Shown here piece by piece: positions 1-64,000 of a DNA stretch of 64,000 nucleotides. Every line of letters begins with the position of its first letter. Within the stretch, counting starts at the first letter, position 1. The notes below the pieces were generated by a model that worked only from the letters and a program-made list of their open reading frames with translations, searched no databases and was not told the DNA's origin. The position numbers and the translations under genes were made by a program. This DNA is from an uncultured Alphaproteobacteria bacterium (GTDB taxonomy: Bacteria; Pseudomonadota; Alphaproteobacteria; Rs-D84), in assembly GCA_947367055.1 (NCBI GenBank), contig CANBCI010000001.1, positions 1 through 64,000 on the forward strand. The letters run 5' to 3'.

Positions 1-1
1 T

Positions 2-1339
2 CTACAATCCGATGATCGTTGCGGCAAAGATTATAATAATTGTATCGGATTGGATTTAGAGGCGGTATCCAATATGTGCCCCATCGAAAAACTGGTTTCA
101 TGCCAAAAGAACGGCGACACACAAAGCATGGCCGAGATAGACAATATTATTCAAGGAATTTTCTTTGGGTTGGACAATGCGCTGTTAACGCAGTGCCAGT
201 CAATCGTGACGGAAAAAATGCTTGATTTGTGCGGTGACACGCAATCATGCGAAATGGCATTTGCCAATGATGACTTAATCGGAACGGAAAGTTTGGTGAG
301 TTACAAGGATAACAAGGGCGACTTTATAATCGAAGGTCTGATTTCATTCGGCAATGTAAAGATTAAACAGAAAACAAAATCCGACTCTTCAGACGACGCC
401 GATGGTGACGGCTACTCCGAAGTCAATTTGAGCAATTATAAAATTGACATAAATGATTATGAAGATCACTTAAACACAAAAGATGCGACAGCTGCGCGTG
501 TTGTTTCCGCACTGCAGTCAACGTCAAATAAAATCAATCAGAAAATAACTATTTTGGCCAATGATCCGCAAATATCAATGTGCGTGAACGGCCGCGATCT
601 GACACGCATCACACATAGCCCATCAGATGATCGGCAACGGACAAAGGGACGCTTTCCGCACCTGTTGGATGCTTCAATCATGGCAATTATAAATTCCGGG
701 TTGGAACAGGCGAACAGAAATTATTCACAAAAGTATAACAAAATGGTGGCGGACGCAATTGAAGAACAAAACGACCAGATGAAAGCGGCCTTGTGCGCTG
801 CCATGGCGATGAATCCGGACAGCCTCTTGGAATGTATTGAAGAAGACGATGAAGGAAATTGTACCGGCGGATACAAGCAAGCCAATCCGTTCGCCAATTT
901 GTTTGGCGACAGCGTCGCAGGTATCAGCAGCACAAACAATGACCTGTACACCGTTCGCATGGTAATTGACGGGGCCTCTATTTCAGAGCAAACAAATGCG
1001 GTCACACGCGGACAAGGCGAATTTATTCAGACCGACCAATTCGGAAACATGCTGGGGCGTGTAGAGATTTCATCATCTTATTCGCCGCAAACCAATACAT
1101 GTACGTTAACAACAACTACGATAAATTGTGATGAAACTGAACAAGTAAAAACAACGGATACAATGTACGTCGGCAAAGCCAAGGGAACATCTGACAGAGA
1201 CGCCGCATTAGGCTTTGGCGGATTACAGGTAACCGGCCGAAAGATAAAGCGCGTAACGATAACATCGGAAAAGTTCCAAGGAATTTCATGTAAAAAGTTT
1301 AGTGAACCGGTGGTCACATCAAATGGGATAAAAATGTAA
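2..1339 (+). CDS. C-terminal part of an unrecognised Cys-containing protein (5' truncated by window)
   Basis: The reading frame is open from base 2 to the TAA at 1339, so the gene starts before the window; a TTG at 50 or ATG at 74 is probably internal. About 445 residues are visible. They include scattered cysteines, several in pairs 8-11 residues apart, an Asp/Ser-rich acidic stretch near residues 125-150, and a Thr-rich region near residue 365. No transmembrane segment or catalytic motif is seen. The many cysteines and polar composition suggest an exported or envelope protein, but I recognise no family. It ends at a bidirectional terminator shared with rplQ, which converges from the other strand. 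Confidence 0.7.
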   Translation, partial: LQSDDRCGKDYNNCIGLDLEAVSNMCPIEKLVSCQKNGDTQSMAEIDNIIQGIFFGLDNALLTQCQSIVTEKMLDLCGDTQSCEMAFANDDLIGTESLVSYKDNKGDFIIEGLISFGNVKIKQKTKSDSSDDADGDGYSEVNLSNYKIDINDYEDHLNTKDATAARVVSALQSTSNKINQKITILANDPQISMCVNGRDLTRITHSPSDDRQRTKGRFPHLLDASIMAIINSGLEQANRNYSQKYNKMVADAIEEQNDQMKAALCAAMAMNPDSLLECIEEDDEGNCTGGYKQANPFANLFGDSVAGISSTNNDLYTVRMVIDGASISEQTNAVTRGQGEFIQTDQFGNMLGRVEISSSYSPQTNTCTLTTTTINCDETEQVKTTDTMYVGKAKGTSDRDAALGFGGLQVTGRKIKRVTITSEKFQGISCKKFSEPVVTSNGIKM

Positions 1340-1359
1340 ACGCATTCATTATAAAAACA

Positions 1360-1390
1360 AACAAGCGCCCGTTTTGGGCGCTTGTTAATT
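1360..1390. terminator. Bidirectional intrinsic terminator
   Basis: A perfect 11-bp inverted repeat (AACAAGCGCCC at 1360 and GGGCGCTTGTT at 1376) has A/T-rich flanks on both sides. It sits between the convergent partial gene and rplQ and can end both transcripts. Confidence 0.85.
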
Positions 1391-1406
1391 AAATATAAAT
1401 CGGTGT

Positions 1407-1970
1407 TTATTTACCGGTTGCACGACGTTTTACCGCAACTTCTTTTTTCGCGGTTGTCGCCTTTGCAGATTTCGGCGCATCTTTCGCAACCTTTGGCGCG
1501 GCGGTTTTGGCGGCCTTTGGTGCCTTTTCCGCAGCTGCTTTTTCTGCGTCTGTCGCGGTTGCTTTGTCAGCATCTGCGGCAACAGTTTTTGCCTTTTTCG
1601 CGTTCACATCGCGATCAACCAATTCAATAATTGCCATCGGCGCGGCGTCACCGTAACGGAAACCAGCCTTTAACACACGGGTATAGCCACCCGGACGTTT
1701 GGCATAACGCGGGCCTAAAACCGTGAATAATTTTTTAACGGTTTCACCACTGTTGTTGCCCAGTTCGGACGCCGTCAAGCGACGATTGGCAACCGTGTCA
1801 ACCTTGGCGCGTGTAATCAGTTTTTCAACAACACTGCGCAGGTCTTTTGCCTTGGGCAATGTGGTTTTAATCTGTTCTTTTTCAATCAAGTTCTTTGCCA
1901 AACCGATGAACAAAGCCTTGCGTGCGTTTGTGTCGCGATTGAAAGTGCGACCTGCTTTTGCGTGTCTCAT
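1407..1970 (-). CDS. rplQ: 50S ribosomal protein L17
   Basis: This is a 187-residue L17, a large-subunit protein near the exit tunnel. The N-terminus ([13 protein letters not shown]) and the '[13 protein letters not shown]' and '[10 protein letters not shown]' regions are typical. The core ends near residue 125 and is followed by a 60-residue Ala/Lys-rich low-complexity tail, longer than in most bacteria and probably disordered and RNA-binding. A GGAG ribosome site precedes the ATG at 1970. It is the last gene of the alpha operon, after rpoA. Confidence 0.97.
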
Positions 1971-2091
1971 TGATTACTCCTTTTTGTTTCCGCCCCGGAA
2001 CCCGGGGATTTTTTGAGACGCCACGACCTAAAATTTCTTTCAGAACCGTGGAATTAAATTACAAATAACCCTCGGGGCGTTGCCCCAAGAA

Positions 2092-3120
2092 TTATTTGTA
2101 GGGATCTTCATATTTCTTGGCCAATTCGGCAATATTTTCCGGCGGCCATCCCGGGACATCCATGCCCAGCCCCAGGCCCATCGCTTCCAATTGAACTTTG
2201 ATTTCGTTCAAAGATTTGCGGCCAAAGTTCGGGGTTTTCAGCATATCTGCCTCGGTCTTTTGAACCAATTCGCCCAGCCAGTTGATTTTGTCATTTTTCA
2301 GGCAGTTGTTTGCACGAACAGACAATTCCAGTTCATCAACATGCTTTAGCAATTTCGGATCAAACGGCAGTGCATCCTTGGCCTTTTCTTCTTCGGTCGG
2401 AACGTTTACCTGTGCCGGATCTTCAAAATTGATAAATACAACCAACTGGTCTGTCAGAATGCGCGCAGCCAGGGCAATCGCATCTTCGGGATTGATGGCG
2501 CCATTTGTTTTGACCGTCAATTCCAGTTTGTCATAGTCCGTCGATTGTCCCACACGGGTTTCTGAAACTGCACTGGCCACATTCAAAATCGGCGAGAATA
2601 TGGAATCAACCGGAATAACACCCAGCGGCAACCCGTCCGCATGTGCAGATGCCGGCACATAACCACGACCAGTTGACAGTGTGATTTCCATATCCAGATT
2701 TGCGTCTTTATCCAATGTGCAGATTTCGACGTCTTTGTTCATAACCTCTACCCCGCCGGCGGTTTCAATCATGCCTGCGGTGACGACGGCCGGGCCCTTT
2801 ACTTTCAGGTAAGCCTTGTGCTGGCCTTCGTTAATAGCCTTGAAATAAACGCCCTTTAAATTCAAAATAATATCGGTGACATCTTCACGAACGCCGGGAA
2901 TGCTGGAAAATTCATGTTGAACGCCGTCAATTTTAATATAAATCGGTGCGCATCCCTGCAGCGATGAAAGCAGAACGCGACGCAACGCGGTCCCAAGTGT
3001 CAGACCATATCCCTTTTCCAGAGGTTCGGCAACCAATGTTGCAATATTCGGATTTTTTTCATCAACCTTGATATTCAGCTTTTTCGGCTTAATCAAAGTC
3101 ATCCAGTTTTTTTCAATCAT
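2092..3120 (-). CDS. rpoA: DNA-directed RNA polymerase subunit alpha
   Basis: The 342-residue alpha subunit has both domains: the N-terminal assembly domain (residues 10-235, with the '[20 protein letters not shown]' region) and the C-terminal DNA-binding domain (about 260-330, '[19 protein letters not shown]'). The start at 3120 follows AGGA; a second ATG six codons in is possible. It is 121 bp upstream of rplQ. In most proteobacteria rpoA lies directly after rpsK or rpsD. Here three unrelated genes separate it from rpsK, and it has its own promoter at 3193-3221. Confidence 0.98.
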
Positions 3121-3192
3121 GAATTATCCTTTCGGCTTAGTTTATTATTTTCACCAGTTAAGGCACGCACATAACCCTATGCGCGTTATGGG

Positions 3193-3221
3193 ATTTTATA
3201 TCACGGGATACGAAAAGTCAA
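3193..3221 (-). promoter_or_regulatory. Sigma-70-type promoter for rpoA-rplQ
   Basis: On the minus strand TTGACT (3216-3221) and TAAAAT (3193-3198) are separated by exactly 17 bp, placing the start near 3186, about 65 nt before rpoA. This supports independent transcription of rpoA-rplQ after separation from rpsK. Confidence 0.7.
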
Positions 3222-3316
3222 ACAAAAGTTCAAAAATTTATGCAAAAAATCAGGCAGTTGCATGATTTTCTTTTAGTTTACGGTTCCATTGCATGCCGAC
3301 ACACGGCGCGCAAATA

Positions 3317-3994
3317 TTACCGTATGCGACCTGCGAACAGCTCCTGCCAGAAATCAAGTCTAAACATAGCGTCGTGCGCAAACCAGCTAGCCCCACGACC
3401 GGCCGCTAATTCCATGTCAACATCGCGGTAGGGCATACCAATCCAAGCTTCGCTATTCCACAATTCCAATTTACCGATCTTTTTATTTCTTATAATCATG
3501 TTTCCAACTATGCATTTTCCATTCTTGTCAAACTTTACATGTTTATTTGCATGTGTCCATTCACACCAGCCTGGCCAATCCGATTCCGATACTAGCATAG
3601 TCACTTGAGCCACCAGTTCAAAATCTGGGAACTCCTTATCTATCAACTCTTTTAATTTTTCAGAATTCTTTGTATCGTTATTATCCCAATCTACTTCAAC
3701 ACCATTGTATTTCTTGGTTAATAATGTTCTGTTTTCATTATTATATACGCATACTTTCTTATAATTCGCACCGAATAAACGTTTTAGCGATGATATGTTT
3801 AATTGTTCTTTTTCCGCCGTTACCAACGCGGTCGTTGCCATTGCCTGCAGAGGCGCTTTTTTACTCTTTACTACATGGACACGCGACAAAATCTGCTGTA
3901 ACTGTTTCAGGTGATCGGACATTAAATCAAAGTCCGTCTGGGACATTTCATAGTGAACACCACGAACAACTTTATCTTTATTTTTAGCAAACAC
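3317..3994 (-). CDS. Hypothetical protein with one copy of an unrecognised ~120-residue domain
   Basis: This 225-residue protein has no signal peptide or membrane segment, so it is probably cytosolic. A short N-terminal helix and a spacer lead to a domain (about residues 65-190) starting 'LKRLFGANYKKVCVYN' and containing 'LTKKYNGVE', a central 'ELVAQVTM' strand and 'NMIIRNKKIGKLELWN'. The same domain occurs twice in the protein at 37247-38491 and perhaps, diverged, in the one at 51066-51635. The start is GTG at 3994, with AAGGA 9 nt before it; an ATG at codon 17 is an alternative. The gene is AT-rich compared with the ribosomal genes on both sides. Function unknown. Confidence 0.8.
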   Translation of the reverse strand: MFAKNKDKVVRGVHYEMSQTDFDLMSDHLKQLQQILSRVHVVKSKKAPLQAMATTALVTAEKEQLNISSLKRLFGANYKKVCVYNNENRTLLTKKYNGVEVDWDNNDTKNSEKLKELIDKEFPDFELVAQVTMLVSESDWPGWCEWTHANKHVKFDKNGKCIVGNMIIRNKKIGKLELWNSEAWIGMPYRDVDMELAAGRGASWFAHDAMFRLDFWQELFAGRIR

Positions 3995-4025
3995 GAACCA
4001 TTTCCTTTATTCTATTGACAAACAA

Positions 4026-4054
4026 AATATAGAACTATTTTTATATTTTGTCAA
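4026..4054 (-). promoter_or_regulatory. Near-consensus sigma-70 promoter
   Basis: On the minus strand TTGACA (4049-4054) and TATATT (4026-4031) have a 17-bp spacer. It lies about 30 bp upstream of the GTG start at 3994. The region is an imperfect dyad (AAAATATA and TATATTTT arms), a possible operator. Confidence 0.75.
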
Positions 4055-4159
4055 CTTTTATCATAAAAAATAATTTCAATTATTTTAAATAAGCGAAAAA
4101 TATTTTGTAGTGGTATGAATCACCCGGCCCTAATTATATGCGTCGGCAATATGTCAAAC

Positions 4160-4211
4160 CCTGATAATGATATGCAGCAATCCGAACACCAAATACCAGT
4201 ATCACGACCAA
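4160..4211. repeat. 52-bp exact copy of the 5' end of the neighbouring hydrolase gene
   Basis: Bases 4160-4211 are identical to 6302-6353, which encode residues near the N-terminus of the alpha/beta hydrolase. Similarity continues weakly after a short indel. The copy is non-coding here, between the Cys-rich gene and the gene at 3317. It looks like debris from a duplication or recombination that built this insert. Confidence 0.9.
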
Positions 4212-4247
4212 AAAGCAAAACAAAAGCTCAAATGTACTATTATTCAA

Positions 4248-5267
4248 TTATTCGGAATAATAACAAGGTGACACAAAAGAATATGTACCCGTTCCGTCAG
4301 AAACAGTTTGCGCCGACGGGACGTAACATTGTGATTTTTGCGTGGCGCCCGCGCTGGATGTCTGTTTTCCGGTCACACTATCAACCGGGCATGCATTGCA
4401 TGAATTGGCCGCTGTGCCGTAATAACCCGACTTGCAAACGCATTTTCCTGTACTGCTACTTTTAGTTGCATTACCACACCCGGTGCCATTACATGATGTA
4501 GTCGCATACTTTAACGGGCACCCATACAGAATTACACCGTAACAATTGCTGCCAGATTGTAGCGTGACCGGCGACACATACCAACAATCGGATGCACACG
4601 TACCGCAATTTGCCGTTGATGGCAATGCAGTCGGAGCCCTAGTTGCCCCTGTCCAAGAATTGGCATTCCATGCCTTGTAATACTTTTTTGATCCTGATGT
4701 ATAAATGGCATTTGCCGCCGTACATGGAGAATTGCCGCTTGAAAATGTTGCACCGGAATCAGTGGAATGCGCCGCGGTATCACATGCATAACATTGTGTC
4801 GACGATGTGGGTTTTGAAATAGAACCATAACCAGATGCACATTCGTATGCTGTGACTTTTGCAGCACAGAAAGATTTTAATGTCGTTGGACTGGTTGCAG
4901 TCACAGACGAAAAGCATGACGCAGTGCTTGTTGAAGAATATGAAACTGTGCTTAAATGCGTACTGGAATTAATCCTGCTGTTTTTGGTACAGGCCGAATC
5001 ACTGCATACGCAGTGCGGCGCGGTTGAACTTGGTATCGTCAAACCTGTTCCACCACATGCCAGGCACCTGCATTTGTTTGAATAACTGATCCCGTCCAAA
5101 ACAACAGTTCCGCATGTTGTCGCCCCACCGCCACAATATGTCGTCGCATATGCGGCGCATGCCGTACTGACCGTGCCCGTTGTGCAACTAACCAGGCCAG
5201 ACGATGAAATCGCAAACACATTGCCATACAAAAGCATCATAGAAACAAACACAAAAAATTTTCTCAT
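4248..5267 (-). CDS. Secreted cysteine-rich repeat protein
   Basis: This 339-residue protein has a clear signal peptide (about residues 1-19, 'MMLLYGNVFA'). The mature part is rich in Cys, Ser, Thr and Gly, with repeated units of the form C-x2-C-x(4-6)-G-x(0-4)-C, resembling EGF-like or 'growth factor receptor' cysteine modules. The C-terminus ('GTYSFVSPCYYSE') matches the end of the protein at 53920-54531, and both genes follow the same kind of structured leader RNA. It is probably a cell-surface or periplasmic protein stabilised by disulfides. The ATG at 5267 follows GGGGG. The binding target is unknown. Confidence 0.85.
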   Translation of the reverse strand: MRKFFVFVSMMLLYGNVFAISSSGLVSCTTGTVSTACAAYATTYCGGGATTCGTVVLDGISYSNKCRCLACGGTGLTIPSSTAPHCVCSDSACTKNSRINSSTHLSTVSYSSTSTASCFSSVTATSPTTLKSFCAAKVTAYECASGYGSISKPTSSTQCYACDTAAHSTDSGATFSSGNSPCTAANAIYTSGSKKYYKAWNANSWTGATRAPTALPSTANCGTCASDCWYVSPVTLQSGSNCYGVILYGCPLKYATTSCNGTGCGNATKSSSTGKCVCKSGYYGTAANSCNACPVDSVTGKQTSSAGATQKSQCYVPSAQTVSDGTGTYSFVSPCYYSE

Positions 5268-5290
5268 TATTACCCCCGAAAAAAGTCTTT

Positions 5291-5508
5291 ATAAAACCAC
5301 CATTTTTCAGGTGGCCAGGAGGTTGAGAACAATCATAGGAATTGTGCCGCGTATTTTATATTCCGCGCGCCCTCCTGAGCCACATATTGGTTCAGGAGTT
5401 TGTTTTTCGTCGTAATACAAAAACAGCGCGATATAATGCGCGCCCCGAATTTTATTCCGACGCCTATGAACGGGTTCTCACACCCCGCCACGGGAACCCC
5501 CCGTGACA
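5291..5508 (-). ncRNA. Structured leader RNA, copy A (pseudoknot plus terminator)
   Basis: This is a predicted minus-strand RNA starting near 5508. A long-range helix pairs TGAGAAC (plus-strand 5474-5480) with GTTCTCA (5324-5330). A pseudoknot pairs CAGGAGG (5371-5377) with CCTCCTG (5316-5322), directly after the helix 3' strand. Inner stems include CGTCG/CGACG (5408-5412 with 5458-5462). The RNA ends in the hairpin CCACC/GGTGG (5297-5314) followed by a T-rich stretch, about 25 nt before the ribosome site of the Cys-rich gene. Copy B at 54556-54763 has the same plan with covarying stems. Function is inferred: attenuator, riboswitch or terminated small RNA. Confidence 0.75.
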
Positions 5509-5514
5509 AACTAA

Positions 5515-5543
5515 ATTATATCAACATGGCAAATATGTTGCAA
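5515..5543 (-). promoter_or_regulatory. Promoter of leader RNA A
   Basis: On the minus strand TTGCAA (5538-5543) and TATAAT (5515-5520) are 17 bp apart, with an extended -10 TG. The predicted start near 5508 coincides with the 5' edge of the structured RNA. Confidence 0.75.
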
Positions 5544-5570
5544 CAAAAAATCCCCGCCAAATAACTGAAT

Positions 5571-6386
5571 TTATTTAACGTTTCCCTTTAACCAATCTAT
5601 AATCAAATTGTAGGAATTAGATTGGTATAACTTATGCGTACCGCCCGGAATCAAAATAAATTTTTTGACATCTGCGGGCGATGCGTCATATACCGCCGCT
5701 CCATGTGAAAATGGTATAATCTTGTCCGCGTCACCATGCAAAATTAGTGTCGGCACATCATCAATGGCCATAACATTTTGCAAAGTGTTCATATCGTACT
5801 TCAAAAGCCATTTTGCAAATGGAATAAATCTGTATCTATGCCGAGCCACTGACGCCAAGTCTGTAAATGGCGATTCTAAAATCAATGCGGTCGGCCTATG
5901 CCCGATATTAGCAAATTCCGCAGAAGTTGCACATCCCATGGAATATCCATGCACCACTATATTTTCGTGTCCCTGTGATTTTAAAAATTGCCAACCCGCA
6001 TCAATATCATTTATAAACCCCGGTTCGGAAAAACGTCCGGGATTCCCGCCAAAACCACGATACTCTGTCATGTAAACGGGAAAATTTGCATCTATATACG
6101 GCTGTAAAATAAACGCCAGTTTATAAACATCGTACGCATTTCCATGATTCCATAAAATCGCGGGCTTTGATTTATCACCAGAAAAATAGAGTGCGTGTAA
6201 ATTCAAACCATCACGGGTTTTGACCTGCACCGTTTGGAATTGCGGCGGTATTGGTTGTATACTTTCATCCGCTGATTCATTTGGAAAAAATATCAGCCTA
6301 TCCTGATAATGATATGCAGCAATCCGAACACCAAATACCAGTATCACGACCAATACAAAAAGCAACAGGTATTTTATATATTTCAT
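5571..6386 (-). CDS. Membrane-anchored alpha/beta hydrolase (BEM46/ABHD13-like)
   Basis: This 271-residue protein starts with one transmembrane segment (residues 4-24), followed by an alpha/beta-hydrolase fold facing the periplasm. Visible elements are the oxyanion-type 'LWNHGNAYD' (about 77-85), the nucleophile elbow GYSMG (about 145-149), an acid in 'LHGDADKI' and a late His in 'GGTHKLY'. The family contains esterases and acyl hydrolases, mostly with unknown substrate. It is in the block inserted between rpsK and rpoA. Its 5' end is partly duplicated at 4160-4211. Confidence 0.85.
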   Translation of the reverse strand: MKYIKYLLLFVLVVILVFGVRIAAYHYQDRLIFFPNESADESIQPIPPQFQTVQVKTRDGLNLHALYFSGDKSKPAILWNHGNAYDVYKLAFILQPYIDANFPVYMTEYRGFGGNPGRFSEPGFINDIDAGWQFLKSQGHENIVVHGYSMGCATSAEFANIGHRPTALILESPFTDLASVARHRYRFIPFAKWLLKYDMNTLQNVMAIDDVPTLILHGDADKIIPFSHGAAVYDASPADVKKFILIPGGTHKLYQSNSYNLIIDWLKGNVK

Positions 6387-6418
6387 AACATTCTGTTTTT
6401 AGTCATACGACAAATAAA

Positions 6419-6446
6419 CATAAATCCGCCATACGGCGGATTTATA
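6419..6446 (-). terminator. Intrinsic terminator after rpsK
   Basis: An inverted repeat (AAATCCGCC / GGCGGATTT) lies just downstream of rpsK and is followed on the minus strand by a weak T-rich tract. It would separate the spc/alpha transcript from the inserted genes. Confidence 0.65.
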
Positions 6447-6460
6447 TAATCGCGATAATA

Positions 6461-6844
6461 TTACACGCGGCGCACTTTCTTTGGACGGCAACCGTTGTGC
6501 GGAACACGTGTGGTATCCGTAATGGACTGCACAATCAGGCCGGCATTCGCCAAACCGCGCACGGCGGATTCACGACCCTGGCCGATACCACGCATCAGAA
6601 CATCAACCGTTTTCATACCCATTTCCGCAACTTTTTTGCCGACGGCATCTGCAACAATCGTTGCGGCATACGGTGTGGATTTCTTTGCACCCTTAAAATT
6701 ATTCGCACCAGCCGTCGCCCATGTCAAAACCGCACCCGACTGATCCGTGATTGTGATACGTGTATTATTGTTTGTCGCAACAACATGCGCAATGCCATGC
6801 GATACTTTTTTTACAACTTTCTTTTTTGCTTTTGTAACAGCCAT
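6461..6844 (-). CDS. rpsK: 30S ribosomal protein S11
   Basis: This 127-residue S11 is a platform protein that contacts the mRNA exit region. The conserved stretch 'NNTRITITDQSGAVLTWATAG' and the C-terminal 'PHNGCRPKKVRRV' are present. The N-terminus is lysine-rich. It follows rpsM after a 170-bp gap that carries a hairpin. Normally rpoA would follow; here a terminator and three foreign genes intervene. Confidence 0.98.
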   Translation of the reverse strand: MAVTKAKKKVVKKVSHGIAHVVATNNNTRITITDQSGAVLTWATAGANNFKGAKKSTPYAATIVADAVGKKVAEMGMKTVDVLMRGIGQGRESAVRGLANAGLIVQSITDTTRVPHNGCRPKKVRRV

Positions 6845-7014
6845 TATTTCAACCTTTTTTAGATGTCTTCAATTAACTATCGTGTTAATCTCTACCTTTG
6901 TTTCTTTTTGAAAATTTAAGATGATGTTGCAAATGTGGATTGGTGGGCGACGGAAGTGTACAAATGACACATTACCAAAGCCCAACGGCCACAAATGCGG
7001 CATCAAATTAAATT

Positions 7015-7392
7015 TTACTTACCCTTGGTGGCGGAACCCGCAACAACAATACGTTTTCCCTTGCGGGTACGTGCATTGGTCTGGGTACGCTGACCGCGAA
7101 CCGGCAAACGGTTACGGTGACGAATACCGCGATATGCCTTCAAATCCTGAAGACGTTTGATATTCATCGCGACTTCGCGGCGGACATCACCTTCCACCTT
7201 GAAATTCTGTTCGATATAGTTCGAAATTTTAACAACATCCGCGTCCGTCAAATCCTTTGCGCGCAGCCCGTCTTTCAATTTCAGGGCTTCACAAATCTGG
7301 GCGGCCTTGGCCGGCCCGATACCGTGAATATACTGCAACGCGATTTCAATGCGTTTTTCCGTCGGAATGTTAACACCTGCTATACGTGCCAT
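7015..7392 (-). CDS. rpsM: 30S ribosomal protein S13
   Basis: This 125-residue S13 is a head protein contacting the P-site tRNA and the large subunit. It has the typical start '[25 protein letters not shown]' and the C-terminal '[16 protein letters not shown]'. It follows secY; neither adk nor rpmJ is found in the 160-bp secY-rpsM gap, although they often occur there in other bacteria. Confidence 0.98.
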
Positions 7393-7554
7393 CTTTTACT
7401 TTCCTTTTTATTTACTGCGTGCGCATTTCTGCGCCCGGTGTTTTTCCCAAAAATCTGCCGTCAGATTTCCGGGCTATTTTATTCTGCCGCATAATTTTAT
7501 ACTAAATGCGACAAAAGTCAAATCTTGTTTTGCCCTTTGCGATTATTATAAAAA

Positions 7555-8874
7555 CTAACCGCGGAAGCGACCCTTCTTTGGCGTCTTGGCAACAACGCCG
7601 CCGTATTGTTTCGCAACCAGATATGATTGCGCCTGGGTCATTGTGTCCAGGACAACACCCGCCACAATCAGAACGCTGGTCCCGCCGATTGTCAACGGCA
7701 TTCCGAAATGCGTATTCAGAATAATCGGCAACACGCAAACCACGACCAGGTATGCGACACCAATCGCCGTTGTGCGCGACACAACAGAATCCAGGTAATG
7801 GATTGTCTGTTCCCCTGGACGCACGCCCGGGATATAGCCGCCCGCATTTTTCAGATTTGTACTGGTTTCTTCGGAATTAAATATGACCGCCGTTTGAAAA
7901 TACGCAAAAAACGCAATCAACACGGTATACAATGCGATATACGACCATGTGCCGTACGAAAAGAAACCAATTACATTTTGAACAAACAGGTTCTCGCTTT
8001 GCACAAAGCGCTGCACAAACGCCGGCAGCATCATGATACTTGCCGCAAATACGGGGCCCATAACACCCGACATGTTTATCTTTAACGGCAGGTACGACGC
8101 ATTCGTATTCATTACACCATTTGCCATAACCTGACGCGGGTACAAAATCTGAATACGGCGCTGTGCCTGTTCAAAGAATGCAATCAATGCAATAATGCCG
8201 ATGACAAATGCGACAACCAAGGCAATCATTGCCGGCGACACCTGCCCCACAGACCCCAGCGAGAACAATTGCGCCACACCACTTGGAATCTGGGCAATAA
8301 TTCCGGCAAAGATTAGAAGGGATGCACCCTGCCCCAAACCACGCGCGGTAATTTGCTCGGCCAGCCACATTACAAATACGGTTCCGCCCACCAACGCGAT
8401 AATTGCGGACAATTCAAATGCAAAGCCCGGATTTACCACCGCGGCAACACCATTTACCGGCGCCATGGATTCCAAACCGCGCACAACGGCCCAACCCTGA
8501 ACCACCGCCAAAAATACCGCCAAATAACGCGTGTACTGATTGATTTTAATACGGCCAGATTCCCCTTCTTTGCGCAGTTCGTTCAAAGACTTGCTGGTTG
8601 CCGTCAACAACTGCAATACAATTGACGCAGAAATATACGGGAATATATTCAACGCCAGCACGGACATACGCGAAAGCGAACCGCCCGAAAACATATCGAA
8701 CATGCCCATCATGCCGCTGCCTTCGCCGCTAAACAAATGCAAAACGGCCGACGCATTAACGCCCGGCAACGGAATAAACGAACCGATACGATATACAATC
8801 AACGCACCCAATGTGAACATAATGCGCTTTTGCAAATCGGTCATGTTTCCAAAAAAGTTTTTTATGAATTTCAT
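7555..8874 (-). CDS. secY: Protein translocase subunit SecY
   Basis: SecY is the channel subunit of the Sec translocase in the inner membrane, with about ten transmembrane helices. Conserved landmarks are 'LGALIVYRIGSFIPLPGVN' near the N-terminus, 'GQGASLLIFAGI' in the middle and 'GGYIPGVRPGEQT' near the C-terminus. I choose the ATG at 8874 (MKFIKNFFGN, 439 residues). The in-frame ATG at 8907 lies inside a strong hairpin and would add eleven atypical residues. No Shine-Dalgarno sequence precedes either start, so translation may depend on the leader structure. Confidence 0.95.
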   Translation of the reverse strand: MKFIKNFFGNMTDLQKRIMFTLGALIVYRIGSFIPLPGVNASAVLHLFSGEGSGMMGMFDMFSGGSLSRMSVLALNIFPYISASIVLQLLTATSKSLNELRKEGESGRIKINQYTRYLAVFLAVVQGWAVVRGLESMAPVNGVAAVVNPGFAFELSAIIALVGGTVFVMWLAEQITARGLGQGASLLIFAGIIAQIPSGVAQLFSLGSVGQVSPAMIALVVAFVIGIIALIAFFEQAQRRIQILYPRQVMANGVMNTNASYLPLKINMSGVMGPVFAASIMMLPAFVQRFVQSENLFVQNVIGFFSYGTWSYIALYTVLIAFFAYFQTAVIFNSEETSTNLKNAGGYIPGVRPGEQTIHYLDSVVSRTTAIGVAYLVVVCVLPIILNTHFGMPLTIGGTSVLIVAGVVLDTMTQAQSYLVAKQYGGVVAKTPKKGRFRG

Positions 8875-8881
8875 GCGTATT

Positions 8882-8928
8882 ACAGAATGCTTGGCAACCG
8901 AATGCATCCGATGCCGGATGCATTCTGT
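8882..8928 (-). promoter_or_regulatory. Two mutually exclusive hairpins before secY
   Basis: GAATGCATCCG (8900-8910) and CGGATGCATTC (8915-8925) form a perfect 11-bp stem. Alternatively ACAGAATGC (8882-8890) pairs with GCATTCTGT (8920-8928), using the same bases. The second stem ends 8 nt before the secY ATG. The arrangement suggests translational control, which is inferred. Confidence 0.55.
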
Positions 8929-8934
8929 CGCGGA

Positions 8935-9393
8935 TTATTTGTTTTTGATTGAACCGCCGGCCTTTACAATCGCGCTTTCCGCCGATTTAGACCATTTTTC
9001 AGCAACAATATTGACCGCGGTCTTGATTTCGCCCTTGGCCAAAACTTTCAAACCGGACATTTTGCGGTTGATAATTTTTGCCGCCACCAGGGAATCAATC
9101 GTAATCGGTGACTTGGCGTCAATCTTGCCCGCCGCGATGAATTTTTCAATATCGCCCAAGTTTATTGTCGCGTACTGTTTTGCGAACGGATTGTTAAATC
9201 CGAATTTCGGGAAACGACGCAAAATCGGCATCTGACCACCCTGGAATGTCGCCTGTTTGCGTGATCCGCTACGCGACTTTTGACCCTTGTTCCCACGGCC
9301 CGATGTTTTACCCATTCCAGACCCGATACCACGACCAACGCGTTTTACATCCGCACGCGCGCCGTAATTATCCATCAGTGCATTTAATTTCAT
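8935..9393 (-). CDS. rplO: 50S ribosomal protein L15
   Basis: This 152-residue L15, an early large-subunit assembly protein, has the Gly/Arg-rich N-terminal half ('GRGIGSGMGKTSGRGNKGQKSRSG') and the 'GGQMPILRRFPKFGF' segment. The start at 9393 follows AAGGAAAAG. The stop codon of a 23-codon upstream ORF overlaps the start (ATGA), so translation may be coupled. It lies between rpmD and secY. Confidence 0.97.
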   Translation of the reverse strand: MKLNALMDNYGARADVKRVGRGIGSGMGKTSGRGNKGQKSRSGSRKQATFQGGQMPILRRFPKFGFNNPFAKQYATINLGDIEKFIAAGKIDAKSPITIDSLVAAKIINRKMSGLKVLAKGEIKTAVNIVAEKWSKSAESAIVKAGGSIKNK

Positions 9394-9482
9394 TTTACTT
9401 TTCCTTTTTTCCTAATTAGGATTCTGGATTTCAAATGGAACCTTGCTACGCTCGGTTTCATTTTACTTTTCCTTTTTTCCTA
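9388..9482 (-). repeat. 27-bp direct repeat duplicating the rplO translation start
   Basis: Bases 9388-9414 and 9456-9482 are identical. Each contains, on the minus strand, a GGAAAAAAGGA ribosome-site region followed by ATGAAA. The downstream copy is the true rplO start; the upstream copy starts a short leader ORF. Confidence 0.9.
9390..9461 (-). CDS. Possible 23-residue leader peptide upstream of rplO
   Basis: The upstream copy of the duplicated ribosome site starts an ORF (MKPSVARFH, ending in a Lys/Arg-rich tail) whose TGA overlaps the rplO ATG. The peptide is basic and resembles nothing known. It may be only a by-product of the duplication, or a coupling ORF that delivers ribosomes to rplO. 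There is no protein-level support. Confidence 0.4.
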   Translation of the reverse strand: MKPSVARFHLKSRILIRKKGKVK

Positions 9483-9542
9483 CGACTATTTATATAGTCT
9501 TTTTTCGCACGCGCACAAGTCGTCGCGCACTCGGTTCAATTA

Positions 9543-9722
9543 TTATTTTTCCACAATTTCAACCAAATGGGAAACCTTTGCCACCATTCCGCGAACAGAC
9601 GGCGTATCGGTCAGTTCCTTGGTCTTGCCAATGCGTCCCAGTCCCAAAGCCTTAACAACCTTGCGCTGATCTTCCGGACGGCCAATTATGCTCTTAACTT
9701 GCTTTACAACTATTTTTGCCAT
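9543..9722 (-). CDS. rpmD: 50S ribosomal protein L30
   Basis: Translating the minus strand from the ATG at 9722 gives a 59-residue L30 ([20 protein letters not shown], ending [10 protein letters not shown]), the normal length. '[22 protein letters not shown]' matches the family core. It lies in the standard place between rpsE and rplO. Confidence 0.96.
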
Positions 9723-9754
9723 TTTATTACTCCGTTATCTCTAAACGCAACGCG

Positions 9755-10315
9755 TTATTTGTCTTCTGCGACTTCGGCTGCATCGGTCTTTTTGCCCTCG
9801 CGACCGGCAATGATTTCCGCAACAGTTTTGCCACGACGGGCCGCAACGGTTTTCGGTGAATTCATTTTGCCAAACGCCAAAAACGCCGCACGAATCATGT
9901 TGTTCGGATTGTTTGAACCCTGTGACTTAACAACGACATCCTGAACCCCCAGGCATTCAAACACCGCGCGCAATGCACCACCGGCAATGATACCGGTACC
10001 GGGAACCGCGCTGCGTACGACCAATTTGCTGGCGCCGTATTTTGCATCAACATCATGGTGCAATGTGCGGCCTTCTTTCAGCGGAACACGAATCATTTTC
10101 GCCTTGGCTGCCTTTGTTGCCTTTTGCACGGCCGACTGCACTTCCAGTGCCTTGCCCTTGCCGAAACCGACCTTGCCAGCCTTGTCACCGACCACAACCA
10201 GGGCCGAGAAAGACATGTTACGTCCACCCTTTACAGTTTTGGATACGCGGTTGATGGAAACCAATTTGTCCACCAAGTTATCCGTCTGCAATTTTTTATC
10301 ATCAAAACGTGCCAT
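9755..10315 (-). CDS. rpsE: 30S ribosomal protein S5
   Basis: This 186-residue S5 takes part in decoding accuracy and mRNA unwinding at the entry tunnel. The N-terminal double-stranded-RNA-binding part (loop '[14 protein letters not shown]', residues 23-36) and C-terminal half ('[21 protein letters not shown]') are intact. The last 15 residues are an acidic Ala/Glu/Asp tail not seen in most homologues. It sits between rplR and rpmD. Confidence 0.97.
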
Positions 10316-10335
10316 TATATAACTCCGTATATTAT

Positions 10336-10692
10336 TTAGATTCTAACGCCGCCCGCGCGGATTGCTTCGCACAGTGCCTTTACGCGACCATGATAACGAT
10401 AACCGCCGCGATCAAAATAGCAGTTGTCCGCGATGCCGGCCTTGACAGCGCGCGCCGCAAATGCCTTGCCCACCAGTTCGGCACCGGCAACATTCCAGCC
10501 CTTGCCCTTGAAATCTTTTTCCTTGGATGATGCCGCACATACAGTATGACCGCGTTTGTCATCAATCGCCTGGATTTCAATATGGCGGCCCGAACGGAAA
10601 ACCGACAGACGAATCTTGCCAGGATTTTTTCTTTTCAACGCACCGCGATTGGCCAGCGTGCGTCTTTCTTCTGTAGACAAATGTTTTAACAT
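10336..10692 (-). CDS. rplR: 50S ribosomal protein L18
   Basis: This 118-residue L18 binds 5S rRNA with L5. The motifs '[18 protein letters not shown]' and the C-terminal '[22 protein letters not shown]' are typical. A GGAAA ribosome site precedes the ATG at 10692. It lies between rplF and rpsE. Confidence 0.97.
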
Positions 10693-10743
10693 TTCGTTTC
10701 CTTTTTTTCAATTCCCGTAACAGCGGGAATTATCACCTAGTTA

Positions 10744-11295
10744 TTATTTCTTTTTACCTTCCTTGCGGCGGATTTTTTCGCCCTTATAGAAGATGCCCTT
10801 GCCCTTGTACGGATCGGCCTTGCGAATCTTGTGGATTTTATCTGCAAACAAACCGACCTGGCACTTATCAATACCGCGGATTGTGAATTCCGTCGGTGTA
10901 CCACCGATTTCAACCGACAACCCAGCCGGGATTTCCATAATCACATCATGAGAAAATCCGACGACCAAAACCAATTTGTTACCGGAAACAGACGCCTTGT
11001 ACCCAACGCCCTTCATGTACATTTCTTTGGCAAAACCGGCGGACACACCCTCAACGGCGGCACGAACATTGCGGTTCATTGTGCCCCACATTGCGCGCGA
11101 TGTTTTATCTTCGGCGTCTTTTGGCGTAACAACAACCTGGTCTGCTTCAACAACGACATCAACAAGACCTGCATGTTTTGTGTCCAGAGCCAATTTCAGT
11201 TCACCCTTCGGTCCCTTGACCACCAAGGCATTGTCAACAATTGCCGCCGACACGCCTTCTGTTAATTTTACTGGATATTTTCCTGCACGAGACAT
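10744..11295 (-). CDS. rplF: 50S ribosomal protein L6
   Basis: This 183-residue L6 has two related alpha/beta domains near the factor-binding site. The conserved C-terminal 'ADKIHKIRKADPYKGKGI' is present. I place the start at 11295 (MSRAGKYPVKL), after GAGGA, because a longer in-frame start at 11349 would overlap rpsH and add an atypical extension. It lies between rpsH and rplR. Confidence 0.96.
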   Translation of the reverse strand: MSRAGKYPVKLTEGVSAAIVDNALVVKGPKGELKLALDTKHAGLVDVVVEADQVVVTPKDAEDKTSRAMWGTMNRNVRAAVEGVSAGFAKEMYMKGVGYKASVSGNKLVLVVGFSHDVIMEIPAGLSVEIGGTPTEFTIRGIDKCQVGLFADKIHKIRKADPYKGKGIFYKGEKIRRKEGKKK

Positions 11296-11314
11296 AACTA
11301 AATCCTCACTTCTA

Positions 11315-11713
11315 TTATATAACCTTGCACAGCACTTCGCCACCGACATTCATCAGGCGCGCCTTGTGGTCGGTCATAACGCCGTTTGGTGTGGACACGA
11401 TTGCGATACCCAGCCCGTTTAAGACCTTGGGCATTTTTGCGCTGCCGGAATATACGCGGCGACCCGGTTTGGATACAACCGATATTTCCTGGATTGCGCC
11501 ATTTCCGCCGACATATTTCAAATCAACAATCAAATTCGCGCGGTGTTCGTCAATCTGTTCCTTGCGGAAATCTGTGATGAAACCTTCTTCTTTTAATACA
11601 GCCAAAACCGCTGCACGCAGTTTGCTGTTCGGAACAACTATGGATTCCTTGCCGGCATTCTGACCATTGCGAATGCGGGTCACCATGTCTCCGATCGGGT
11701 GTGATAATGACAT
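11315..11713 (-). CDS. rpsH: 30S ribosomal protein S8
   Basis: This 132-residue S8 is a 16S central-domain binder and, in E. coli, the translational repressor of the spc operon. The start 'MSLSHPIGDMVTRIRNGQNAG' and the C-terminal 'GLGIAIVSTPNGVMTDHKAR' are typical. GGAGTAAAAG precedes the start. It lies between rpsN and rplF. Confidence 0.97.
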   Translation of the reverse strand: MSLSHPIGDMVTRIRNGQNAGKESIVVPNSKLRAAVLAVLKEEGFITDFRKEQIDEHRANLIVDLKYVGGNGAIQEISVVSKPGRRVYSGSAKMPKVLNGLGIAIVSTPNGVMTDHKARLMNVGGEVLCKVI

Positions 11714-11788
11714 CTTTTACTCCTTCTCTGCGGGCGCGCCCGCATTGTTTACATCAGCTGCATTGTCCACAACTGACAATTGTTTTGA

Positions 11789-12091
11789 TTACCAACTGGA
11801 CTTGCGTACGCCCGGCAGTTTGCCTTCTGACGCCAGGGTACGAACCTGCTGGCGGCACAGACCGAACAAGCGCGAGAAACCGCGTGAACGACCCGTGACG
11901 GAACAACGGTTACGCAGACGCGTCGGATTGGCATTGCGCGGCAGTTTCGCCAACTTTTTCATTGCCTCCATGCGTTCGTCCGGTGTTGCATTAACAGACA
12001 TTTTAGCCTTGATCGCTTCACGCTTTTTGGCATATTTCGCGACCAATTTTTCACGTCTTTTCTGTTTGTTTATTAACGCCAATTTAGCCAT
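11789..12091 (-). CDS. rpsN: 30S ribosomal protein S14, long zinc-free form
   Basis: This 100-residue S14 is the long form used by proteobacteria. It lacks the CXXC zinc motifs. The C-terminal signature 'RLRNRCSVTGRSRGFSRLFGLCRQ' is present. It follows rplE by 18 bp. Confidence 0.97.
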   Translation of the reverse strand: MAKLALINKQKRREKLVAKYAKKREAIKAKMSVNATPDERMEAMKKLAKLPRNANPTRLRNRCSVTGRSRGFSRLFGLCRQQVRTLASEGKLPGVRKSSW

Positions 12092-12109
12092 TTTTTTTCC
12101 TTACTCTAA

Positions 12110-12655
12110 TTATTTCAAAACCAACGGCAAGCCGATTTTTGTCAGCAATGCGCGAGCTTCTTCGTCAGTTTTCGCCGTCGTCGCGATAACAATGTCCATA
12201 CCGCGGATGGCGTCGATTTTATCAACCGAGATTTCCGGGAATATCAAGTGTTCCTTGATTCCAAAGGCATAGTTGCCACGACCGTCAAACTTTGATTTTG
12301 ACAAACCGCGGAAATCCTTGACACGCGGCAATGCGACCGTAATCAGTTTATCCAAGAAATCATACATTCTTTTGCCACGCAGTGTAACCTTGGTACCGAT
12401 AGGCTGACCTTCGCGCAGACGATATGTCGCAATGGATTTTTTTGCACGTGTGATAACGGATTTCTGGGCCGCAATCGCGGTCAGGTCCGCCGCCGCCGCA
12501 TCCAGTTTCTTTTTATCTGAAACGGCTTCGCCGACACCCATGTTCAACACGATTTTTGACAGTTTCGGAACCGCCAACGCATTTGTGTACCCAAATTCCT
12601 TTATCAGTTCGGGCACAATGTTTTTTTCATAAATTTCACGCAATCTGCTTTGCAT
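12110..12655 (-). CDS. rplE: 50S ribosomal protein L5
   Basis: This 181-residue L5 binds 5S rRNA and contacts P-site tRNA at the central protuberance. Landmarks are '[15 protein letters not shown]', '[15 protein letters not shown]' and '[18 protein letters not shown]'. It lies between rplX and rpsN in standard order. Confidence 0.98.
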
Positions 12656-12704
12656 TTTTTATTCCTTCACGTTTGGTCCCCGTAACAGCGGGGAACGATT
12701 GTTT

Positions 12705-13007
12705 TTACAGTTCCGCGCCTGATTTTTTAGCAACACGAACTTTTTTGCCCGCGTCAATTTTATATCCTACGCGCGTCGCCTTTTTGGTTTTCGGATCCAA
12801 CAATGCGACATTGGAAACATGCACGGGCGCCTCACGGTCAATGATGTGTCCCGGCTGCCCTTCGGTCGGCTTTACATGCCATTTGCGACGATTAACACCT
12901 TCGACCACAACGCGTGATTCAGACGGGCGCGCTTCCAGCACTTTACCTTTTACGCCTTTGTATTTCCCCGAAATAACTACGACTTCATCGCCTTTCTTGA
13001 TTTTCAT
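12705..13007 (-). CDS. rplX: 50S ribosomal protein L24
   Basis: This 100-residue L24, an assembly initiator at the exit tunnel, has the KOW motif at the N-terminus ('[20 protein letters not shown]') and the conserved '[12 protein letters not shown]' loop. It lies 21 bp after rplN. Confidence 0.97.
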
Positions 13008-13028
13008 TTTGCTCGCCTTTATCTAATA

Positions 13029-13403
13029 TTATATGACTTCCGGTGCCAAAGACACGATTTTTTGAACGTCGTATTTGCGGCGCACTTCACGGGCGATAGG
13101 CCCAAAGATACGCGTACCAATCGGTTCAAAGTTGTTTTTGTTAATCAAAACAACCGCATTGTCATCAAAGCGAATGATTGAACCATCCGGACGCTTTACC
13201 GGGAACTTTGTGCGAACGATAATCGCGCGCTGAACCGTACCCTTTTGAACCTTGCCACGCGGAATGGCTTCTTTGATTGCGACGACAATTTTATCGCCGA
13301 CTGTCGCATAGCGACGATGAGAACCGCCCAATACCTTGATGCACATTGCTTTGCGCGCACCAGAGTTATCAGCGACCGTCATAACTGTTTCATTTTGTAT
13401 CAT
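13029..13403 (-). CDS. rplN: 50S ribosomal protein L14
   Basis: This 124-residue L14 has the family signature '[18 protein letters not shown]' and the N-terminal '[19 protein letters not shown]'. It lies between rpsQ and rplX. Confidence 0.98.
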
Positions 13404-13508
13404 GATCTATATCCTTGTCCTGCGAACGGGGCAATCCCCCGCCGCTTTGTTATAGGTTCCGACTGCCCTGCCCTGAAAATCGGCCGGCCTCAAAGAACCC
13501 GTTGTGAT

Positions 13509-13778
13509 TTAGTCAACGACCTGCACACCTTCGTCCTTGGAAACGCCGACGCGCCCCTTTACAACCCAAGATTTTGTCTTGGAAATCGGACGATGTTCCT
13601 CTATTGCAACGATGTCGCCAACCTTGTATTCATTGGCTTCGTCGTGCGCCTTATATTTTTTGTTCTGCTTTACGAACTTTCCGTACAGCGGATGACGGAA
13701 ACGGCGTTCCACCTCCACAACGACGGTTTTGTCGTTTGCTGTACTTGTCACAGTTCCCTGCAGTATACGTCTTGGCAT
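13509..13778 (-). CDS. rpsQ: 30S ribosomal protein S17
   Basis: This 89-residue S17 has an OB-fold and binds 16S helix 11. '[29 protein letters not shown]' and '[17 protein letters not shown]' are typical. Gaps of about 105 bp (to rplN) and 155 bp (to rpmC) are unusually wide for this operon; I see no gene in them. Confidence 0.97.
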
Positions 13779-13933
13779 AACTTTAGTCCCTTACTTTGGC
13801 TTAATTCCCGGTTTTTCGCCCGCAGAGATACCCTCTACAGACAAAACCTGTGAACTAATTTCTTTGTTTTACTTACCTGATTTTGGCATATGATAACTAA
13901 ATTTTTAGAAATCTCAACAAAAATCAGCAATTT

Positions 13934-14125
13934 TTATTTTGCAGCGTTCAATTTTGTCTTAACACGCGCAATTTCGCGACGCGTTTGACGCATAACGTGC
14001 GTTTTTGGCATTTGACCGGCCGCATGCTGAAAGCGCTGGTTCATCTGTTCTTTTTTCAAATCAACCAATTTGCTTTTCAACGCTTCGACTGTCAACGCTT
14101 CTTTTTCCACTTTTTTTTCTGCCAT
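13934..14125 (-). CDS. rpmC: 50S ribosomal protein L29
   Basis: This 63-residue L29 is a two-helix protein at the exit tunnel. The C-terminal 'HVMRQTRREIARVKTKL' is diagnostic. The start at 14125 (MAEKKVEKEALT) follows AAGG; an upstream in-frame ATG at 14170 would overlap a CCCGG/CCGGG hairpin and add unrelated residues. Confidence 0.94.
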   Translation of the reverse strand: MAEKKVEKEALTVEALKSKLVDLKKEQMNQRFQHAAGQMPKTHVMRQTRREIARVKTKLNAAK

Positions 14126-14170
14126 CTTAATTACCTTTTTTGCCTTTGTCCCCGGGATCCGGGTGCGCAA

Positions 14171-14584
14171 TTAGTTAACTTTACGTTCAACAACTTTGGT
14201 CTTAACCGGCAGTTTCGCCGCCGCCAACGCAAATGCTTCGTACGCGATTTCCGGTTTTACACCGTCCAATTCAAACATGATGCGACCCGGTTTTACACGG
14301 CAAATCCAGTATTCAACCGCACCTTTACCTTTACCCATACGGACTTCCGCCGGCTTTTTGGTAACAGGAACATCCGGGAATATACGAATCCACAGTTTGC
14401 CCATACGCTTCATATGACGGGTTATCGCGCGACGCGCCGCCTCAATCTGGCGCGCGGTGACGCGTTCCGGTGTCATGGCCTTCAGTCCAAATGAACCGAA
14501 CGCCAATTCGCTGCCGCCTTTGGCGGCGCCGTGAATACGGCCTTTGTGCTGTTTGCGAAATTTTGTTTTCTTTGGCATTAACAT
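14171..14584 (-). CDS. rplP: 50S ribosomal protein L16
   Basis: This 137-residue L16 helps organise the A-site and peptidyl-transferase region. The start '[19 protein letters not shown]' and '[22 protein letters not shown]' are conserved; the latter carries the Arg that is hydroxylated in some bacteria. It lies between rpsC and rpmC. Confidence 0.98.
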
Positions 14585-14648
14585 GATAACAACCTTTATA
14601 CTTTCTTTATTTTTGATTCCCCGGCACCATATAGGATACCGTCAAAAA

Positions 14649-15350
14649 TTATTTGTTTCTTCTTTCGCTGCTGCCGGCATATTCGGCGGGTCTCGCCATT
14701 TCGGATGCCAGCTTTTCCTTGTTCACAACGTCGCCGGTGTAAATCCAAACTTTCACACCGATAACGCCGTATGTTGTTTTGGCCTGAATAGACGCATAGT
14801 CAATATCCGCACGCAATGTGTGCAACGGAATACGACCTTCGCGGATTTGTTCGCTACGCGCGATTTCAGCACCATTCAAACGGCCCGAGCACATAACCTT
14901 GATACCCTGGGCACCCGCCTTTTGGGCGTTCTGAACCGCTTTTTTCATTGCGCGTTTGAATGAAACGCGGCCTTCAATTTGCTGCGCAATGTTCTGCGCG
15001 ACCAATTGCGCGTTCAAGTCCGGACGACGAACTTCAAAGATATTCACAACAACCTGATCATTTTTAACCAGTTTCTTGATATCGTTGCGCAACGATTCGA
15101 TATCGGCACCGTTTTTACCGATAATCATACCGGGACGAGAAGTGTGGATTGTCACCACGACTTTTTTGGCAAAGCGTTCGACAACAACTTTTGCCAATCC
15201 GGCCTTTTTCAGTTTCTTTTCAATAAATTTACGAATTTTAATATCTTCGGCCAACAGGTTTGCATAATCTTTTTTACCTGCAATCCAGCGGGAATCAGTA
15301 ACCTTGTTGATACCCAGACGCTGTGAAATTGGCGATACTTTCTGTCCCAT
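14649..15350 (-). CDS. rpsC: 30S ribosomal protein S3
   Basis: This 233-residue S3, of the mRNA entry-tunnel helicase region, has an N-terminal type-2 KH domain ('[17 protein letters not shown]', about residues 72-88) and a C-terminal domain ending '[14 protein letters not shown]'. A Ser/Arg/Lys tail follows. It lies between rplV and rplP. Confidence 0.98.
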
Positions 15351-15436
15351 TTCTTTTTTCCTTATTTTAATGACCGGTGTTCTTGAAGCGTTGCCGCTTT
15401 ATTCAGGATAATTCCATACCACCCGTCATGGCTTGA

Positions 15437-15841
15437 TTATTTGCTTTTTGTTTCTTTTTTTGTTTTTTTCGATGGTGCCGCACCAGATTCCAACACAATC
15501 GTCAGGTTGGAAAACGGTTTCAAAATCGGACGCGCACTGCCGCGCGGACCGGCCATGATGCGTTTCATAGTCAACGCCTTGCCACACCAAATTTCCTTGA
15601 CGAACAATGTATCCGCCGGCAGGTTTTTGTTGTGTTCCGCATTGGCAACCGCAGACAGCAAAGTTTTCAGAACTTCGCCCGCGACACGCTTTTTCGAAAA
15701 TTTCAAGACATCAACCGCACGGTCAACCGGCAAGCCGCGAACCATGTCGCAAACCAGATTCAGTTTCTGGTGGCTGACGCGGATCATTTTGTTGAACGCG
15801 CGAACCTGATTATCTTTAATTCCATATCTTGTCGTAGTCAT
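15437..15841 (-). CDS. rplV: 50S ribosomal protein L22
   Basis: This 134-residue L22 lines the exit tunnel. The hairpin region and 'WCGKALTMKRIMAGPRGSARPILK' match the family. The beta-hairpin includes the usual macrolide-relevant segment. A short Lys/Thr/Ser tail is added at the C-terminus. It lies between rpsS and rpsC. Confidence 0.97.
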   Translation of the reverse strand: MTTTRYGIKDNQVRAFNKMIRVSHQKLNLVCDMVRGLPVDRAVDVLKFSKKRVAGEVLKTLLSAVANAEHNKNLPADTLFVKEIWCGKALTMKRIMAGPRGSARPILKPFSNLTIVLESGAAPSKKTKKETKSK

Positions 15842-15888
15842 AACTGTTTTACCCTATATTTATGATTTCGGTGTGAAATCAGAAATTA

Positions 15889-16173
15889 TTATTTCTTGCC
15901 GGCGGCCGCTTTTTTATTTGCCGCGTGGCCTTTGAATGTACGCGTCGGCGCAAATTCACCCAATTTATGTCCAATCATATCTTCAACGATTGAAACCGGG
16001 ATAAATTTATTACCGTTGTGCACTTCAAAAGTCAGCCCAACCATCGGCGGTACAATCGTGCTGCCGCGGGACCAAGTTTTAATCGGCTTGTGGTCGTTGT
16101 TTTCATTCGCCTTGGCTGTCTTTTTCAAGACAGAGGGATGAACATAAGGACCTTTCCATACTGAACGAGACAT
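15889..16173 (-). CDS. rpsS: 30S ribosomal protein S19
   Basis: This 94-residue S19, a head protein next to S13, has the signature '[17 protein letters not shown]' and the N-terminal '[17 protein letters not shown]'. It lies between rplB and rplV. Confidence 0.98.
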
Positions 16174-16229
16174 TAATTACTCCGTTTTTCCTGCGCCGCC
16201 GGTGCCGTTATGACACCGACGACTTTATA

Positions 16230-17063
16230 TTATTTTTTCTTTGCCAAATGTCTGCTACGGATAATCATCTTGGCAGTACGTTTGTTGCTGCGAGTGCGAT
16301 AGCCCTTCGCCGGGATACCGGTGCGAGATACCGGTTCATGTCCCTTGGAGTGACCGTTACCACCACCCATCGGGTGATCATTCGGGTTCATGGCCATACC
16401 GCGAACGGACGGACGAATACCCAACCAACGCGCACGACCCGCCTTGCCCAGGTTGACATTACGCTGTTCCGGATTGGAAACGCTGCCAACAGTCGCCAAG
16501 CAATCAGAATGAACCTTGCGCAGTTCGCCGCTGTTCATCTTAATCTGGGCGTAAACACCATCTTTACCCATCAACTGGGCATAGCAACCCGCGCTGCGTG
16601 CCAACTGGCCGCCGGCACCCGGTTTCAGTTCAACATTGTGAACAATTGTACCAATCGGCATGTTTTTCAACGGCATTGTGTTGCCCGGCTTGATGTCTTC
16701 ACGAACACCGGAAATAACCGTATCGCCCGCCTTCAAATCACGCGGCGCCAAAATATATGAACGAACGCCGTCCGTGTATTCAATCAATGCAATGAACGCG
16801 GTGCGGTTCGGATCATATTCCAAGCGAACAACCGTCGCCGGAATTCCGGTCTTTTTGCGTTTGAAATCAATCAAACGATATTTGCGCTTGTGGCCGCCAC
16901 CCTGATGCATAACGGTGACATGACCAAAGTTATTGCGACCGCCCTTGGATTTCAAACCAACGGTCAACGCCTTTTCCGGTGCACCACGGTGCAGTTCGCT
17001 GCGGTCGATTTGAACCAAACCACGCGTACCCGGTGTCGTCGGCTTATAATGCTTTAATGCCAT
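16230..17063 (-). CDS. rplB: 50S ribosomal protein L2
   Basis: This 277-residue L2 is needed for subunit joining and peptidyl-transferase activity. It has the C-terminal signature '[18 protein letters not shown]', including the conserved His of the active-site region. The N-terminal OB-like part and the SH3-like domain are complete. It lies between rplW and rpsS. Confidence 0.98.
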
Positions 17064-17140
17064 TTTGTTCTTACCTTTGTTTCTGCCCTGACACTAACAT
17101 CCAGATCAATACGGATTCTCTGCCAGGGCGGTTCTTTTTA

Positions 17141-17473
17141 TTATATGTTTGCGGACAAATCCAATTTTGCATCTGCCGGCAATGATACATAGGCCTTTTT
17201 CACAGTGCGCTGTGTGCCCGTGCTGCGGCCGCGGAATGTTTTCACCTTGCCCTTGGTGACAACAATGTTTACCTTGGTCGGCTTAACATTGTAAATCGCC
17301 TCTATGGCACGGGCAACATCTTCTTTGGTCGCGTTTGCGGCAACTTCGAACGCAATCGCATTGCTTTCGGATAATTTTGCCGCCTTTTCCGAGATTATCG
17401 GACGACGCAGTATACTATAAATACCGGCGGTCGCAACGATTTTTTTCTCTGTATTAACTTTTTTTTCTGCCAT
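17141..17473 (-). CDS. rplW: 50S ribosomal protein L23
   Basis: This 110-residue L23 is the exit-tunnel docking site for SRP and trigger factor. Conserved parts are 'LRRPIISEKAAKLSE', 'IEAIYNVKPTKVNIVVTKGK' and 'RTVKKAYVSL'. A 15-residue lysine-rich N-terminal extension is present. It lies 17 bp after rplD. Confidence 0.97.
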   Translation of the reverse strand: MAEKKVNTEKKIVATAGIYSILRRPIISEKAAKLSESNAIAFEVAANATKEDVARAIEAIYNVKPTKVNIVVTKGKVKTFRGRSTGTQRTVKKAYVSLPADAKLDLSANI

Positions 17474-17490
17474 TTCTTTAACCTTTTCGA

Positions 17491-18111
17491 TTACGCCAAT
17501 CTTGCCTCGATAGCCTTGACTGCATCAGCCGTCAAAACCAACTTTTCATGTTTCAGAATATCCAAAACATTCAAACCGATTGTCGGCAATGCGTCAATGT
17601 TCGCAATGTTTGCCGCAGATTTCTTGAAATTTTCATCCAAAGATTCCGCGCCCACAAACAATGCGGATGACAGCCCCAGTTTTTTCAGTTGCTTTGCAAA
17701 GGCGTTTGTCTTGGCCGCCGTCAGTTTTTCGGAATCAATAACCATCAAGCTGCCGTCTTTCACCTTGGAAGACAAGGCCATTTTCAGCCCAAGGCTGCGG
17801 ACTTTCTTTGGCAAATCAATGGCATGGTCACGAACAACCGGTCCGTGTACGACACCACCGCCGCGCATGTGAACATTGTACTTTTCACCCTGGCGCGCGT
17901 TACCGGTCTTTTTCTGCTTGAAAGCCTTTCTGCCGCTGCCTTCGACATCGGAAACAGTTTTTACCGCATGCGTACCCGCACGGGATTTTGCACGCTGCCA
18001 TGTGACAACACGATGCAGAATATCCGCACGCGGATCCAATCCAAAGATCTGGTCCGCCAATTCAACTTTGCCGACCGCTTTGCCATCAAAATTTATAATG
18101 TCTATTTGCAT
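17491..18111 (-). CDS. rplD: 50S ribosomal protein L4
   Basis: This 206-residue L4 is a tunnel-constriction protein and, in E. coli, the S10-operon attenuator. 'SGRKAFKQKKTGNARQG' marks the conserved extended loop. I prefer the ATG at 18111 (MQIDIINFDG), which follows AAGGTGA; the ATG at 18141 directly abuts the rplC stop without a ribosome site. Confidence 0.95.
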   Translation of the reverse strand: MQIDIINFDGKAVGKVELADQIFGLDPRADILHRVVTWQRAKSRAGTHAVKTVSDVEGSGRKAFKQKKTGNARQGEKYNVHMRGGGVVHGPVVRDHAIDLPKKVRSLGLKMALSSKVKDGSLMVIDSEKLTAAKTNAFAKQLKKLGLSSALFVGAESLDENFKKSAANIANIDALPTIGLNVLDILKHEKLVLTADAVKAIEARLA

Positions 18112-18144
18112 TTTTTTCACCTTACTCTTGCTGTCGCCCATATA

Positions 18145-18870
18145 TTATTCCGCAACAGTTTCTGTTTCGGTTTCTGTCGCTTGCTGTGCGGCGTCATTGT
18201 TGTTCAACGATGTCGGAACCGGCAAATCAGCGTGTTCTTTTTTAACCGCGTCGGTTACCAGCACAAACGTGCCGTTTGCACCCGGAACGGCGCCTTCGAC
18301 GAAAATCAAATTTTCCGCCGCATCCGTGCCGAATACTTTCAAATTCTGAACCGTGACGGTTTCATTACCCATCTGGCCCGCCATTTTCTTGCCTTTCAAA
18401 ACACGGCCCGGCCATTCACGCATACCCGTACCACCGATTGAACGATGAGCCTTCAAAACACCGTGTGTTGCTTCCTTACCGCCAAAGTTATGGCGTTTCA
18501 TCGCACCCTGGAATCCCTTACCTTTGCTGGTCGCTTGAACATCGACAAATTGACCGGCAATAAAATGAGACGCCGACAACTGTGTTCCCGCCGGAATTAC
18601 GCAATCGTCAGTTACGCGAAATTCTACAACCTTGCGATACGGTTTTACGCCGGCCTTTTCCGCCGCGACCTTTTGTGGTTTGGCGACATGCTTTGCCTTG
18701 GCTTCACGCAGCCCCAAAATATTGGCCACATAACCGTTCTTGTCCATTGTACGATTTCCGATAACAGCGCAATCACCCACCGCCAAAACCGTCACCGGGT
18801 GTGCCACGCCGCCGTCATCATACAGGCGTGTCATTCCTATTTTTGTTGTAATCAATCCGCTACGTTTCAT
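18145..18870 (-). CDS. rplC: 50S ribosomal protein L3
   Basis: This 241-residue L3 is an assembly initiator that reaches the peptidyl-transferase centre. 'GKGFQGAMKRHNFGGKEATHG' carries the conserved loop, including the usual position for the methylated Gln. The C-terminus has an added Thr/Glu/Gln tail of about 30 residues. It lies between rpsJ and rplD. Confidence 0.97.
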   Translation of the reverse strand: MKRSGLITTKIGMTRLYDDGGVAHPVTVLAVGDCAVIGNRTMDKNGYVANILGLREAKAKHVAKPQKVAAEKAGVKPYRKVVEFRVTDDCVIPAGTQLSASHFIAGQFVDVQATSKGKGFQGAMKRHNFGGKEATHGVLKAHRSIGGTGMREWPGRVLKGKKMAGQMGNETVTVQNLKVFGTDAAENLIFVEGAVPGANGTFVLVTDAVKKEHADLPVPTSLNNNDAAQQATETETETVAE

Positions 18871-18939
18871 TTTTATTTGCCTTTTTTTCTGTCAGAGGTT
18901 GACACGTTTTTTAATTGCATCCCATGTCAACCTAACAAT

Positions 18940-19251
18940 TTACAATTTAATCTTTACATCGACACCCGACGCCAAATCCAACTTCATCAAAGCATCAACA
19001 GTCTGAGGGGTTGGATTAACAATATCGACAACCGCTTTATGATTGCGGATTTCGAACTGTTCGCGCGACTTTTTATCGACGTGCGGCGAACGGTTGACTG
19101 TAAATTTCTTAATCAATGTCGGCAAGCGAACGGGCCCAACGACATCTGCGCCGGTGCGCTTTGCAGTTTTGACTATTTCATCAACCGATTCAATCAATAT
19201 ACGGTGATCAAACGCCGTCAATTTAATGCGAATTTTAGATGCAGGTACCAT
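18940..19251 (-). CDS. rpsJ: 30S ribosomal protein S10
   Basis: This 103-residue S10 has the typical '[29 protein letters not shown]' loop that reaches into the head. The protein also serves as NusE in antitermination. The start is ATG at 19251. It begins the S10 section and lies 78 bp after tuf. Confidence 0.98.
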
Positions 19252-19329
19252 TTTGTTCGTTTTCCTTATTTTTACCCGGGCCGGTAATCACTGGCGTTTC
19301 ATCCAGTTACACCGACCCGATTTATTACA

Positions 19330-20517
19330 TTATTTGATAATTTTCGATACGACACCCGCGCCGACCGTGCGTCCGCCTTCGCGGATAGCAAAGCGACGGC
19401 CTTCGTCCATAGCAATAGGAGCAATCAATTGCACCGTGATACGGACATTGTCGCCCGGCAGAACCATTTCTTTGTCCGCCGGCAGTGTGATTGTACCGGT
19501 TACGTCTGTCGTGCTGAAGTAGAACTGCGGACGATAGTTAGAGAAGAATGCCGTGTGGCGGCCGCCTTCTTCTTTCGTCAAGATATAAACTTCAGCTTCG
19601 AATTCAGTGTGCGGGGTGATGGAACCCGGTTTGCAGATAATCTGACCGCGTTCAACATCTTCCTTCTTGGTGCCGCGCAGCAACAAACCAACGTTATCGC
19701 CGGCTTCACCCTGATCCAGCATCTTGCGGAACATTTCAACACCGGTTACGGTTGTTTTCTGTGTCGGACGCAGACCAACGATTTCGCATTCGTCACCAAC
19801 TTTGATAACACCGGATTCAACACGACCCGTCACAACGGTACCACGACCGGTGATTGAGAACACGTCTTCAATCGGCATCAAGAACGGCTTGTCAACCGGA
19901 CGTTCCGGCATCGGGATGAATTCATCGCAGGCCTTCAACAAAGCATCGATGGATTCTTTGCCCAGACCGTCTGATTTGCCTTCCAATGCGGAAACAGCGG
20001 AACCACGGATAATCGGGGCATTGTCGCCGTCGAAATCATTCGCAGACAACAGTTCGCGGATTTCCATTTCAACCAATTCCAACAGTTCGGCGTCGTTCGC
20101 CAAATCGCACTTGTTCAGGTAAACAACGATTTTCGGAATACCAACCTGACGCGCCAACAGAATGTGTTCACGTGTCTGAGGCATCGGGCCGTCTGTCGCC
20201 GCAACCACCAAAATCGCACCGTCCATCTGGGCCGCACCGGTAATCATGTTTTTAACATAGTCCGCGTGTCCCGGGCAGTCAACGTGCGCGTAGTGACGAT
20301 GATCTGTTTCATATTCAACGTGAGAAGTGTTAATTGTTATGCCGCGGGCCTTTTCTTCCGGGGCGTTATCGATTTTATCAACACCCTTTTCTTTGTCGGC
20401 GCCGACGCCATAGTAGTGAACAATAGCGGCAGTCAATGTCGTCTTACCATGGTCAACGTGACCGATGGTACCGATGTTAACATGCGGCTTGGTTCTTACG
20501 TACTTTTCTTTTGCCAT
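19330..20517 (-). CDS. tuf: Elongation factor Tu
   Basis: This 395-residue GTPase delivers aminoacyl-tRNA to the ribosome. It has G1 'GHVDHGKTT' (18-26), G3 '[12 protein letters not shown]' (about 81-92) and G4 'NKCD' (about 136-139), followed by domains 2 and 3. GGAG precedes the ATG. It is the only tuf copy in the window, between fusA and rpsJ. Confidence 0.99.
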
Positions 20518-20627
20518 AGTTTTCTCCTTAGGCTTGGCTTGTTAATCGATTTGGACATTTGATTTCCGATTTTATTTGGATTTCAGCCCTAATAATAAAC
20601 CAGAAATCAAAAATCACAATCTTTTTT

Positions 20628-22709
20628 TTATTTTGTCAGTTTTTTTATAACTTCATCTGCGACGTTCTGCGGAACTTCGTCATAGTGCGACAATTCCATG
20701 TACGGATTTGCACGCCCCTGGGACAAAGAACGCAATGTCTTGACATACCCGAACAGGTTGGCCAACGGAACAAACGCCGAAATCAACTGATTTCCGAACT
20801 GGGTTTCAATTCCATTGATTTGGCCACGACGGCTGTTTAGGTCACCAATGATGTCCCCGACGTATTCTTCCGGCGTATTGACCGAAAGTTTCATAATCGG
20901 TTCCAACAATTTGGGCGCCGCTTTTTTCATCGCTTCGCGGAAGCAAGCACGCGCCGCAATTTCAAAGCACAATACATTAGAGTCAACTTCGTGATATTTA
21001 CCATCTACCAATGTCGCCTTGAAATCTACAGTCGGATAGCCAATCAGAACACCTGTCTGCTGGGCTATCTTCAAACCCTTTTCAACACCCGGGATGTATT
21101 CTTTCGGAATCGCACCACCGACAATCTTGTTTTCAAATTCATAACCCTGGCCCGGTTCCAGCGGCTGGAACTCAATCTTGACCTGGGCGTACTGACCCGA
21201 ACCACCAGATTGTTTCTTGTGAGTGTATTCTTCGGTAATCGGTTTGCGGAATGTTTCGCGGTATGCAATGCGCGGTTCGCCGACATTAACATCAACCTTG
21301 AATTCACGCAACAAACGATCAACCAAAATTTCCAAGTGCAGTTCACCGACACCCGCCAAAATCGTCTGGCCGGATTCTTCGTCAACAGATACGCGGAAAG
21401 ACGGATCTTCCTTGGCCAGCGCCTGCAGACCCAGCGACATCTTTTCAATGTCCGCCTTGGTCTTGGGTTCAACGGCGATGCTGATAACCGGTTCCGGGAC
21501 ATGGATGTTTTCCAGAACAATCGGGTTGGATTCATCGCACAGTGTATCACCGGTAATCGTTTCTTTCATACCGACCAATGTGATAATGTCACCGGCCGAC
21601 GCTTCCTTGATTTCTTCACGGTTGTTGGAATGCATCAGCAACATGCGCCCAACGCGTTCACGTTTGTCACGATTGGAATTGTAGACATACGAGCCGGATG
21701 TTAATTTACCAGAATAAATACGGATGAACATCAGGTTTCCAACGAACGGATCATTCGCGACCTTAAACGCCAGCGCGCTGAACGGTTCTTTCGGGTCCGC
21801 ATGACGTTCCGCAACCGTTTCGCCATCCATTTTGGTCCCCTTAATCGCCGGAATATCCAACGGGCTCGGCAAATAATCGACAATTGCATCCAACAGAGGC
21901 TGCACACCCTTGTTCTTGAACGCGGTACCGCACAAAATCGGGTTGAAGTTCTGGTTAATTGTACCCTTGCGGATTAACTTTTTGATTGTTTCCGTATCCG
22001 GAACCTTGCCTTCCATGTAGGCTTCCATGATTTCATCATCCAGCGTCACAACTTCTTCAATCAATTTGTTGTGCAGCTCTTCAGCCTTGGCCTTCAGTTC
22101 TTCGGGAATTTCCTTTACATGCGGGTCTTTGCCTAAATCGTCTTCCCAGACAATTGCGCGCATTTCGACAACGTCTACGACGCCGGCAAAATCCGCCTCG
22201 GCCCCGATCGGGAAATTAACAACCAACGGATTAGCCCCCAGGCGTTCGCGAATCATATCGACACAGCGGAAGAAATTCGCCCCGATGCGGTCCATTTTGT
22301 TAATAAAGCAAATACGCGGAACATTATAGCGGTCAGCCTGGCGCCATACGGTTTCAGTCTGGGGCTGAACACCGGAAACGGATTCAAACACCGCAACCGC
22401 GCCGTCCAAAACGCGCAGCGAACGTTCCACTTCCATTGTAAAGTCAACGTGCCCCGGGGTGTCAATCAAATTGATACGATGATCACGCCAAAAGCATGTT
22501 GTTGCGGCGGACGTAATTGTGATGCCGCGTTCCTGTTCCTGTTCCATCCAGTCCATAGTGGCACCGCCATCGTGAACTTCACCGATTTTATATGTTTTAC
22601 CGGTATAGAAAAGGATACGTTCCGATGTAGTTGTTTTACCAGCGTCAATATGGGCCATAATGCCGATATTGCGGTACATATGCAAAGGTGCGGTTTTTCC
22701 AACAGACAT
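20628..22709 (-). CDS. fusA: Elongation factor G
   Basis: This 693-residue translocase GTPase has G1 '[15 protein letters not shown]' (18-32), switch-II 'DTPGHVDF' and 'NKMD', followed by domains II to V. Domain IV carries '[15 protein letters not shown]'. It lies between rpsG and tuf, as in the classic str operon. Confidence 0.99.
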
Positions 22710-22756
22710 GGTCTTCTTTCCTTATTTTTTGTTGTCTTTTTTTACCTATATATTTA

Positions 22757-23230
22757 TTACCAGCGGAAATGGGCAAACGCCTTGTTCGCTTCGGCCATTT
22801 TATGCGTGTCAATTTTCTTTTTGAACGCGCCGCCCTGGCCGTTCAATGCATCACGCAGTTCGCCGAACAGACGATCCTTCATAGAACGTTCGCCGCGTTT
22901 GCGCGCAAACATAATCAACCAGCGCAAGGCCAATGTCTGCTGACGCACAGGGCGCACTTCGACCGGAACCTGATAAGTCGCACCGCCAACACGACGGCCC
23001 TTGACCTCAACCGAAGGTTTCAAGGCATCAACCGCTTCCAAGAAAGCAGCCAATTCATCACCGTCTTTTGCGATTTTTTTCAGTTCATCCAGCGCATCGT
23101 AAACAATCGCTTCGGCAACTTCTTTTTTGCCGTCCAGCATTACCATATTTATACATTTTGCAACAACCAGATTGTTGTACTTTGAATCCGGCAGAATTTC
23201 ACGTTTCGTTGCGCTTTTGCGTCTTGACAT
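22757..23230 (-). CDS. rpsG: 30S ribosomal protein S7
   Basis: This 157-residue S7 is the primary head-assembly protein. The N-terminal '[22 protein letters not shown]' and '[15 protein letters not shown]' are conserved. It lies between rpsL and fusA. Confidence 0.98.
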
Positions 23231-23306
23231 TTTGTTTTTCCTTTTTGTTTCTTCACCGGAGCGCGCGGCCCCAATTACTCACGCGAACTGCGTCGCATGC
23301 CTGTTA

Positions 23307-23678
23307 TTATTTCTTTACCTTTGCACCATACAGGGAACGGCCCTGCTTTCTGCTTTCAACACCCTTGGTATCCAAAACACCGCGGATAATGTGGTATTTA
23401 ACACCGGGCAAGTCCTTTACACGACCGCCACGAATCATAACCACGCTGTGTTCCTGCAGGTTATGGCCTTCGCCGGGAATGTATGCCGTAACTTCGCGGC
23501 CATTCGCCAGTTTTACACGGGCAACCTTACGTTGCGCCGAATTAGGTTTTTTAGGTGTGGTTGTATAAACGCGGGTGCAAACGCCGCGTTTCTGCGGAGA
23601 TTCCATCATATCCGGCGCCGTGGATTTCACGACTACCTTTTTACGAGGCTTCCGAATCAGTTGATTTACTGTTGGCAT
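23307..23678 (-). CDS. rpsL: 30S ribosomal protein S12
   Basis: This 123-residue S12 is a decoding-centre protein. The loop '[19 protein letters not shown]' and '[13 protein letters not shown]' keep the wild-type lysines at the positions that change in streptomycin resistance (near 43 and 88). It is the first gene of the long ribosomal block, 150 bp downstream of a near-perfect promoter. Confidence 0.98.
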
Positions 23679-23826
23679 TCAAAATCTCTTTGTTTTTCCT
23701 TAATTTTGCTTGCACAAAACCTGCCTACCAGACTTATTTCAACGGAAATTCCGTGATTATAAATCTGTCAAAGTATGCAGATTTCTGTGTTTTTTTTCTT
23801 TCCTTGTTTACACGGAAAGCGAACCT

Positions 23827-23855
23827 ACTATAACCCCGCACCCCGGTATTGTCAA
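23827..23855 (-). promoter_or_regulatory. Strong promoter of the ribosomal block
   Basis: On the minus strand TTGACA (23850-23855) and TATAGT (23827-23832) have a 17-bp spacer and a GC-rich spacer end. The predicted start near 23820 gives a leader of about 140 nt before rpsL. The rest of the 300-bp gap to the next gene is AT-rich, with no gene seen. Confidence 0.85.
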
Positions 23856-23984
23856 GGAAAAACTGGGGAAAATTATCAAAAAAGCGGGACAAAAACCCAA
23901 GATTTTAAGCTTATTTTAACCATTATAAAAACGCACAAAAATTTTATTTGTAATCATTACAAAATAATTATTTTTCGCCTATTA

Positions 23985-24746
23985 CTAGAACTGGACAGAA
24001 AATTCAATTCCCAATTTCCAATAGTCATCATATGCCCGTCGACGCGAATGTGTATCGGTTGTCTTGAAATGATATTTTAAATACGGGTGAACGGACGCCC
24101 GGTCCGACATATTGTAGACCATGCCTGCGGTGGCGGCACTGTGCTGAACCTCGCCCGGTTTATTGATTTGGGAAAAATCATACTGATATTTTATAATTGC
24201 GGCATATTTTTTCATAAAATAATACATCAGCTCGCCCGTCAGGTGCAAATTCCAAAAATCAAACGGGTCGGCCCAGACATATTGGCCGGTCACCTTGAAC
24301 GCCCATTGAAAATCGCCCCATGCGACACCATGCACGCGAAAGCCACCGTCAACATTGTTATTTCCGATACGCCGGTCGGTATCCGCATTTTTTGTAAATG
24401 CGAAGCCATAATCCGCCATTACATCCAATTTTAACGGGAATGTTTTTATTATCTTGTATTTCATGCCGATTTGCGCATCAGAATAATCATTACTGTTACT
24501 AAAAGAAACGGTCCAGTCGTCGGCAAATGTATAATCCAGTTCGACGCCGGTGTCGTCAATGCGCCCCGCCCGCCAGTTTGTGCGCGAAGTGCCGCTTTTG
24601 TTTTTACCGCTTTTGAATGCAAAGCCAAATGTCGCGGAAAATTCCCCGTCTTGGGTTAAACGACTGACATCCAAGCGTGCGGCATGCGCGGTGGTACAGA
24701 ACGCAAACAGCAATGCGATAAAAACAATTGAATATCTTGCTATCAT
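23985..24746 (-). CDS. Outer-membrane beta-barrel protein
   Basis: This protein of about 253 residues has a signal peptide (MIARYSIVFIALLFAFCTTAHA) and then alternating amphipathic strands rich in Tyr, Phe and Trp. It ends in Phe (EFSVQF), the usual signature for BAM-dependent insertion. Start at 24746 is chosen because the longer frame (from 24800) places a poor sequence before the signal peptide; no strong ribosome site is seen. It could be a small porin-like or OmpW/MipA-type barrel; the subfamily is not recognised. Confidence 0.75.
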   Translation of the reverse strand: MIARYSIVFIALLFAFCTTAHAARLDVSRLTQDGEFSATFGFAFKSGKNKSGTSRTNWRAGRIDDTGVELDYTFADDWTVSFSNSNDYSDAQIGMKYKIIKTFPLKLDVMADYGFAFTKNADTDRRIGNNNVDGGFRVHGVAWGDFQWAFKVTGQYVWADPFDFWNLHLTGELMYYFMKKYAAIIKYQYDFSQINKPGEVQHSAATAGMVYNMSDRASVHPYLKYHFKTTDTHSRRRAYDDYWKLGIEFSVQF

Positions 24747-24808
24747 GCGCCAATTGTTGCAAAGCCCACCCGCCCCAGACAATAGGAAGAAATGCAACAA
24801 ACAAAATT

Positions 24809-24829
24809 CCCCGGCATGCCGGGGAATAA
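24809..24829 (-). terminator. Intrinsic terminator after the acyl-CoA ligase gene
   Basis: The perfect palindrome TTCCCCGGCATGCCGGGGAA is followed on the minus strand by a T-rich tract. An identical hairpin with about 30 bp of shared sequence occurs at 38573-38592. Confidence 0.85.
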
Positions 24830-24848
24830 AAACACGATGACAGAAAAC

Positions 24849-26522
24849 CTATTTTTCATCTTTTAGGCCAAGCGTATCCTTTACCGGGTCGATAATTGTG
24901 GTTTTGGCACTGTCCAGCGTCCGTATCAGCGCACGCCGGATTTTCCCACTGATTGTCATGGGGAGACTCTCCACAAATTCAATCACGCGCGGACATTTAT
25001 ACGGCGCAGTGCGGGATTTTACATGATTTTGCAACTGCTTTACCAAAATGTCGCTTGCCTGGAAATATTTATTCAGAACAATTGTCGCCTTGACCGCCAT
25101 GCCACGGGACGGGTCCGGGATTCCGGTAACGGCAACCTCGCGTACGGCGGGATGCTCGGTCAGGACACTTTCCACCTCAAACGGGCTGATGCGGTATCCG
25201 GCGCTTTTAATCAAATCGTCATTACGGCCGACAAACCAAAAATATCCGTCCGCATCACGGTACGCAACATCACCCGTATGGTATATTCCGTCACGATATG
25301 CGGCGGCAGTCAACTTTTCGTTTTTATGATAGCCCTGAAACAATCCGACCGGGCGCCCATTTTTTAATGAAACGCATATTTCCCCGACCGTGCCGTCCGG
25401 AACCGCGCGCCCGCGTTCGTCCAACAATTGTATGTCCCAACCTGCCGCCGGCATACCCATGCTGCCGGGTTTTGGTTCAATCCATTCATTGTTAAACAGC
25501 ATTACGCATGTTTCCGTCTGGCCGAACCCTTCGCGCAGTTTAATGCCGGTCATGTTCAGGAAACGTTCAAAAACTTCGGGATTTAACGCCTCGCCCGCAA
25601 TTTCAGCCTTTTCAAGTGCAGACAGGTCATACTTTGTAAAATCGGCATGTATCAGCATTTTATACGCCGTCGGCGGCGCACAGAAAGATGTCACATGATT
25701 TTCTGAAATTGCGGTCAACAAATCGTGCGCGGTGAACACGCCTGCAAAATCAAAGACGAACACCGTGGCGCCTGCCATCCATTGGCCGTACATTTTCCCC
25801 CACGAGCATTTTGCCCAGCCCGATTCGGACAATGTAAAATGAATGTCGCCGTCATGTAAGCGCTGCCAGAACACGGCCGTATTTATATGCCCCAGGGGAT
25901 ATGTATAATTATGCGCCACCATTTTCGGCATGTCGGTCGTACCACTGGTAAAATACACGACCATCGTGTCCGTGTTTTCATTTGGCACGCGCGCAAAAGT
26001 TTCTGGGTACTCCTTCAATGCGGTGTCAATGTCATCTGTTGTGAATATTTCAACCGCACCGTTTGCGGCCGCATTTATCTCATTTAATATATGACCGTCG
26101 TCAAACGCAAATATGGCGCGCACGGCGGCGGTGTCAATTCTGTATTTTATATCTTCGGCCTTTAACTGATTGGTTGACGGAATCGGAATCGCACCCAATT
26201 TGTGCATCGCCATCATCAGAACCCAGTATTCCCACCGCCGCCGCATAAACAGAAGCACCGTATCCCCCCGTTTAATACCGCGCGCCGTCATAAAATTAGC
26301 CAGCGCGTTTGACATGCGCGACAGTTCTGAAAACGTGATTGTTTTTTTCTCGCCCGCGCTATCGCACCAGATCAGGGCCACCCTGCCCGGTTCTTCCTTG
26401 GCGATTGCGTCAACGACATCATATGCGAAATTAAAGTTTTCCGGGACATTTACCGCACCGTTTTCCACATAGTCACGATAGGAGTCAAACTTTAACCGCT
26501 GCAAGAATTTTTTTGCAAACAT
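24849..26522 (-). CDS. Acyl-CoA synthetase (AMP-forming ligase, medium-chain/benzoate-CoA-like)
   Basis: This 557-residue adenylate-forming enzyme activates a carboxylic acid with ATP and CoA. Motifs seen are the P-loop 'YFTSGTTDMPK' (about 190), 'EGFGQTETCVM' (about 335), 'YHTGDVAYRDADGYFWFVGRNDDLIKSAGYRIS' and the C-terminal catalytic lysine in 'TISGKIRR'. Start at 26522 follows AAGGA; the longer in-frame ORF runs antisense into the tRNA gene and is an artefact. The exact acid is unknown. The gene is monocistronic, between a barrel gene and tRNA-Pro. Confidence 0.92.
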   Translation of the reverse strand: MFAKKFLQRLKFDSYRDYVENGAVNVPENFNFAYDVVDAIAKEEPGRVALIWCDSAGEKKTITFSELSRMSNALANFMTARGIKRGDTVLLFMRRRWEYWVLMMAMHKLGAIPIPSTNQLKAEDIKYRIDTAAVRAIFAFDDGHILNEINAAANGAVEIFTTDDIDTALKEYPETFARVPNENTDTMVVYFTSGTTDMPKMVAHNYTYPLGHINTAVFWQRLHDGDIHFTLSESGWAKCSWGKMYGQWMAGATVFVFDFAGVFTAHDLLTAISENHVTSFCAPPTAYKMLIHADFTKYDLSALEKAEIAGEALNPEVFERFLNMTGIKLREGFGQTETCVMLFNNEWIEPKPGSMGMPAAGWDIQLLDERGRAVPDGTVGEICVSLKNGRPVGLFQGYHKNEKLTAAAYRDGIYHTGDVAYRDADGYFWFVGRNDDLIKSAGYRISPFEVESVLTEHPAVREVAVTGIPDPSRGMAVKATIVLNKYFQASDILVKQLQNHVKSRTAPYKCPRVIEFVESLPMTISGKIRRALIRTLDSAKTTIIDPVKDTLGLKDEK

Positions 26523-26601
26523 AATAAATCCTTTTTTTTGCCACCTATAAATATGGAAATATACACAAAACTTTACAAGTGCAAATAAAAAATAAAAGTT
26601 G

Positions 26602-26630
26602 TTGATTTTTTTTTCAAACGGGTGCATAAT
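26602..26630 (+). promoter_or_regulatory. Promoter of tRNA-Pro
   Basis: TTGATT (26602) and CATAAT (26625) are separated by 17 bp and lie about 30 bp upstream of the mature tRNA 5' end. Confidence 0.6.
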
Positions 26631-26660
26631 CGCCCCAGTCATCGGACAAAAATCAGTTCT

Positions 26661-26737
26661 CGGAGTATAGCTCAGTCTGGTAGAGCGCTGCGTTCGGGTC
26701 GCAGAGGTCGTAGGTTCGAATCCTGTTACTCCGACCA
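26661..26737 (+). tRNA. tRNA-Pro (anticodon CGG)
   Basis: The cloverleaf is complete: acceptor CGGAGTA/TACTCCG, D-arm, anticodon stem CTGCG/CGCAG around the loop TTCGGGT with anticodon CGG, T-arm containing GGTTCGAATCC, discriminator A and an encoded CCA. An intrinsic terminator follows at once. Part of its 3' half recurs in broken form at 26803-26973. Confidence 0.97.
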
Positions 26738-26743
26738 TAAATT

Positions 26744-26780
26744 AAAACCGCCCCAAAATGGGGTGGTTTTAATTTATCCG
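26744..26780 (+). terminator. Terminator of tRNA-Pro
   Basis: A near-perfect inverted repeat (ATTAAAACC-CCCC and GGGG-GGTTTTAAT) begins 6 bp after the encoded CCA. A related hairpin recurs at 26996-27028. Confidence 0.8.
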
Positions 26781-26802
26781 TTTGATATCAAGGATGAGAA
26801 CC

Positions 26803-26973
26803 GTAGGTTCGACAACAAGTAGGCAAGACAAACGAAGTGTGGTCGCGCCGTCACGGTTGCCCCGCAGGCACATGTGTGCCGAGGGACTATGAGTGAACGA
26901 AAACGAGCCATGGCGAAGTTTGAGTACTAACGAATGCCCCGCAGGCACATGTGTGCCGAGGGAATCCTGTTAC
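26803..26973 (+). other. Interrupted copy of the tRNA-Pro 3' region (possible integration scar)
   Basis: GTAGGTTCGA at 26803-26812 matches the tRNA T-arm at 26710. GAATCCTGTTAC at 26962-26973 matches the adjoining tRNA bases at 26718. About 150 bp lie between them and carry a 29-bp direct repeat. A second terminator like that of the tRNA follows. No ORF is evident. It resembles the footprint of an element that used the tRNA 3' end, but short matches could be chance. Confidence 0.45.
26858..26963 (+). repeat. 29-bp direct repeat containing a hairpin
   Basis: Bases 26858-26886 and 26935-26963 are identical. Each contains the palindrome GGCACATGTGTGCC flanked by CCCC and GGG. The copies are 77 bp apart in a non-coding stretch beside tRNA-Pro. 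Confidence 0.9.
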
Positions 26974-26995
26974 ACACTTTCACCACAGCCCATCC

Positions 26996-27028
26996 AACCC
27001 GCCCCAAAATGGGGCGGGTTTAATTTTT
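26996..27028 (+). terminator. Intrinsic terminator hairpin
   Basis: AACCCGCCCC / GGGGCGGGTT followed by TAATTTTT. It is similar to the tRNA-Pro terminator and lies 60 bp before the ABC exporter gene. Confidence 0.75.
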
Positions 27029-27088
27029 ATGAAAAAATCCATATTTTGTGATATAATTCACAATACTTTAATCATGGAGAAGAGAATC

Positions 27089-28846
27089 ATGGCGTTTCCA
27101 AAAACCCTGAATAAATTTTATATAGATGTATTCAAACAGCATAAATTTGGAATTACGGGATATTGGATTCTGCGTATTTTCAACAAGGCGTCTGATTTTG
27201 TGTTCCCCGCCCTGCTGGCCAAATATGTCGTACGGGCACTGGAAATAAAACCAATCGGCGAAATATCGTTTCCGGACATTATGCCGATATTAAGTCTGCT
27301 GACCATATGGATTGTCACATATATATGTTGCGATATATTAGAACAATGTTTCGAGGCATCAGTCTATCCGCGAACCAAGGAAACATCGCATGTAAAAATG
27401 TACCAATACCTAATCGACCGTTCAATGGCGTTTTATAAAAGTCATTCGGCCGGTTATTTGGAATCACAGGCAAAATATGTAATCAACGGCACATGGAGCC
27501 TGATGTTCAAATATCCGACACGCGTATTTGCAATTCTGCTGGGGATTGTCGTGAACTTTGGAATGATGTTTCAACTGCACGGAATATTTTGCGCGCTGAT
27601 TGGCGGCGTGTTGTTGTTCCGGGTGTTGCATGCGTGCCGCTATATGGGGCAAATGTCCCAGTCGCATGTAAAGGTTGCGGAAAATGCGGCGGTCGTTGCC
27701 GGAAAAAACATAGACATGCTGTCAAATTTCCTTAATCTGAAAATATTTGGGAATATTCGCCGCGAGCAGCAATATATTGGCGAATATTTTAACCAGTGGA
27801 CACGCGCCAAAGAAAAAAATCTGTGGATTCAGTTAAAATTTTATGCGCTGCCGATGACTATGGAATTTATCACATTGATTCTGGTTATGTTCCTGGCATC
27901 ATATTTTTATATAAACGGCCGAATGGATTTGTCAGAGGTCGCCTTTGTTATGACCGCGTTTTTCGGGCTGCGTTCATGCGTTGTCAACTTTGTATGGGAC
28001 ATGCCGGATTTATTGGAGGTATATTATTCCGCATCCCAGGCGTTCAATAATCTAACCCGAACATCCGACAGTCTGTGCAATGTAAAAACCGGCAACAAAT
28101 CATGCCGATATGACGGAATGATTCAGTTCAAGAACGTATCGTTCAAATACGACGACGAATGGGTTATACGAAACGTCAACCTGTGCATACACAAGGGCGA
28201 AAAAATCGGCATAGTCGGCCCCAGCGGTTCGGGGAAAACCACGCTGGTAAACCTGCTGATGCATCTGTATGATGTGACCGACGGCAACATAGAAATAGAC
28301 GGCACCGACATACGCGAATTCAATTCACAGTCATTGAAAAAAATTATTTCGTTCGTCCCCCAGGAATCAATTCTGTTCAACCGGACACTGGCGCAAAACA
28401 TATCTTATGGCACGCCGAACGCATCGCGCAATGCCGTAATCGCCGCCGCAAAGCAAGCCCAGGCACATGATTTCATCATAAAAACCGAAGATGGATACGA
28501 CACCGTCGTCGGCGACCGCGGCGTAAAATTATCCGGCGGCCAGCGCCAACGCATAACCATTGCGCATGCAATACTTAAAAATTCGCCGATACTGCTGCTG
28601 GACGAAGCGACCAGCGCACTTGATTCGGAAACAGAATTGAAAATTCAGGAATCGCTAAACGGACTGATGAAAAACCGTACGACAATCGCGATTGCACACC
28701 GTCTGTCGACGTTGAAACAAATGGACAGAATAATTGTAATGGAACGCGGACAAATCGTCGAATGCGGAACACATTCACAACTTATTAAACGACGTGGCGG
28801 CGTGTATGCAAAACTGTGGAAAATGCAATACAGCGGATTTATGTGA
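27089..28846 (+). CDS. ABC exporter, fused membrane and ATPase domains
   Basis: This 585-residue half-transporter has an N-terminal type-IV exporter membrane domain with about six helices (residues 20-330), then an ATPase domain with Walker A 'GPSGSGKTT', signature 'LSGGQRQRITIAHAIL', Walker B 'ILLLDEATSALD' and the H-loop 'AIAHRLSTL'. It resembles lipid or peptide exporters; the substrate is unknown. I use the ATG at 27089, which follows GGAGAAGAG; earlier in-frame starts run through the repeat and terminator region. A terminator follows the gene. Confidence 0.92.
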   Translation: MAFPKTLNKFYIDVFKQHKFGITGYWILRIFNKASDFVFPALLAKYVVRALEIKPIGEISFPDIMPILSLLTIWIVTYICCDILEQCFEASVYPRTKETSHVKMYQYLIDRSMAFYKSHSAGYLESQAKYVINGTWSLMFKYPTRVFAILLGIVVNFGMMFQLHGIFCALIGGVLLFRVLHACRYMGQMSQSHVKVAENAAVVAGKNIDMLSNFLNLKIFGNIRREQQYIGEYFNQWTRAKEKNLWIQLKFYALPMTMEFITLILVMFLASYFYINGRMDLSEVAFVMTAFFGLRSCVVNFVWDMPDLLEVYYSASQAFNNLTRTSDSLCNVKTGNKSCRYDGMIQFKNVSFKYDDEWVIRNVNLCIHKGEKIGIVGPSGSGKTTLVNLLMHLYDVTDGNIEIDGTDIREFNSQSLKKIISFVPQESILFNRTLAQNISYGTPNASRNAVIAAAKQAQAHDFIIKTEDGYDTVVGDRGVKLSGGQRQRITIAHAILKNSPILLLDEATSALDSETELKIQESLNGLMKNRTTIAIAHRLSTLKQMDRIIVMERGQIVECGTHSQLIKRRGGVYAKLWKMQYSGFM

Positions 28847-28853
28847 CGTATTC

Positions 28854-28880
28854 GCGCCCCGTTTAGGGCGCCGTTTTTTT
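28854..28880 (+). terminator. Terminator of the ABC exporter gene
   Basis: GCGCCC / GGGCGC hairpin followed by seven Ts. Confidence 0.85.
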
Positions 28881-28921
28881 AGATTTGCAAATGCCGTTTA
28901 ATTTGCAATAATTGGCAAACC

Positions 28922-29935
28922 ATGAAAATTAAATCTGTGCTGAAAAATAAATTTTATACATACTCCGCAATTATCTTGGCGGCTGTGTTTTTGGTAATAC
29001 TGATATTGTTCGGCGTTCTCTCGCCGGTATTGGCGCCGGCATCCGTCACCGTTTCACGCGGTGCGTCCGTTGCATTCGTCGCGAACCAATTGGTTGACAA
29101 CGATTTGATAATTTCCGGGGCATTGTTCAAAACCGCGGTAAGACTAAATGGCGGCAAAATCCAAACCGGCGAATATGACATCCCCGCCCGCGCCAGCATA
29201 TGGCGCATTGCGCGCATGATGGCGCGTGGCAATGTCGCAACCGTCACAATTACAATACCCGAAGGTTTGACGATAAAGCAAACGAAACAACTGTTGCTGG
29301 GGTATTCCGCGCTGTCGGGTTCTGTTGAATGCGGCGACGCGGCGGACGGCCCGGTGTGCAATCTGCATGACGGGGATATTTTCCCGGACACATATTATGT
29401 GGCCAAGGGAACGGGCAGACTTGCCCTGCTGGAACTGGCGCGAAAAAAAATGGACGATATTCGCAGCGCATGGGAGAAAACGGGAAAAATTGCACCGGCC
29501 CCATTAAAAACATGGAATGAAATACTGACACTGGCATCCATTGTGCAAAAGGAAACACCGCGCGAATCCGAAATGCCCGTCGTTGCCAGTGTGTATATCA
29601 ACCGCCTTAATAAAAATATGCGTCTTCAGGCCGATCCCACAATTGTGTACGCATTAACCGGGGGGCTGGGGGATATGCGCGGGAACGCGCTCTTGCGCAA
29701 ACACTTGAAAATAGACAGCCCGTACAACACATACACAAATGCGGGTCTGCCGCCGGCGCCAATTGCCAATGTGGGCCGTGCCGCGATTCGTGCGGTGCTG
29801 CGGCCGGCAGATACGAATTACCTATATTTTGTAGCGGACGGACGCGGCGGACATAAATTTTCAAAATCATACGCGGAACACCAAAAAAACCACGCCGACT
29901 GGCGCGAGATAAAAAAAATTAAAAATAAAAAATAA
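28922..29935 (+). CDS. mltG: Endolytic murein transglycosylase MltG
   Basis: This 337-residue inner-membrane protein cuts nascent glycan strands and helps set their length. It has one transmembrane helix (14-36), then a LysM-like segment and the YceG domain. The catalytic Glu is probably residue 211 in 'LASIVQKETPRESEM'. 'LQADPTIVYAL' and 'SPYNTYTNAGLPPAPIANVG' are diagnostic. It is usually next to pabC or tmk, but here stands alone. Confidence 0.95.
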   Translation: MKIKSVLKNKFYTYSAIILAAVFLVILILFGVLSPVLAPASVTVSRGASVAFVANQLVDNDLIISGALFKTAVRLNGGKIQTGEYDIPARASIWRIARMMARGNVATVTITIPEGLTIKQTKQLLLGYSALSGSVECGDAADGPVCNLHDGDIFPDTYYVAKGTGRLALLELARKKMDDIRSAWEKTGKIAPAPLKTWNEILTLASIVQKETPRESEMPVVASVYINRLNKNMRLQADPTIVYALTGGLGDMRGNALLRKHLKIDSPYNTYTNAGLPPAPIANVGRAAIRAVLRPADTNYLYFVADGRGGHKFSKSYAEHQKNHADWREIKKIKNKK

Positions 29936-29997
29936 AAAACCGTCATTCATTATATTTTTTAATAATTCTATTTTTTAATATTTTTTCGTTGATATAA

Positions 29998-30021
29998 GAA
30001 AAAATCCCGGGAAATCCGGGG
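29998..30021 (-). terminator. Possible minus-strand terminator without an assigned gene
   Basis: CCCGG/CCGGG hairpin followed on the minus strand by ATTTTTT. No minus-strand gene was found upstream of it. The rest of the 29936-30190 gap holds only the promoter of the next gene. Confidence 0.35.
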
Positions 30022-30108
30022 CGTTGCGCAAAATATTAGGAAACAAATCCGAATCGCGCACCGGCGAAACATAGCACATTTTTCACAAAAATGCAAAAAT
30101 CTTTGATA

Positions 30109-30138
30109 TTGAACGGGCGCTGCGAGGCATAGTAAAAT
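30109..30138 (+). promoter_or_regulatory. Promoter of the outer-membrane protein gene
   Basis: TTGAAC (30109-30114) and TAAAAT (30133-30138) are 18 bp apart, about 45 bp before the ribosome site AAAAGGA of the gene at 30191. Confidence 0.5.
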
Positions 30139-30190
30139 ATTCCTGACTAGAAACAAGTCTAGTTTTGTTAACCTAACAAAAGGATACAAC

Positions 30191-30976
30191 ATGAAAAAAA
30201 TAGCGTTAACTTCTTTGGTTGCCGTTTTTGCGGCATCAACTGCAAATGCGGCGAATATCATCAATAATAATCCGTTATACCGCCCGATAAAAAATCAGTT
30301 CTATAGCGTGACCGCGATAGATTCCCATTCAGAGGACATCAATAAATGGGGCTTGAGTGAAGAATTCGGTTATGGTTTCACAAACAGACTGTCGGCCACA
30401 GTTTCCACACGCGCCACACAAAGTGATTGGTTTGACCATACATCATGGCAGAATATCGGATTGGAATTGAACTATCGCGCATTGGATATGGGCAATTGGA
30501 AAGCTGATGTCTATGGCGGATATGGATTGACACCTGTTTGGGGTGATCATCGCCCGTTCCTGGACGAAGATGACACAATGTACGGCTGGACTGCGGGTGT
30601 CCGTGGCGGCTACACAACCGCAGGTTGGACATTGGCGGCGCACGCGCAATACGTATATGTAAACACAGAATCGTTCAACTGGGGCGATGACGGTGTTCGC
30701 GCCATAGCGGCGGGTATCGACGGGCAATTGGTTCTGAACCAGAATTGGAACCTGAACGCCGGCGTTGAATACACAGGTATCCTGTCAGACAAATACTTTG
30801 GCATTACAAAGGTCAAGAATGCAGGTTCCTGGACGGGTGAATTGGGTGTAAACTACAACATAAACAACGACATGTATGTCGGTGCATATGTTAACGGTGA
30901 ACTGGCCCATGCAACCGGTGACTGGGAATTCAAAGACGGCTTTGGATTTGGCGTAAAATTCGGCGCCCAGTTCTAA
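30191..30976 (+). CDS. Outer-membrane beta-barrel protein
   Basis: This 261-residue protein has a signal peptide (MKKIALTSLVAVFAASTANA) and about ten amphipathic strands rich in Trp, Tyr and Gly. It ends in Phe (VKFGAQF). Strand pairs such as 'GWTAGVRGGYTTAGWTLAAHAQYVYV' are typical of small porin-like barrels. AAAAGGA precedes the start, and a bidirectional terminator follows. Substrate unknown. Confidence 0.8.
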   Translation: MKKIALTSLVAVFAASTANAANIINNNPLYRPIKNQFYSVTAIDSHSEDINKWGLSEEFGYGFTNRLSATVSTRATQSDWFDHTSWQNIGLELNYRALDMGNWKADVYGGYGLTPVWGDHRPFLDEDDTMYGWTAGVRGGYTTAGWTLAAHAQYVYVNTESFNWGDDGVRAIAAGIDGQLVLNQNWNLNAGVEYTGILSDKYFGITKVKNAGSWTGELGVNYNINNDMYVGAYVNGELAHATGDWEFKDGFGFGVKFGAQF

Positions 30977-30997
30977 ATCCGGAACAAACCCAAACAA

Positions 30998-31024
30998 AAA
31001 TCCCCCAGCCGGGGGATTTTTTTA
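30998..31024. terminator. Bidirectional intrinsic terminator
   Basis: ATCCCCC / GGGGGAT with T-tracts on both strands, between the convergent barrel gene and fabF. Confidence 0.9.
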
Positions 31025-31035
31025 ATGCGTAAAGA

Positions 31036-32289
31036 TTATTTTTCAACCTTTTTCAAAATCAGACTGGCGTTCGTACCGCCAAACCCGAATGAATTGCTGA
31101 TTGCGACATCAACCTTGCGCTTTTTGGCCTTGTTCGGCACCAGGTCGAAATCACCAGCCTCGTCCACAGGGTCGTCCAAGTTAATTGTCGGCGGAACAAT
31201 GCCGTCACGAATCGCCAGCGTGCAGAATATCGCCTCAACCGCGCCGGCGGCCCCCAACAGGTGGCCCGTCATGGATTTTGTGGATGACATTGATACCGGA
31301 TTGCTGCCGAACAGTTCCTTAACCGCGGCCAATTCGCCCAAATCACCCAAACCGGTTGATGTACCATGCGCATTGATATAATCAACATCGGCCGGCGTCA
31401 GATTTGCATCTTTCAGGGCCGCCTTCATCGCGCGCAGGCCACCTTCGCCACCTTCGGCCGGGGCGGTTATATGATACGCGTCACCCGACATACCGTACCC
31501 GGCAACCTCGGCATAAATTTTTGCACCGCGTGCTTTTGCATGTTCATATTCTTCCAGAACCAGAATGCCGGCACCTTCGGCCATGACAAAGCCGTCACGT
31601 CCCTTGTCCCACGGACGAGATGCCGCCGTCGGATCATCATTGCGCGTAGACAGCGCCTTCATCGCGGCAAAGCCCGCAACGCCGATTTTACCAACCGCAC
31701 CTTCGGCGCCGCCGGCAATCATAATATCCGCATCGCCATGCGCAATTATGCGCGCGGCTTCGCCGATTGAATGGGCGGCGGATGCACATGCCGTCACAAC
31801 CGACAGATTCGGTCCCTTTAATCCGTATTTGATTGAAACATGGCCCGCCGTCATATTGATAATAGATTTCGGGATAAAGAACGGGCTGATGCGACGCACG
31901 CCGCCGGTGTAAAGTTCCACGCAATTTTCATAAATTGTGTTTAATCCGCCAATTCCCATTCCAATGGAAACACCCATGCGTTCCTTGTCCCCGTCAAACG
32001 TGTCAAGGCCGGCATCCTTAATCGCCTCGTCCGCGGCAACAACGCCATAAACAAAGGACTTGTCCATTTTGCGCTGTTCGCGGGCATCAACAACCGCATC
32101 CGGGTTATATTGTCCGGGTTCCGTCCCGGCAACCGGCAGGCCCGCAATCTGTGATGCGCAATCAGACGCGTCGAATGTATCAATTTTACGAACACCCGAC
32201 ACACCCGCCAGAATATTTTTCCATGCATACTCTATGCCTGTTCCAACCGGTGAAACAATTCCCATACCGGTAATGACAACTCTTTTCAT
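31036..32289 (-). CDS. fabF: 3-oxoacyl-[acyl-carrier-protein] synthase II
   Basis: This 417-residue condensing enzyme of fatty-acid elongation keeps the Cys-His-His triad: Cys in 'VVTACASAAHSIG' (about 165), His in 'NAHGTSTGLGD' (about 305) and His in 'SMTGHLLGAAG' (about 340). It is downstream of acpP with a 140-bp gap, the common acpP-fabF arrangement; fabD and fabG are not in the window. Confidence 0.97.
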   Translation of the reverse strand: MKRVVITGMGIVSPVGTGIEYAWKNILAGVSGVRKIDTFDASDCASQIAGLPVAGTEPGQYNPDAVVDAREQRKMDKSFVYGVVAADEAIKDAGLDTFDGDKERMGVSIGMGIGGLNTIYENCVELYTGGVRRISPFFIPKSIINMTAGHVSIKYGLKGPNLSVVTACASAAHSIGEAARIIAHGDADIMIAGGAEGAVGKIGVAGFAAMKALSTRNDDPTAASRPWDKGRDGFVMAEGAGILVLEEYEHAKARGAKIYAEVAGYGMSGDAYHITAPAEGGEGGLRAMKAALKDANLTPADVDYINAHGTSTGLGDLGELAAVKELFGSNPVSMSSTKSMTGHLLGAAGAVEAIFCTLAIRDGIVPPTINLDDPVDEAGDFDLVPNKAKKRKVDVAISNSFGFGGTNASLILKKVEK

Positions 32290-32429
32290 AGGTTTTATTC
32301 CTTTATAAAAGTTTAACGCTTATACCGTACTATAATAAACCCTTTGCGGGGTCACGTACAGAAAAAAATCCGTCGACAATAAAATTATTGCGACGGACAT
32401 TTTACATCATTTTAACGAAAATCCAAAGA

Positions 32430-32675
32430 TTATTTCGCAGCCTTTTTAGCGTGTGCATCGATATACTTGACTGCATCGCCAACTTTTTCCAGTTTGGCCG
32501 CTTCTTCGTCCGGGATTGTGATATTGAATTCTTTTTCAACTTCCATTACGAATTCAACAACGTCCAAAGAATCCGCGCCCAAATCGTTAACAAATTTTGC
32601 GTCTTCGGTTACTTTCGCTTCCGGAACACTCAATTTCTCAACGATGATTTCTCTTACTTTTTCAAAAGTTGCCAT
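32430..32675 (-). CDS. acpP: Acyl carrier protein
   Basis: This 81-residue acidic protein has the 4'-phosphopantetheine attachment Ser36 in '[14 protein letters not shown]'. It carries growing acyl chains for FabF next door. The C-terminus is Lys/Ala-rich. AAGGATAAAA precedes the ATG. Confidence 0.97.
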
Positions 32676-32812
32676 TATTTTATCCTTTGTTTCGGTTAAC
32701 TTTTTTTTTCCATTTCATGGAATATTCATTATCTAACGCTATCATTTTATGCAATTGGTGTCAAGAAATTATAACAAACAATAACAAGACTTGACAAACG
32801 CGACAATATGCC

Positions 32813-33811
32813 CTATGCCAAACTTTCGGTTAACAATTGATTCATATTTTCGCGAAAATCTTCTTTGTTTGACGCCCAAACCAATCGGCGCATAAAAAAT
32901 TTATTCACATCATCCATGGTCAGATTTGGTATTCCCGCCGCAGTCGCCACACGTCGCCATGCGCAACGCGGATCAATCAGATGGTTTCCGCCGCGCCCCG
33001 GAAAAACCCAGCGTCCGTTTTGCGGCAAATCCTGCAGCAAGACGACCGCCATGTCCGACAACGGCCGCTCATCCCAGGTGTAGTGATTAAAGTCCAAATC
33101 GCGCCATTGCATTGAAAATATTTTAGACCGTGGTGCAAACCCGTATATCAGCATCATGAACGCCCCGCGTATTGTCGGCGACGATTCATGTTCAATCGCC
33201 CGCACCAGACGTTGCAGTCCGGCGCGCGTCAACGGTCGCACGCGACGCTTTGGCGTTATGCGACGCACCCCGTCAAGCGGACTTTTGGTAATATATCCCT
33301 GTTCGGCGGCATAATTAAAAATACTGCGCAATAATTCCTGCATTCGCGCGGCGATTGTGGTGCCGGAAATATTTTCAATAATGACTTTTACGTCATTGGT
33401 TGTTATCTCCGTAACATTCTTATCAAACAACGGCGCCAAATGACGATCAATCGCACGCGCCAATTTTTTCCGCGACACCTCGCCCCGACGGACGCGGTGG
33501 GCCATATATGCGTTTATTATTTTTTTGAACGCCGTTTTATTGCGCCGCGTTTTGGGCGCCTTCATTACATTGGCCAGAACCGTTGGAACGGCGGCACGTG
33601 CGGCCTCTATTTCCATATCGGGATAATTGCCGATAATAATCCGACGATCGCGGCCGCGCACACGCTTGCGCACAAAGAATGTTTTTATACCGCGGCTGGT
33701 GACATACATGCGCAGTCTGGGTTCCGATATATCCTGAACAACATCAAAACCCGAACTTGGCGCCGGCAGGTTGTCCAGGATATACGGATTAAAATAAAAC
33801 TGATGTGCCAC
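32813..33811 (-). CDS. Tyrosine-recombinase-like protein, apparently catalytically inactive
   Basis: This 332-residue protein has the layout of P4/XerD-type integrases: an N-terminal arm-binding-like part (about 20-90), a core-binding helical domain (about 95-180) and a catalytic-like domain. One conserved Arg survives in 'GFAPRSKIFSMQWRDLDF'. The H-x-x-R box is replaced by 'TMDDVNKFF', and no tyrosine nucleophile follows; the C-terminus ends at 'NQLLTESLA'. It starts at GTG 33811, after a strong GGGGGAGGGG. The intact long frame suggests retained DNA binding rather than decay. No att sites or phage genes adjoin. Confidence 0.7.
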   Translation of the reverse strand: MAHQFYFNPYILDNLPAPSSGFDVVQDISEPRLRMYVTSRGIKTFFVRKRVRGRDRRIIIGNYPDMEIEAARAAVPTVLANVMKAPKTRRNKTAFKKIINAYMAHRVRRGEVSRKKLARAIDRHLAPLFDKNVTEITTNDVKVIIENISGTTIAARMQELLRSIFNYAAEQGYITKSPLDGVRRITPKRRVRPLTRAGLQRLVRAIEHESSPTIRGAFMMLIYGFAPRSKIFSMQWRDLDFNHYTWDERPLSDMAVVLLQDLPQNGRWVFPGRGGNHLIDPRCAWRRVATAAGIPNLTMDDVNKFFMRRLVWASNKEDFRENMNQLLTESLA

Positions 33812-33830
33812 AGCCCCCTCCCCCGTATTC

Positions 33831-34247
33831 TTATTTTACATTCGCAAATTTTTCCGACCAGAAATTTTTCTGATAAGAACGCGCGTTATTATACCGCGTA
33901 GCCGCACTGATATAACGCCTGTTGGCGGAATTATATTTGCAATCCACACATTTACACGGCTGCAAATCAGAAAAAGATTTGCACTTATAATCCATCGGGA
34001 AAAAACGATAGTTTCCATTTTGCTCCTGTGACAAATCCAACCACAACTTTCGTTTCACGCATCCCTCTGCAGCAAAAGAATCTTCAAAAAAATACTGTAC
34101 CGGCACGATTATCTTGTCATATGCCACATCGCATTTCAGTTTCAAGGTTCGACATATTATCCCCAGACGCTTATAACTTTCCCAATCGGACATTATCGTT
34201 TTCCGATTTGTTTTTAATAAATATTTTGCAATTTTCATAACTTTCAT
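33831..34247 (-). CDS. Hypothetical small Cys-containing protein
   Basis: This 138-residue basic protein has no signal peptide. Cysteines occur in 'GIICRTLKLKCD', 'EGCVKRK' and the cluster 'CKSF-PCKCVDCKYN', which could bind a metal. Lys/Tyr/Asn-rich ends suggest nucleic-acid contact, but I recognise no family. The start at 34247 follows GGATA; codons 4 and 19 are alternatives. It lies 18 bp after lepA and just before the integrase-like gene, so it may be co-transcribed. Confidence 0.6.
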   Translation of the reverse strand: MKVMKIAKYLLKTNRKTIMSDWESYKRLGIICRTLKLKCDVAYDKIIVPVQYFFEDSFAAEGCVKRKLWLDLSQEQNGNYRFFPMDYKCKSFSDLQPCKCVDCKYNSANRRYISAATRYNNARSYQKNFWSEKFANVK

Positions 34248-34265
34248 TTTTTATCCATTTTTTCT

Positions 34266-36056
34266 TTATGATACCTTCAATGCGTTTATAAATGCACTCT
34301 GCGGGATTTCGACATTACCGAATGTACGCATGCGCTTTTTACCCTCTTTCTGCTTCTCCAATAACTTTCTTTTTCGCGTGATGTCGCCGCCATAACATTT
34401 TGCGGTCACATCTTTGCGAAACGCGGCGATTGTTTCGCGCGCAATAATCTTGCCACCGATTGCCGCCTGCAGCGGGATTTTAAATTGGTGGCGCGGGATT
34501 AAATCCTTTAACTTCTCTACAATCTGGCGGCCGCGTTTTTCCGCAAATGAACGATGACACATAAATGACAACGGTTCCACATTTTCTTCGTTCACCAGAA
34601 TAGATACCTTTACCAAATCCGACGGTTCATACCCCTGAAGAACATAGTCAAACGACGCGTACCCCGATGAAATTGATTTCACACGGTCGTAAAAATCAAA
34701 CACAATTTCCGCCAGCGGCAATTTATACACCAGGACCGCACGGTTGCCGACATATGAAATGTTTTCCTGAACACCGCGCCGTTCAGCACACAGCGCCATT
34801 ATTCCGCCCATGTATTTGTCCGGCATCATTATTGTTGCGCGCACCCACGGTTCGTCAATTGCCGCGATTTTCGTCGGATCCGGCATGTCGGCCGGGTTTT
34901 CCAAATCAATTGTTTCGCCATCGCGCAAATGAATTTTGTACAGCACGCTGGGCACCGTGTTAATCAGGTTCAAATTAAATTCGCGATTTAACCGTTCACT
35001 GATTATTTCCATATGCAGCAACCCCAGAAAGCCGCACCGCAATCCAAACCCCAGCGCCGACGACTTTTCCGTTGTGAACATAAACGACGCATCATTCAGC
35101 GCCAGTTTTTCCGCCCCTTCGCGCAGGTTCGGGTAATCGTCCGCCTCGACCGGAAAGAATGAAGAAAACACCACCGGCACAGACGGCTTGAACCCCGGCA
35201 GCGGTTCCGTCGCCGCACGCGAATCGGTTATCGTGTCGCCAACCTTGCAATCATGAATTGTCTTCATCCCGGTGATTATAAATCCGATTTCACCGGCATG
35301 CAGACAATCTGCATCAACCATTTTTGGCGTAAAGTATCCGATTTTGTCGACCACATATTCCGCACCGGTTGCAATAAATTTTATCTTTTGTCCGCGCGAC
35401 AGCGTGCCGTCAACAACGCGAACCAATATCACGACCCCCAAATACGAATCGTACCATGAATCCACCAGCAACGCGCGCGTCGGCGCGTTTTCGTCACCAT
35501 GCGGCGCGGGCAGTTTGTGAACAATTTCTTCCAACAATTCCGGAACCCCCGCCCCCGTTTTACCGGAAACGGCAAGTGCATCCCCCGCATCCAGTCCGAT
35601 AACATCCGCGATTTGTTCACGCACGGCCGCAACATCACTGGACGGCAAATCAATCTTGTTCAGCACCGGCAACATTTCCAAATCATTATCCAGCGCAAGA
35701 TACGCATTGGCCAGCGTCTGTGCCTGAACCCCCTGGGTTGCATCCACCAGAACCAAGGCCCCTTCGCATGCCGCCAGCGACCGCGAAACTTCGTACGAAA
35801 AGTCAACATGCCCCGGCGTGTCCATCAGGTTCAACTGATACATCTCGCCGTTTTTTGCACGGTAATTCAGGCGCACCGTCTGCGCCTTGATAGTTATGCC
35901 GCGTTCACGTTCTATGTCCATAGAATCCAAAACCTGTGCCTTCATCTCGCGCGATTGCAGCCCCCCGGTGTACTCAATCAATCGGTCGGACAGTGTTGAT
36001 TTACCGTGGTCAATATGTGCAACAATGGAAAAATTTCTGATATGATCCTGTTTCAT
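34266..36056 (-). CDS. lepA: Elongation factor 4 (back-translocase LepA)
   Basis: This 596-residue ribosomal GTPase has G1 '[19 protein letters not shown]' (about 12-30), '[12 protein letters not shown]' and 'NKIDLP', plus the LepA-specific C-terminal domain ('[29 protein letters not shown]'). The start at 36056 ([14 protein letters not shown]) is the family start; the longer frame adds 55 unrelated residues. It lies 76 bp after rbfA. Confidence 0.97.
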
Positions 36057-36132
36057 AATTCGTCCCGGGCTATGCGGCAATGATAAACCAGTATAGCCCG
36101 ATATGCAACCGGTTTTTGCGCGCCATAAAAAT

Positions 36133-36492
36133 TTATTTTGTTTCCAGATTGTCCAACAATTGGTCGATTCGCGCGGCGCGTTCCAACGTGTCGTCATATT
36201 CGAATCGTATTTCGGGAACATATTTCTGATTCATTCGCGCCGCCAATTCATATCGGACGGTTCGCGTAATTTCGTCCAACCGTTTTTGCACCACGGCCAC
36301 ATCATCCATGCGCGAATAATAAAACAATTTTACAAACTGCGCCCCGCCGTGCGCGTCGGCCCCGACCAGCGACACGCCGGAAATAATTGCGTCATCGGAA
36401 TAATCGTCACGCAGTATTTCGGCGACAATGCGTTGAACCTTGGCCGCGATTCGGTCCGGGCGATTTGAATTTGTAAATTGTCTTTTCGGCAT
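36133..36492 (-). CDS. rbfA: 30S ribosome-binding factor A
   Basis: This 119-residue KH-type 16S maturation factor starts with '[20 protein letters not shown]'. It contains '[15 protein letters not shown]' and ends '[21 protein letters not shown]', which is typical. It is not next to infB or truB as is usual, but upstream of lepA. It diverges from the VTT-protein gene. Confidence 0.93.
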
Positions 36493-36576
36493 TTTTCAAC
36501 CTGTGTTCAATATAGTGATTGTAAAATATTAAATATTAAATTACAATCAAGTAAAATTTTAATTTTGGGAAAAAAT

Positions 36577-37149
36577 ATGAAAATTGCGGAATTTATACTA
36601 AAAAAATCTGAATCCCCGGCATATTCGTGGATTGTATTCATATTGACAGTGTGCGAGTCGATATTTCTTTTCATCCCGCCAGAGGTTTTTATTACCCCGC
36701 CGATTATCGCAAATAAAAAGCGCGCCCTGCCGATAACGATTGCGGCGGCACTGGGGTCGATTGTGGGCGGTGCGATTGCGTACATGATCGGACTGTGGCT
36801 GTTCGATTCGGTGGGTATTTGGCTGATTTCAAATTTTGCCAGCATGGAAAAATTCCAACTGGCCCAGGAAATGTTCATCCGCCACGGAATATTTATAATC
36901 ATATTGACGGCGGTGACACCGATACCATACAAACTGATGGCGATGTGCGCGGGATTTATGGGATTCCCGGCATTGCTGTTCATCGGGGTTTCGGCGATAT
37001 TTCGAACGGCGCGTTTTGCAACGGCGGCGGCCCTGCTTTACTTTTTCCAGGAACGCGCAAACGCGATTGTAAAAAAATATTTCTGGCCATTGACACTGGG
37101 GGCGATTATATTCGCGGGCCTGGGGATTGCAATGATGATGTTGTTGTAA
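36577..37149 (+). CDS. VTT-domain inner-membrane protein (YqaA/DedA-like)
   Basis: This 190-residue protein has about five hydrophobic segments and the VTT pattern 'ESIFLFIPPEVFITPP', 'GSIVGGAIAYMIGLWLFDSVG' and 'AVTPIPYKLMAMCAGF'. Relatives are linked to lipid flipping and envelope homeostasis. The ATG at 36577 follows GGGA; the longer in-frame start lies in the rbfA promoter region. A terminator follows. Confidence 0.85.
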   Translation: MKIAEFILKKSESPAYSWIVFILTVCESIFLFIPPEVFITPPIIANKKRALPITIAAALGSIVGGAIAYMIGLWLFDSVGIWLISNFASMEKFQLAQEMFIRHGIFIIILTAVTPIPYKLMAMCAGFMGFPALLFIGVSAIFRTARFATAAALLYFFQERANAIVKKYFWPLTLGAIIFAGLGIAMMMLL

Positions 37150-37198
37150 TATCCGATAATTGCGCCCCGGGTATAGGAAGAAATACAAAACAAATAAA

Positions 37199-37225
37199 AC
37201 CACCGCCCAATGGGCGGTGTTTATT
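37199..37225. terminator. Bidirectional intrinsic terminator
   Basis: CACCGCCC / GGGCGGTG hairpin with T-rich tails both ways, between the VTT gene and the convergent gene ending at 37247. Confidence 0.85.
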
Positions 37226-37246
37226 ACATACAAGAATATCGGCTTC

Positions 37247-38491
37247 TTACATAGTATCCTGAACACAGTATCCTGAACACAGGCTCGCTCTGAAATCCTC
37301 AAATATGTTAGCATACCGCGCCAACCCGCAAGCCATATATTTAGCCGGATTGTTATGAAATTGACCAGCACCAAACCAACAGGTGTTATTACATAACTCC
37401 AATACACCCGTCCTTTTATCTCTTATAATCAGATTAGCAACTCTGTACATTCCTTTCTTGTTGAATTCTGCATTCCCCCATTTCCAAAAGCCTGGGTAAT
37501 CCCATTTCTCTACCTGCATCGTTACTTGCCCTACTAACTCATGTGCTATACTACCTTCATCAAATACATCTTTTAAAATTGCACACGCATCTGTGTCTTT
37601 TATGTCACCTTCATCCCAATATAATTCCACTCCATGGTATTTCTTGGTTAATAACCTTTCTTTTTCAATATCATATACGCATACATATTTATAATTTGCA
37701 CCGAATAAACGTTTTAATGCATTGGTTGTTAACTTTTCTTTCTTATAACGTTTTACCGTCGTCAACTGTTCTTCTTTCTGAATATGTTTTACCGGCACAG
37801 GTTGTGCAATCGGCGCCTTTGTTTCGTCTTTTTCAACAACCACTGCATTTGCGTGATTGGCGATCAATTTTTCCAGATAATCTCGATCCTTGGCACCTAG
37901 AAAAACCAAATCAGATATGCTGCGCTGTGCAGCCCGGCTTGAAGATTCATAAGAAAAAATACCAAACCAAGAATTGATGTTAACCAATTCCAAATTACCG
38001 GTCTTTTTATTTCTTATAATCAGATTGCCAAGGGCACATTGGCCTTTGACATCTTTAATATTTTTGTTGTTGTCCGTCCATTTACCAAAGCCTGGATAAT
38101 TACATTCCGCTACCGACCTCGTTGCCTGCGCTACTAGCTCAAATTCGGTACACCTTTTACTAAAATATTCTTTCACCAGATTAGTGCAATCAGTTGCGCC
38201 CTTACTCCAGTATACACGTTCCCCTTTATATGTATCTTTTATCAAGCGTCCGGTTTCAAAATTATATATGCATAAATCATTATAATTTGCACCGAATAAA
38301 CGTTTTAACGACGCAGTTGTCAACTGCTCTTTCTGTACCGCTACCGGTGCGGTTGTTGCCATCTCCTGCTGTGGCGCAATTTTTTCACTCTCTACTACAC
38401 GAGCATTATCCAGATATTCCATTATTCTCGTATAATTATTTTCAGGAACTTCGTACGTTACACCGTTTACCGTTATTTGCTTTATATTCAT
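37247..38491 (-). CDS. Hypothetical protein with two copies of the domain seen at 3317-3994
   Basis: This 414-residue protein has no signal peptide. After a short N-terminal strand pair ('ITVNGVTYEVPENNYTRIME'), two homologous domains follow, at about residues 55-170 and 255-390. Each begins 'LKRLFGANY', followed by 'VCVYDIEKERLLTKKYHGVE' or its equivalent, 'ELVGQVTM', 'YPGFWKW' and 'NLIIRDKRTGVLELCN'. The linker contains a Lys/Glu-rich stretch. The matching protein at 3317 has one domain. This is a tandem duplication in an AT-rich gene. The function is unknown; a ligand-binding or effector-type role is only a guess. Confidence 0.85.
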   Translation of the reverse strand: MNIKQITVNGVTYEVPENNYTRIMEYLDNARVVESEKIAPQQEMATTAPVAVQKEQLTTASLKRLFGANYNDLCIYNFETGRLIKDTYKGERVYWSKGATDCTNLVKEYFSKRCTEFELVAQATRSVAECNYPGFGKWTDNNKNIKDVKGQCALGNLIIRNKKTGNLELVNINSWFGIFSYESSSRAAQRSISDLVFLGAKDRDYLEKLIANHANAVVVEKDETKAPIAQPVPVKHIQKEEQLTTVKRYKKEKLTTNALKRLFGANYKYVCVYDIEKERLLTKKYHGVELYWDEGDIKDTDACAILKDVFDEGSIAHELVGQVTMQVEKWDYPGFWKWGNAEFNKKGMYRVANLIIRDKRTGVLELCNNTCWFGAGQFHNNPAKYMACGLARYANIFEDFRASLCSGYCVQDTM

Positions 38492-38516
38492 AACTATGCC
38501 TTTATTATTTGTTTTT

Positions 38517-38544
38517 ATCTTACCCTTTCTTGATAATTTGTCAA
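38517..38544 (-). promoter_or_regulatory. Promoter of the two-domain protein gene
   Basis: On the minus strand TTGACA (38539-38544) and TAAGAT (38517-38522) have a 16-bp spacer, about 25 bp before the ATG. The -35 and its placement resemble those at 4026 and 51011, before related genes. Confidence 0.65.
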
Positions 38545-38572
38545 GTTATTTATCAAAAAATATAAAACAAAA

Positions 38573-38592
38573 TTCCCCGGCATGCCGGGGAA
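38573..38592 (-). terminator. Intrinsic terminator after the coiled-coil gene cluster
   Basis: TTCCCCGGCATGCCGGGGAA, identical to the hairpin at 24809-24829 and sharing flanks with it. It is followed on the minus strand by a T-rich tract. Confidence 0.85.
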
Positions 38593-38613
38593 TAATAAAC
38601 ATAGTTACATAAT

Positions 38614-39081
38614 TTATTCAACCCAGATTGTCGCGACGCCCGTCGGGCTGGTCGGCGATCCGACCGGAATTTTTACATAATCCATTGTTGCGCTTATTTC
38701 ACCGTTGTTTTTGGTCAAAGACGTAACCACCTTGCCGGCGACGGCGGCGGCACCCGATATGCTGATATCGTTAACGGCGGCGGCCGCGGCGACATTAGCA
38801 ATCGCATACGAAGTATTCATGGTTGGGTATTTATCCTCTGATTGCAAATTGCCCGCCATGTCGGCGCTTTTCACCTTGTTAGAAATCAACTCACGGGAAT
38901 TCAATTCCGTCGTGGTAACAAAATTACTGTCATTTTCCAAATCGCTGGTTTTCGTGGGTACAACCAATCCACCGACAATCTTTTCCACATAGCCGACGGA
39001 CGCAATTTCCGCATGCACGCCCGCCACGGTGGCCATAACCGCAATCAGTGAAATTGAAAAAATCTTTGTTATCTTTTTCAT
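38614..39081 (-). CDS. Secreted coiled-coil surface protein, short member
   Basis: This protein of about 155 residues has a signal peptide (MKKITKIFSISLIAVMATVAGVHA) followed at once by 'EIASVGYVEKIVGG', the motif that begins the mature part of two neighbouring proteins (39187, 40069). A polar, Asn/Ser/Thr-rich segment with an alanine-rich helix follows, ending 'GVATIWVE'. The start at 39081 gives a clean signal peptide; the ATG at 39096 adds five residues. It is the last of four tandem genes. Probably a surface or periplasmic fibre-like protein. Confidence 0.7.
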   Translation of the reverse strand: MKKITKIFSISLIAVMATVAGVHAEIASVGYVEKIVGGLVVPTKTSDLENDSNFVTTTELNSRELISNKVKSADMAGNLQSEDKYPTMNTSYAIANVAAAAAVNDISISGAAAVAGKVVTSLTKNNGEISATMDYVKIPVGSPTSPTGVATIWVE

Positions 39082-39186
39082 AACCGATACTACCAATTAT
39101 TGTTTCTATTTTTCCACTCCGGTCAATCTTTTAAAGCGCCGGGGTTATCATGACCGCAGACATGATAACCCACATGCCAAACGCGA

Positions 39187-40032
39187 TTATTCATTGTCCC
39201 CGCGTGAAATAACCTCCCAAGAATAAACAGAATTATTATAGGTTAACACACATTTGTTTGTCGGATTTGTGCATTCGCCACTTGGTTTCGGAATCGCCGC
39301 ATTGGCTGTGGTTTGTGCAGCTTCTGCCGTGGACTGGGCGGTTTCTGCAGCAGCTTGCGCGGTGGCGGCATTCGTCACACCCTGATTGGCGATTACCAAT
39401 GTGGCCGCCAAACCGGTTGCCTCATCCGTTACGGCGGCATTCAACGCATTAAACTGACCCGTTGTCGCATATTTGCCATTCGCAGTCGTTTCAGTCAACA
39501 TACCGGTCGTTGCGGCGGCAATTTGATTTGCAACACTGCCCGTGACAGATGCGTCACCGTTCAATGTGCCCAAGGCCCCCTTGTTTGCGGCAACATCTGT
39601 TTTCAAGGTTGCCACATCACCAGAAATTGTTGCGACCTGGCCGATTGCCGCAGTCTGCGCCTCTGTCAATTTATCCTGTTTCAGGCCAACCTGGGCAGAC
39701 AAATCCGTCACAGATTGCGTTGTTGCTTTTTTGGCCAATTCTTCATCAACATATGTTGTATCAGCCTTGGCATTTATGGCCTGAACCAAAGCATTATCAT
39801 CGTCTTTTAGCACTTCGGTGATTTGATTATTGATTGTCGAACCAATATTGGTCTTGAACTCATTAACAGTATTTGTGACAGATGTGACATTTCCTTCCAA
39901 AGTTGAAACCTGCGCAGAGACACCGTCAACTCTGCCGTCAACATAGCCCTTGGATGCGATTTCCGCATTGGCCGATGTCGCCGCAACAAATGTCATGATT
40001 GTTGCAAAAATTCCAGCGGTTAATTTTTTCAT
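39187..40032 (-). CDS. Secreted coiled-coil surface protein
   Basis: This 281-residue protein has a signal peptide (to about residue 23), the 'EIASKGYVDGRVDG' motif, then long heptad-like Ala/Val/Thr-rich stretches ('VADLSAQVG'-type, 'TLKTDVAANKGAL', 'AQAAAETAQSTAEAAQTTA'). It ends with a C-terminal module containing two cysteines ('GECTNPTNKCVLTYNN') before 'SWEVISRG'. This layout resembles trimeric fibre or phage tail-fibre stalks. It is the third gene of the tandem cluster. GGAAT precedes the start. Confidence 0.75.
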   Translation of the reverse strand: MKKLTAGIFATIMTFVAATSANAEIASKGYVDGRVDGVSAQVSTLEGNVTSVTNTVNEFKTNIGSTINNQITEVLKDDDNALVQAINAKADTTYVDEELAKKATTQSVTDLSAQVGLKQDKLTEAQTAAIGQVATISGDVATLKTDVAANKGALGTLNGDASVTGSVANQIAAATTGMLTETTANGKYATTGQFNALNAAVTDEATGLAATLVIANQGVTNAATAQAAAETAQSTAEAAQTTANAAIPKPSGECTNPTNKCVLTYNNSVYSWEVISRGDNE

Positions 40033-40068
40033 GATTTATTCCTTATGTTTTAATGTTTACTTGAATTG

Positions 40069-40746
40069 TTATTCGGCCGTGTCTTTGGTTATCGCCATCC
40101 ACATCAACCCCGTGCCCGCAGTATTTACCGTCAACACACAACGTCCCGATTCCGCAACACAGTTATCATCCGGTTTTGGAATGGTATTATCAAATTTCGC
40201 GGTATTGGATGAAATTTGCGCCACCAATGCAGATGTAATGCCGGAATCAACGGCCGCCTGTTGCGGTTCGGTCAGTTTGGCCTGGGTACCCTGCAGGGCC
40301 GTTTCCATAGATGAAAGTTTTGTATTTATTTCCGCAAAATCCGTATCCGCGGGAATTGTGTCTTTCAATTCGTTAATCGCGCCGACAATCGTTTGTGCAG
40401 TCGTCCCAAGATTTCCCTGCCCGATTTTGTTATTTATCGTGCCGATACCTTGTTCATTGCTGTCAACCCGCAATTCCAGCGCATCCAAGTCGTCGGAATC
40501 CGCCTTGCCCGCCAGTGCAGTGTTAATCACGCCACCACTGGTTGTCAATGATGTCTGGATATTCTGATCGATAACCGTTCCCAGTTCATTTGTCGTGGTA
40601 TAGTCCGACAATCTGGTATCAACAACGCCTTCAACATGTTTGTCAACATAATCTTTGCTGGCGATTTGGGTCGCCGCATTCGCCGCCCCCGCCGACAGCA
40701 AAATCGCCGCCATTACACTGGAAAACGCAATATTTTTATTTTTCAT
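40069..40746 (-). CDS. Secreted coiled-coil surface protein
   Basis: This 225-residue paralogue has a signal peptide (to about 24), 'TQIASKDYVDKHVEGVVDTRL', a coiled-coil region ('DLDALELRVDSNEQGIGTINNKIG', 'INTKLSSMETALQGTQAKL') and a C-terminal Cys pair in 'DDNCVAESGRCVLTVN' before 'MWMAITKD'. The Cys-pair module matches that of the gene at 39187. It is the second gene of the cluster. Confidence 0.75.
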   Translation of the reverse strand: MKNKNIAFSSVMAAILLSAGAANAATQIASKDYVDKHVEGVVDTRLSDYTTTNELGTVIDQNIQTSLTTSGGVINTALAGKADSDDLDALELRVDSNEQGIGTINNKIGQGNLGTTAQTIVGAINELKDTIPADTDFAEINTKLSSMETALQGTQAKLTEPQQAAVDSGITSALVAQISSNTAKFDNTIPKPDDNCVAESGRCVLTVNTAGTGLMWMAITKDTAE

Positions 40747-40827
40747 GTCTTTCCTTTTCTTTCTTTATCTTTCGACAAACACTCTTTCTAACAAGGCATC
40801 TGCAGAAACCCGCTTTTTATCACCCGG

Positions 40828-41946
40828 TTATTGGGTGACAATCTCCAAGTACGATGTTTCGCCGTTCACAACGGACAAAACATATTCCTTGCCGTCTTTT
40901 GGCGCATTGGCAACGGAAACCCGTGTTGCCAAATTCGCATTAACGGCACTTATTTCATCGTCAACATACTGGGTTGTCGCATATCCTTCCAATGATGCGC
41001 CGCCATTAAGAACCGCCGCCGCAATCGCATCCGCAATCGCGCCGGATGTCACCATATTCCCAGACCCCGCGGTGGGCGTAGAATCAAATGTCAATGTGTC
41101 CTGCTTGCCCTGCAGACCGGTCGCAACCGCAGCATCGACATACGCCTTGTCGGCCTTTAATTCAATCTTTGCATCCAATTCGCCAAAATCCGCATCAATA
41201 TCGGAAACCGCCGCGGCAATGGCGTCATTCATTTGTTGGGTTGTGGAATAGTTGGACAAATCCACCGATGCACCGCCGCCGATTTCGGACACCAAAATCA
41301 GGTCAATCCACTGGCCGCCACCCTGTTGCCATTGCAGCATACCGTCAGAATTAACGCGAAAATCCAAATCCCCCCCAATTCCCATTGCACTTAATGCGTC
41401 CGCCAATGAATCCGTATCGATATAAATGTCTTCGTTATCAACTATGATAAATCCGTCCTGGCGCGGGTTTAACGCGACCTGCTTTTCATCCAGCAGTTGG
41501 TTCACTTTATCTATGTCTTTGTGCAGGTCTTGGATCTTGGCATCCAATTCCTTTGCCGTGCCGTCATCCACACCACCGCCGGAATTGCCGCCGCCCGGAT
41601 TTGGGTTGGGTCTGATTGAACTGCCGCCGCCACTGATTGATGTTGCGGTATCCAAATATTTTCCAATCGACAAACGCGATGTAGGCGCAATCGCGCGAAC
41701 AGAACCCGCCCCGGATGCCGATGAAACCGGTTTGGCCGTACCGGATGTCGGCGTCACGCGGACCGAACCGCCCCGCATTGACGGCTGTGTCGTACCGGCC
41801 GACGCGGCGCTTGCCGCGCTGGTGTAAGTCCCACTGCCCCCCAGTGTCCGCACAGACGACGCACCATACGCATTTGTTGATGCCGCCGCACAAAACGCAC
41901 AGAGCATGGAAATTGACAATGCCGATATATTCAACTTGTGCTTCAT
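40828..41946 (-). CDS. Secreted coiled-coil surface protein, long member
   Basis: This 372-residue protein has a signal peptide (to about 28), a Ser/Gly/Thr-rich disordered region (30-120) and a Gly/Pro/Asn hinge ('IRPNPNPGGGNSGGGVDDG'). A coiled coil ('LDAKIQDLHKDIDKVNQLLDEKQ') leads to repeats of 'KAYVDAAV' and 'TQYVDDEISAV' type, recalling phage tail-fibre modules. It ends 'SYLEIVTQ'. It is the first gene of the cluster. The C-terminus lacks the Cys pair. Confidence 0.75.
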   Translation of the reverse strand: MKHKLNISALSISMLCAFCAAASTNAYGASSVRTLGGSGTYTSAASAASAGTTQPSMRGGSVRVTPTSGTAKPVSSASGAGSVRAIAPTSRLSIGKYLDTATSISGGGSSIRPNPNPGGGNSGGGVDDGTAKELDAKIQDLHKDIDKVNQLLDEKQVALNPRQDGFIIVDNEDIYIDTDSLADALSAMGIGGDLDFRVNSDGMLQWQQGGGQWIDLILVSEIGGGASVDLSNYSTTQQMNDAIAAAVSDIDADFGELDAKIELKADKAYVDAAVATGLQGKQDTLTFDSTPTAGSGNMVTSGAIADAIAAAVLNGGASLEGYATTQYVDDEISAVNANLATRVSVANAPKDGKEYVLSVVNGETSYLEIVTQ

Positions 41947-41994
41947 AATAATTTCACCCTGTCGATTAACCTTTTATATCATCTGTGTCCGTCT

Positions 41995-42750
41995 TTAGAA
42001 TTCATAACGCAATCCGATTGACAGCGAATTGTCCAGTATGAAATCTATCTTGTTTTCCAAAGCGTATGTGCTGTCCTTCAAATTGGCCCTCTGCTTCGTT
42101 CCCATTATGCCGGCCAAACGGTAGCGCAAATCAAGCACCAGTTTTTCATCCATGCGGTGCGTCCAACCCAGCATTAGGCCGCCCATTGGCACAACTGCGT
42201 TTTTTGAATATGTTTTTTCAAAATCCGTGCCGCTTATTTTTGTTGTCACAATACCGGCACCGGCGCCAACACCCAAATAGACGCCACTTGCAAAGTCATA
42301 ATACGCATTCGCCATAACATCAAATACAGACAGGCTGAATTCGCTTTTATAATCATTGTCCTTAAAGAAGCCGACATATCCGGCCTCAATCTCGCCGCGC
42401 CATGCGGTGTTGCCGAAATGCGTTCCGAATGCGACATCGCCGCCAAAGACCGGCTTGAACGAATATTTATCGGATATCAACTGCGGGACGTCGGGGCCCA
42501 AATCATATTTATTTTCCCAGTTTAGAAAACTTAATTCCGCGCGTGCGACCAGGTACATGCCGTCATGCGTATGCGGACGCGGTGAATTATTTGTCGCCGC
42601 CGACGCGGACGGTACACCGTACACAACCGGTGACGGCGCCGGATAACCGCCATAACCATAACTATCCGGATAAACATAGCTGGGCGATGCGGCAATAGCG
42701 TCACCGACAAACAACCCCGTCAACAAACATACAGAAAACAACCTGTTCAT
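41995..42750 (-). CDS. Outer-membrane beta-barrel protein (Omp25/OmpA-barrel-like)
   Basis: This 251-residue protein has a signal peptide (MNRLFSVCLLTGLFVGDAIA), a Pro/Tyr/Ser-rich spacer, then an eight-strand-type barrel with 'GVGAGAGIVTTK' and 'GLMLGWTHRMDEKLVLDLRYRLAG'. It ends in 'LSIGLRYEF', a C-terminal Phe. The ATG at 42750 follows GGGGGAGA; a longer frame to 42846 has no ribosome site. It follows the coiled-coil cluster's promoter-proximal gene on the same strand, with its own promoter at 42782. Confidence 0.82.
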   Translation of the reverse strand: MNRLFSVCLLTGLFVGDAIAASPSYVYPDSYGYGGYPAPSPVVYGVPSASAATNNSPRPHTHDGMYLVARAELSFLNWENKYDLGPDVPQLISDKYSFKPVFGGDVAFGTHFGNTAWRGEIEAGYVGFFKDNDYKSEFSLSVFDVMANAYYDFASGVYLGVGAGAGIVTTKISGTDFEKTYSKNAVVPMGGLMLGWTHRMDEKLVLDLRYRLAGIMGTKQRANLKDSTYALENKIDFILDNSLSIGLRYEF

Positions 42751-42781
42751 CAGAAAATTCTCCCCCATACTCTGTGAAAGT

Positions 42782-42810
42782 AGTATATCACATTTTGACC
42801 CCTTATCCAA
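42782..42810 (-). promoter_or_regulatory. Promoter of the barrel gene at 41995
   Basis: On the minus strand TTGGAT (42805-42810) and TATACT (42782-42787) are 17 bp apart. Confidence 0.65.
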
Positions 42811-42865
42811 ATCATAAAATGAAAATATTGATAAAAATTTATACACTTGGGCATTTCTTGTCCCC

Positions 42866-42894
42866 TTGACCCCCTAAAAAATTTTTACTACTAT
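42866..42894 (+). promoter_or_regulatory. Promoter of the ftsE operon, leaderless geometry
   Basis: TTGACC (42866) and TACTAT (42889) have a 17-bp spacer. The predicted start falls at 42900-42902, essentially on the ftsE ATG. No ribosome-binding site precedes that ATG. Confidence 0.65.
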
Positions 42895-42901
42895 AAAAAT
42901 C

Positions 42902-43678
42902 ATGGAAGACAATACCGTTATTTCTTTTGCAAATGTCGCGGCCGCATACGACGAAGGGCGCGAAATCCTGTCGGATGTTTCATTTAATATAAGCGCGGGG
43001 GCGTTTTATTTCCTGTCGGGTGCATCGGGTGCCGGAAAAACAACATTATTAAGACTGATATATCAATTGCACAAGCCGTCCCGCGGCCAGGTGAAATTGT
43101 TTGGCCGCGCAACCCTTGACATGACGCGCGACGACATCACGGCGCTGCGTCAAAAAATGGCGATCGTGTTTCAGGAATACTCACTGCTGTCCCATCTGAC
43201 GGTGTTTGACAATGTGGCCCTGCCCCTGCGCGTGCGCAGCGTACCGGAGGCAAAGATAAAAAAACTGGTGGCCAAGGTGCTGGACTGGGTGGGTCTGGGC
43301 AAATATGCGGATGCAAATCCAAAATCCCTGTCCGGCGGCCAGCAGCAACGCGTTTCAGTCGCGCGTGCAATTATTGTACAGCCGGCGATCCTGCTGGCGG
43401 ACGAACCGACGGGAAATCTGGACGATGAAAACGCGTCGCGGCTGATGGAATTGTTCATACAAATGAACAAAATGTTCGGCACAACAATTATTCTGGCCAC
43501 ACACAGCCAAAAACTAATGGAAACATATAAGTTCCCGATTATACATGTTGAAAATCACCGCGTGGGGTTCGCGTCAAAGCATGCGGACACCGCCCCAAAA
43601 AAAGTATGGAAGGGACCGCGTCCGCAAAATTATTTCGCAGAACTGTCTAAACAATTTGACGATATTGGAAACGCATAA
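42902..43678 (+). CDS. ftsE: Cell-division ATP-binding protein FtsE
   Basis: This 258-residue ABC ATPase works with FtsX to activate peptidoglycan hydrolases at the septum. It has Walker A 'GASGAGKTTLLRLIY' (about 39-53), signature 'LSGGQQQRVSVARAI' (about 142) and Walker B 'ILLADEPTGNLD' (about 163). It is about 35 residues longer than E. coli FtsE because of a basic C-terminal tail. The ATG lacks a ribosome site; see the adjoining promoter. It lies 2 bp before ftsX. Confidence 0.93.
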   Translation: MEDNTVISFANVAAAYDEGREILSDVSFNISAGAFYFLSGASGAGKTTLLRLIYQLHKPSRGQVKLFGRATLDMTRDDITALRQKMAIVFQEYSLLSHLTVFDNVALPLRVRSVPEAKIKKLVAKVLDWVGLGKYADANPKSLSGGQQQRVSVARAIIVQPAILLADEPTGNLDDENASRLMELFIQMNKMFGTTIILATHSQKLMETYKFPIIHVENHRVGFASKHADTAPKKVWKGPRPQNYFAELSKQFDDIGNA

Positions 43679-43680
43679 AA

Positions 43681-44517
43681 ATGAAACGGCCGATTGTATT
43701 TTCACTAATCCGCGAACAATCAATATTTATGACGGCAATCATGTCATTGCTGACGTTTTTATCGGTGCTGGCACTGGGGATTGCATTGTCAATCGGAACC
43801 GGCGTAATTCGCTGGAACACGCAGTGGGAATTGTTTGCCACCGCCCAGGTGACATCCCAAAACAATGCGCCACGCGTTGAACAAATATTAAATGACAATG
43901 CGGATAAAATAAAATCCGTAACCGAAATAACAAAATCTGAAATGACGGACTTGATGCGCCCATGGATATCCGGGGGCGGCGCGCTGGAAAACTATTTACC
44001 GCGAATGTGGGAAATCGAATTTAAATCCAAGAAAGATTTGGAATCGGTCGGCGCCGAAATATCACCGCATGCGCGCTTTTTAACGCACGCAGGCGCGCTA
44101 AAGACATCAATGTCGGCCGGATGGAAAATGATTTTCATTGCGGGCCTGGTACTGGTTTTAACGCTGGGGGCGATTGGCGTATGTATTGCGCACATTGCAC
44201 GCAATACGGCAATGCTGCACCGGCGCGAACTGGAAATATTAAACCAAATCGGCGCGCGTGATTCGTTTGTTGCGCGGCAAATGCAGATTATCGTCGCCAA
44301 AATATGCATGCCGGCGGCATTGTTCGGATTCCTGGCGGCATTGCCGGTAATATGGCTAATACTGTCCGCCGCACACAGTGCGCGCGTGGGATTGATGGCG
44401 ATGTTGGGGATATCGGGGGCCGGTTGGATTATATTGGTTCTGATGCCGGTATTCGTGGTGGTATTTGCAATATGGACAACGCGCCGGACAACATTGAATA
44501 TTCTTAAAAACAACTGA
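43681..44517 (+). CDS. ftsX: Cell-division membrane protein FtsX
   Basis: This 278-residue protein has four membrane segments (about 20-42, 153-175, 200-225, 245-268) and one large periplasmic loop between the first two, the FtsX topology. It partners FtsE. The stop codon overlaps the start of the next gene (TGATG), so translation is probably coupled. Confidence 0.9.
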   Translation: MKRPIVFSLIREQSIFMTAIMSLLTFLSVLALGIALSIGTGVIRWNTQWELFATAQVTSQNNAPRVEQILNDNADKIKSVTEITKSEMTDLMRPWISGGGALENYLPRMWEIEFKSKKDLESVGAEISPHARFLTHAGALKTSMSAGWKMIFIAGLVLVLTLGAIGVCIAHIARNTAMLHRRELEILNQIGARDSFVARQMQIIVAKICMPAALFGFLAALPVIWLILSAAHSARVGLMAMLGISGAGWIILVLMPVFVVVFAIWTTRRTTLNILKNN

Positions 44518-45026
44518 TGAAAATCATTAGACCTTCTTTTTTAATGCTGGCGTGCTTCCTGTTGGGGGGACTGGTATTCAAGTCAACCACACCGCGCGAA
44601 TGTGCGACAATTTTACCAAACGACAGCATATTCGTCCTAACCGGGGATGCGCGCCGTATTCCGTTTGCGATGCGCATACTGCGCGAACATCCACAAACAA
44701 ACCTGTATATAATCGGTGCGGGCGCGCCCGGCGCAATCAAGACCGCGCATCATGTAACAATTGAATCCGATTCGAAATCAACATATCAAAACGCACTCGC
44801 GATTAGGAATATCGCCCTACAATCAGGACTGGACCGGGTCGTAATTGTCACAACCGAAGATCATATGAACCGCGCACGGTACCTAATAACGCGCGAATTG
44901 CCGCATACCGATATTGCCATGTGTCCGGTGCGACTGATTGGAATGCCGCCTGCAAAAAGACTTGAACGGTGGGCCACAGAATATATAAAATATATCGTCA
45001 CTTTATTTGGAATAAACGAAAGTTAA
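44517..45026 (+). CDS. DUF218 (YdcF/SanA-like) protein
   Basis: This 169-residue protein has one N-terminal membrane anchor (about 6-22) and a DUF218 domain facing outwards: 'SIFVLTGDARRIPFAMRIL', 'LYIIGAGAPGA', 'ESDSKSTYQNA' and 'VIVTTEDHMNRARYL'. Family members act in envelope integrity or on polyprenyl substrates; the precise reaction is uncertain. In alphaproteobacteria such a gene often follows ftsEX and precedes plsC, as here. Confidence 0.87.
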   Translation: MKIIRPSFLMLACFLLGGLVFKSTTPRECATILPNDSIFVLTGDARRIPFAMRILREHPQTNLYIIGAGAPGAIKTAHHVTIESDSKSTYQNALAIRNIALQSGLDRVVIVTTEDHMNRARYLITRELPHTDIAMCPVRLIGMPPAKRLERWATEYIKYIVTLFGINES

Positions 45027-45038
45027 AAGGAAAGGTAA

Positions 45039-45746
45039 ATGATAAAAACACTGTTGTTCAAACTGATACTCGCAATATACTTTTTGATATGGGCACCGTT
45101 TTTGTTGGTGGGCCTGGTATTCAAACCGTTAAATGATTTTCTGGTTCTTAAGTGTGCGGCGGGCGTCTTGGTGCTGGCCCGGATAATTGCCGGCATAGAC
45201 TATCAGGTGCACTATCCGCAGACCGAAGAAAACGGTGTTCCGGTCATGCCGAACGGAAACAACCGCCTGGATGGCAAGGCGATAATCGCCGCCAAGCACA
45301 TGTCAATACTTGAAATCGCAATATTGGCAAACGTTGTGCCAAATTCTTTCTTTATAATAAAGCGGGAACTGATGTGGATTCCGATTTTCGGTTGGGCGTT
45401 TTGGCGCATGGGACTGATTCCGGTCAATCGTGCGCGTGGTAAAACAAATATGAAAAAACTGGCCGGGCGCGCCGCAAAAAAAATTATGGACGGCGAAATC
45501 CTGATTATATTCCCAGAGGGCACGCGTGTAAAACCGGGGCAAAATGTTCAATTGCGGCGCGGGCTGCTCTATATCGCGCATGAATTAAAACTGCCCATAA
45601 TGCCGGTCGGAACAGATGCGGGCAAATTCTGGCCCAAACACGGCCGCATGCACAGTGGCACTGCAAATGTATGGTTTGAACCGCTGTTGCCGTGCAACGC
45701 GTCCCTGGAAGAAATCAGCGAGGCTATAAATCGTCACAGCGCGTAA
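45039..45746 (+). CDS. plsC: 1-acyl-sn-glycerol-3-phosphate acyltransferase
   Basis: This 235-residue inner-membrane enzyme makes phosphatidic acid from lysophosphatidic acid. It has an N-terminal hydrophobic helix (5-27). The catalytic box reads 'KHMSILE', i.e. H-x4-E instead of the standard H-x4-D, a variant I recall from other alphaproteobacteria. Motif III 'FPEGTRVKPG' is intact. AAAGGAAAGG precedes the start. It is fourth in the ftsE operon. Confidence 0.92.
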   Translation: MIKTLLFKLILAIYFLIWAPFLLVGLVFKPLNDFLVLKCAAGVLVLARIIAGIDYQVHYPQTEENGVPVMPNGNNRLDGKAIIAAKHMSILEIAILANVVPNSFFIIKRELMWIPIFGWAFWRMGLIPVNRARGKTNMKKLAGRAAKKIMDGEILIIFPEGTRVKPGQNVQLRRGLLYIAHELKLPIMPVGTDAGKFWPKHGRMHSGTANVWFEPLLPCNASLEEISEAINRHSA

Positions 45747-45756
45747 ATCCCGCAAC

Positions 45757-46167
45757 ATGAAAAAATTTATCACGGCAATATTTGTAATGATTTGCACGTC
45801 GACTGCAAACGCTACACCGGCGGTTGTTGACTATATATTTGACGGCGACACATTCGCCGCATTTGTAAAGTTAGAGGACGATATTCAAATATCCGTGCGC
45901 GTTCGTATGATAAACATAGACACCGCCGAAATTCACGGCCGATGTGAATATGAAACCGAACTTGCACAACGCGCCAAGGAACGCCTGGCAGAACTGATAC
46001 CGATTGGGTCAACGGTTGAACTTGAAAATATCAAGGACGACAAATACCTGGGGCGGATTGATGCAAATGTCATAATGGCCGACGGCCGTGACGCGGGCGA
46101 TGTTCTGGTGGCGGAAAAACTGGCGCGAAAATACAACGGGGGACGGCGCGCGCCGTGGTGTGAATAA
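45757..46167 (+). CDS. Secreted thermonuclease-like (SNase) protein
   Basis: This 136-residue protein has a signal peptide (to about residue 20, 'CTSTANA') and a staphylococcal-nuclease fold: 'IFDGDTFAAFVKLEDDIQISVRVRMINIDTAEI', 'ELAQRAKERLAELI', 'KYLGRIDANVIMADGRD' and 'LARKYNGG'. The catalytic-type residues Arg ('VRVRMI') and Arg/Glu in 'KYLGRID' are largely kept. It acts in the periplasm or outside on nucleic acids, by inference. It lies 10 bp after plsC. Confidence 0.85.
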   Translation: MKKFITAIFVMICTSTANATPAVVDYIFDGDTFAAFVKLEDDIQISVRVRMINIDTAEIHGRCEYETELAQRAKERLAELIPIGSTVELENIKDDKYLGRIDANVIMADGRDAGDVLVAEKLARKYNGGRRAPWCE

Positions 46168-46183
46168 CCAAATAACAAAATTA

Positions 46184-46211
46184 AAAAATCCCACGCAAAA
46201 CCGTGGGATTT
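46184..46211. terminator. Bidirectional intrinsic terminator
   Basis: AATCCCACG / CGTGGGATT with T-rich flanks, between the convergent nuclease gene and tolB. Confidence 0.88.
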
Positions 46212-46226
46212 AATAATAAATAAATT

Positions 46227-47546
46227 TTACGGCAATTTTGGCGACCATGTTGGTTCAACCCCGCTAACATCATCAGGCAACGGAATGTCGTAAACATTTT
46301 GGCCCATTATGTCGACGGTGCGAATATGGCTCGTTCTGTCCATGCCGTCCATTGATTTTTCCGTTTCATAATACACAACCCGGCGCGAACCCGGTGCCCA
46401 TGACGGTGCCTCCATATACCAGCCGCCGGCCAGTATTTTTTCATTTCGCCCGTCCGGATCCATAATGCCGATATAAAATGTATCGTCCGCAATTTTTGTA
46501 AAGGCGATAAACTGGCCGTCGGGCGACCATGCGGGCGTCGCATACCGCCCCGCCCCGTATGTGATGCGTTTGGTATCCCCAGTGGCCAAATCCATTACAT
46601 AAATCTGCTGACGCCCGGAACGGTCGGAATTAAAGGCCAATTTTGTGCCGTCGGGCGAATAACTGGGGCTGGTGTTCAGCGAATTTCCAAATGTCAATTG
46701 GCGCAACTGTTTCGATTCCAAATCATATTCATATATGTGCGTTATGCCATTTTTAACCAAAGACAGCGCAATCTTGGTTCCGTCGGGCGAAAAACGCGGC
46801 GCAAAATTCATTCCGCCAAAACGCCCCAGCCTGCGCTGCGCCCCGGTGTTCAAATCCAAGGTCCAAACCATCGGATCATCATCACGATAGGACAGAAAAA
46901 CCACCGTCTGCATATTGGGTGAAAAATGCGGCGACATTACAAATGTATTTTTATCCGACAGATAACGCATGCCAAACCCGTCCTGGTCCATTATGGCCAT
47001 GCGCTTAACCCGCGCGTCCACCGGGCCCGATTCCGCGATAAATACAATCTGTGTGTCAAAATACCCGATTTCACCCGTCAGCCGTTCGTAAATCGCATCC
47101 GCCATTATATGCGCCAGGCGCCGAACCGATTTTTTTGACGCAATAAGCGACTGGGCCTCTATCTGTTCGGTGCCGTTCACATCCCAGACATAAAATTCCA
47201 ATTTATATTTGTCGCCCGGCTCTGACGACAGGGTCGCCTGCACCAAAACATTCGCCTTTATCGCCGACCATAACTTAAAATTCGGCATTTCATTCATTTT
47301 CACATATTCGGGCAACGCATCGTGCGAAACAATACGGAACAGCCCGGTTGATTTCAAATCGCTTTCAACAACACTGCGTATTGTGGCGGCATCCTTGGCC
47401 GATGCGGTACCGGAAATTTCAAATTTTTGAACCGCCACGGAAATCGGGTCGGTGGCACCGGCGATAATATCAACCTTTAACTCGGCACGCGCCGGCAAAG
47501 CAAAAATCATCACCCCAACAACCAAACACAAGAATTTTTTCAGCAT
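46227..47546 (-). CDS. tolB: Tol-Pal system periplasmic protein TolB
   Basis: This 439-residue protein has a signal peptide (to about 21), an N-terminal alpha/beta domain (25-165) and a six-bladed beta-propeller with repeats of the 'FSPDGTKIA' / 'WSPDGQFIA' type. It binds Pal and helps outer-membrane constriction. tolQ, tolR, tolA and pal are not in the window, so tolB stands alone here. Confidence 0.95.
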   Translation of the reverse strand: MLKKFLCLVVGVMIFALPARAELKVDIIAGATDPISVAVQKFEISGTASAKDAATIRSVVESDLKSTGLFRIVSHDALPEYVKMNEMPNFKLWSAIKANVLVQATLSSEPGDKYKLEFYVWDVNGTEQIEAQSLIASKKSVRRLAHIMADAIYERLTGEIGYFDTQIVFIAESGPVDARVKRMAIMDQDGFGMRYLSDKNTFVMSPHFSPNMQTVVFLSYRDDDPMVWTLDLNTGAQRRLGRFGGMNFAPRFSPDGTKIALSLVKNGITHIYEYDLESKQLRQLTFGNSLNTSPSYSPDGTKLAFNSDRSGRQQIYVMDLATGDTKRITYGAGRYATPAWSPDGQFIAFTKIADDTFYIGIMDPDGRNEKILAGGWYMEAPSWAPGSRRVVYYETEKSMDGMDRTSHIRTVDIMGQNVYDIPLPDDVSGVEPTWSPKLP

Positions 47547-47683
47547 ATCGTTTCCTTAAAACACATATAAATATCGCCATTTATTTTATACAGATATTAT
47601 AAAAAAAGCAAGCCCACCCAACCAATACAACCGACCACACAAACCACAATACACCGGTGATTACAGACGCATTTACATTTGTA

Positions 47684-47711
47684 TTGACATTTGTAAATAC
47701 AATGATATAGT
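47684..47711 (+). promoter_or_regulatory. Promoter with probable operator for the two-gene module
   Basis: TTGACA (47684) and TATAGT (47706) have a 16-bp spacer. The region carries the direct repeat ACATTTGTA twice and an ATTTACA / TGTAAAT dyad over the -35. This fits autoregulation by the ribbon-helix-helix-like protein encoded next, which is inferred. Confidence 0.6.
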
Positions 47712-47756
47712 CAATTGTAAAGACGTAAGTATTGCAACCTGTATAGGAGTTTGTAC

Positions 47757-47981
47757 ATGCCGAATGTTATGCAGCAATTATTCGTAATGAATATTGAATC
47801 TTTGCTAAAAGAGTATATGGCCTATCGTGCATTTAATAAGTCCGATTGTGTGATCAATATGCGCATACCGCGCCCCATTCTGGATAAAATAAAGCAGTTG
47901 GCCGACCAGCAGCATGTCCCGTATCAATCGTTAATATCATCGGTGCTGTTTTCATTGGCCAATATAGAGGAACCAAAATAA
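47757..47981 (+). CDS. Ribbon-helix-helix-like small protein (CopG/BrnA-type, antitoxin-like)
   Basis: This is a 74-residue protein. The C-terminal half ('CVINMRIPRPILDKIKQLADQQHVPYQSLISSVL') has the strand-helix-helix pattern of CopG/BrnA-family DNA-binding antitoxins. The ATG at 47757 follows AGGAG. A repeat-rich promoter precedes it, and a larger gene follows after 53 bp. A toxin-antitoxin or autoregulated module is plausible but unproven, since the partner does not look like a known toxin. Confidence 0.6.
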   Translation: MPNVMQQLFVMNIESLLKEYMAYRAFNKSDCVINMRIPRPILDKIKQLADQQHVPYQSLISSVLFSLANIEEPK

Positions 47982-48034
47982 ACCGCGCAAACGCGATGCG
48001 CCGCACAAACTGTGAACAATACAAGGAGGAAAAT

Positions 48035-48946
48035 ATGCAGCATAAACCGCTGGAAATTTTTAACTTTTTGCAAAACCATTCACATCGCATGAACGAGGTG
48101 GCCATTGGCACGCTATTTCCGCAAATGTATGAAAACCACGGAAACGATACGCAATATTGGCTGTATTCAGATTTGGCGCGCTATTTCACAGAAATACATG
48201 CCGAGCCCAATGAAAAAAATATTTCTGAAAACCTGCACCTGGATATGGCGCGCGCATACGTGCCAAACGGATTTAAAAAGCCGGATGACAATGTAAAATT
48301 TTCAGAATTGTTCTATAGACACATTGAACTGTTCCAAACAAATTCAGGTGGCCGACAAACTGATGCAAAAATGACGCGGCTTGCATGCGCCGCAATAACA
48401 TATATGCCGGAAACAATTTTTGCCCATTTGTATTTCATGATGCCGGATTCAGATTTCAAGGAAATAAAAAGCACCAGTTACAATGTATCCAGAATATTCC
48501 GTCGCCAGCGTTTGACCAGCATCGAAAAAAACATCAACGGCATACTGCATTCACTGAATATTAAATTTGAAGCATTTAGTATGATTGCAAACCAGGCATT
48601 ATTTCATGAACGCAGCGCAACCGAATTAAAAATACGCAACAACATTAAAATAAATTCAAAAGACCCGTTGTCGAACTATATGCACTTTGCGTCACTGGGC
48701 GCGCGCATATACGGCCTGGACCAGGCAATAAAAGAATACAATATGCGCGGATACAGAAAGGCGGAAAAATTCATAGACCTGGCGCGGGAAAATTTGGAAA
48801 ACGCGCGTGCGTTAATGATAAAAAATTATGGCCGCACCCCGGAACAGGATTTAACCCCAACGCACATATCCACGGTTCAGTCACACTACAATCAATTACA
48901 ACGCGAATTTGTTGCAAAATATAGACAGGAAAACCTGCGGCAGTAG
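48035..48946 (+). CDS. Hypothetical 303-residue protein, possible DinD relative
   Basis: The ATG at 48035 follows a perfect AAGGAGG; an upstream frame adds 13 residues without support. It has no signal or membrane segment. The N-terminal half is helical and unrecognised. The C-terminal region (about 180-290: 'FHERSATELKIRNNIKINSKD', 'MHFASLGARI', 'YGRTPEQDLTPTHI') recalls the C-terminal part of DNA-damage-inducible protein D, compared only from memory. It is co-transcribed with the ribbon-helix-helix-like gene, and a strong terminator follows. Confidence 0.6.
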   Translation: MQHKPLEIFNFLQNHSHRMNEVAIGTLFPQMYENHGNDTQYWLYSDLARYFTEIHAEPNEKNISENLHLDMARAYVPNGFKKPDDNVKFSELFYRHIELFQTNSGGRQTDAKMTRLACAAITYMPETIFAHLYFMMPDSDFKEIKSTSYNVSRIFRRQRLTSIEKNINGILHSLNIKFEAFSMIANQALFHERSATELKIRNNIKINSKDPLSNYMHFASLGARIYGLDQAIKEYNMRGYRKAEKFIDLARENLENARALMIKNYGRTPEQDLTPTHISTVQSHYNQLQREFVAKYRQENLRQ

Positions 48947-48956
48947 GAAAACAAAA

Positions 48957-48982
48957 AACGCGGCGAACGCCGCGTTTTTTTA
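48957..48982 (+). terminator. Terminator of the two-gene module
   Basis: ACGCGGC / GCCGCGT hairpin followed by seven Ts. Confidence 0.88.
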
Positions 48983-48992
48983 TTTTTTAACC

Positions 48993-49340
48993 TTACCAGC
49001 TTAACAATTCCGGGCATCCGATTGTTTTTGCACCGGACGTTGTCATCAAGAACGACAAAATCGTACCAATCATAAACAGCAGTATAAAGCCAACCAACAT
49101 TGCGGTACCCTTGGTCTTGACATCATCCATTTTAACTTCACCCTTGGAAATAAATCCCCAGGCCCAGTTTGCGATAATAAACGCCGCACCGATAAATGCC
49201 AATGTACGCACCATATTAAATACGCCGCGAAAATCCTTCATTAAAACGCACAAACCGTTTTCATTAACGGCCGCCATTGCCGGCGCAGACACCATGATGC
49301 CAATTATCGCCATATTGATTTTATACATCAGTTTTTTCAT
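48993..49340 (-). CDS. TrbC/VirB2-like pilin-type membrane protein
   Basis: This 115-residue protein has a signal peptide (to about 23, 'SAPAMA') and two hydrophobic helices (about 45-65 and 80-100) joined by a short basic loop 'GFISKGEVKMDDVKTKG', the VirB2/TrbC layout. Cysteines sit near both ends (31 and 109). VirB2 forms the pilus of type IV secretion systems. No other secretion gene is near, so it is either an orphan or part of a scattered system. Confidence 0.65.
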   Translation of the reverse strand: MKKLMYKINMAIIGIMVSAPAMAAVNENGLCVLMKDFRGVFNMVRTLAFIGAAFIIANWAWGFISKGEVKMDDVKTKGTAMLVGFILLFMIGTILSFLMTTSGAKTIGCPELLSW

Positions 49341-49402
49341 TTGGAACCCCTTTTGTCCTAATTATTTCCCTGTAATTTTATCATAATTTCATAATCGTTT
49401 CA

Positions 49403-49432
49403 AATAAAAAGCGCCGCAAATCATGCGGCGCC
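49403..49432 (-). terminator. Terminator of the lipoprotein gene
   Basis: GCGCCGCA / TGCGGCGC hairpin followed on the minus strand by TTTTTATTTG. Confidence 0.85.
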
Positions 49433-49451
49433 GTATTTTCATGAAATTTAA

Positions 49452-49850
49452 TTACATTGCGGACATCAGGTAATATTTATACCCCGCCCCGCGGTTCGGT
49501 ATGGACCCCAACTGCGGCATCGCAACCAGGCGCGGCGCGCCGGCCAACATAGACGTTTCCATACCCGCAACGGTCGCCGTACCGGCATTTTTCAACACCC
49601 GACGCGTCGCGCCCGGAATTTGACCGCCGTTGTCACGGATAAACAAATCTTCGCACTTTGTGTTGCGGTAAACCACCTTTTTGGACGCATTCAAATCACG
49701 CAAATCCGACGACAGGCGACCGCCCTCTTCTTCAAATGAATATTCACAATGCTTGCCGTTTTGAACATACTTGACATTGCCCGTATAGTAATCATGGGCA
49801 CACCCCGCCAACGCAATCGCCGCAATCATTGAAACAAAAACTTTTTTCAT
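49452..49850 (-). CDS. Hypothetical lipoprotein
   Basis: This 132-residue protein begins with a lipoprotein signal (lipobox 'LAGC', Cys17), so it is lipid-anchored. Other cysteines (34, 67) could pair. The middle is polar with 'SSDLRDLNASKKVVYRN'; the end 'PNRGAGYKYYLMSAM' is aromatic. I do not recognise the family. GGGATG precedes the start. It is monocistronic and upstream of the VirB2-like gene on the same strand. Confidence 0.7.
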   Translation of the reverse strand: MKKVFVSMIAAIALAGCAHDYYTGNVKYVQNGKHCEYSFEEEGGRLSSDLRDLNASKKVVYRNTKCEDLFIRDNGGQIPGATRRVLKNAGTATVAGMETSMLAGAPRLVAMPQLGSIPNRGAGYKYYLMSAM

Positions 49851-50009
49851 TTACGCATCCCTTGTGTAAAAAACTCGGTATCGGCATTTTCTAATCCGTT
49901 TCCGATTCGTCAATATTGTTGCACAAAATACAAGATTGTCAATAAAATATATAAAAAATTATCTATTTTTTCAAAATCTGTATGCTATAATTCCGTGCAA
50001 AGGGGAAAA

Positions 50010-50957
50010 ATGATGAAATATACAGATTTCGGTTTGGTTAATACAAAAAACATGTTTTCAGACGCGATTTCGCGCGGGTATGCGGTCGGCGCATTTAATT
50101 TCTATAACATGGAAACATTAACGGCGATTATGCGCGCGGCGCGCGACACGCACAGTCCGGTTATACTGGCGGTATCGGAATCGGCCATGAAATACATGGG
50201 TGACGACATGCTTATGGGAATGATACGCGGCCTGAAACTTGACCCAAAAGACGGCGCGGCATTGCACCTGGATCATGGCGGTTCGTTCGAGGCATGCGCA
50301 CACGCAATCGAACTCGGCTTTTCATCCGTCATGATTGACGGCAGCAAACTGCCCTTTGACGAAAACATTAAAATATCGCGCCGCGTCGCGGAACTGGCGC
50401 ACGCGCACGATGTGACGGTAGAGGCGGAACTGGGGACACTAGCCGGGATAGAGGATGAAAACACATTCGGCACAGAATCCAGTTATACCAACCCGCGCGA
50501 TGTGATTGAATTTGTAAAACAGACCGGGATTGATTCACTGGCCATTGCAATTGGGACCAGTCACGGCGCATATAAACGCAAGTCGGACGCCGAAGAACTG
50601 CGCTTTGACATACTGGCCGATATTGCGGCCGAATTGCCGGGCTATCCGCTGGTGCTGCATGGGGCGTCAAACATCCCGCAAAATTATGTCAATGAAATCA
50701 ACGAATTTGGCGGTGAAATTTCGGGCGCCCGTGGAATACCCGCCCCGCAACTGCGCCGTGCGGTCGAAATGAACATATGCAAAATAAATGTCGACAGTGA
50801 TTCCAGACTTGCATTTACCGCGGGCGTACGCAGCAACCTTGCCGCAAAGCCAAACGGATTTAATCCGCGCGATTATCTGGGCGCGGGACGGCAAAATGTT
50901 TATGAAAACTGCATGAACGAAATCCGCAGCATTATGAATTCTGAAAACAAATTGTGA
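50010..50957 (+). CDS. fba: Class II fructose-bisphosphate aldolase
   Basis: This zinc-dependent aldolase of about 315 residues cleaves fructose 1,6-bisphosphate in glycolysis. Landmarks are 'LHLDHGGSFEAC' (zinc ligand His), 'SVMIDGSKLPFDENI', 'VEAELGTLAG' (conserved Glu), 'VLHGASNIP' (His) and 'KINVDSDSRLAF'. It begins at ATG 50010 or the adjacent ATG 50013, after AGGGGA. It is monocistronic, with a terminator downstream. Confidence 0.94.
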   Translation: MMKYTDFGLVNTKNMFSDAISRGYAVGAFNFYNMETLTAIMRAARDTHSPVILAVSESAMKYMGDDMLMGMIRGLKLDPKDGAALHLDHGGSFEACAHAIELGFSSVMIDGSKLPFDENIKISRRVAELAHAHDVTVEAELGTLAGIEDENTFGTESSYTNPRDVIEFVKQTGIDSLAIAIGTSHGAYKRKSDAEELRFDILADIAAELPGYPLVLHGASNIPQNYVNEINEFGGEISGARGIPAPQLRRAVEMNICKINVDSDSRLAFTAGVRSNLAAKPNGFNPRDYLGAGRQNVYENCMNEIRSIMNSENKL

Positions 50958-50978
50958 TGCTTTGATAAAAATATATTT

Positions 50979-51009
50979 ATCGGCCCCGAAAAATGGGGCT
51001 TTATTTTTT
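50979..51009 (+). terminator. Terminator of fba
   Basis: GGCCCC / GGGGCT hairpin followed by TTATTTTTTA. Confidence 0.82.
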
Positions 51010-51010
51010 A

Positions 51011-51038
51011 TTGACAAACAAAAATAACAGTCTATACT
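51011..51038 (+). promoter_or_regulatory. Promoter of the gene at 51066
   Basis: TTGACA (51011) and TATACT (51033) have a 16-bp spacer, with AAAGGA and the ATG about 28 bp downstream. Confidence 0.75.
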
Positions 51039-51065
51039 TCGTATTAAATCACAAAAGGAATTATT

Positions 51066-51635
51066 ATGAGTGAACAAAAAATTATAAAAAGCGAACCGGT
51101 AAAAATCCCCTCATCCGTGCCGGCGTCTGTAAAAGAATGGTTTACAGAAAGCAAATTCATGGATTTACAAGAATCTTTCTCATTTAAAAATTCAATATGC
51201 TTTAATCACGATATGGGAATCTATATGCCATTGTATCATGAAGGTTTAGATATTGATAAGTATAACATCTGCGCAAAGTCAATATCCAAAAACATGAAAA
51301 ACGTGATTGATGCGGATTTGAAATCTATGAACCAGCCATACGAAGTTGTTGGCAATATCGTGACATTTATTGACAATCATATGATTTCAGAAAACCAGAA
51401 ATTTGTTCATTTGCCGATTTATTCCAAATCCGGGAAAACCGTTGCCGGGACAGTTCTGTTGCGCAATCTTGAAACCAGACTGATTGGGACAATTCCGGCA
51501 AAGTGGATGATTTCATACACTTATGCAAACCATAAACTGGCCATACAAATGGGTATGAAAGAATTCGCAGAATGTGTCATAAAATCGCAGGAAATCCGCG
51601 CACAACTTATCAAAAACGCACTTTTGACAAAGTAA
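51066..51635 (+). CDS. Hypothetical protein, possible diverged member of the 3317/37247 family
   Basis: This 189-residue protein has no signal or membrane segment. The order of features (a strand 'SICFNHDMGIYMPLYHEG', a central 'YEVVGNIVTF', then 'GTVLLRNLETRLIGTIPAKWMIS') parallels the 'VCVYN', 'ELVAQVTM' and 'NLIIRNKKTGNLEL' segments of the proteins at 3317 and 37247, but identity is low. The gene is AT-rich, with an isolated transcription unit of the same style. The ATG follows AAAGGA. Function unknown. Confidence 0.65.
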   Translation: MSEQKIIKSEPVKIPSSVPASVKEWFTESKFMDLQESFSFKNSICFNHDMGIYMPLYHEGLDIDKYNICAKSISKNMKNVIDADLKSMNQPYEVVGNIVTFIDNHMISENQKFVHLPIYSKSGKTVAGTVLLRNLETRLIGTIPAKWMISYTYANHKLAIQMGMKEFAECVIKSQEIRAQLIKNALLTK

Positions 51636-51667
51636 AAGCATTTATACATGTGCGCATACGCGAACGC

Positions 51668-51694
51668 AAACACCGCCCGGCCGGGCGGTGTTTT
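51668..51694. terminator. Bidirectional intrinsic terminator
   Basis: CACCGCCCGG / CCGGGCGGTG hairpin followed by TTTTTATTT on the plus strand; the Xre-family gene converges from the other side. Confidence 0.85.
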
Positions 51695-52044
51695 TATTTC
51701 GCAATTAGTCGATTTGATATTCTTAAAATCAGGTTTTTGTCGTCGTCGGTCATGCGACACAGCAGACCAATCATTTCGCGTGTTTTTTTATCGTATATTT
51801 CCGATGTTTTTTCAACCTCGCCCAATAGTGCGACAATGGAAATATTCATGGCCTTTGCAATATAATATAGCCGTGATGCAGATATGCGATTGGATGCCGC
51901 TTCATACTTTTGCACCTGTTGAAATGTGACGCCCAGGGTTTGTGCCAAATCATTTTGCGACATGCCCAATTTGCGTCGCCAATTAACAATCATTTGCCCG
52001 ATTAGAATATCAACCGAATCCGGTTTGAATGGTCGCCCCGACAT
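51694..52044 (-). CDS. Xre-family helix-turn-helix regulator
   Basis: This 116-residue protein has a Cro/C1-type DNA-binding domain (about 12-70): 'IVNWRRKLGMSQNDLAQTLGVTFQQVQKYEAASNRISASRLYYIAKAMNI'. A short helical tail follows ('MIGLLCRMTDDDKNLILRISNRLI'). Such small regulators are common in alphaproteobacteria and often act as repressors. Two tandem structured RNAs (C and D) lie in its leader. GGGGGAA precedes the ATG at 52044. Confidence 0.9.
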   Translation of the reverse strand: MSGRPFKPDSVDILIGQMIVNWRRKLGMSQNDLAQTLGVTFQQVQKYEAASNRISASRLYYIAKAMNISIVALLGEVEKTSEIYDKKTREMIGLLCRMTDDDKNLILRISNRLIAK

Positions 52045-52062
52045 ATTTTATTCCCCCGCCGT

Positions 52063-52250
52063 TAAAAAATTTAACCATCGAAAGAACGATGGCTGGAGGT
52101 TAACAACAATACCAAAGTAAATTGCCCGCTTATTTAGATATATCGCGGCCTCCAGCCCTACAACTGGACTTTCACGCCCGAATGCGGGCAACTTTGGTTT
52201 TTATTGAGGTTGTTAAGCCCCATTTTTGCGACGGATTTAACCGACCATGT
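52063..52250 (-). ncRNA. Structured leader RNA, copy C
   Basis: Minus-strand RNA. The long-range helix is extensive: plus-strand TTAACAAC (52100-52107) with GTTGTTAA (52209-52216), ACCAAAGT (52111) with ACTTTGGT (52191), TTGCCCGC (52122) with GCGGGCAA (52184). The pseudoknot strands are GGCTGGAGG (52091-52099) and CCTCCAGCC (52149-52157), 9 bp. The 3' hairpin CCATCG/CGATGG (52075-52092) is followed by a T-run and then the xre ribosome site. The terminator stem shares two bases with the pseudoknot, so the two may compete. Confidence 0.75.
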
Positions 52251-52256
52251 GTTCCA

Positions 52257-52264
52257 ATTATATC
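52257..52264 (-). promoter_or_regulatory. Extended -10 promoter of leader RNA C
   Basis: TGATATAAT on the minus strand, a consensus extended -10, lies about 7 bp before the predicted RNA start. The -35 region is weak. Confidence 0.55.
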
Positions 52265-52305
52265 AGCGCACCGCAAAATTTCCATAAAAATCGCACCCGG
52301 CCGAT

Positions 52306-52482
52306 ATAAAAAACCTATCATAAAATAGATAGGCTGGAGGCTAGTACTTACACAATAGCATGTATAGCGACCTATTCAATATATTCAGTCGCACCCCAGC
52401 CTTTCAGCCGGTGTTTATTCCCACAAAAGGGAATCGCTATTGTGTGAGAGTACTAATCTCACATGACAGAACACCCGTCACA
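52306..52482 (-). ncRNA. Structured leader RNA, copy D
   Basis: Minus-strand RNA with a long-range helix: plus-strand TAGTACT (52342) with AGTACTA (52449), and CACAATAGC (52351) with GCTATTGTG (52436). A shorter pseudoknot uses GGCTGG (52332-52337) and CCAGCC (52396-52401). Inner hairpins are GCGAC/GTCGC and ATTCCC/GGGAAT. The 3' hairpin CCTATC/GATAGG (52314-52333) is followed by TTTTTTATAT. It lies upstream of copy C, so transcripts starting here pass two terminators before xre. Confidence 0.7.
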
Positions 52483-52488
52483 GTTGAA

Positions 52489-52517
52489 AGTATACCTAAA
52501 AATTATACCGATTGCAA
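52489..52517 (-). promoter_or_regulatory. Promoter of leader RNA D
   Basis: On the minus strand TTGCAA (52512-52517) and TATACT (52489-52494) are 17 bp apart. The -35 is identical to that of copy A. The start falls at the 5' edge of RNA D. Confidence 0.65.
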
Positions 52518-52611
52518 ATATTTTATTGTGAAATTAAACGGGCCGCACTGCGACCCTTAAAAATGAATTAAATGCAACTTTGCAAAAATTATTAGAATGA
52601 TATAGATGCGG

Positions 52612-52664
52612 AAAATGGCGGCAACGTAGTGTACAAATGCTACATGAGTTGCCGCCATTTTTTG
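52612..52664. terminator. Large hairpin, probable terminator near efp
   Basis: ATGGCGGCAAC / GTTGCCGCCAT with an inner GTAG/CTAC stem, followed by TTTTTT on the plus strand and a weaker T-tract on the minus. It can end efp transcription (minus) or any plus-strand RNA from 52045-52611. Its apex shares AGTGTACAAATG with a hairpin at 6942-6982. Confidence 0.7.
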
Positions 52665-52691
52665 CAGATATGTTATTATAATAATTTTTTA

Positions 52692-53261
52692 TTATTTTGC
52701 TCTTTCTACATATTCCAGTGTTTCAGTATTTACGACGATTTTCTCGCCCGCTTCGACAAATAGCGGAACCTGAACACGAATACCATTATCCAAAATAGCC
52801 GGTTTGCCGCCGCTGGATGATGCGGTCTGACCCTTTAGGGCGGGTTCGGTTTCTTCGACCGTCGCAATTACCGTTTTCGGCAATGTGATAGATACCGGGT
52901 GCCCTTCGACAAAGTTCGCCTTGACATTCATTTCCGGCGCCAGGAACTTCATCATGTCGCCCAATGAATCAACCGGCATTGTGAACTGTTCATAATCCGA
53001 CAGGTTCATAAAGAACGCGTCCGTACCGTCGGAATACAAATACTGACATTCGAAATCTTCGACCATCAGTTTTTCAACCTTGTCTTCGGCACGCCAACGG
53101 TCGCCACCCTTGTTGCCGGTGTCAATATCGCGCAGGTCGGCCTGAACAAACGCACCGCCCTTGCCCGGTTTTACCTTGGTTATTGATGTAACGGAATAAC
53201 GGCGCCCGTTGTGGGAAATAACCCAACCGACACGCATGTCATTTGCAATGTATGATGCCAT
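52692..53261 (-). CDS. efp: Elongation factor P
   Basis: This 189-residue three-domain factor rescues ribosomes stalled at polyproline. The modification-site loop 'KPGKGGAFVQADLRDIDTG' has Lys at position 34, the normal target for beta-lysylation or rhamnosylation-type partners (Lys fits EpmA). Later signatures 'SLGDMMKFLAPEMNVKANF' and 'NGIRVQVPLFVEAGEKIVVNT' are complete. The modification enzymes are not in the window. It lies 60 bp after ppa. Confidence 0.97.
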   Translation of the reverse strand: MASYIANDMRVGWVISHNGRRYSVTSITKVKPGKGGAFVQADLRDIDTGNKGGDRWRAEDKVEKLMVEDFECQYLYSDGTDAFFMNLSDYEQFTMPVDSLGDMMKFLAPEMNVKANFVEGHPVSITLPKTVIATVEETEPALKGQTASSSGGKPAILDNGIRVQVPLFVEAGEKIVVNTETLEYVERAK

Positions 53262-53321
53262 TGTAATACCTCTTTATTTTACCGTTTTATTATACGCGGA
53301 CGCAACCCACGCGCAAGCGAT

Positions 53322-53864
53322 TTATTTCGCCTCGCGCTTGTGATTCCAATAACGGTCGATACTGTCCATAATCAGTTTGTCCGCCGTTTCCCGATCGGCC
53401 CAACCCAAAACCTTGGACCAGGCGTTCGGCTGCAAATCCTTGTAATGCTGGAAAAAGTATTCGATTTTCGAACGCAAAATTTGCGGCAATTGGTCCAATT
53501 GTTCGGTTGCGGTGTAATACGGATCGATTTTATCGCGCGGCACGCAGATGATTTTTTCGTCGCCGCCGGCCTGATCTTCCATTAAAAGCGCGCCGATTGG
53601 GCGAACCTCAATCAAAACGCCGGGACGCAGCGGGGCATTACAAACCACAACGCAGTCCAACGGGTCGCCGTCATCGCCCAGTGTGCCCGGGAAATAACCA
53701 TAGTTCGCCGGATACGCCATGGGCGCATGCAGAATCCGGTCAACCTTTAACATGCCGGTTTCCTTGTTAATTTCATATTTTACATAGCCGTTTTCCGGCA
53801 CTTCGATAATAGCATTCATTTTTTTTGGCGGCATTTTGCCCGGTGCAATTTCTTCTATTGTCAT
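53322..53864 (-). CDS. ppa: Inorganic pyrophosphatase
   Basis: This 180-residue family-I enzyme hydrolyses pyrophosphate and pulls biosynthetic reactions forward. The signature 'DGDPLDCVVV' (about 66-75) and metal-binding 'ENGYVKYEINKETG' and 'DPYYT' are present. It ends 'WADRETADKLIMDSIDRYW'. AAAGGACAGA precedes the start. It is upstream of efp on the same strand. Confidence 0.96.
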   Translation of the reverse strand: MTIEEIAPGKMPPKKMNAIIEVPENGYVKYEINKETGMLKVDRILHAPMAYPANYGYFPGTLGDDGDPLDCVVVCNAPLRPGVLIEVRPIGALLMEDQAGGDEKIICVPRDKIDPYYTATEQLDQLPQILRSKIEYFFQHYKDLQPNAWSKVLGWADRETADKLIMDSIDRYWNHKREAK

Positions 53865-53919
53865 AAAATCTGTCCTTTGTTTGTGGCGGACATATTATCA
53901 TAAAAATCAGATATTGCAA

Positions 53920-54531
53920 TCAATTTGAACTGTAATGGCAATTTGACGTAAATTCATATGTTCCCGACTCATCCGACATTTCTGTCCCGGTGGGCAAATA
54001 ACAATCAGATATCTTGGTGCCATACGCATCGGTTTTTCCATTATCCGGGCATGCCTTGCATGATGCGTCGCCGGTTGCGGTATTACATTCATCCGCATAG
54101 TAAAATGCTCCATACGTTCCGCAACCACATTCATAGGTGTAAACCGATGTACAACTGCCATCAATTTTCTTTTTTGTACAACTTGTTTTGCGCCGATAAT
54201 TGATACTAAAGGATCCATAACCCATATTTTCCCATTTTGTATCATCAGTGGTTAAATAACATCCCAAAGAAGAACACAAATCAATCTCGGCCTTATAACA
54301 AGATGAGCATTCTGTCGCGCAGTTTGATTGCGATGATGCACTGCAACTATCACAACATACATAGTCACTAATCTTATAACAAGATGCGCATTCTGTCGCA
54401 CATTGTGATTGCGACGGGGCCCAACAACCGTCACAGCACAAATATGTTGTTATTTCAGGGGTCGTCGAAATTGCCCCAGGCGCAGGTTGTGATAATATCA
54501 CCAAGGCAAAAAGCATCAAAATTAAACGCAT
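53920..54531 (-). CDS. Secreted cysteine-rich protein
   Basis: This 203-residue protein has a signal peptide (to about 20) and about 24 cysteines. The N-terminal part holds two to three copies of a unit of about 28 residues, 'CCDGCWAPSQSQCATECASCYK', including adjacent Cys pairs. The C-terminal module ('CKACPDNGKTDAYG', 'SDCYLPTGTEMSDESGTYEFTSNC') matches the end of the protein at 4248. Both genes follow the same type of structured RNA. GGGGG precedes the ATG. Disulfide-bonded surface protein by inference; function unknown. Confidence 0.82.
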   Translation of the reverse strand: MRLILMLFALVILSQPAPGAISTTPEITTYLCCDGCWAPSQSQCATECASCYKISDYVCCDSCSASSQSNCATECSSCYKAEIDLCSSLGCYLTTDDTKWENMGYGSFSINYRRKTSCTKKKIDGSCTSVYTYECGCGTYGAFYYADECNTATGDASCKACPDNGKTDAYGTKISDCYLPTGTEMSDESGTYEFTSNCHYSSN

Positions 54532-54555
54532 ATCAAAATCCCCCTAACTTCATTC

Positions 54556-54763
54556 AAAACAAAAACCACCGAATATATTCAGTGGCCAGGAGGTTGACAA
54601 CTATCTTGCGAGTAGCACGGTTTATTTGTTATTAGACCGTCCTCCTGACCCTTTGATGAATCAGGAGAATATTTATCGTCGCAATAAAAACGGCGCATTG
54701 CGCCAAATATATTCCGACGCACAAGAGAGGTTGTCATGCCCCATCACGGCAACCCGCCGTGAC
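54556..54763 (-). ncRNA. Structured leader RNA, copy B
   Basis: Minus-strand RNA starting near 54763 with a GTCACGG/CCGTGA-type hairpin. The long-range helix pairs plus-strand TGACAAC (54595-54601) with GTTGTCA (54730-54736); copy A has TGAGAAC/GTTCTCA at the same place, a compensatory change. The pseudoknot is CAGGAGG (54587-54593) with CCTCCTG (54641-54647). An inner stem is CGTCG/CGACG (54677, 54715). The 3' hairpin CCAC/GTGG (54566-54585) is followed by TTTTTGTTTT, 25-30 nt before the ribosome site of the Cys-rich gene. Confidence 0.78.
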
Positions 54764-54769
54764 ATTTTT

Positions 54770-54799
54770 ATTATAGGAAATTAACATTCATATTGTAAA
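54770..54799 (-). promoter_or_regulatory. Promoter of leader RNA B
   Basis: On the minus strand TTTACA (54794-54799) and TATAAT (54770-54775) have an 18-bp spacer. The start falls at the 5' edge of RNA B. Confidence 0.7.
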
Positions 54800-54808
54800 G
54801 ACTAAAAT

Positions 54809-54836
54809 AAAAAACCGCCACACGGGCGGTTTTATT
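54809..54836. terminator. Intrinsic terminator after dnaN
   Basis: CCGCC / GGCGG hairpin with A- and T-rich flanks; on the minus strand it ends dnaN transcription. Confidence 0.8.
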
Positions 54837-54848
54837 GCGCGGCGCAAA

Positions 54849-55967
54849 TTACATGCGCATCGGCATCAATACGAACAGCGCATCCGTTTTCTTGTCGGTC
54901 GATTTGATAATCGTCGGTGACAACGGATCCTGCATTTCCATTTGGAACTTGTCCCCTTCAACCTGGGACGCGACATCCATCAGGAATTTTACATTAAACC
55001 CGACGGTGAACGAACTGTCGCCATTGTATTCAATGTCCAGTTCCTGGGTTGCGGTACCGGCATCCGGGCTGGACGCGTTAACAACCAATTTGTTCATGGA
55101 ATATGTCAGTTGGACGGATTTTGTTTTATCAACACTGGCTACCGACACCAAGTCGACGGAGTTCAGGAATTGTTTTCTGTCCAGAATTGCGATTTTATCA
55201 TTGCCCTTTGGAATAACAACGCGGTAATTCGGATACTGCGCATCAACCAATTTGCTGGTCAAGGTGGCGGCGCCAACGGTAAAGCGCGCCTTGGTATCGG
55301 ACAATTCAACGGTCACATCGTCAACAGTCGCGTCTTCCAACAACTTGGACAATTCACCAATCACGCGGCGCGGCAAAATAACCGCCGGCATTTCGGCACT
55401 GCCCTCGGGCGCGGGCATCGCGCACAAGGCCATGCGCTGCGCATCGGTTGCAACCGCCGTCAGCATTTTTTCCTTTCCTTCGTCGGAAATATGGAAATAA
55501 ATTCCCCCCAAATGATAACGGACATCATCGGTCGGAATTGCAAACTTTGTCTGGTTAATCAAATGCGCCAGGTCACCCGTCGTCATTTGGAATTTTGTGG
55601 TCAGATTGCTGCCCGCCATGGCCGGGAAATTTTCCGCCGGCAATGTCGGCAGGCGGAACACCGCGCGCCCACTGGACACGACCAATTGGTCACCATTTTG
55701 TTTGAATGAAATTTCCGCATCATCCGGCAGTTTGCGAACAATATCATACAGCATCTGAACCGGAACGGTTGTCTTGCCCCCCAGTGTTATGTCCGCCGCG
55801 ACATGTTCCACCAATTCCAAGTCGACATTCGTCGCAGACAGAATTAAATCGTCTGCAACCTCTATCTTAACATTCATCAATATCGGCAATGTCGCGCGTT
55901 TTTCAACGATAGACTGCATATGCCCCAGCGCACGTATCAACACCTGACGAAATACTGAAAATTCCAT
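54849..55967 (-). CDS. dnaN: DNA polymerase III beta sliding clamp
   Basis: This 372-residue clamp has three related domains (about 1-120, 125-250, 250-372). Landmarks are 'KRATLPILMNVKIEV', 'TDAQRMAL' and the C-terminal 'FVLMPMRM', part of the peptide-binding pocket. It encircles DNA as a dimer. dnaA and recF are not adjacent. GGAGT precedes the ATG. Confidence 0.97.
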   Translation of the reverse strand: MEFSVFRQVLIRALGHMQSIVEKRATLPILMNVKIEVADDLILSATNVDLELVEHVAADITLGGKTTVPVQMLYDIVRKLPDDAEISFKQNGDQLVVSSGRAVFRLPTLPAENFPAMAGSNLTTKFQMTTGDLAHLINQTKFAIPTDDVRYHLGGIYFHISDEGKEKMLTAVATDAQRMALCAMPAPEGSAEMPAVILPRRVIGELSKLLEDATVDDVTVELSDTKARFTVGAATLTSKLVDAQYPNYRVVIPKGNDKIAILDRKQFLNSVDLVSVASVDKTKSVQLTYSMNKLVVNASSPDAGTATQELDIEYNGDSSFTVGFNVKFLMDVASQVEGDKFQMEMQDPLSPTIIKSTDKKTDALFVLMPMRM

Positions 55968-56069
55968 TTGTGAACTCCTGTATGATTTATTTCAATATTC
56001 TTTTGAATGCAGTTTATCAAAAAATGCCGATTCGGCGCAAGCGTAAAAGAGCAACATAATCCCAAAACA

Positions 56070-56098
56070 AAAAAGGCCACCGATTGGCGGCCTTTTTT
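56070..56098. terminator. Bidirectional intrinsic terminator
   Basis: GGCCACC / GGCGGCC-type hairpin with A- and T-tracts on both sides, immediately after cdaA on the minus strand. Confidence 0.8.
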
Positions 56099-56099
56099 C

Positions 56100-56861
56100 C
56101 TATTTGCTCATAACCTTTTCCAGTTTTGCACGCAATTTTTGCGTATCGTCATACTTGGTTATTTTTCCCTTTTCCGCGATTGATATGTCTCCGCTTTCTT
56201 CTGATACAATCAGAACAACCGCCCTGGACACATCCGACAACCCCAACGCCGCCCGATGACGCGTGCCGTATTTCCAATTCAAATTGTTTTGCGACAGGGG
56301 CAAAATTGCACCGGCGTATGCAATGCGTTCCTTTTGAATAATTACCGCCCCGTCATGCAGCGGGGTCTTGTTAAAAAATATCGTCAACAGCAACTCTGAC
56401 GTTATAACCGCGTCAATTCGCACGCCCTTTCTTTCAATCGCGCTTTCATCCAATGTCGTCGGGAACACAATCAGCGCCCCGGTATGCTTTGCCGACATGT
56501 ATTCCACCGCCGACACAATCGCATCCAGCGGGCGCGTATCGCGCATACCGCTGTCGCGTCGAAATACGCGACGCCATTCATCTATATTTCCCATTAGTGC
56601 CATGAATTTACGCAATTCCGGTTGAAAAACAACAATCAGCGACAATGACAAGAACAGCGCCGTCCAATGCAAAAACGCCCCCAGCAAATCCAAACGGAAC
56701 CACAGCATTACAAAACTGGCACCCCACAACGCCGCCAACCCCAGCAACCCGCGCACCAACGTTTCCGACGAAGTGTTTTTTATAAAACTACGATAAAATA
56801 CCCACAATATCGCAATGATTATTACAACTTGTATCAATCCAACCCAATTAAACATTTGCAC
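56100..56861 (-). CDS. cdaA: Diadenylate cyclase (c-di-AMP synthase, CdaA-type)
   Basis: This 253-residue protein has three N-terminal membrane segments (about 5-23, 36-55, 60-80) and a DAC domain. The catalytic motifs are 'LHDGAVII' (DGA, about 170) and 'GTRHRAALG' (RHR, about 203). It makes c-di-AMP from two ATP. CdaA is typical of Gram-positives and uncommon in alphaproteobacteria. It overlaps no gene but lies 8 bp after the asmA-like gene, probably in its operon. The Gram-positive partner cdaR is absent. Confidence 0.93.
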   Translation of the reverse strand: MQMFNWVGLIQVVIIIAILWVFYRSFIKNTSSETLVRGLLGLAALWGASFVMLWFRLDLLGAFLHWTALFLSLSLIVVFQPELRKFMALMGNIDEWRRVFRRDSGMRDTRPLDAIVSAVEYMSAKHTGALIVFPTTLDESAIERKGVRIDAVITSELLLTIFFNKTPLHDGAVIIQKERIAYAGAILPLSQNNLNWKYGTRHRAALGLSDVSRAVVLIVSEESGDISIAEKGKITKYDDTQKLRAKLEKVMSK

Positions 56862-56869
56862 TATCCTTA

Positions 56870-58975
56870 TTATTTTTGCATTACCGATTCCAGCAATTGC
56901 TCAATCGGCGCATCCAGCCATGCCGGATCATCACGCAATGCCGGCGCCCCGCGACGCAACGCGGTTTCACACGGCGTGTCATCCGCCAACCAGTTTTCCA
57001 ACAAGTCCCCGGCCAGCAGGCCGACCCCGGCCCCCGCGACGAGCCCGATGCCGCCTGTAAACGGCGCCAGCAGCAGTCCTATACCCGTCGCAGATGCAAC
57101 CTTGCCCGCAACCGCTGCGCCACTTATGCGAATATCGGGTTCTGCCAAATCCCCGGTTATTTCAATGGAATTTACAACATTTCCGGTCAAAGACAATTTC
57201 AGTCCGCGAACCGGCACCGTTGTTAATGACAATTTCATACTCTCGCCCCCCAGGTCCAAATCACCGGCCAGCCGAACATTTATAGAATTTGTCTGAACGG
57301 CGACGCCGTTCTGTGTTTCGGCAACCCCAGAACGCAGCTTGGTATTTAACGCGACACATGAAATTTTTATCTGGTCGTGCTTTTTTTCGGTTCGGAACAA
57401 ATCCTGAATTCCATGCCGCAGTGACGTCAGAAAATCGGTTCCGTACATGTACGCCACCAGTTTTGAATGCGCATACCCGGGTGCAGACGAATATGCACGA
57501 ACGGGCCCGGTCACGGTCTGCATCACCTGGGATAAATTTGATCCGCTTGCCATTAAAAATGTTTCAAAGTCGACCGGCAAATCAGATATTATTCCGTCAA
57601 CATGTATTTGGTTTAATATTTCACCAACCGAAATATTCCGGCCGATTGCGCCGAGACTGCCGCGCATCATGCCGTCCGGGTCGATCAATATATTCCCGCC
57701 AAATGTCACGTTACCGCCGCCAATTCCGACATTACCGTCAACACGCGCATCCCCGGCCACAGATTTCACGCGCAAATCAATGTCCCGCAGCGTCAAATCC
57801 CGATACACAATCAATTCATCAATCGACACATCTGCATTAAAATCAAATGCCGCAAAATATTCGCCAAACAACGGCGTGTCCTTGAACACGTTAAGCGGCC
57901 GCTTTGGACGAATCCATGTCCGCCCGTACATATCCGGGAACAGTTCCATAAGGCTGATATGCTTTGATTCCAAATTCAGATTTAAATTCGGAACTTTTTT
58001 TGACCAATCATAATCCCCGGATAGCGTTATTTTATTTCCGCGCGCCGTAATTGTCGATTTGCGCAGTGTCACGCGGTTATGATCAAATCCGCCCGCAAGA
58101 TTAACCGATATTTTTGCCAGCGGCAGCAAATCTAATCCAATGACATCCCCCAGTTCCACAATGTCAGGTATATCGCCCTTTACAATAAAATCTATGGGCA
58201 TCAGGCTGGTTCCTTCCAATGCGACATTGGCAATCAGCGCATCGCCACCCGTCGACACGGCGATTTTAACCGGGTATATTTTTCGTTCGGGATTATATTC
58301 CGAGTATGACACAATAAACGGAAACATCGCAGATTTTGACTTTATCCAACCGGCGTATTCGCGAACATCATCCTTGGGTACATAGTGCACGCTAAAGCCG
58401 GCAATTGAATACGTGTCGCCCAAAACATGCGCAACAAGATTTTTTATTTCAACCCCGCCGAGCCCCGGATCCTTGAACGGATATTTTTCATGCGCCGCCA
58501 CGCGCGCATCCGGTGTGCCTCCAACCAATCCCTGATGCTTTTTATCCGGCGCGTCGTCTTCATCATCAAATTCGGGCATTATAGAATATTGTCCGTCGGC
58601 ATTTTGTTCAACACATGCGGTCGCATCGTAAATTTTTACATTTTGAATTGTCGGCCGGTCGCGGAACAGCGACAGCAGATTCATCGTCACATCGATTTTT
58701 TCCGCACTGAACGCATATTCATGCCGTGCCCAGTCGGCGTTCGGGACCCGAACCTGGTGCAATTCTATCTTTGGGCGCAACGACAATTTCCAGGACACGG
58801 CACCGTCTATCTGAACGGGCAAACCGGTTGCATCCCTTAAAATCGCCAGGACATTTCCACGCAGTGTTTCCAAGTTAACCTGGCTTAATGCGATAACGGT
58901 CGCCACAGCCAGTCCCATTAGGAACAGCCCCAGAACCCGAAACACCGCAAAAAATAATTTGGTTTTTGTCAGCAT
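56870..58975 (-). CDS. AsmA-family envelope protein
   Basis: This 701-residue protein has an N-terminal membrane anchor (about 8-30), then an AsmA domain ('GLPVQIDGAVSWKLSLRPKIELHQVRVPNADWA'), a long beta-rich middle part and a C-terminal AsmA_2-like region ending in a Gly/Ala-rich hydrophobic stretch (about 620-665). AsmA-like proteins are thought to bridge the membranes and move phospholipids. It lies between the pseudouridine synthase and cdaA genes, with short gaps that suggest one operon. Confidence 0.87.
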   Translation of the reverse strand: MLTKTKLFFAVFRVLGLFLMGLAVATVIALSQVNLETLRGNVLAILRDATGLPVQIDGAVSWKLSLRPKIELHQVRVPNADWARHEYAFSAEKIDVTMNLLSLFRDRPTIQNVKIYDATACVEQNADGQYSIMPEFDDEDDAPDKKHQGLVGGTPDARVAAHEKYPFKDPGLGGVEIKNLVAHVLGDTYSIAGFSVHYVPKDDVREYAGWIKSKSAMFPFIVSYSEYNPERKIYPVKIAVSTGGDALIANVALEGTSLMPIDFIVKGDIPDIVELGDVIGLDLLPLAKISVNLAGGFDHNRVTLRKSTITARGNKITLSGDYDWSKKVPNLNLNLESKHISLMELFPDMYGRTWIRPKRPLNVFKDTPLFGEYFAAFDFNADVSIDELIVYRDLTLRDIDLRVKSVAGDARVDGNVGIGGGNVTFGGNILIDPDGMMRGSLGAIGRNISVGEILNQIHVDGIISDLPVDFETFLMASGSNLSQVMQTVTGPVRAYSSAPGYAHSKLVAYMYGTDFLTSLRHGIQDLFRTEKKHDQIKISCVALNTKLRSGVAETQNGVAVQTNSINVRLAGDLDLGGESMKLSLTTVPVRGLKLSLTGNVVNSIEITGDLAEPDIRISGAAVAGKVASATGIGLLLAPFTGGIGLVAGAGVGLLAGDLLENWLADDTPCETALRRGAPALRDDPAWLDAPIEQLLESVMQK

Positions 58976-58982
58976 TTTTCTT

Positions 58983-59951
58983 CTACGGTAACTTTAACTC
59001 CAAAAATTTCATCACCGGCAACATAAACTCCGGCACGGGTGCCTTTAAAGTCATAAGCCGTCCGCTTGACGGATGTTGAAAGGTTATCTTGTACGCAAAC
59101 AGGAACAGGTTTTGCGTTCCCAAAACAGCGCAAAGCGCGCCGTCAAGTTTTTTGTCGCGCCCGTATAAATCATCACCAACAATCGGCGCACCCAATGTTC
59201 GCGCACTGTGCACACGCAGTTGGTGCGTGCGCCCGGTTTTCGGCGAAAACAGAACCCAGGACACACACCCGACCGCGGTTGATATTACCTCGTATTCGGT
59301 GACGGCACGCTGCGGGCGCGGACCCGCGCCACCGTTCAGGCGTGCGGCCGTATCAAACACCTGCCCTTTTAGCATATAGTTGTCAATCACGCCGCGCGGC
59401 GGCTTTACATCGCCGTTAAGCAACGCCAGATATTCCTTGTGCGCGGTTTTTGACTGAAACGCGGCGGCCAGTTTTTGCGCGGCGTTCTGATTCTTTGCCA
59501 CGACCAAAATCCCACTGGTGTCGCGGTCAAGACGATGAACCAATGAAATTTTGGCATACGGGAACATCGCGGCCGCCATTTTATCAACTGATTTACGAAT
59601 ACCCGTGCCACCTTGGACCGCCAGCCCGGCCGGCTTGTTAAACACAACGATATCCTCATCGTTATGTATTATGCATGTGCGCAACATCTCCAAATCAGAC
59701 AGCGTGAAATTATCACCGCCTTCGCTTTTGATCGGTGCCTTGGCATATCCGGTCAGGGTCGGCGGCACGCGCACGGCATCACCCGCGCGCAATATTTCAT
59801 TTCCCCGCACGCGCGAAGAATTTACCCGTATCTGGCCGCCGCGACAAAGTTTGTAAAACTCGCGCTGGGGCATGGCGGGAAATCTGCGCAAAAACCAGCG
59901 CATCAGACGCGTACCATCCTCCACCTTGGAAACTGTTATTATTTCTGCCAT
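58983..59951 (-). CDS. Ribosomal large-subunit pseudouridine synthase (RluC/RluD type)
   Basis: This 322-residue enzyme isomerises uridines in 23S rRNA. It has an N-terminal S4 RNA-binding domain (about 15-75) and a catalytic domain with 'LVHRLDRDTSGILVVAKN', which holds the catalytic Asp near 142. 'GRTHQLRVH' and 'GDDLYG' follow. RluC versus RluD cannot be decided by sequence alone. It lies 8 bp upstream of the asmA-like gene. Confidence 0.92.
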   Translation of the reverse strand: MAEIITVSKVEDGTRLMRWFLRRFPAMPQREFYKLCRGGQIRVNSSRVRGNEILRAGDAVRVPPTLTGYAKAPIKSEGGDNFTLSDLEMLRTCIIHNDEDIVVFNKPAGLAVQGGTGIRKSVDKMAAAMFPYAKISLVHRLDRDTSGILVVAKNQNAAQKLAAAFQSKTAHKEYLALLNGDVKPPRGVIDNYMLKGQVFDTAARLNGGAGPRPQRAVTEYEVISTAVGCVSWVLFSPKTGRTHQLRVHSARTLGAPIVGDDLYGRDKKLDGALCAVLGTQNLFLFAYKITFQHPSSGRLMTLKAPVPEFMLPVMKFLELKLP

Positions 59952-59957
59952 GCGCGA

Positions 59958-60422
59958 TTAGTCGCCATACGTTATCGAAATTGTGTTTTTACCGTTTGGC
60001 GCCTTGCAATTGCCGGTCGCGCCGCCATTTTTGCCGCCAGACATTTGATAGCCGACCGAATCAGACCACGCCTTGGTCAGAAAATATTCACAATCAGACT
60101 GCGACAGGCCGTTTATTGTAACGACAAACTGACGCGAATTGGACGGATCCACGGCCAATTCATATGTGCCGCCATATGTATTTTTCGGCGACATTCCAAT
60201 CGCACCGAATATTGTTGAATTGTTTATATGCGAATAGTCGTCATATTCCCCCAACAGTGTCCGCACACCGGTGACGATCTGAATAACTTCGTCGTTGACG
60301 GCGCTGCGGCGCTGCGTGCGCATTGCGGTCGAAATCATTCCGATTGCGCCGACGGTTATGACCCCCATTATGGCCAGCACCCCCAGCATTTCAATCATTG
60401 AACGACCGGATTCTTGATTCAT
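59958..60422 (-). CDS. Type IV pilin-like protein
   Basis: This 154-residue protein has a short leader with a prepilin-like cleavage region ('NQESGRSMIEMLGVLAIMGVITVGAIGM'), then a hydrophobic helix with the conserved Glu at +5 in 'SMIEM'. The globular part ends with two Cys (about 112 and 138) that could form the D-loop disulfide. It resembles type IVb pilins. No pilus assembly gene is near, but it heads the rlu-asmA-cdaA gene run. Confidence 0.75.
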   Translation of the reverse strand: MNQESGRSMIEMLGVLAIMGVITVGAIGMISTAMRTQRRSAVNDEVIQIVTGVRTLLGEYDDYSHINNSTIFGAIGMSPKNTYGGTYELAVDPSNSRQFVVTINGLSQSDCEYFLTKAWSDSVGYQMSGGKNGGATGNCKAPNGKNTISITYGD

Positions 60423-60471
60423 TTTATACCCCCATTTGCTATTTGTTTTTTATTATTCTATCATAAAAGGC

Positions 60472-61899
60472 ATGAATATTCAATTTTCAGATTTAATAGA
60501 AAACAGTCCCATGGCGCCCGGCGTATATAAGATGTACGACGCGGACGGCAACCTGCTGTATGTAGGCAAGGCGAAAAATTTGCGAAACCGCCTGCATCAA
60601 TACTTGGACATATCGAAACTGGAACTGCATAAACAGGTGATGCGGACACTGGTCGCACGGGTTGAATGGGAAACCGTTGCGAACGAATCGGACGCATTGC
60701 TGCGTGAACAGGAATTGATAAAGACACTAAAGCCGAAATACAACATAATGCTGACGGACGGGAAAATGTACCCGATGTTGGCGCTGACCGCGGGGGAATT
60801 CCCGCGTCTGTTGAAATTTCGCGGAAAAATATCCCAGCGTCGCGATGTATACGGCCCGTATCCGTCGGTGGGCGCATTAAATGAAACAATAAAAACTATT
60901 CAAAAGGTGTGCAGACTGCGCACATGCACGGACACATTCATGCGAAACCGGACGCGGCCATGCCTGTTATATCAAATCGGCCGATGCAGCGCGCCGTGCA
61001 CAATACCGCAAACACAGTATACGGAAAATGTCGCACTTGCCCGACGAATACTGACCGGGGACAGTGAACCGATTATTGCGGATTTAACGCAGCAGATGCA
61101 GAAATTGTCAAACGACATGAATTTTGAGGCCGCCGCCGTTGTCCGTGATAAAATCGCGGCGCTGACCCATACGGCGAACCGCGGCGCCACACGGCGCCGC
61201 AGCGGCACACGCGGTGAAAATATCGATTGGAACGCAACCGTTACCGACATGGAAAAATGGTCGGGCGTAAAAATAAAAACGGCCGGCGTGTTTGACAATT
61301 CGCATCTGTTTGGGAAAAGCCCCGTTGGCGCCATGATAACATTCGGACACGACGGTTTTCAAAAAGACGGTTACCGCCATTTCAAACTGCAAAATGCGGC
61401 CGCCGCCGGCAACGATATAGCCATGATGGCGGAATTTGTCGCGCGCGCCGCGCGCAATGAAAAATTGGACCTGATTATTGTTGACGGCGGCATGGCCCAA
61501 TGGAACATCGCGCACCAGACCGCGCCCGACATTCCCGTAATCGGCGTCACCAAGGGCGAAGTTAGAAACGGCGACGAACACTTCATCATGCCGGACGGTT
61601 CAATATGCCGCGATTTGCCCAAGGATTCCAAACTGTTCCTGATGCTGCGCGCCGTCCGTGACGAGGCACACCGTTTCGTCATAACATACCACCGCGCCGT
61701 GCGCGCAAAACAGATGACCGCATCGGTTCTGGATGAAATAGACGGCATCGGCCCGACACGCAAAAAGGCCCTGCTGCAGCACTTTGGCACCGTACGCGCA
61801 ATTATGGATGCGGACTTGGCGGCACTGGTTCGCGTACCGGGACTGGGGAAAAATGCCGCCGAAAAAATATATGCCTATTTTCATTCCGGTGTGGTATAA
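60472..61899 (+). CDS. uvrC: UvrABC excinuclease subunit C (compact form)
   Basis: This 475-residue nuclease makes both incisions in nucleotide-excision repair. In order: GIY-YIG domain ('GVYKMYDADGNLLYVGKAKNLRNRL', 16-40), Cys region ('RTCTDTF', 'GRCSAPC'), UVR motif (about 205-235), RNase H-like domain with 'FDNSHLFGKSPVGAMITF' and 'LIIVDGGMAQ', and C-terminal helix-hairpin-helix pair. It is about 130 residues shorter than E. coli UvrC; the stretch between UVR motif and RNase H domain is reduced. The ATG at 60472 follows AAAGG. Confidence 0.93.
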   Translation: MNIQFSDLIENSPMAPGVYKMYDADGNLLYVGKAKNLRNRLHQYLDISKLELHKQVMRTLVARVEWETVANESDALLREQELIKTLKPKYNIMLTDGKMYPMLALTAGEFPRLLKFRGKISQRRDVYGPYPSVGALNETIKTIQKVCRLRTCTDTFMRNRTRPCLLYQIGRCSAPCTIPQTQYTENVALARRILTGDSEPIIADLTQQMQKLSNDMNFEAAAVVRDKIAALTHTANRGATRRRSGTRGENIDWNATVTDMEKWSGVKIKTAGVFDNSHLFGKSPVGAMITFGHDGFQKDGYRHFKLQNAAAAGNDIAMMAEFVARAARNEKLDLIIVDGGMAQWNIAHQTAPDIPVIGVTKGEVRNGDEHFIMPDGSICRDLPKDSKLFLMLRAVRDEAHRFVITYHRAVRAKQMTASVLDEIDGIGPTRKKALLQHFGTVRAIMDADLAALVRVPGLGKNAAEKIYAYFHSGVV

Positions 61900-61931
61900 T
61901 ACGTGTATTCATATAAAAGGAGAAAACAACA

Positions 61932-62531
61932 ATGAAATCTTTTGTTAACTTTTTATCAATATTTCGCATAGCCGCGTCATTCGCGATTATCCCCACACTG
62001 ATGTACCAATGGTACATGGTGTCGTTTATACTGTTCGTACTGGCCGCGGTATCCGACTTCTTTGACGGGTGGCTGGCAAAAAAATATAATGCGACATCAA
62101 AAATCGGCGGCGTGCTGGATCACATCGGGGACAAATTCCTGGTTGTGAACACGATGATAATGCTATCTATCATGATGCCGGTATGGTTCATATTTATCCC
62201 GATTATAATAATGATTGCGCGCGAATTGTACATCAGCGGCCTGCGCGAATTCCTGGGGACCCAGAAAATCGAAATGCCGGTACCCAAGGCACGCTTTTCA
62301 ATGGGAAAAATCAAAACCACATTGCAAATGGTTGCATTGTCTGCGTTCCTGCTGCTGTTTGTATTAACCACGTTTATAACCCCGGAAACAATCACACGCA
62401 CATACCTGATGCTGATGAACATCTTGTCCCAGGTTGGAATTACTGTTCTGTGGGCGGCATTGGCTGCATCATTGTGGTCGGCCACGCAATACACACGGAC
62501 ATTTGCGGAAAAATTAAAGAAAATAAAATAA
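61932..62531 (+). CDS. pgsA: CDP-diacylglycerol-glycerol-3-phosphate phosphatidyltransferase
   Basis: This 199-residue inner-membrane enzyme makes phosphatidylglycerol phosphate. The CDP-alcohol phosphotransferase motif is 'SDFFDGWLAKKYNATSKIGGVLDHIGDKF': D-G-x2-A-x-G-x3-D-x3-D with Lys where Arg is usual after Ala. Four to five membrane helices follow. AAAGGAG precedes the ATG. It lies 32 bp after uvrC, a conserved proteobacterial pair. Confidence 0.93.
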   Translation: MKSFVNFLSIFRIAASFAIIPTLMYQWYMVSFILFVLAAVSDFFDGWLAKKYNATSKIGGVLDHIGDKFLVVNTMIMLSIMMPVWFIFIPIIIMIARELYISGLREFLGTQKIEMPVPKARFSMGKIKTTLQMVALSAFLLLFVLTTFITPETITRTYLMLMNILSQVGITVLWAALAASLWSATQYTRTFAEKLKKIK

Positions 62532-62541
62532 CAACAAAATC

Positions 62542-62570
62542 GGCCGGCGAAAACGCCGGCCCTTTTTATT
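62542..62570 (+). terminator. Terminator of uvrC-pgsA
   Basis: GGCCGGCG / CGCCGGCC hairpin followed by CTTTTTATTATT. Confidence 0.88.
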
Positions 62571-62673
62571 ATTGAAAAATATCACACAAATCCCTATAAT
62601 TACAGGCATGCGGGGCGAAGGACAAAAGCCCAAAAAAACGGTCGTTTCACTTGTGCAAGTAGCGGAGGGACAT

Positions 62674-64000
62674 ATGCGGCACAAATCGTGGATATTTTCT
62701 GATAAGACAATGCTGAATTTAATCCACCGTTTTCTTTTCTCTACATTAGTGCTGATATGTGTAAATCCGTTTGCATATGGTGCGGGCTACACATGCCCCG
62801 CATATAAAAAATACACATCGTGCAGTTCCGGGTATTATCTGAACGGGACGGGTGCGGGAAATTCGTGTGATGCGTGTCCGTCCGGGTGCACATGTGCCGG
62901 CGGTACTGCACAGCCTGTATGCAACTGTGACCCTGGATATTATAAATTAAACGGCGAATGCGTTGAATGCGGCGCCGGCGGTTATTACTGCCCCGGCGAC
63001 AATAACAGATACAGATGTCCCGCAAATAACCAAGATTTGGCGATATTATCCGGTGCCGAAGTTCTTGAGCAAAAGCAAGAATGGTCCAGCAGTTCCCCAC
63101 GTTCAACCAATGCCGGTCAATGCATGGGCGACGCTTACATAAAAACAGAATCTGGGACATATCTGGCGGAATGCTCGTGGAACGGCAAAAATTATTATGA
63201 TGCTTGTAACGGTGACTTTTTATGGTACGCGGCAAATACCGGGTATTACTTATATGGATATAAAAGCACATCGTGGGAAGCATGGTATAGCGGCGCGCGC
63301 GCATGCACAAATGCGCCGGCGAACTCGCACTATACAGGCGCCGGCGATCCGGAAACAAACAACTGCCCGTGGATATGCGATGCCGGATACTATCTGTCGG
63401 GCGGCAGCTGCGTACAGTGCGAATCCGTTTATTATTGCCCGGGCGACAACAACCGATATTCATGCCCCACCCCGCAAAGCGATAAATATTATACTTACGG
63501 CTGGGCATATTCAATAAACAGCCCAAAGGGCAGCACATCAATAACACAATGCAATCTGGACAGGGCCCTGGGGGAAACATGGATTTATGAATTCCAATAT
63601 AACGGCCTGTACCGCTGGACCGGTAAATGTTATTATTCCCCAGAAACAGAGATATACAACAACTGCGAAAACGACCGGTATTTTCGTGAATGCAATGCCG
63701 GGTATTATGCCAGCACAATTCCGCTGGGGCCGGGATTCTCCAATTCTTGCCAGCCGTGCGACGCCGGCTCATACACCAAGGCGGCCGGGCACCTGGGCAT
63801 AACGGGCAGCAACGATGATTCATACCATTACGCCACATCATGCACGTTATGTGAAACCGGTACTTACAATGACAAAAGCGCCGGCACATCGTGCACCGCA
63901 TGCACAAACGGGCCCGATAATTCGCATTATGTCGGAACGGGCGCCAATTCCGCCAATTGCCAGTGGGAATGCGACACAGGACATAACAAAACAGTCAAAA
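62674..64000 (+). CDS. Large secreted cysteine-rich repeat protein (3' truncated by window)
   Basis: The frame is open from the ATG at 62674, after a GGAGGG site, to the window end, giving at least 442 residues. A signal peptide or N-terminal anchor ends near residue 37 ('NPFAYGAG'). Repeats of the form 'GYYL-x-G-x4-C-x-C' and 'YYCPGDNNRY-x-CP' (at about residues 108 and 255) resemble eukaryotic-type growth-factor-receptor cysteine modules. Tyr, Trp and Gly are abundant. It is related in style to the Cys-rich proteins at 4248 and 53920, but no structured RNA precedes it. Probably a surface protein. Confidence 0.82.
   Translation, partial: MRHKSWIFSDKTMLNLIHRFLFSTLVLICVNPFAYGAGYTCPAYKKYTSCSSGYYLNGTGAGNSCDACPSGCTCAGGTAQPVCNCDPGYYKLNGECVECGAGGYYCPGDNNRYRCPANNQDLAILSGAEVLEQKQEWSSSSPRSTNAGQCMGDAYIKTESGTYLAECSWNGKNYYDACNGDFLWYAANTGYYLYGYKSTSWEAWYSGARACTNAPANSHYTGAGDPETNNCPWICDAGYYLSGGSCVQCESVYYCPGDNNRYSCPTPQSDKYYTYGWAYSINSPKGSTSITQCNLDRALGETWIYEFQYNGLYRWTGKCYYSPETEIYNNCENDRYFRECNAGYYASTIPLGPGFSNSCQPCDAGSYTKAAGHLGITGSNDDSYHYATSCTLCETGTYNDKSAGTSCTACTNGPDNSHYVGTGANSANCQWECDTGHNKTVK

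Follow-up and report, generated by a model that had tools for sequence, protein, structure and literature searches.

The window, by which we mean the whole 64,000-nt stretch of DNA analysed here, carries four copies (A to D) of a structured RNA element of about 200 nt, all on the minus strand. Copies A and D each stand before a gene for a Cys-rich secreted protein, copy C stands before a gene for an XRE-type helix-turn-helix (HTH) protein, and copy B is followed by copy C. A sequence-only reading had proposed four minus-strand loci of one shared architecture; all four were found where it had placed them, with the helix and pseudoknot strands it had named present letter for letter and a terminator hairpin in every copy. 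R1, a covariance model built from 36 relatives, was scanned without filters against the whole window and returned these four and no others (minus-strand matches at 5313-5486, 54584-54742, 52090-52221 and 52331-52461), with scores of 157, 123, 43 and 24 bits, the next match scoring 15.7 bits. The folding energies of the four copies were far lower than those of dinucleotide shuffles (z -5.9, -7.8, -7.1 and -4.3 for A, D, B and C). The features of each copy are as follows.

5515-5520, minus strand: -10 box (TATAAT) of copy A
5291-5508, minus strand: copy A, long class, whole element from the P1 hairpin to the terminator (folding, R1 scan)
5474-5480 with 5324-5330 (span 5324-5480), minus strand: long-range helix P2a of copy A (covariation)
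5463-5468 with 5334-5339, minus strand: helix P2b of copy A, inside P2a (covariation)
5408-5462, 5346-5370 and 5330-5344, minus strand: P3, P5 and P6 of copy A, lying with P4 inside P2a
5371-5398, minus strand: P4 hairpin of copy A, with strands X (5389-5398) and Y (5371-5383)
5313-5322, minus strand: Z strand of copy A, CCTCCTGGCC, pseudoknot partner of Y
5291-5316, minus strand: terminator hairpin and T-run of copy A, the 5' arm starting inside Z
4248-5267, minus strand: gene after copy A, Cys-rich secreted protein of 339 aa without Pfam match
54770-54775, minus strand: -10 box of copy D
54556-54764, minus strand: copy D, long class, whole element (folding, R1 scan)
54730-54736 with 54595-54601, minus strand: P2a of copy D
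54641-54667, minus strand: P4 hairpin of copy D, with strands X (54661-54667) and Y (54641-54651)
54584-54593, minus strand: Z strand of copy D, CCTCCTGGCC
54556-54587, minus strand: terminator of copy D, overlapping Z
53920-54531, minus strand: gene after copy D, Cys-rich secreted protein of 203 aa without Pfam match
52489-52494, minus strand: -10 box of copy B
52306-52483, minus strand: copy B, short class, whole element, with no gene directly behind
52449-52455 with 52342-52348, minus strand: P2a of copy B
52392-52413, minus strand: P4 hairpin of copy B, with strands X (52407-52413) and Y (52392-52402)
52331-52340, minus strand: Z strand of copy B, CCTCCAGCCT, overlapped by the terminator (52306-52335)
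52257-52262, minus strand: -10 box of copy C
52064-52248, minus strand: copy C, short class, whole element (folding, R1 scan)
52209-52216 with 52100-52107, minus strand: P2a of copy C
52149-52169, minus strand: P4 hairpin of copy C, with strands X (52162-52169) and Y (52149-52158)
52091-52099, minus strand: Z strand of copy C, CCTCCAGCC, overlapped by the terminator (52064-52094)
51694-52044, minus strand: gene after copy C, XRE-type HTH protein (HTH_3)

Between copy B and an ORF at 52692-53261 we noted a long near-perfect inverted repeat (ATGGCGGCAAC...GTTGCCGCCAT, 52610-52660), which is probably a terminator.

Reading from 5' to 3', the element consists of a -10 box, the hairpins P1 and P1b, the 5' strands of P2a and P2b, then P3, X, Y, P5 and P6, the 3' strand of P2a, Z, the terminator, a ribosome site and a start codon. 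The promoter that had been proposed is positionally real, the best -10 box starting 32-34 nt upstream of a GRGG block in 208 of 267 relatives. Hairpin P1 reaches 6 bp or more in 245 of 267 copies, compared with 91 when shuffled. P1b is a small GRGG/CCYC hairpin whose CCYC lies directly behind the P2a strand; nested minimum-energy folds instead pair an outer GGGG with Z, and this pairing is possible in all rows but never changes on both sides, so P1b, which does show double change, was preferred. The loop of P5 is conserved (AATA...AATA), and P6 is a four-pair hairpin, with the 3' strand of P2b in its loop and all four pairs formed in 44 of 49 rows, mostly as CAAT/ATTG or CTAT/ATAG and also as CCGT/ACGG. 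Two classes differ in P3, a long class with a core of about 160 nt (copies A and D) and a short class with a core of about 125 nt (copies B and C). A frequent ATG GGG TGT GAG was considered as the beginning of a leader peptide and set aside, since P2b may be 6 or 7 nt long, which alters the frame, and the ATG is absent from some copies.

Compensatory change between copies had been put forward as evidence for RNA structure, and this held once homologues were added. Double-sided change was found in 18 of 35 pairs among the 36 aligned relatives, with 164 double-change cells against 42 in shuffles; this set was gathered by a parser that required both P2a and P2b, so that the pairing percentages of these two long-range helices are biased upward in it. 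A wider set of 49 sequences, drawn from several families and from both classes, showed such change in 31 of 35 pairs (383 cells against 98 in shuffles), with a covariation score of 0.62 against 0.16. Displacing the 3' partners by 1-3 columns lowered the paired cells of this alignment, which was fitted to the structure, from 98% to 36-54%. All five pairs of P5 show double changes in the wider set, and P4 covaries likewise, suggesting that X, Y and Z are kept mutually compatible, as a switch would need.

The Y:Z pseudoknot is left unpaired both in R1 and in the broader covariance model R2, and its test is thus free of structure-fitting bias. Y and Z of the same sequence gave a pairing score of 20.8, against 14.3 with partners swapped between sequences, and none of 2000 permutations reached the observed sum, in agreement with the pseudoknot originally suggested. 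The two strands co-vary across subtypes (GTCAGGAGG/CCTCCTGAC, GGTTGGAGG/CCTCCAACC, GTCGGGAGG/CCTCCCGAC, GGTTGGAGT/ACTCCAACC and GGCGACTGG/CCAGTCGCC), and X changes jointly with both. We additionally identified two features that the sequence-only reading did not contain, an overlap of Z with the terminator and the local hairpin P4, which competes for the same strand. In 70 of the 71 copies with a recognisable terminator, its 5' arm reaches into Z by 1-6 nt, usually by 3 or 4, and this overlap is kept even where the terminator sequences differ. Y can pair with X, forming P4, or with Z, never with both at once.

The position of the element relative to genes is that of a riboswitch or attenuator, a structured leader directly upstream of ORFs. 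Of 262 distinct copies, 223 are followed by an ORF start at a median of 49 nt (middle half 46-54 nt), and these ORFs are preceded by a ribosome site. In a crude purpose-made comparison on a sample tilted towards the long class by one scan that had a long-class sequence as its pattern, 180 of 214 downstream genes (84%) encoded an export-signal-like N-terminus against 106 of 423 other ORFs (25%), and 129 of 204 downstream proteins contained at least 5% Cys against 27 of 423 other ORFs. In this genome the downstream genes encode Cys-rich secreted proteins, a trypsin-like protease, a PAP2 protein, an outer membrane barrel, a family 8 glycosyltransferase and several HTH regulators; in other alphaproteobacteria the set again comprises genes for outer membrane, lipoprotein-like and pilin-like proteins, for HTH regulators and for restriction-modification. 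Among the long-class genes, 67 of 126 have CAGGAG as their ribosome site, a sequence complementary to X and Z, compared with 3 of 725 background ORFs. The genome background is AAGGAG, and the C of CAGGAG matches the X/Z strands (examples are L010, L033 and L029). Short-class genes lack a matching site, and CAGGAG may thus reflect shared ancestry, inherited with the leader-gene unit. A ribosome site matching Y in every subtype was rejected, as this holds for the long class (CAGGAG) and fails for the short class.

The genome (959,553 bases in five contigs, order Rs-D84/Ca. Enterousia) contains about 37 matches to R1 at E <0.001 and 46 matches to R2 at E 2.5e-7 or better. The count of four copies was therefore exact for the window and a large underestimate for the genome, which holds about 46 to 50. 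Enterousia has been placed in Rs-D84, an order of uncultured bacteria with genomes of about 1 Mb or less, which are regarded as probable obligate symbionts or parasites of animal guts (PMC12306168). Scanning with the Rfam model RF02221 (sRNA-Xcc1) adds at least three copies of a third subtype, of the same plan and with an ORF behind. The loci of this subtype (L400, L402 and L403 at G000 C2:33729, C3:119673 and C3:156592, and L401 at C4:16793) have a CAGGG-like P5 region and were picked up by RF02221 and not by R1, only C4:16800 doubling as a weak R2 match; the ORFs behind them look exported in most cases.

We identified relatives in Ca. Enterousia and in other alphaproteobacterial genomes, mostly from animal guts. 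The RNA was present in 107 of 113 genomes in a survey of the family, covering all 13 genera sampled, and in four genera of two other families of the same order. A class-wide draw searched with R2 gave 31 positive genomes out of 385, of which 27 were outside the genus of the window. R2 also matched three genomes of the phylum outside Alphaproteobacteria, and a clear T-run behind the hairpin was absent in those out-of-class copies that were read. Within the genus, four genomes (G044, G126, G040 and G156, completeness 90-94%) have zero copies, against 25 or more in some others.

Some copies occur in tandem. At L212 (G000 C3:142600-146500), six minus-strand copies, some of them degenerate, follow each other with no sizeable ORF between them. 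Behind this array lies an XRE-type HTH gene similar in kind to that at 51694-52044 of the window, and a seventh copy is on the opposite strand. Gene-less tandem copies, each apparently with its own promoter, were likewise found at L203 and L210 and in copies B and C.

The claim that this family has no known kin did not survive. Searching the window against Rfam, at the gathering cut-off and at E up to 10, gave nothing relevant, the sole match above cut-off being a tRNA. RF02221, whose model covers 87 nt and whose curated gathering cut-off is 53 bits, did not reach that score in the window, and its best match in this genome scored 42 bits (E 1.9e-6). At cut-off the window copies thus match no Rfam family. 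Distant copies do, RF02221 exceeding its gathering score in L342, within the class, and in L373, L374 and L375, outside it. L342 bridges the two models, matching R1 at E 1.2e-11 and RF02221 at 56.2 bits, and 6 of the 12 RF02221 matches in this genome coincide with R1/R2 copies. In alignments, the outer helix of RF02221 corresponds to Y:Z and its two inner hairpins to P5 and P6. The plan of RF02221, an outer helix around two hairpins, is accordingly found in the 3' half of the element, where Y:Z covaries and P5 and P6 are supported.

In the Vibrio phage VPBES, R2 matches across an annotated sRNA-Xcc1 and further upstream through the 5' half; the annotated RNA stops 31 nt short of an ORF. Full-length copies extend beyond RF02221, indicating that the larger element is represented in this model by its 3' half alone, and copies with the 5' half were present in the phages and Proteobacteria looked at. 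Judged by these sequence matches, the element shares detectable common descent with sRNA-Xcc1. As the window copies fail the curated cut-off, they are relatives and not catalogued members, and the element is a new, greatly expanded variant in the sRNA-Xcc1 superfamily. Three distant relatives (L373, L374 and L398) lie upstream of phage antirepressor (Bro-N, P22_AR_N) and KilA-N genes.

Compared with known systems, the element shares with sRNA-Xcc1 its 3' module, its occurrence in several copies, some in tandem, as in Xylella, where seven copies, five of them in a tandem cluster, are detected as small RNAs (PMC12189769), and its place upstream of genes, as before symE in integron cassettes of Xanthomonas (PMC12444791). 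It differs in being about 200 nt long, in having a 5' half (P1, P1b, P3 and X), in P2a/P2b, in a terminator overlapping Z, and in its 46-50 copies or so per genome with a regulon of surface proteins; the passages of PMC2996969, PMC12444791 and PMC12189769 that were searched describe no 5' half, terminator overlap or regulon. Similarly, SAM-I and T-box leaders have mutually exclusive terminators and antiterminators and many copies serving one regulon, whereas here the antiterminator would be a pseudoknot, the genes encode exported proteins instead of a metabolic pathway, and no Rfam riboswitch matches. C4 antisense RNA of P1/P22-type phages lies upstream of antirepressor genes and pairs with ribosome sites. 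Weak c4 matches (RF01695, c4-2) occur near some distant relatives, but the fold differs, and C4 was rejected as a parent since there is no c4 match at the elements, including those of the window.

We consider it fairly probable, on the sequence comparisons above, that the element attenuates transcription in cis from the 5' leader of its genes, as a branch of a superfamily of which only the sRNA-Xcc1 piece has so far been catalogued. Transcription would begin at hairpin P1, and P2a and P2b would join the 5' half (P1, P1b, P3, X) to the 3' half (Y, P5, P6, Z). Pairing of Y with X in P4 would leave Z free, so that the terminator forms and transcription yields a short RNA of about 200 nt. The terminator arm begins inside Z, and full Y:Z pairing would thus remove the terminator base and let RNA polymerase enter the gene. 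The terminator and the antiterminator are therefore predicted to be mutually exclusive, with the pseudoknot as putative antiterminator and P4 as anti-antiterminator. We infer that the RNA switches between the two folds in the cell, with the pseudoknotted one as the probable ON state, and that a cellular signal, most likely sensed by the conserved core (P2, the P5 loop and P6), would tip the balance. The calculated energies of P4 (-8.7 to -15.2 kcal/mol), the Y:Z duplex (-16.3 to -18.5) and the terminator (-9.5 to -11.6) give no decisive winner among the folds. In this lineage the element has expanded to some fifty sites, which lie chiefly in front of genes for exported surface proteins.

A broader reading, which we advance tentatively and hold with clearly less confidence than attenuation itself, is that the element represents an unrecognised class of sensor RNA with a pseudoknot antiterminator, of which sRNA-Xcc1 is the 3' half, and that its fifty or so copies place most of the variable surface proteome of these genome-reduced gut Alphaproteobacteria under one signal. 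If true, this would be among the largest regulons of a single RNA class relative to genome size. sRNA-Xcc1, catalogued but functionally unexplained, would become a testable cis-regulatory switch that has a complete structure, operates by a terminator/antiterminator logic and controls genes forming a coherent set. A surface-protein regulon of this size in Rs-D84 points to a mode of adjustment to the host, and the signal, if found, would extend to many Alphaproteobacteria and, via sRNA-Xcc1, to plant pathogens, phages and integron cassettes.

The strongest competitor of the attenuator, which we nevertheless regard as unlikely, is a multi-copy trans-acting small RNA, either the terminated 200-nt transcript or a processed 3' half, whose CTCC-rich strands would pair with Shine-Dalgarno regions elsewhere. 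The gene-less tandem copies with promoters of their own suit a free-standing RNA and argue against an attenuator, and the complementarity of CAGGAG to X and Z agrees with such pairing. So does the isolation of the kindred sRNA-Xcc1 in Xanthomonas as an 88-nt RNA, called trans-acting (PMC2996969), and its detection among the small RNAs of Xylella (PMC12189769). However, an RNA acting in trans would need neither the tight ORF spacing seen in 85% of copies nor a terminator that consistently reaches into Z. All predicted folds have Z paired, and the matching ribosome site is missing in the short class, so that it may simply come with the leader-gene unit.

It is still less probable that the element is a constitutive leader, consisting of a promoter, a protective 5' structure and a leaky terminator, which would set a fixed low or a stochastic on/off expression without any signal. 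The outer membrane, pilin-like, glycosyltransferase, restriction-modification and HTH classes among the downstream genes resemble those that are randomly switched in other bacteria, and calculated energies that favour neither fold decisively would be compatible with stochastic expression. Against this, a constitutive leader has no need for three compatible strands or for a complex conserved core with P5 and P6.

We find it very improbable that the element is a cassette, mobile or derived from a phage, with an RNA structure that promotes its own propagation, as in the integron cassettes that carry sRNA-Xcc1 (PMC12444791), its position before genes being incidental. Relatives lie in phages before antirepressor and KilA-N genes and on plasmids, and the copy number ranges from 0 to about 46 among relatives. 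An unsystematic look, however, noticed no transposase or shared ends beside the copies, and helices are preserved by compensatory change from copy to copy, suggesting that each RNA is functional. The first proposal, an entirely new RNA family with no known relation, has in its favour that the window copies give no Rfam match above cut-off, and is contradicted by the bridge copies that match both R1/R2 and RF02221.

A phage origin of the Enterousia copies was likewise rejected, as only one viral contig carries a copy. This contig, classed as viral (L338, IMGVR_UViG_3300010163_000459), has a long-class copy at 10407-10472 with a Cys-rich gene behind it, and may be a fragment of a host genome.
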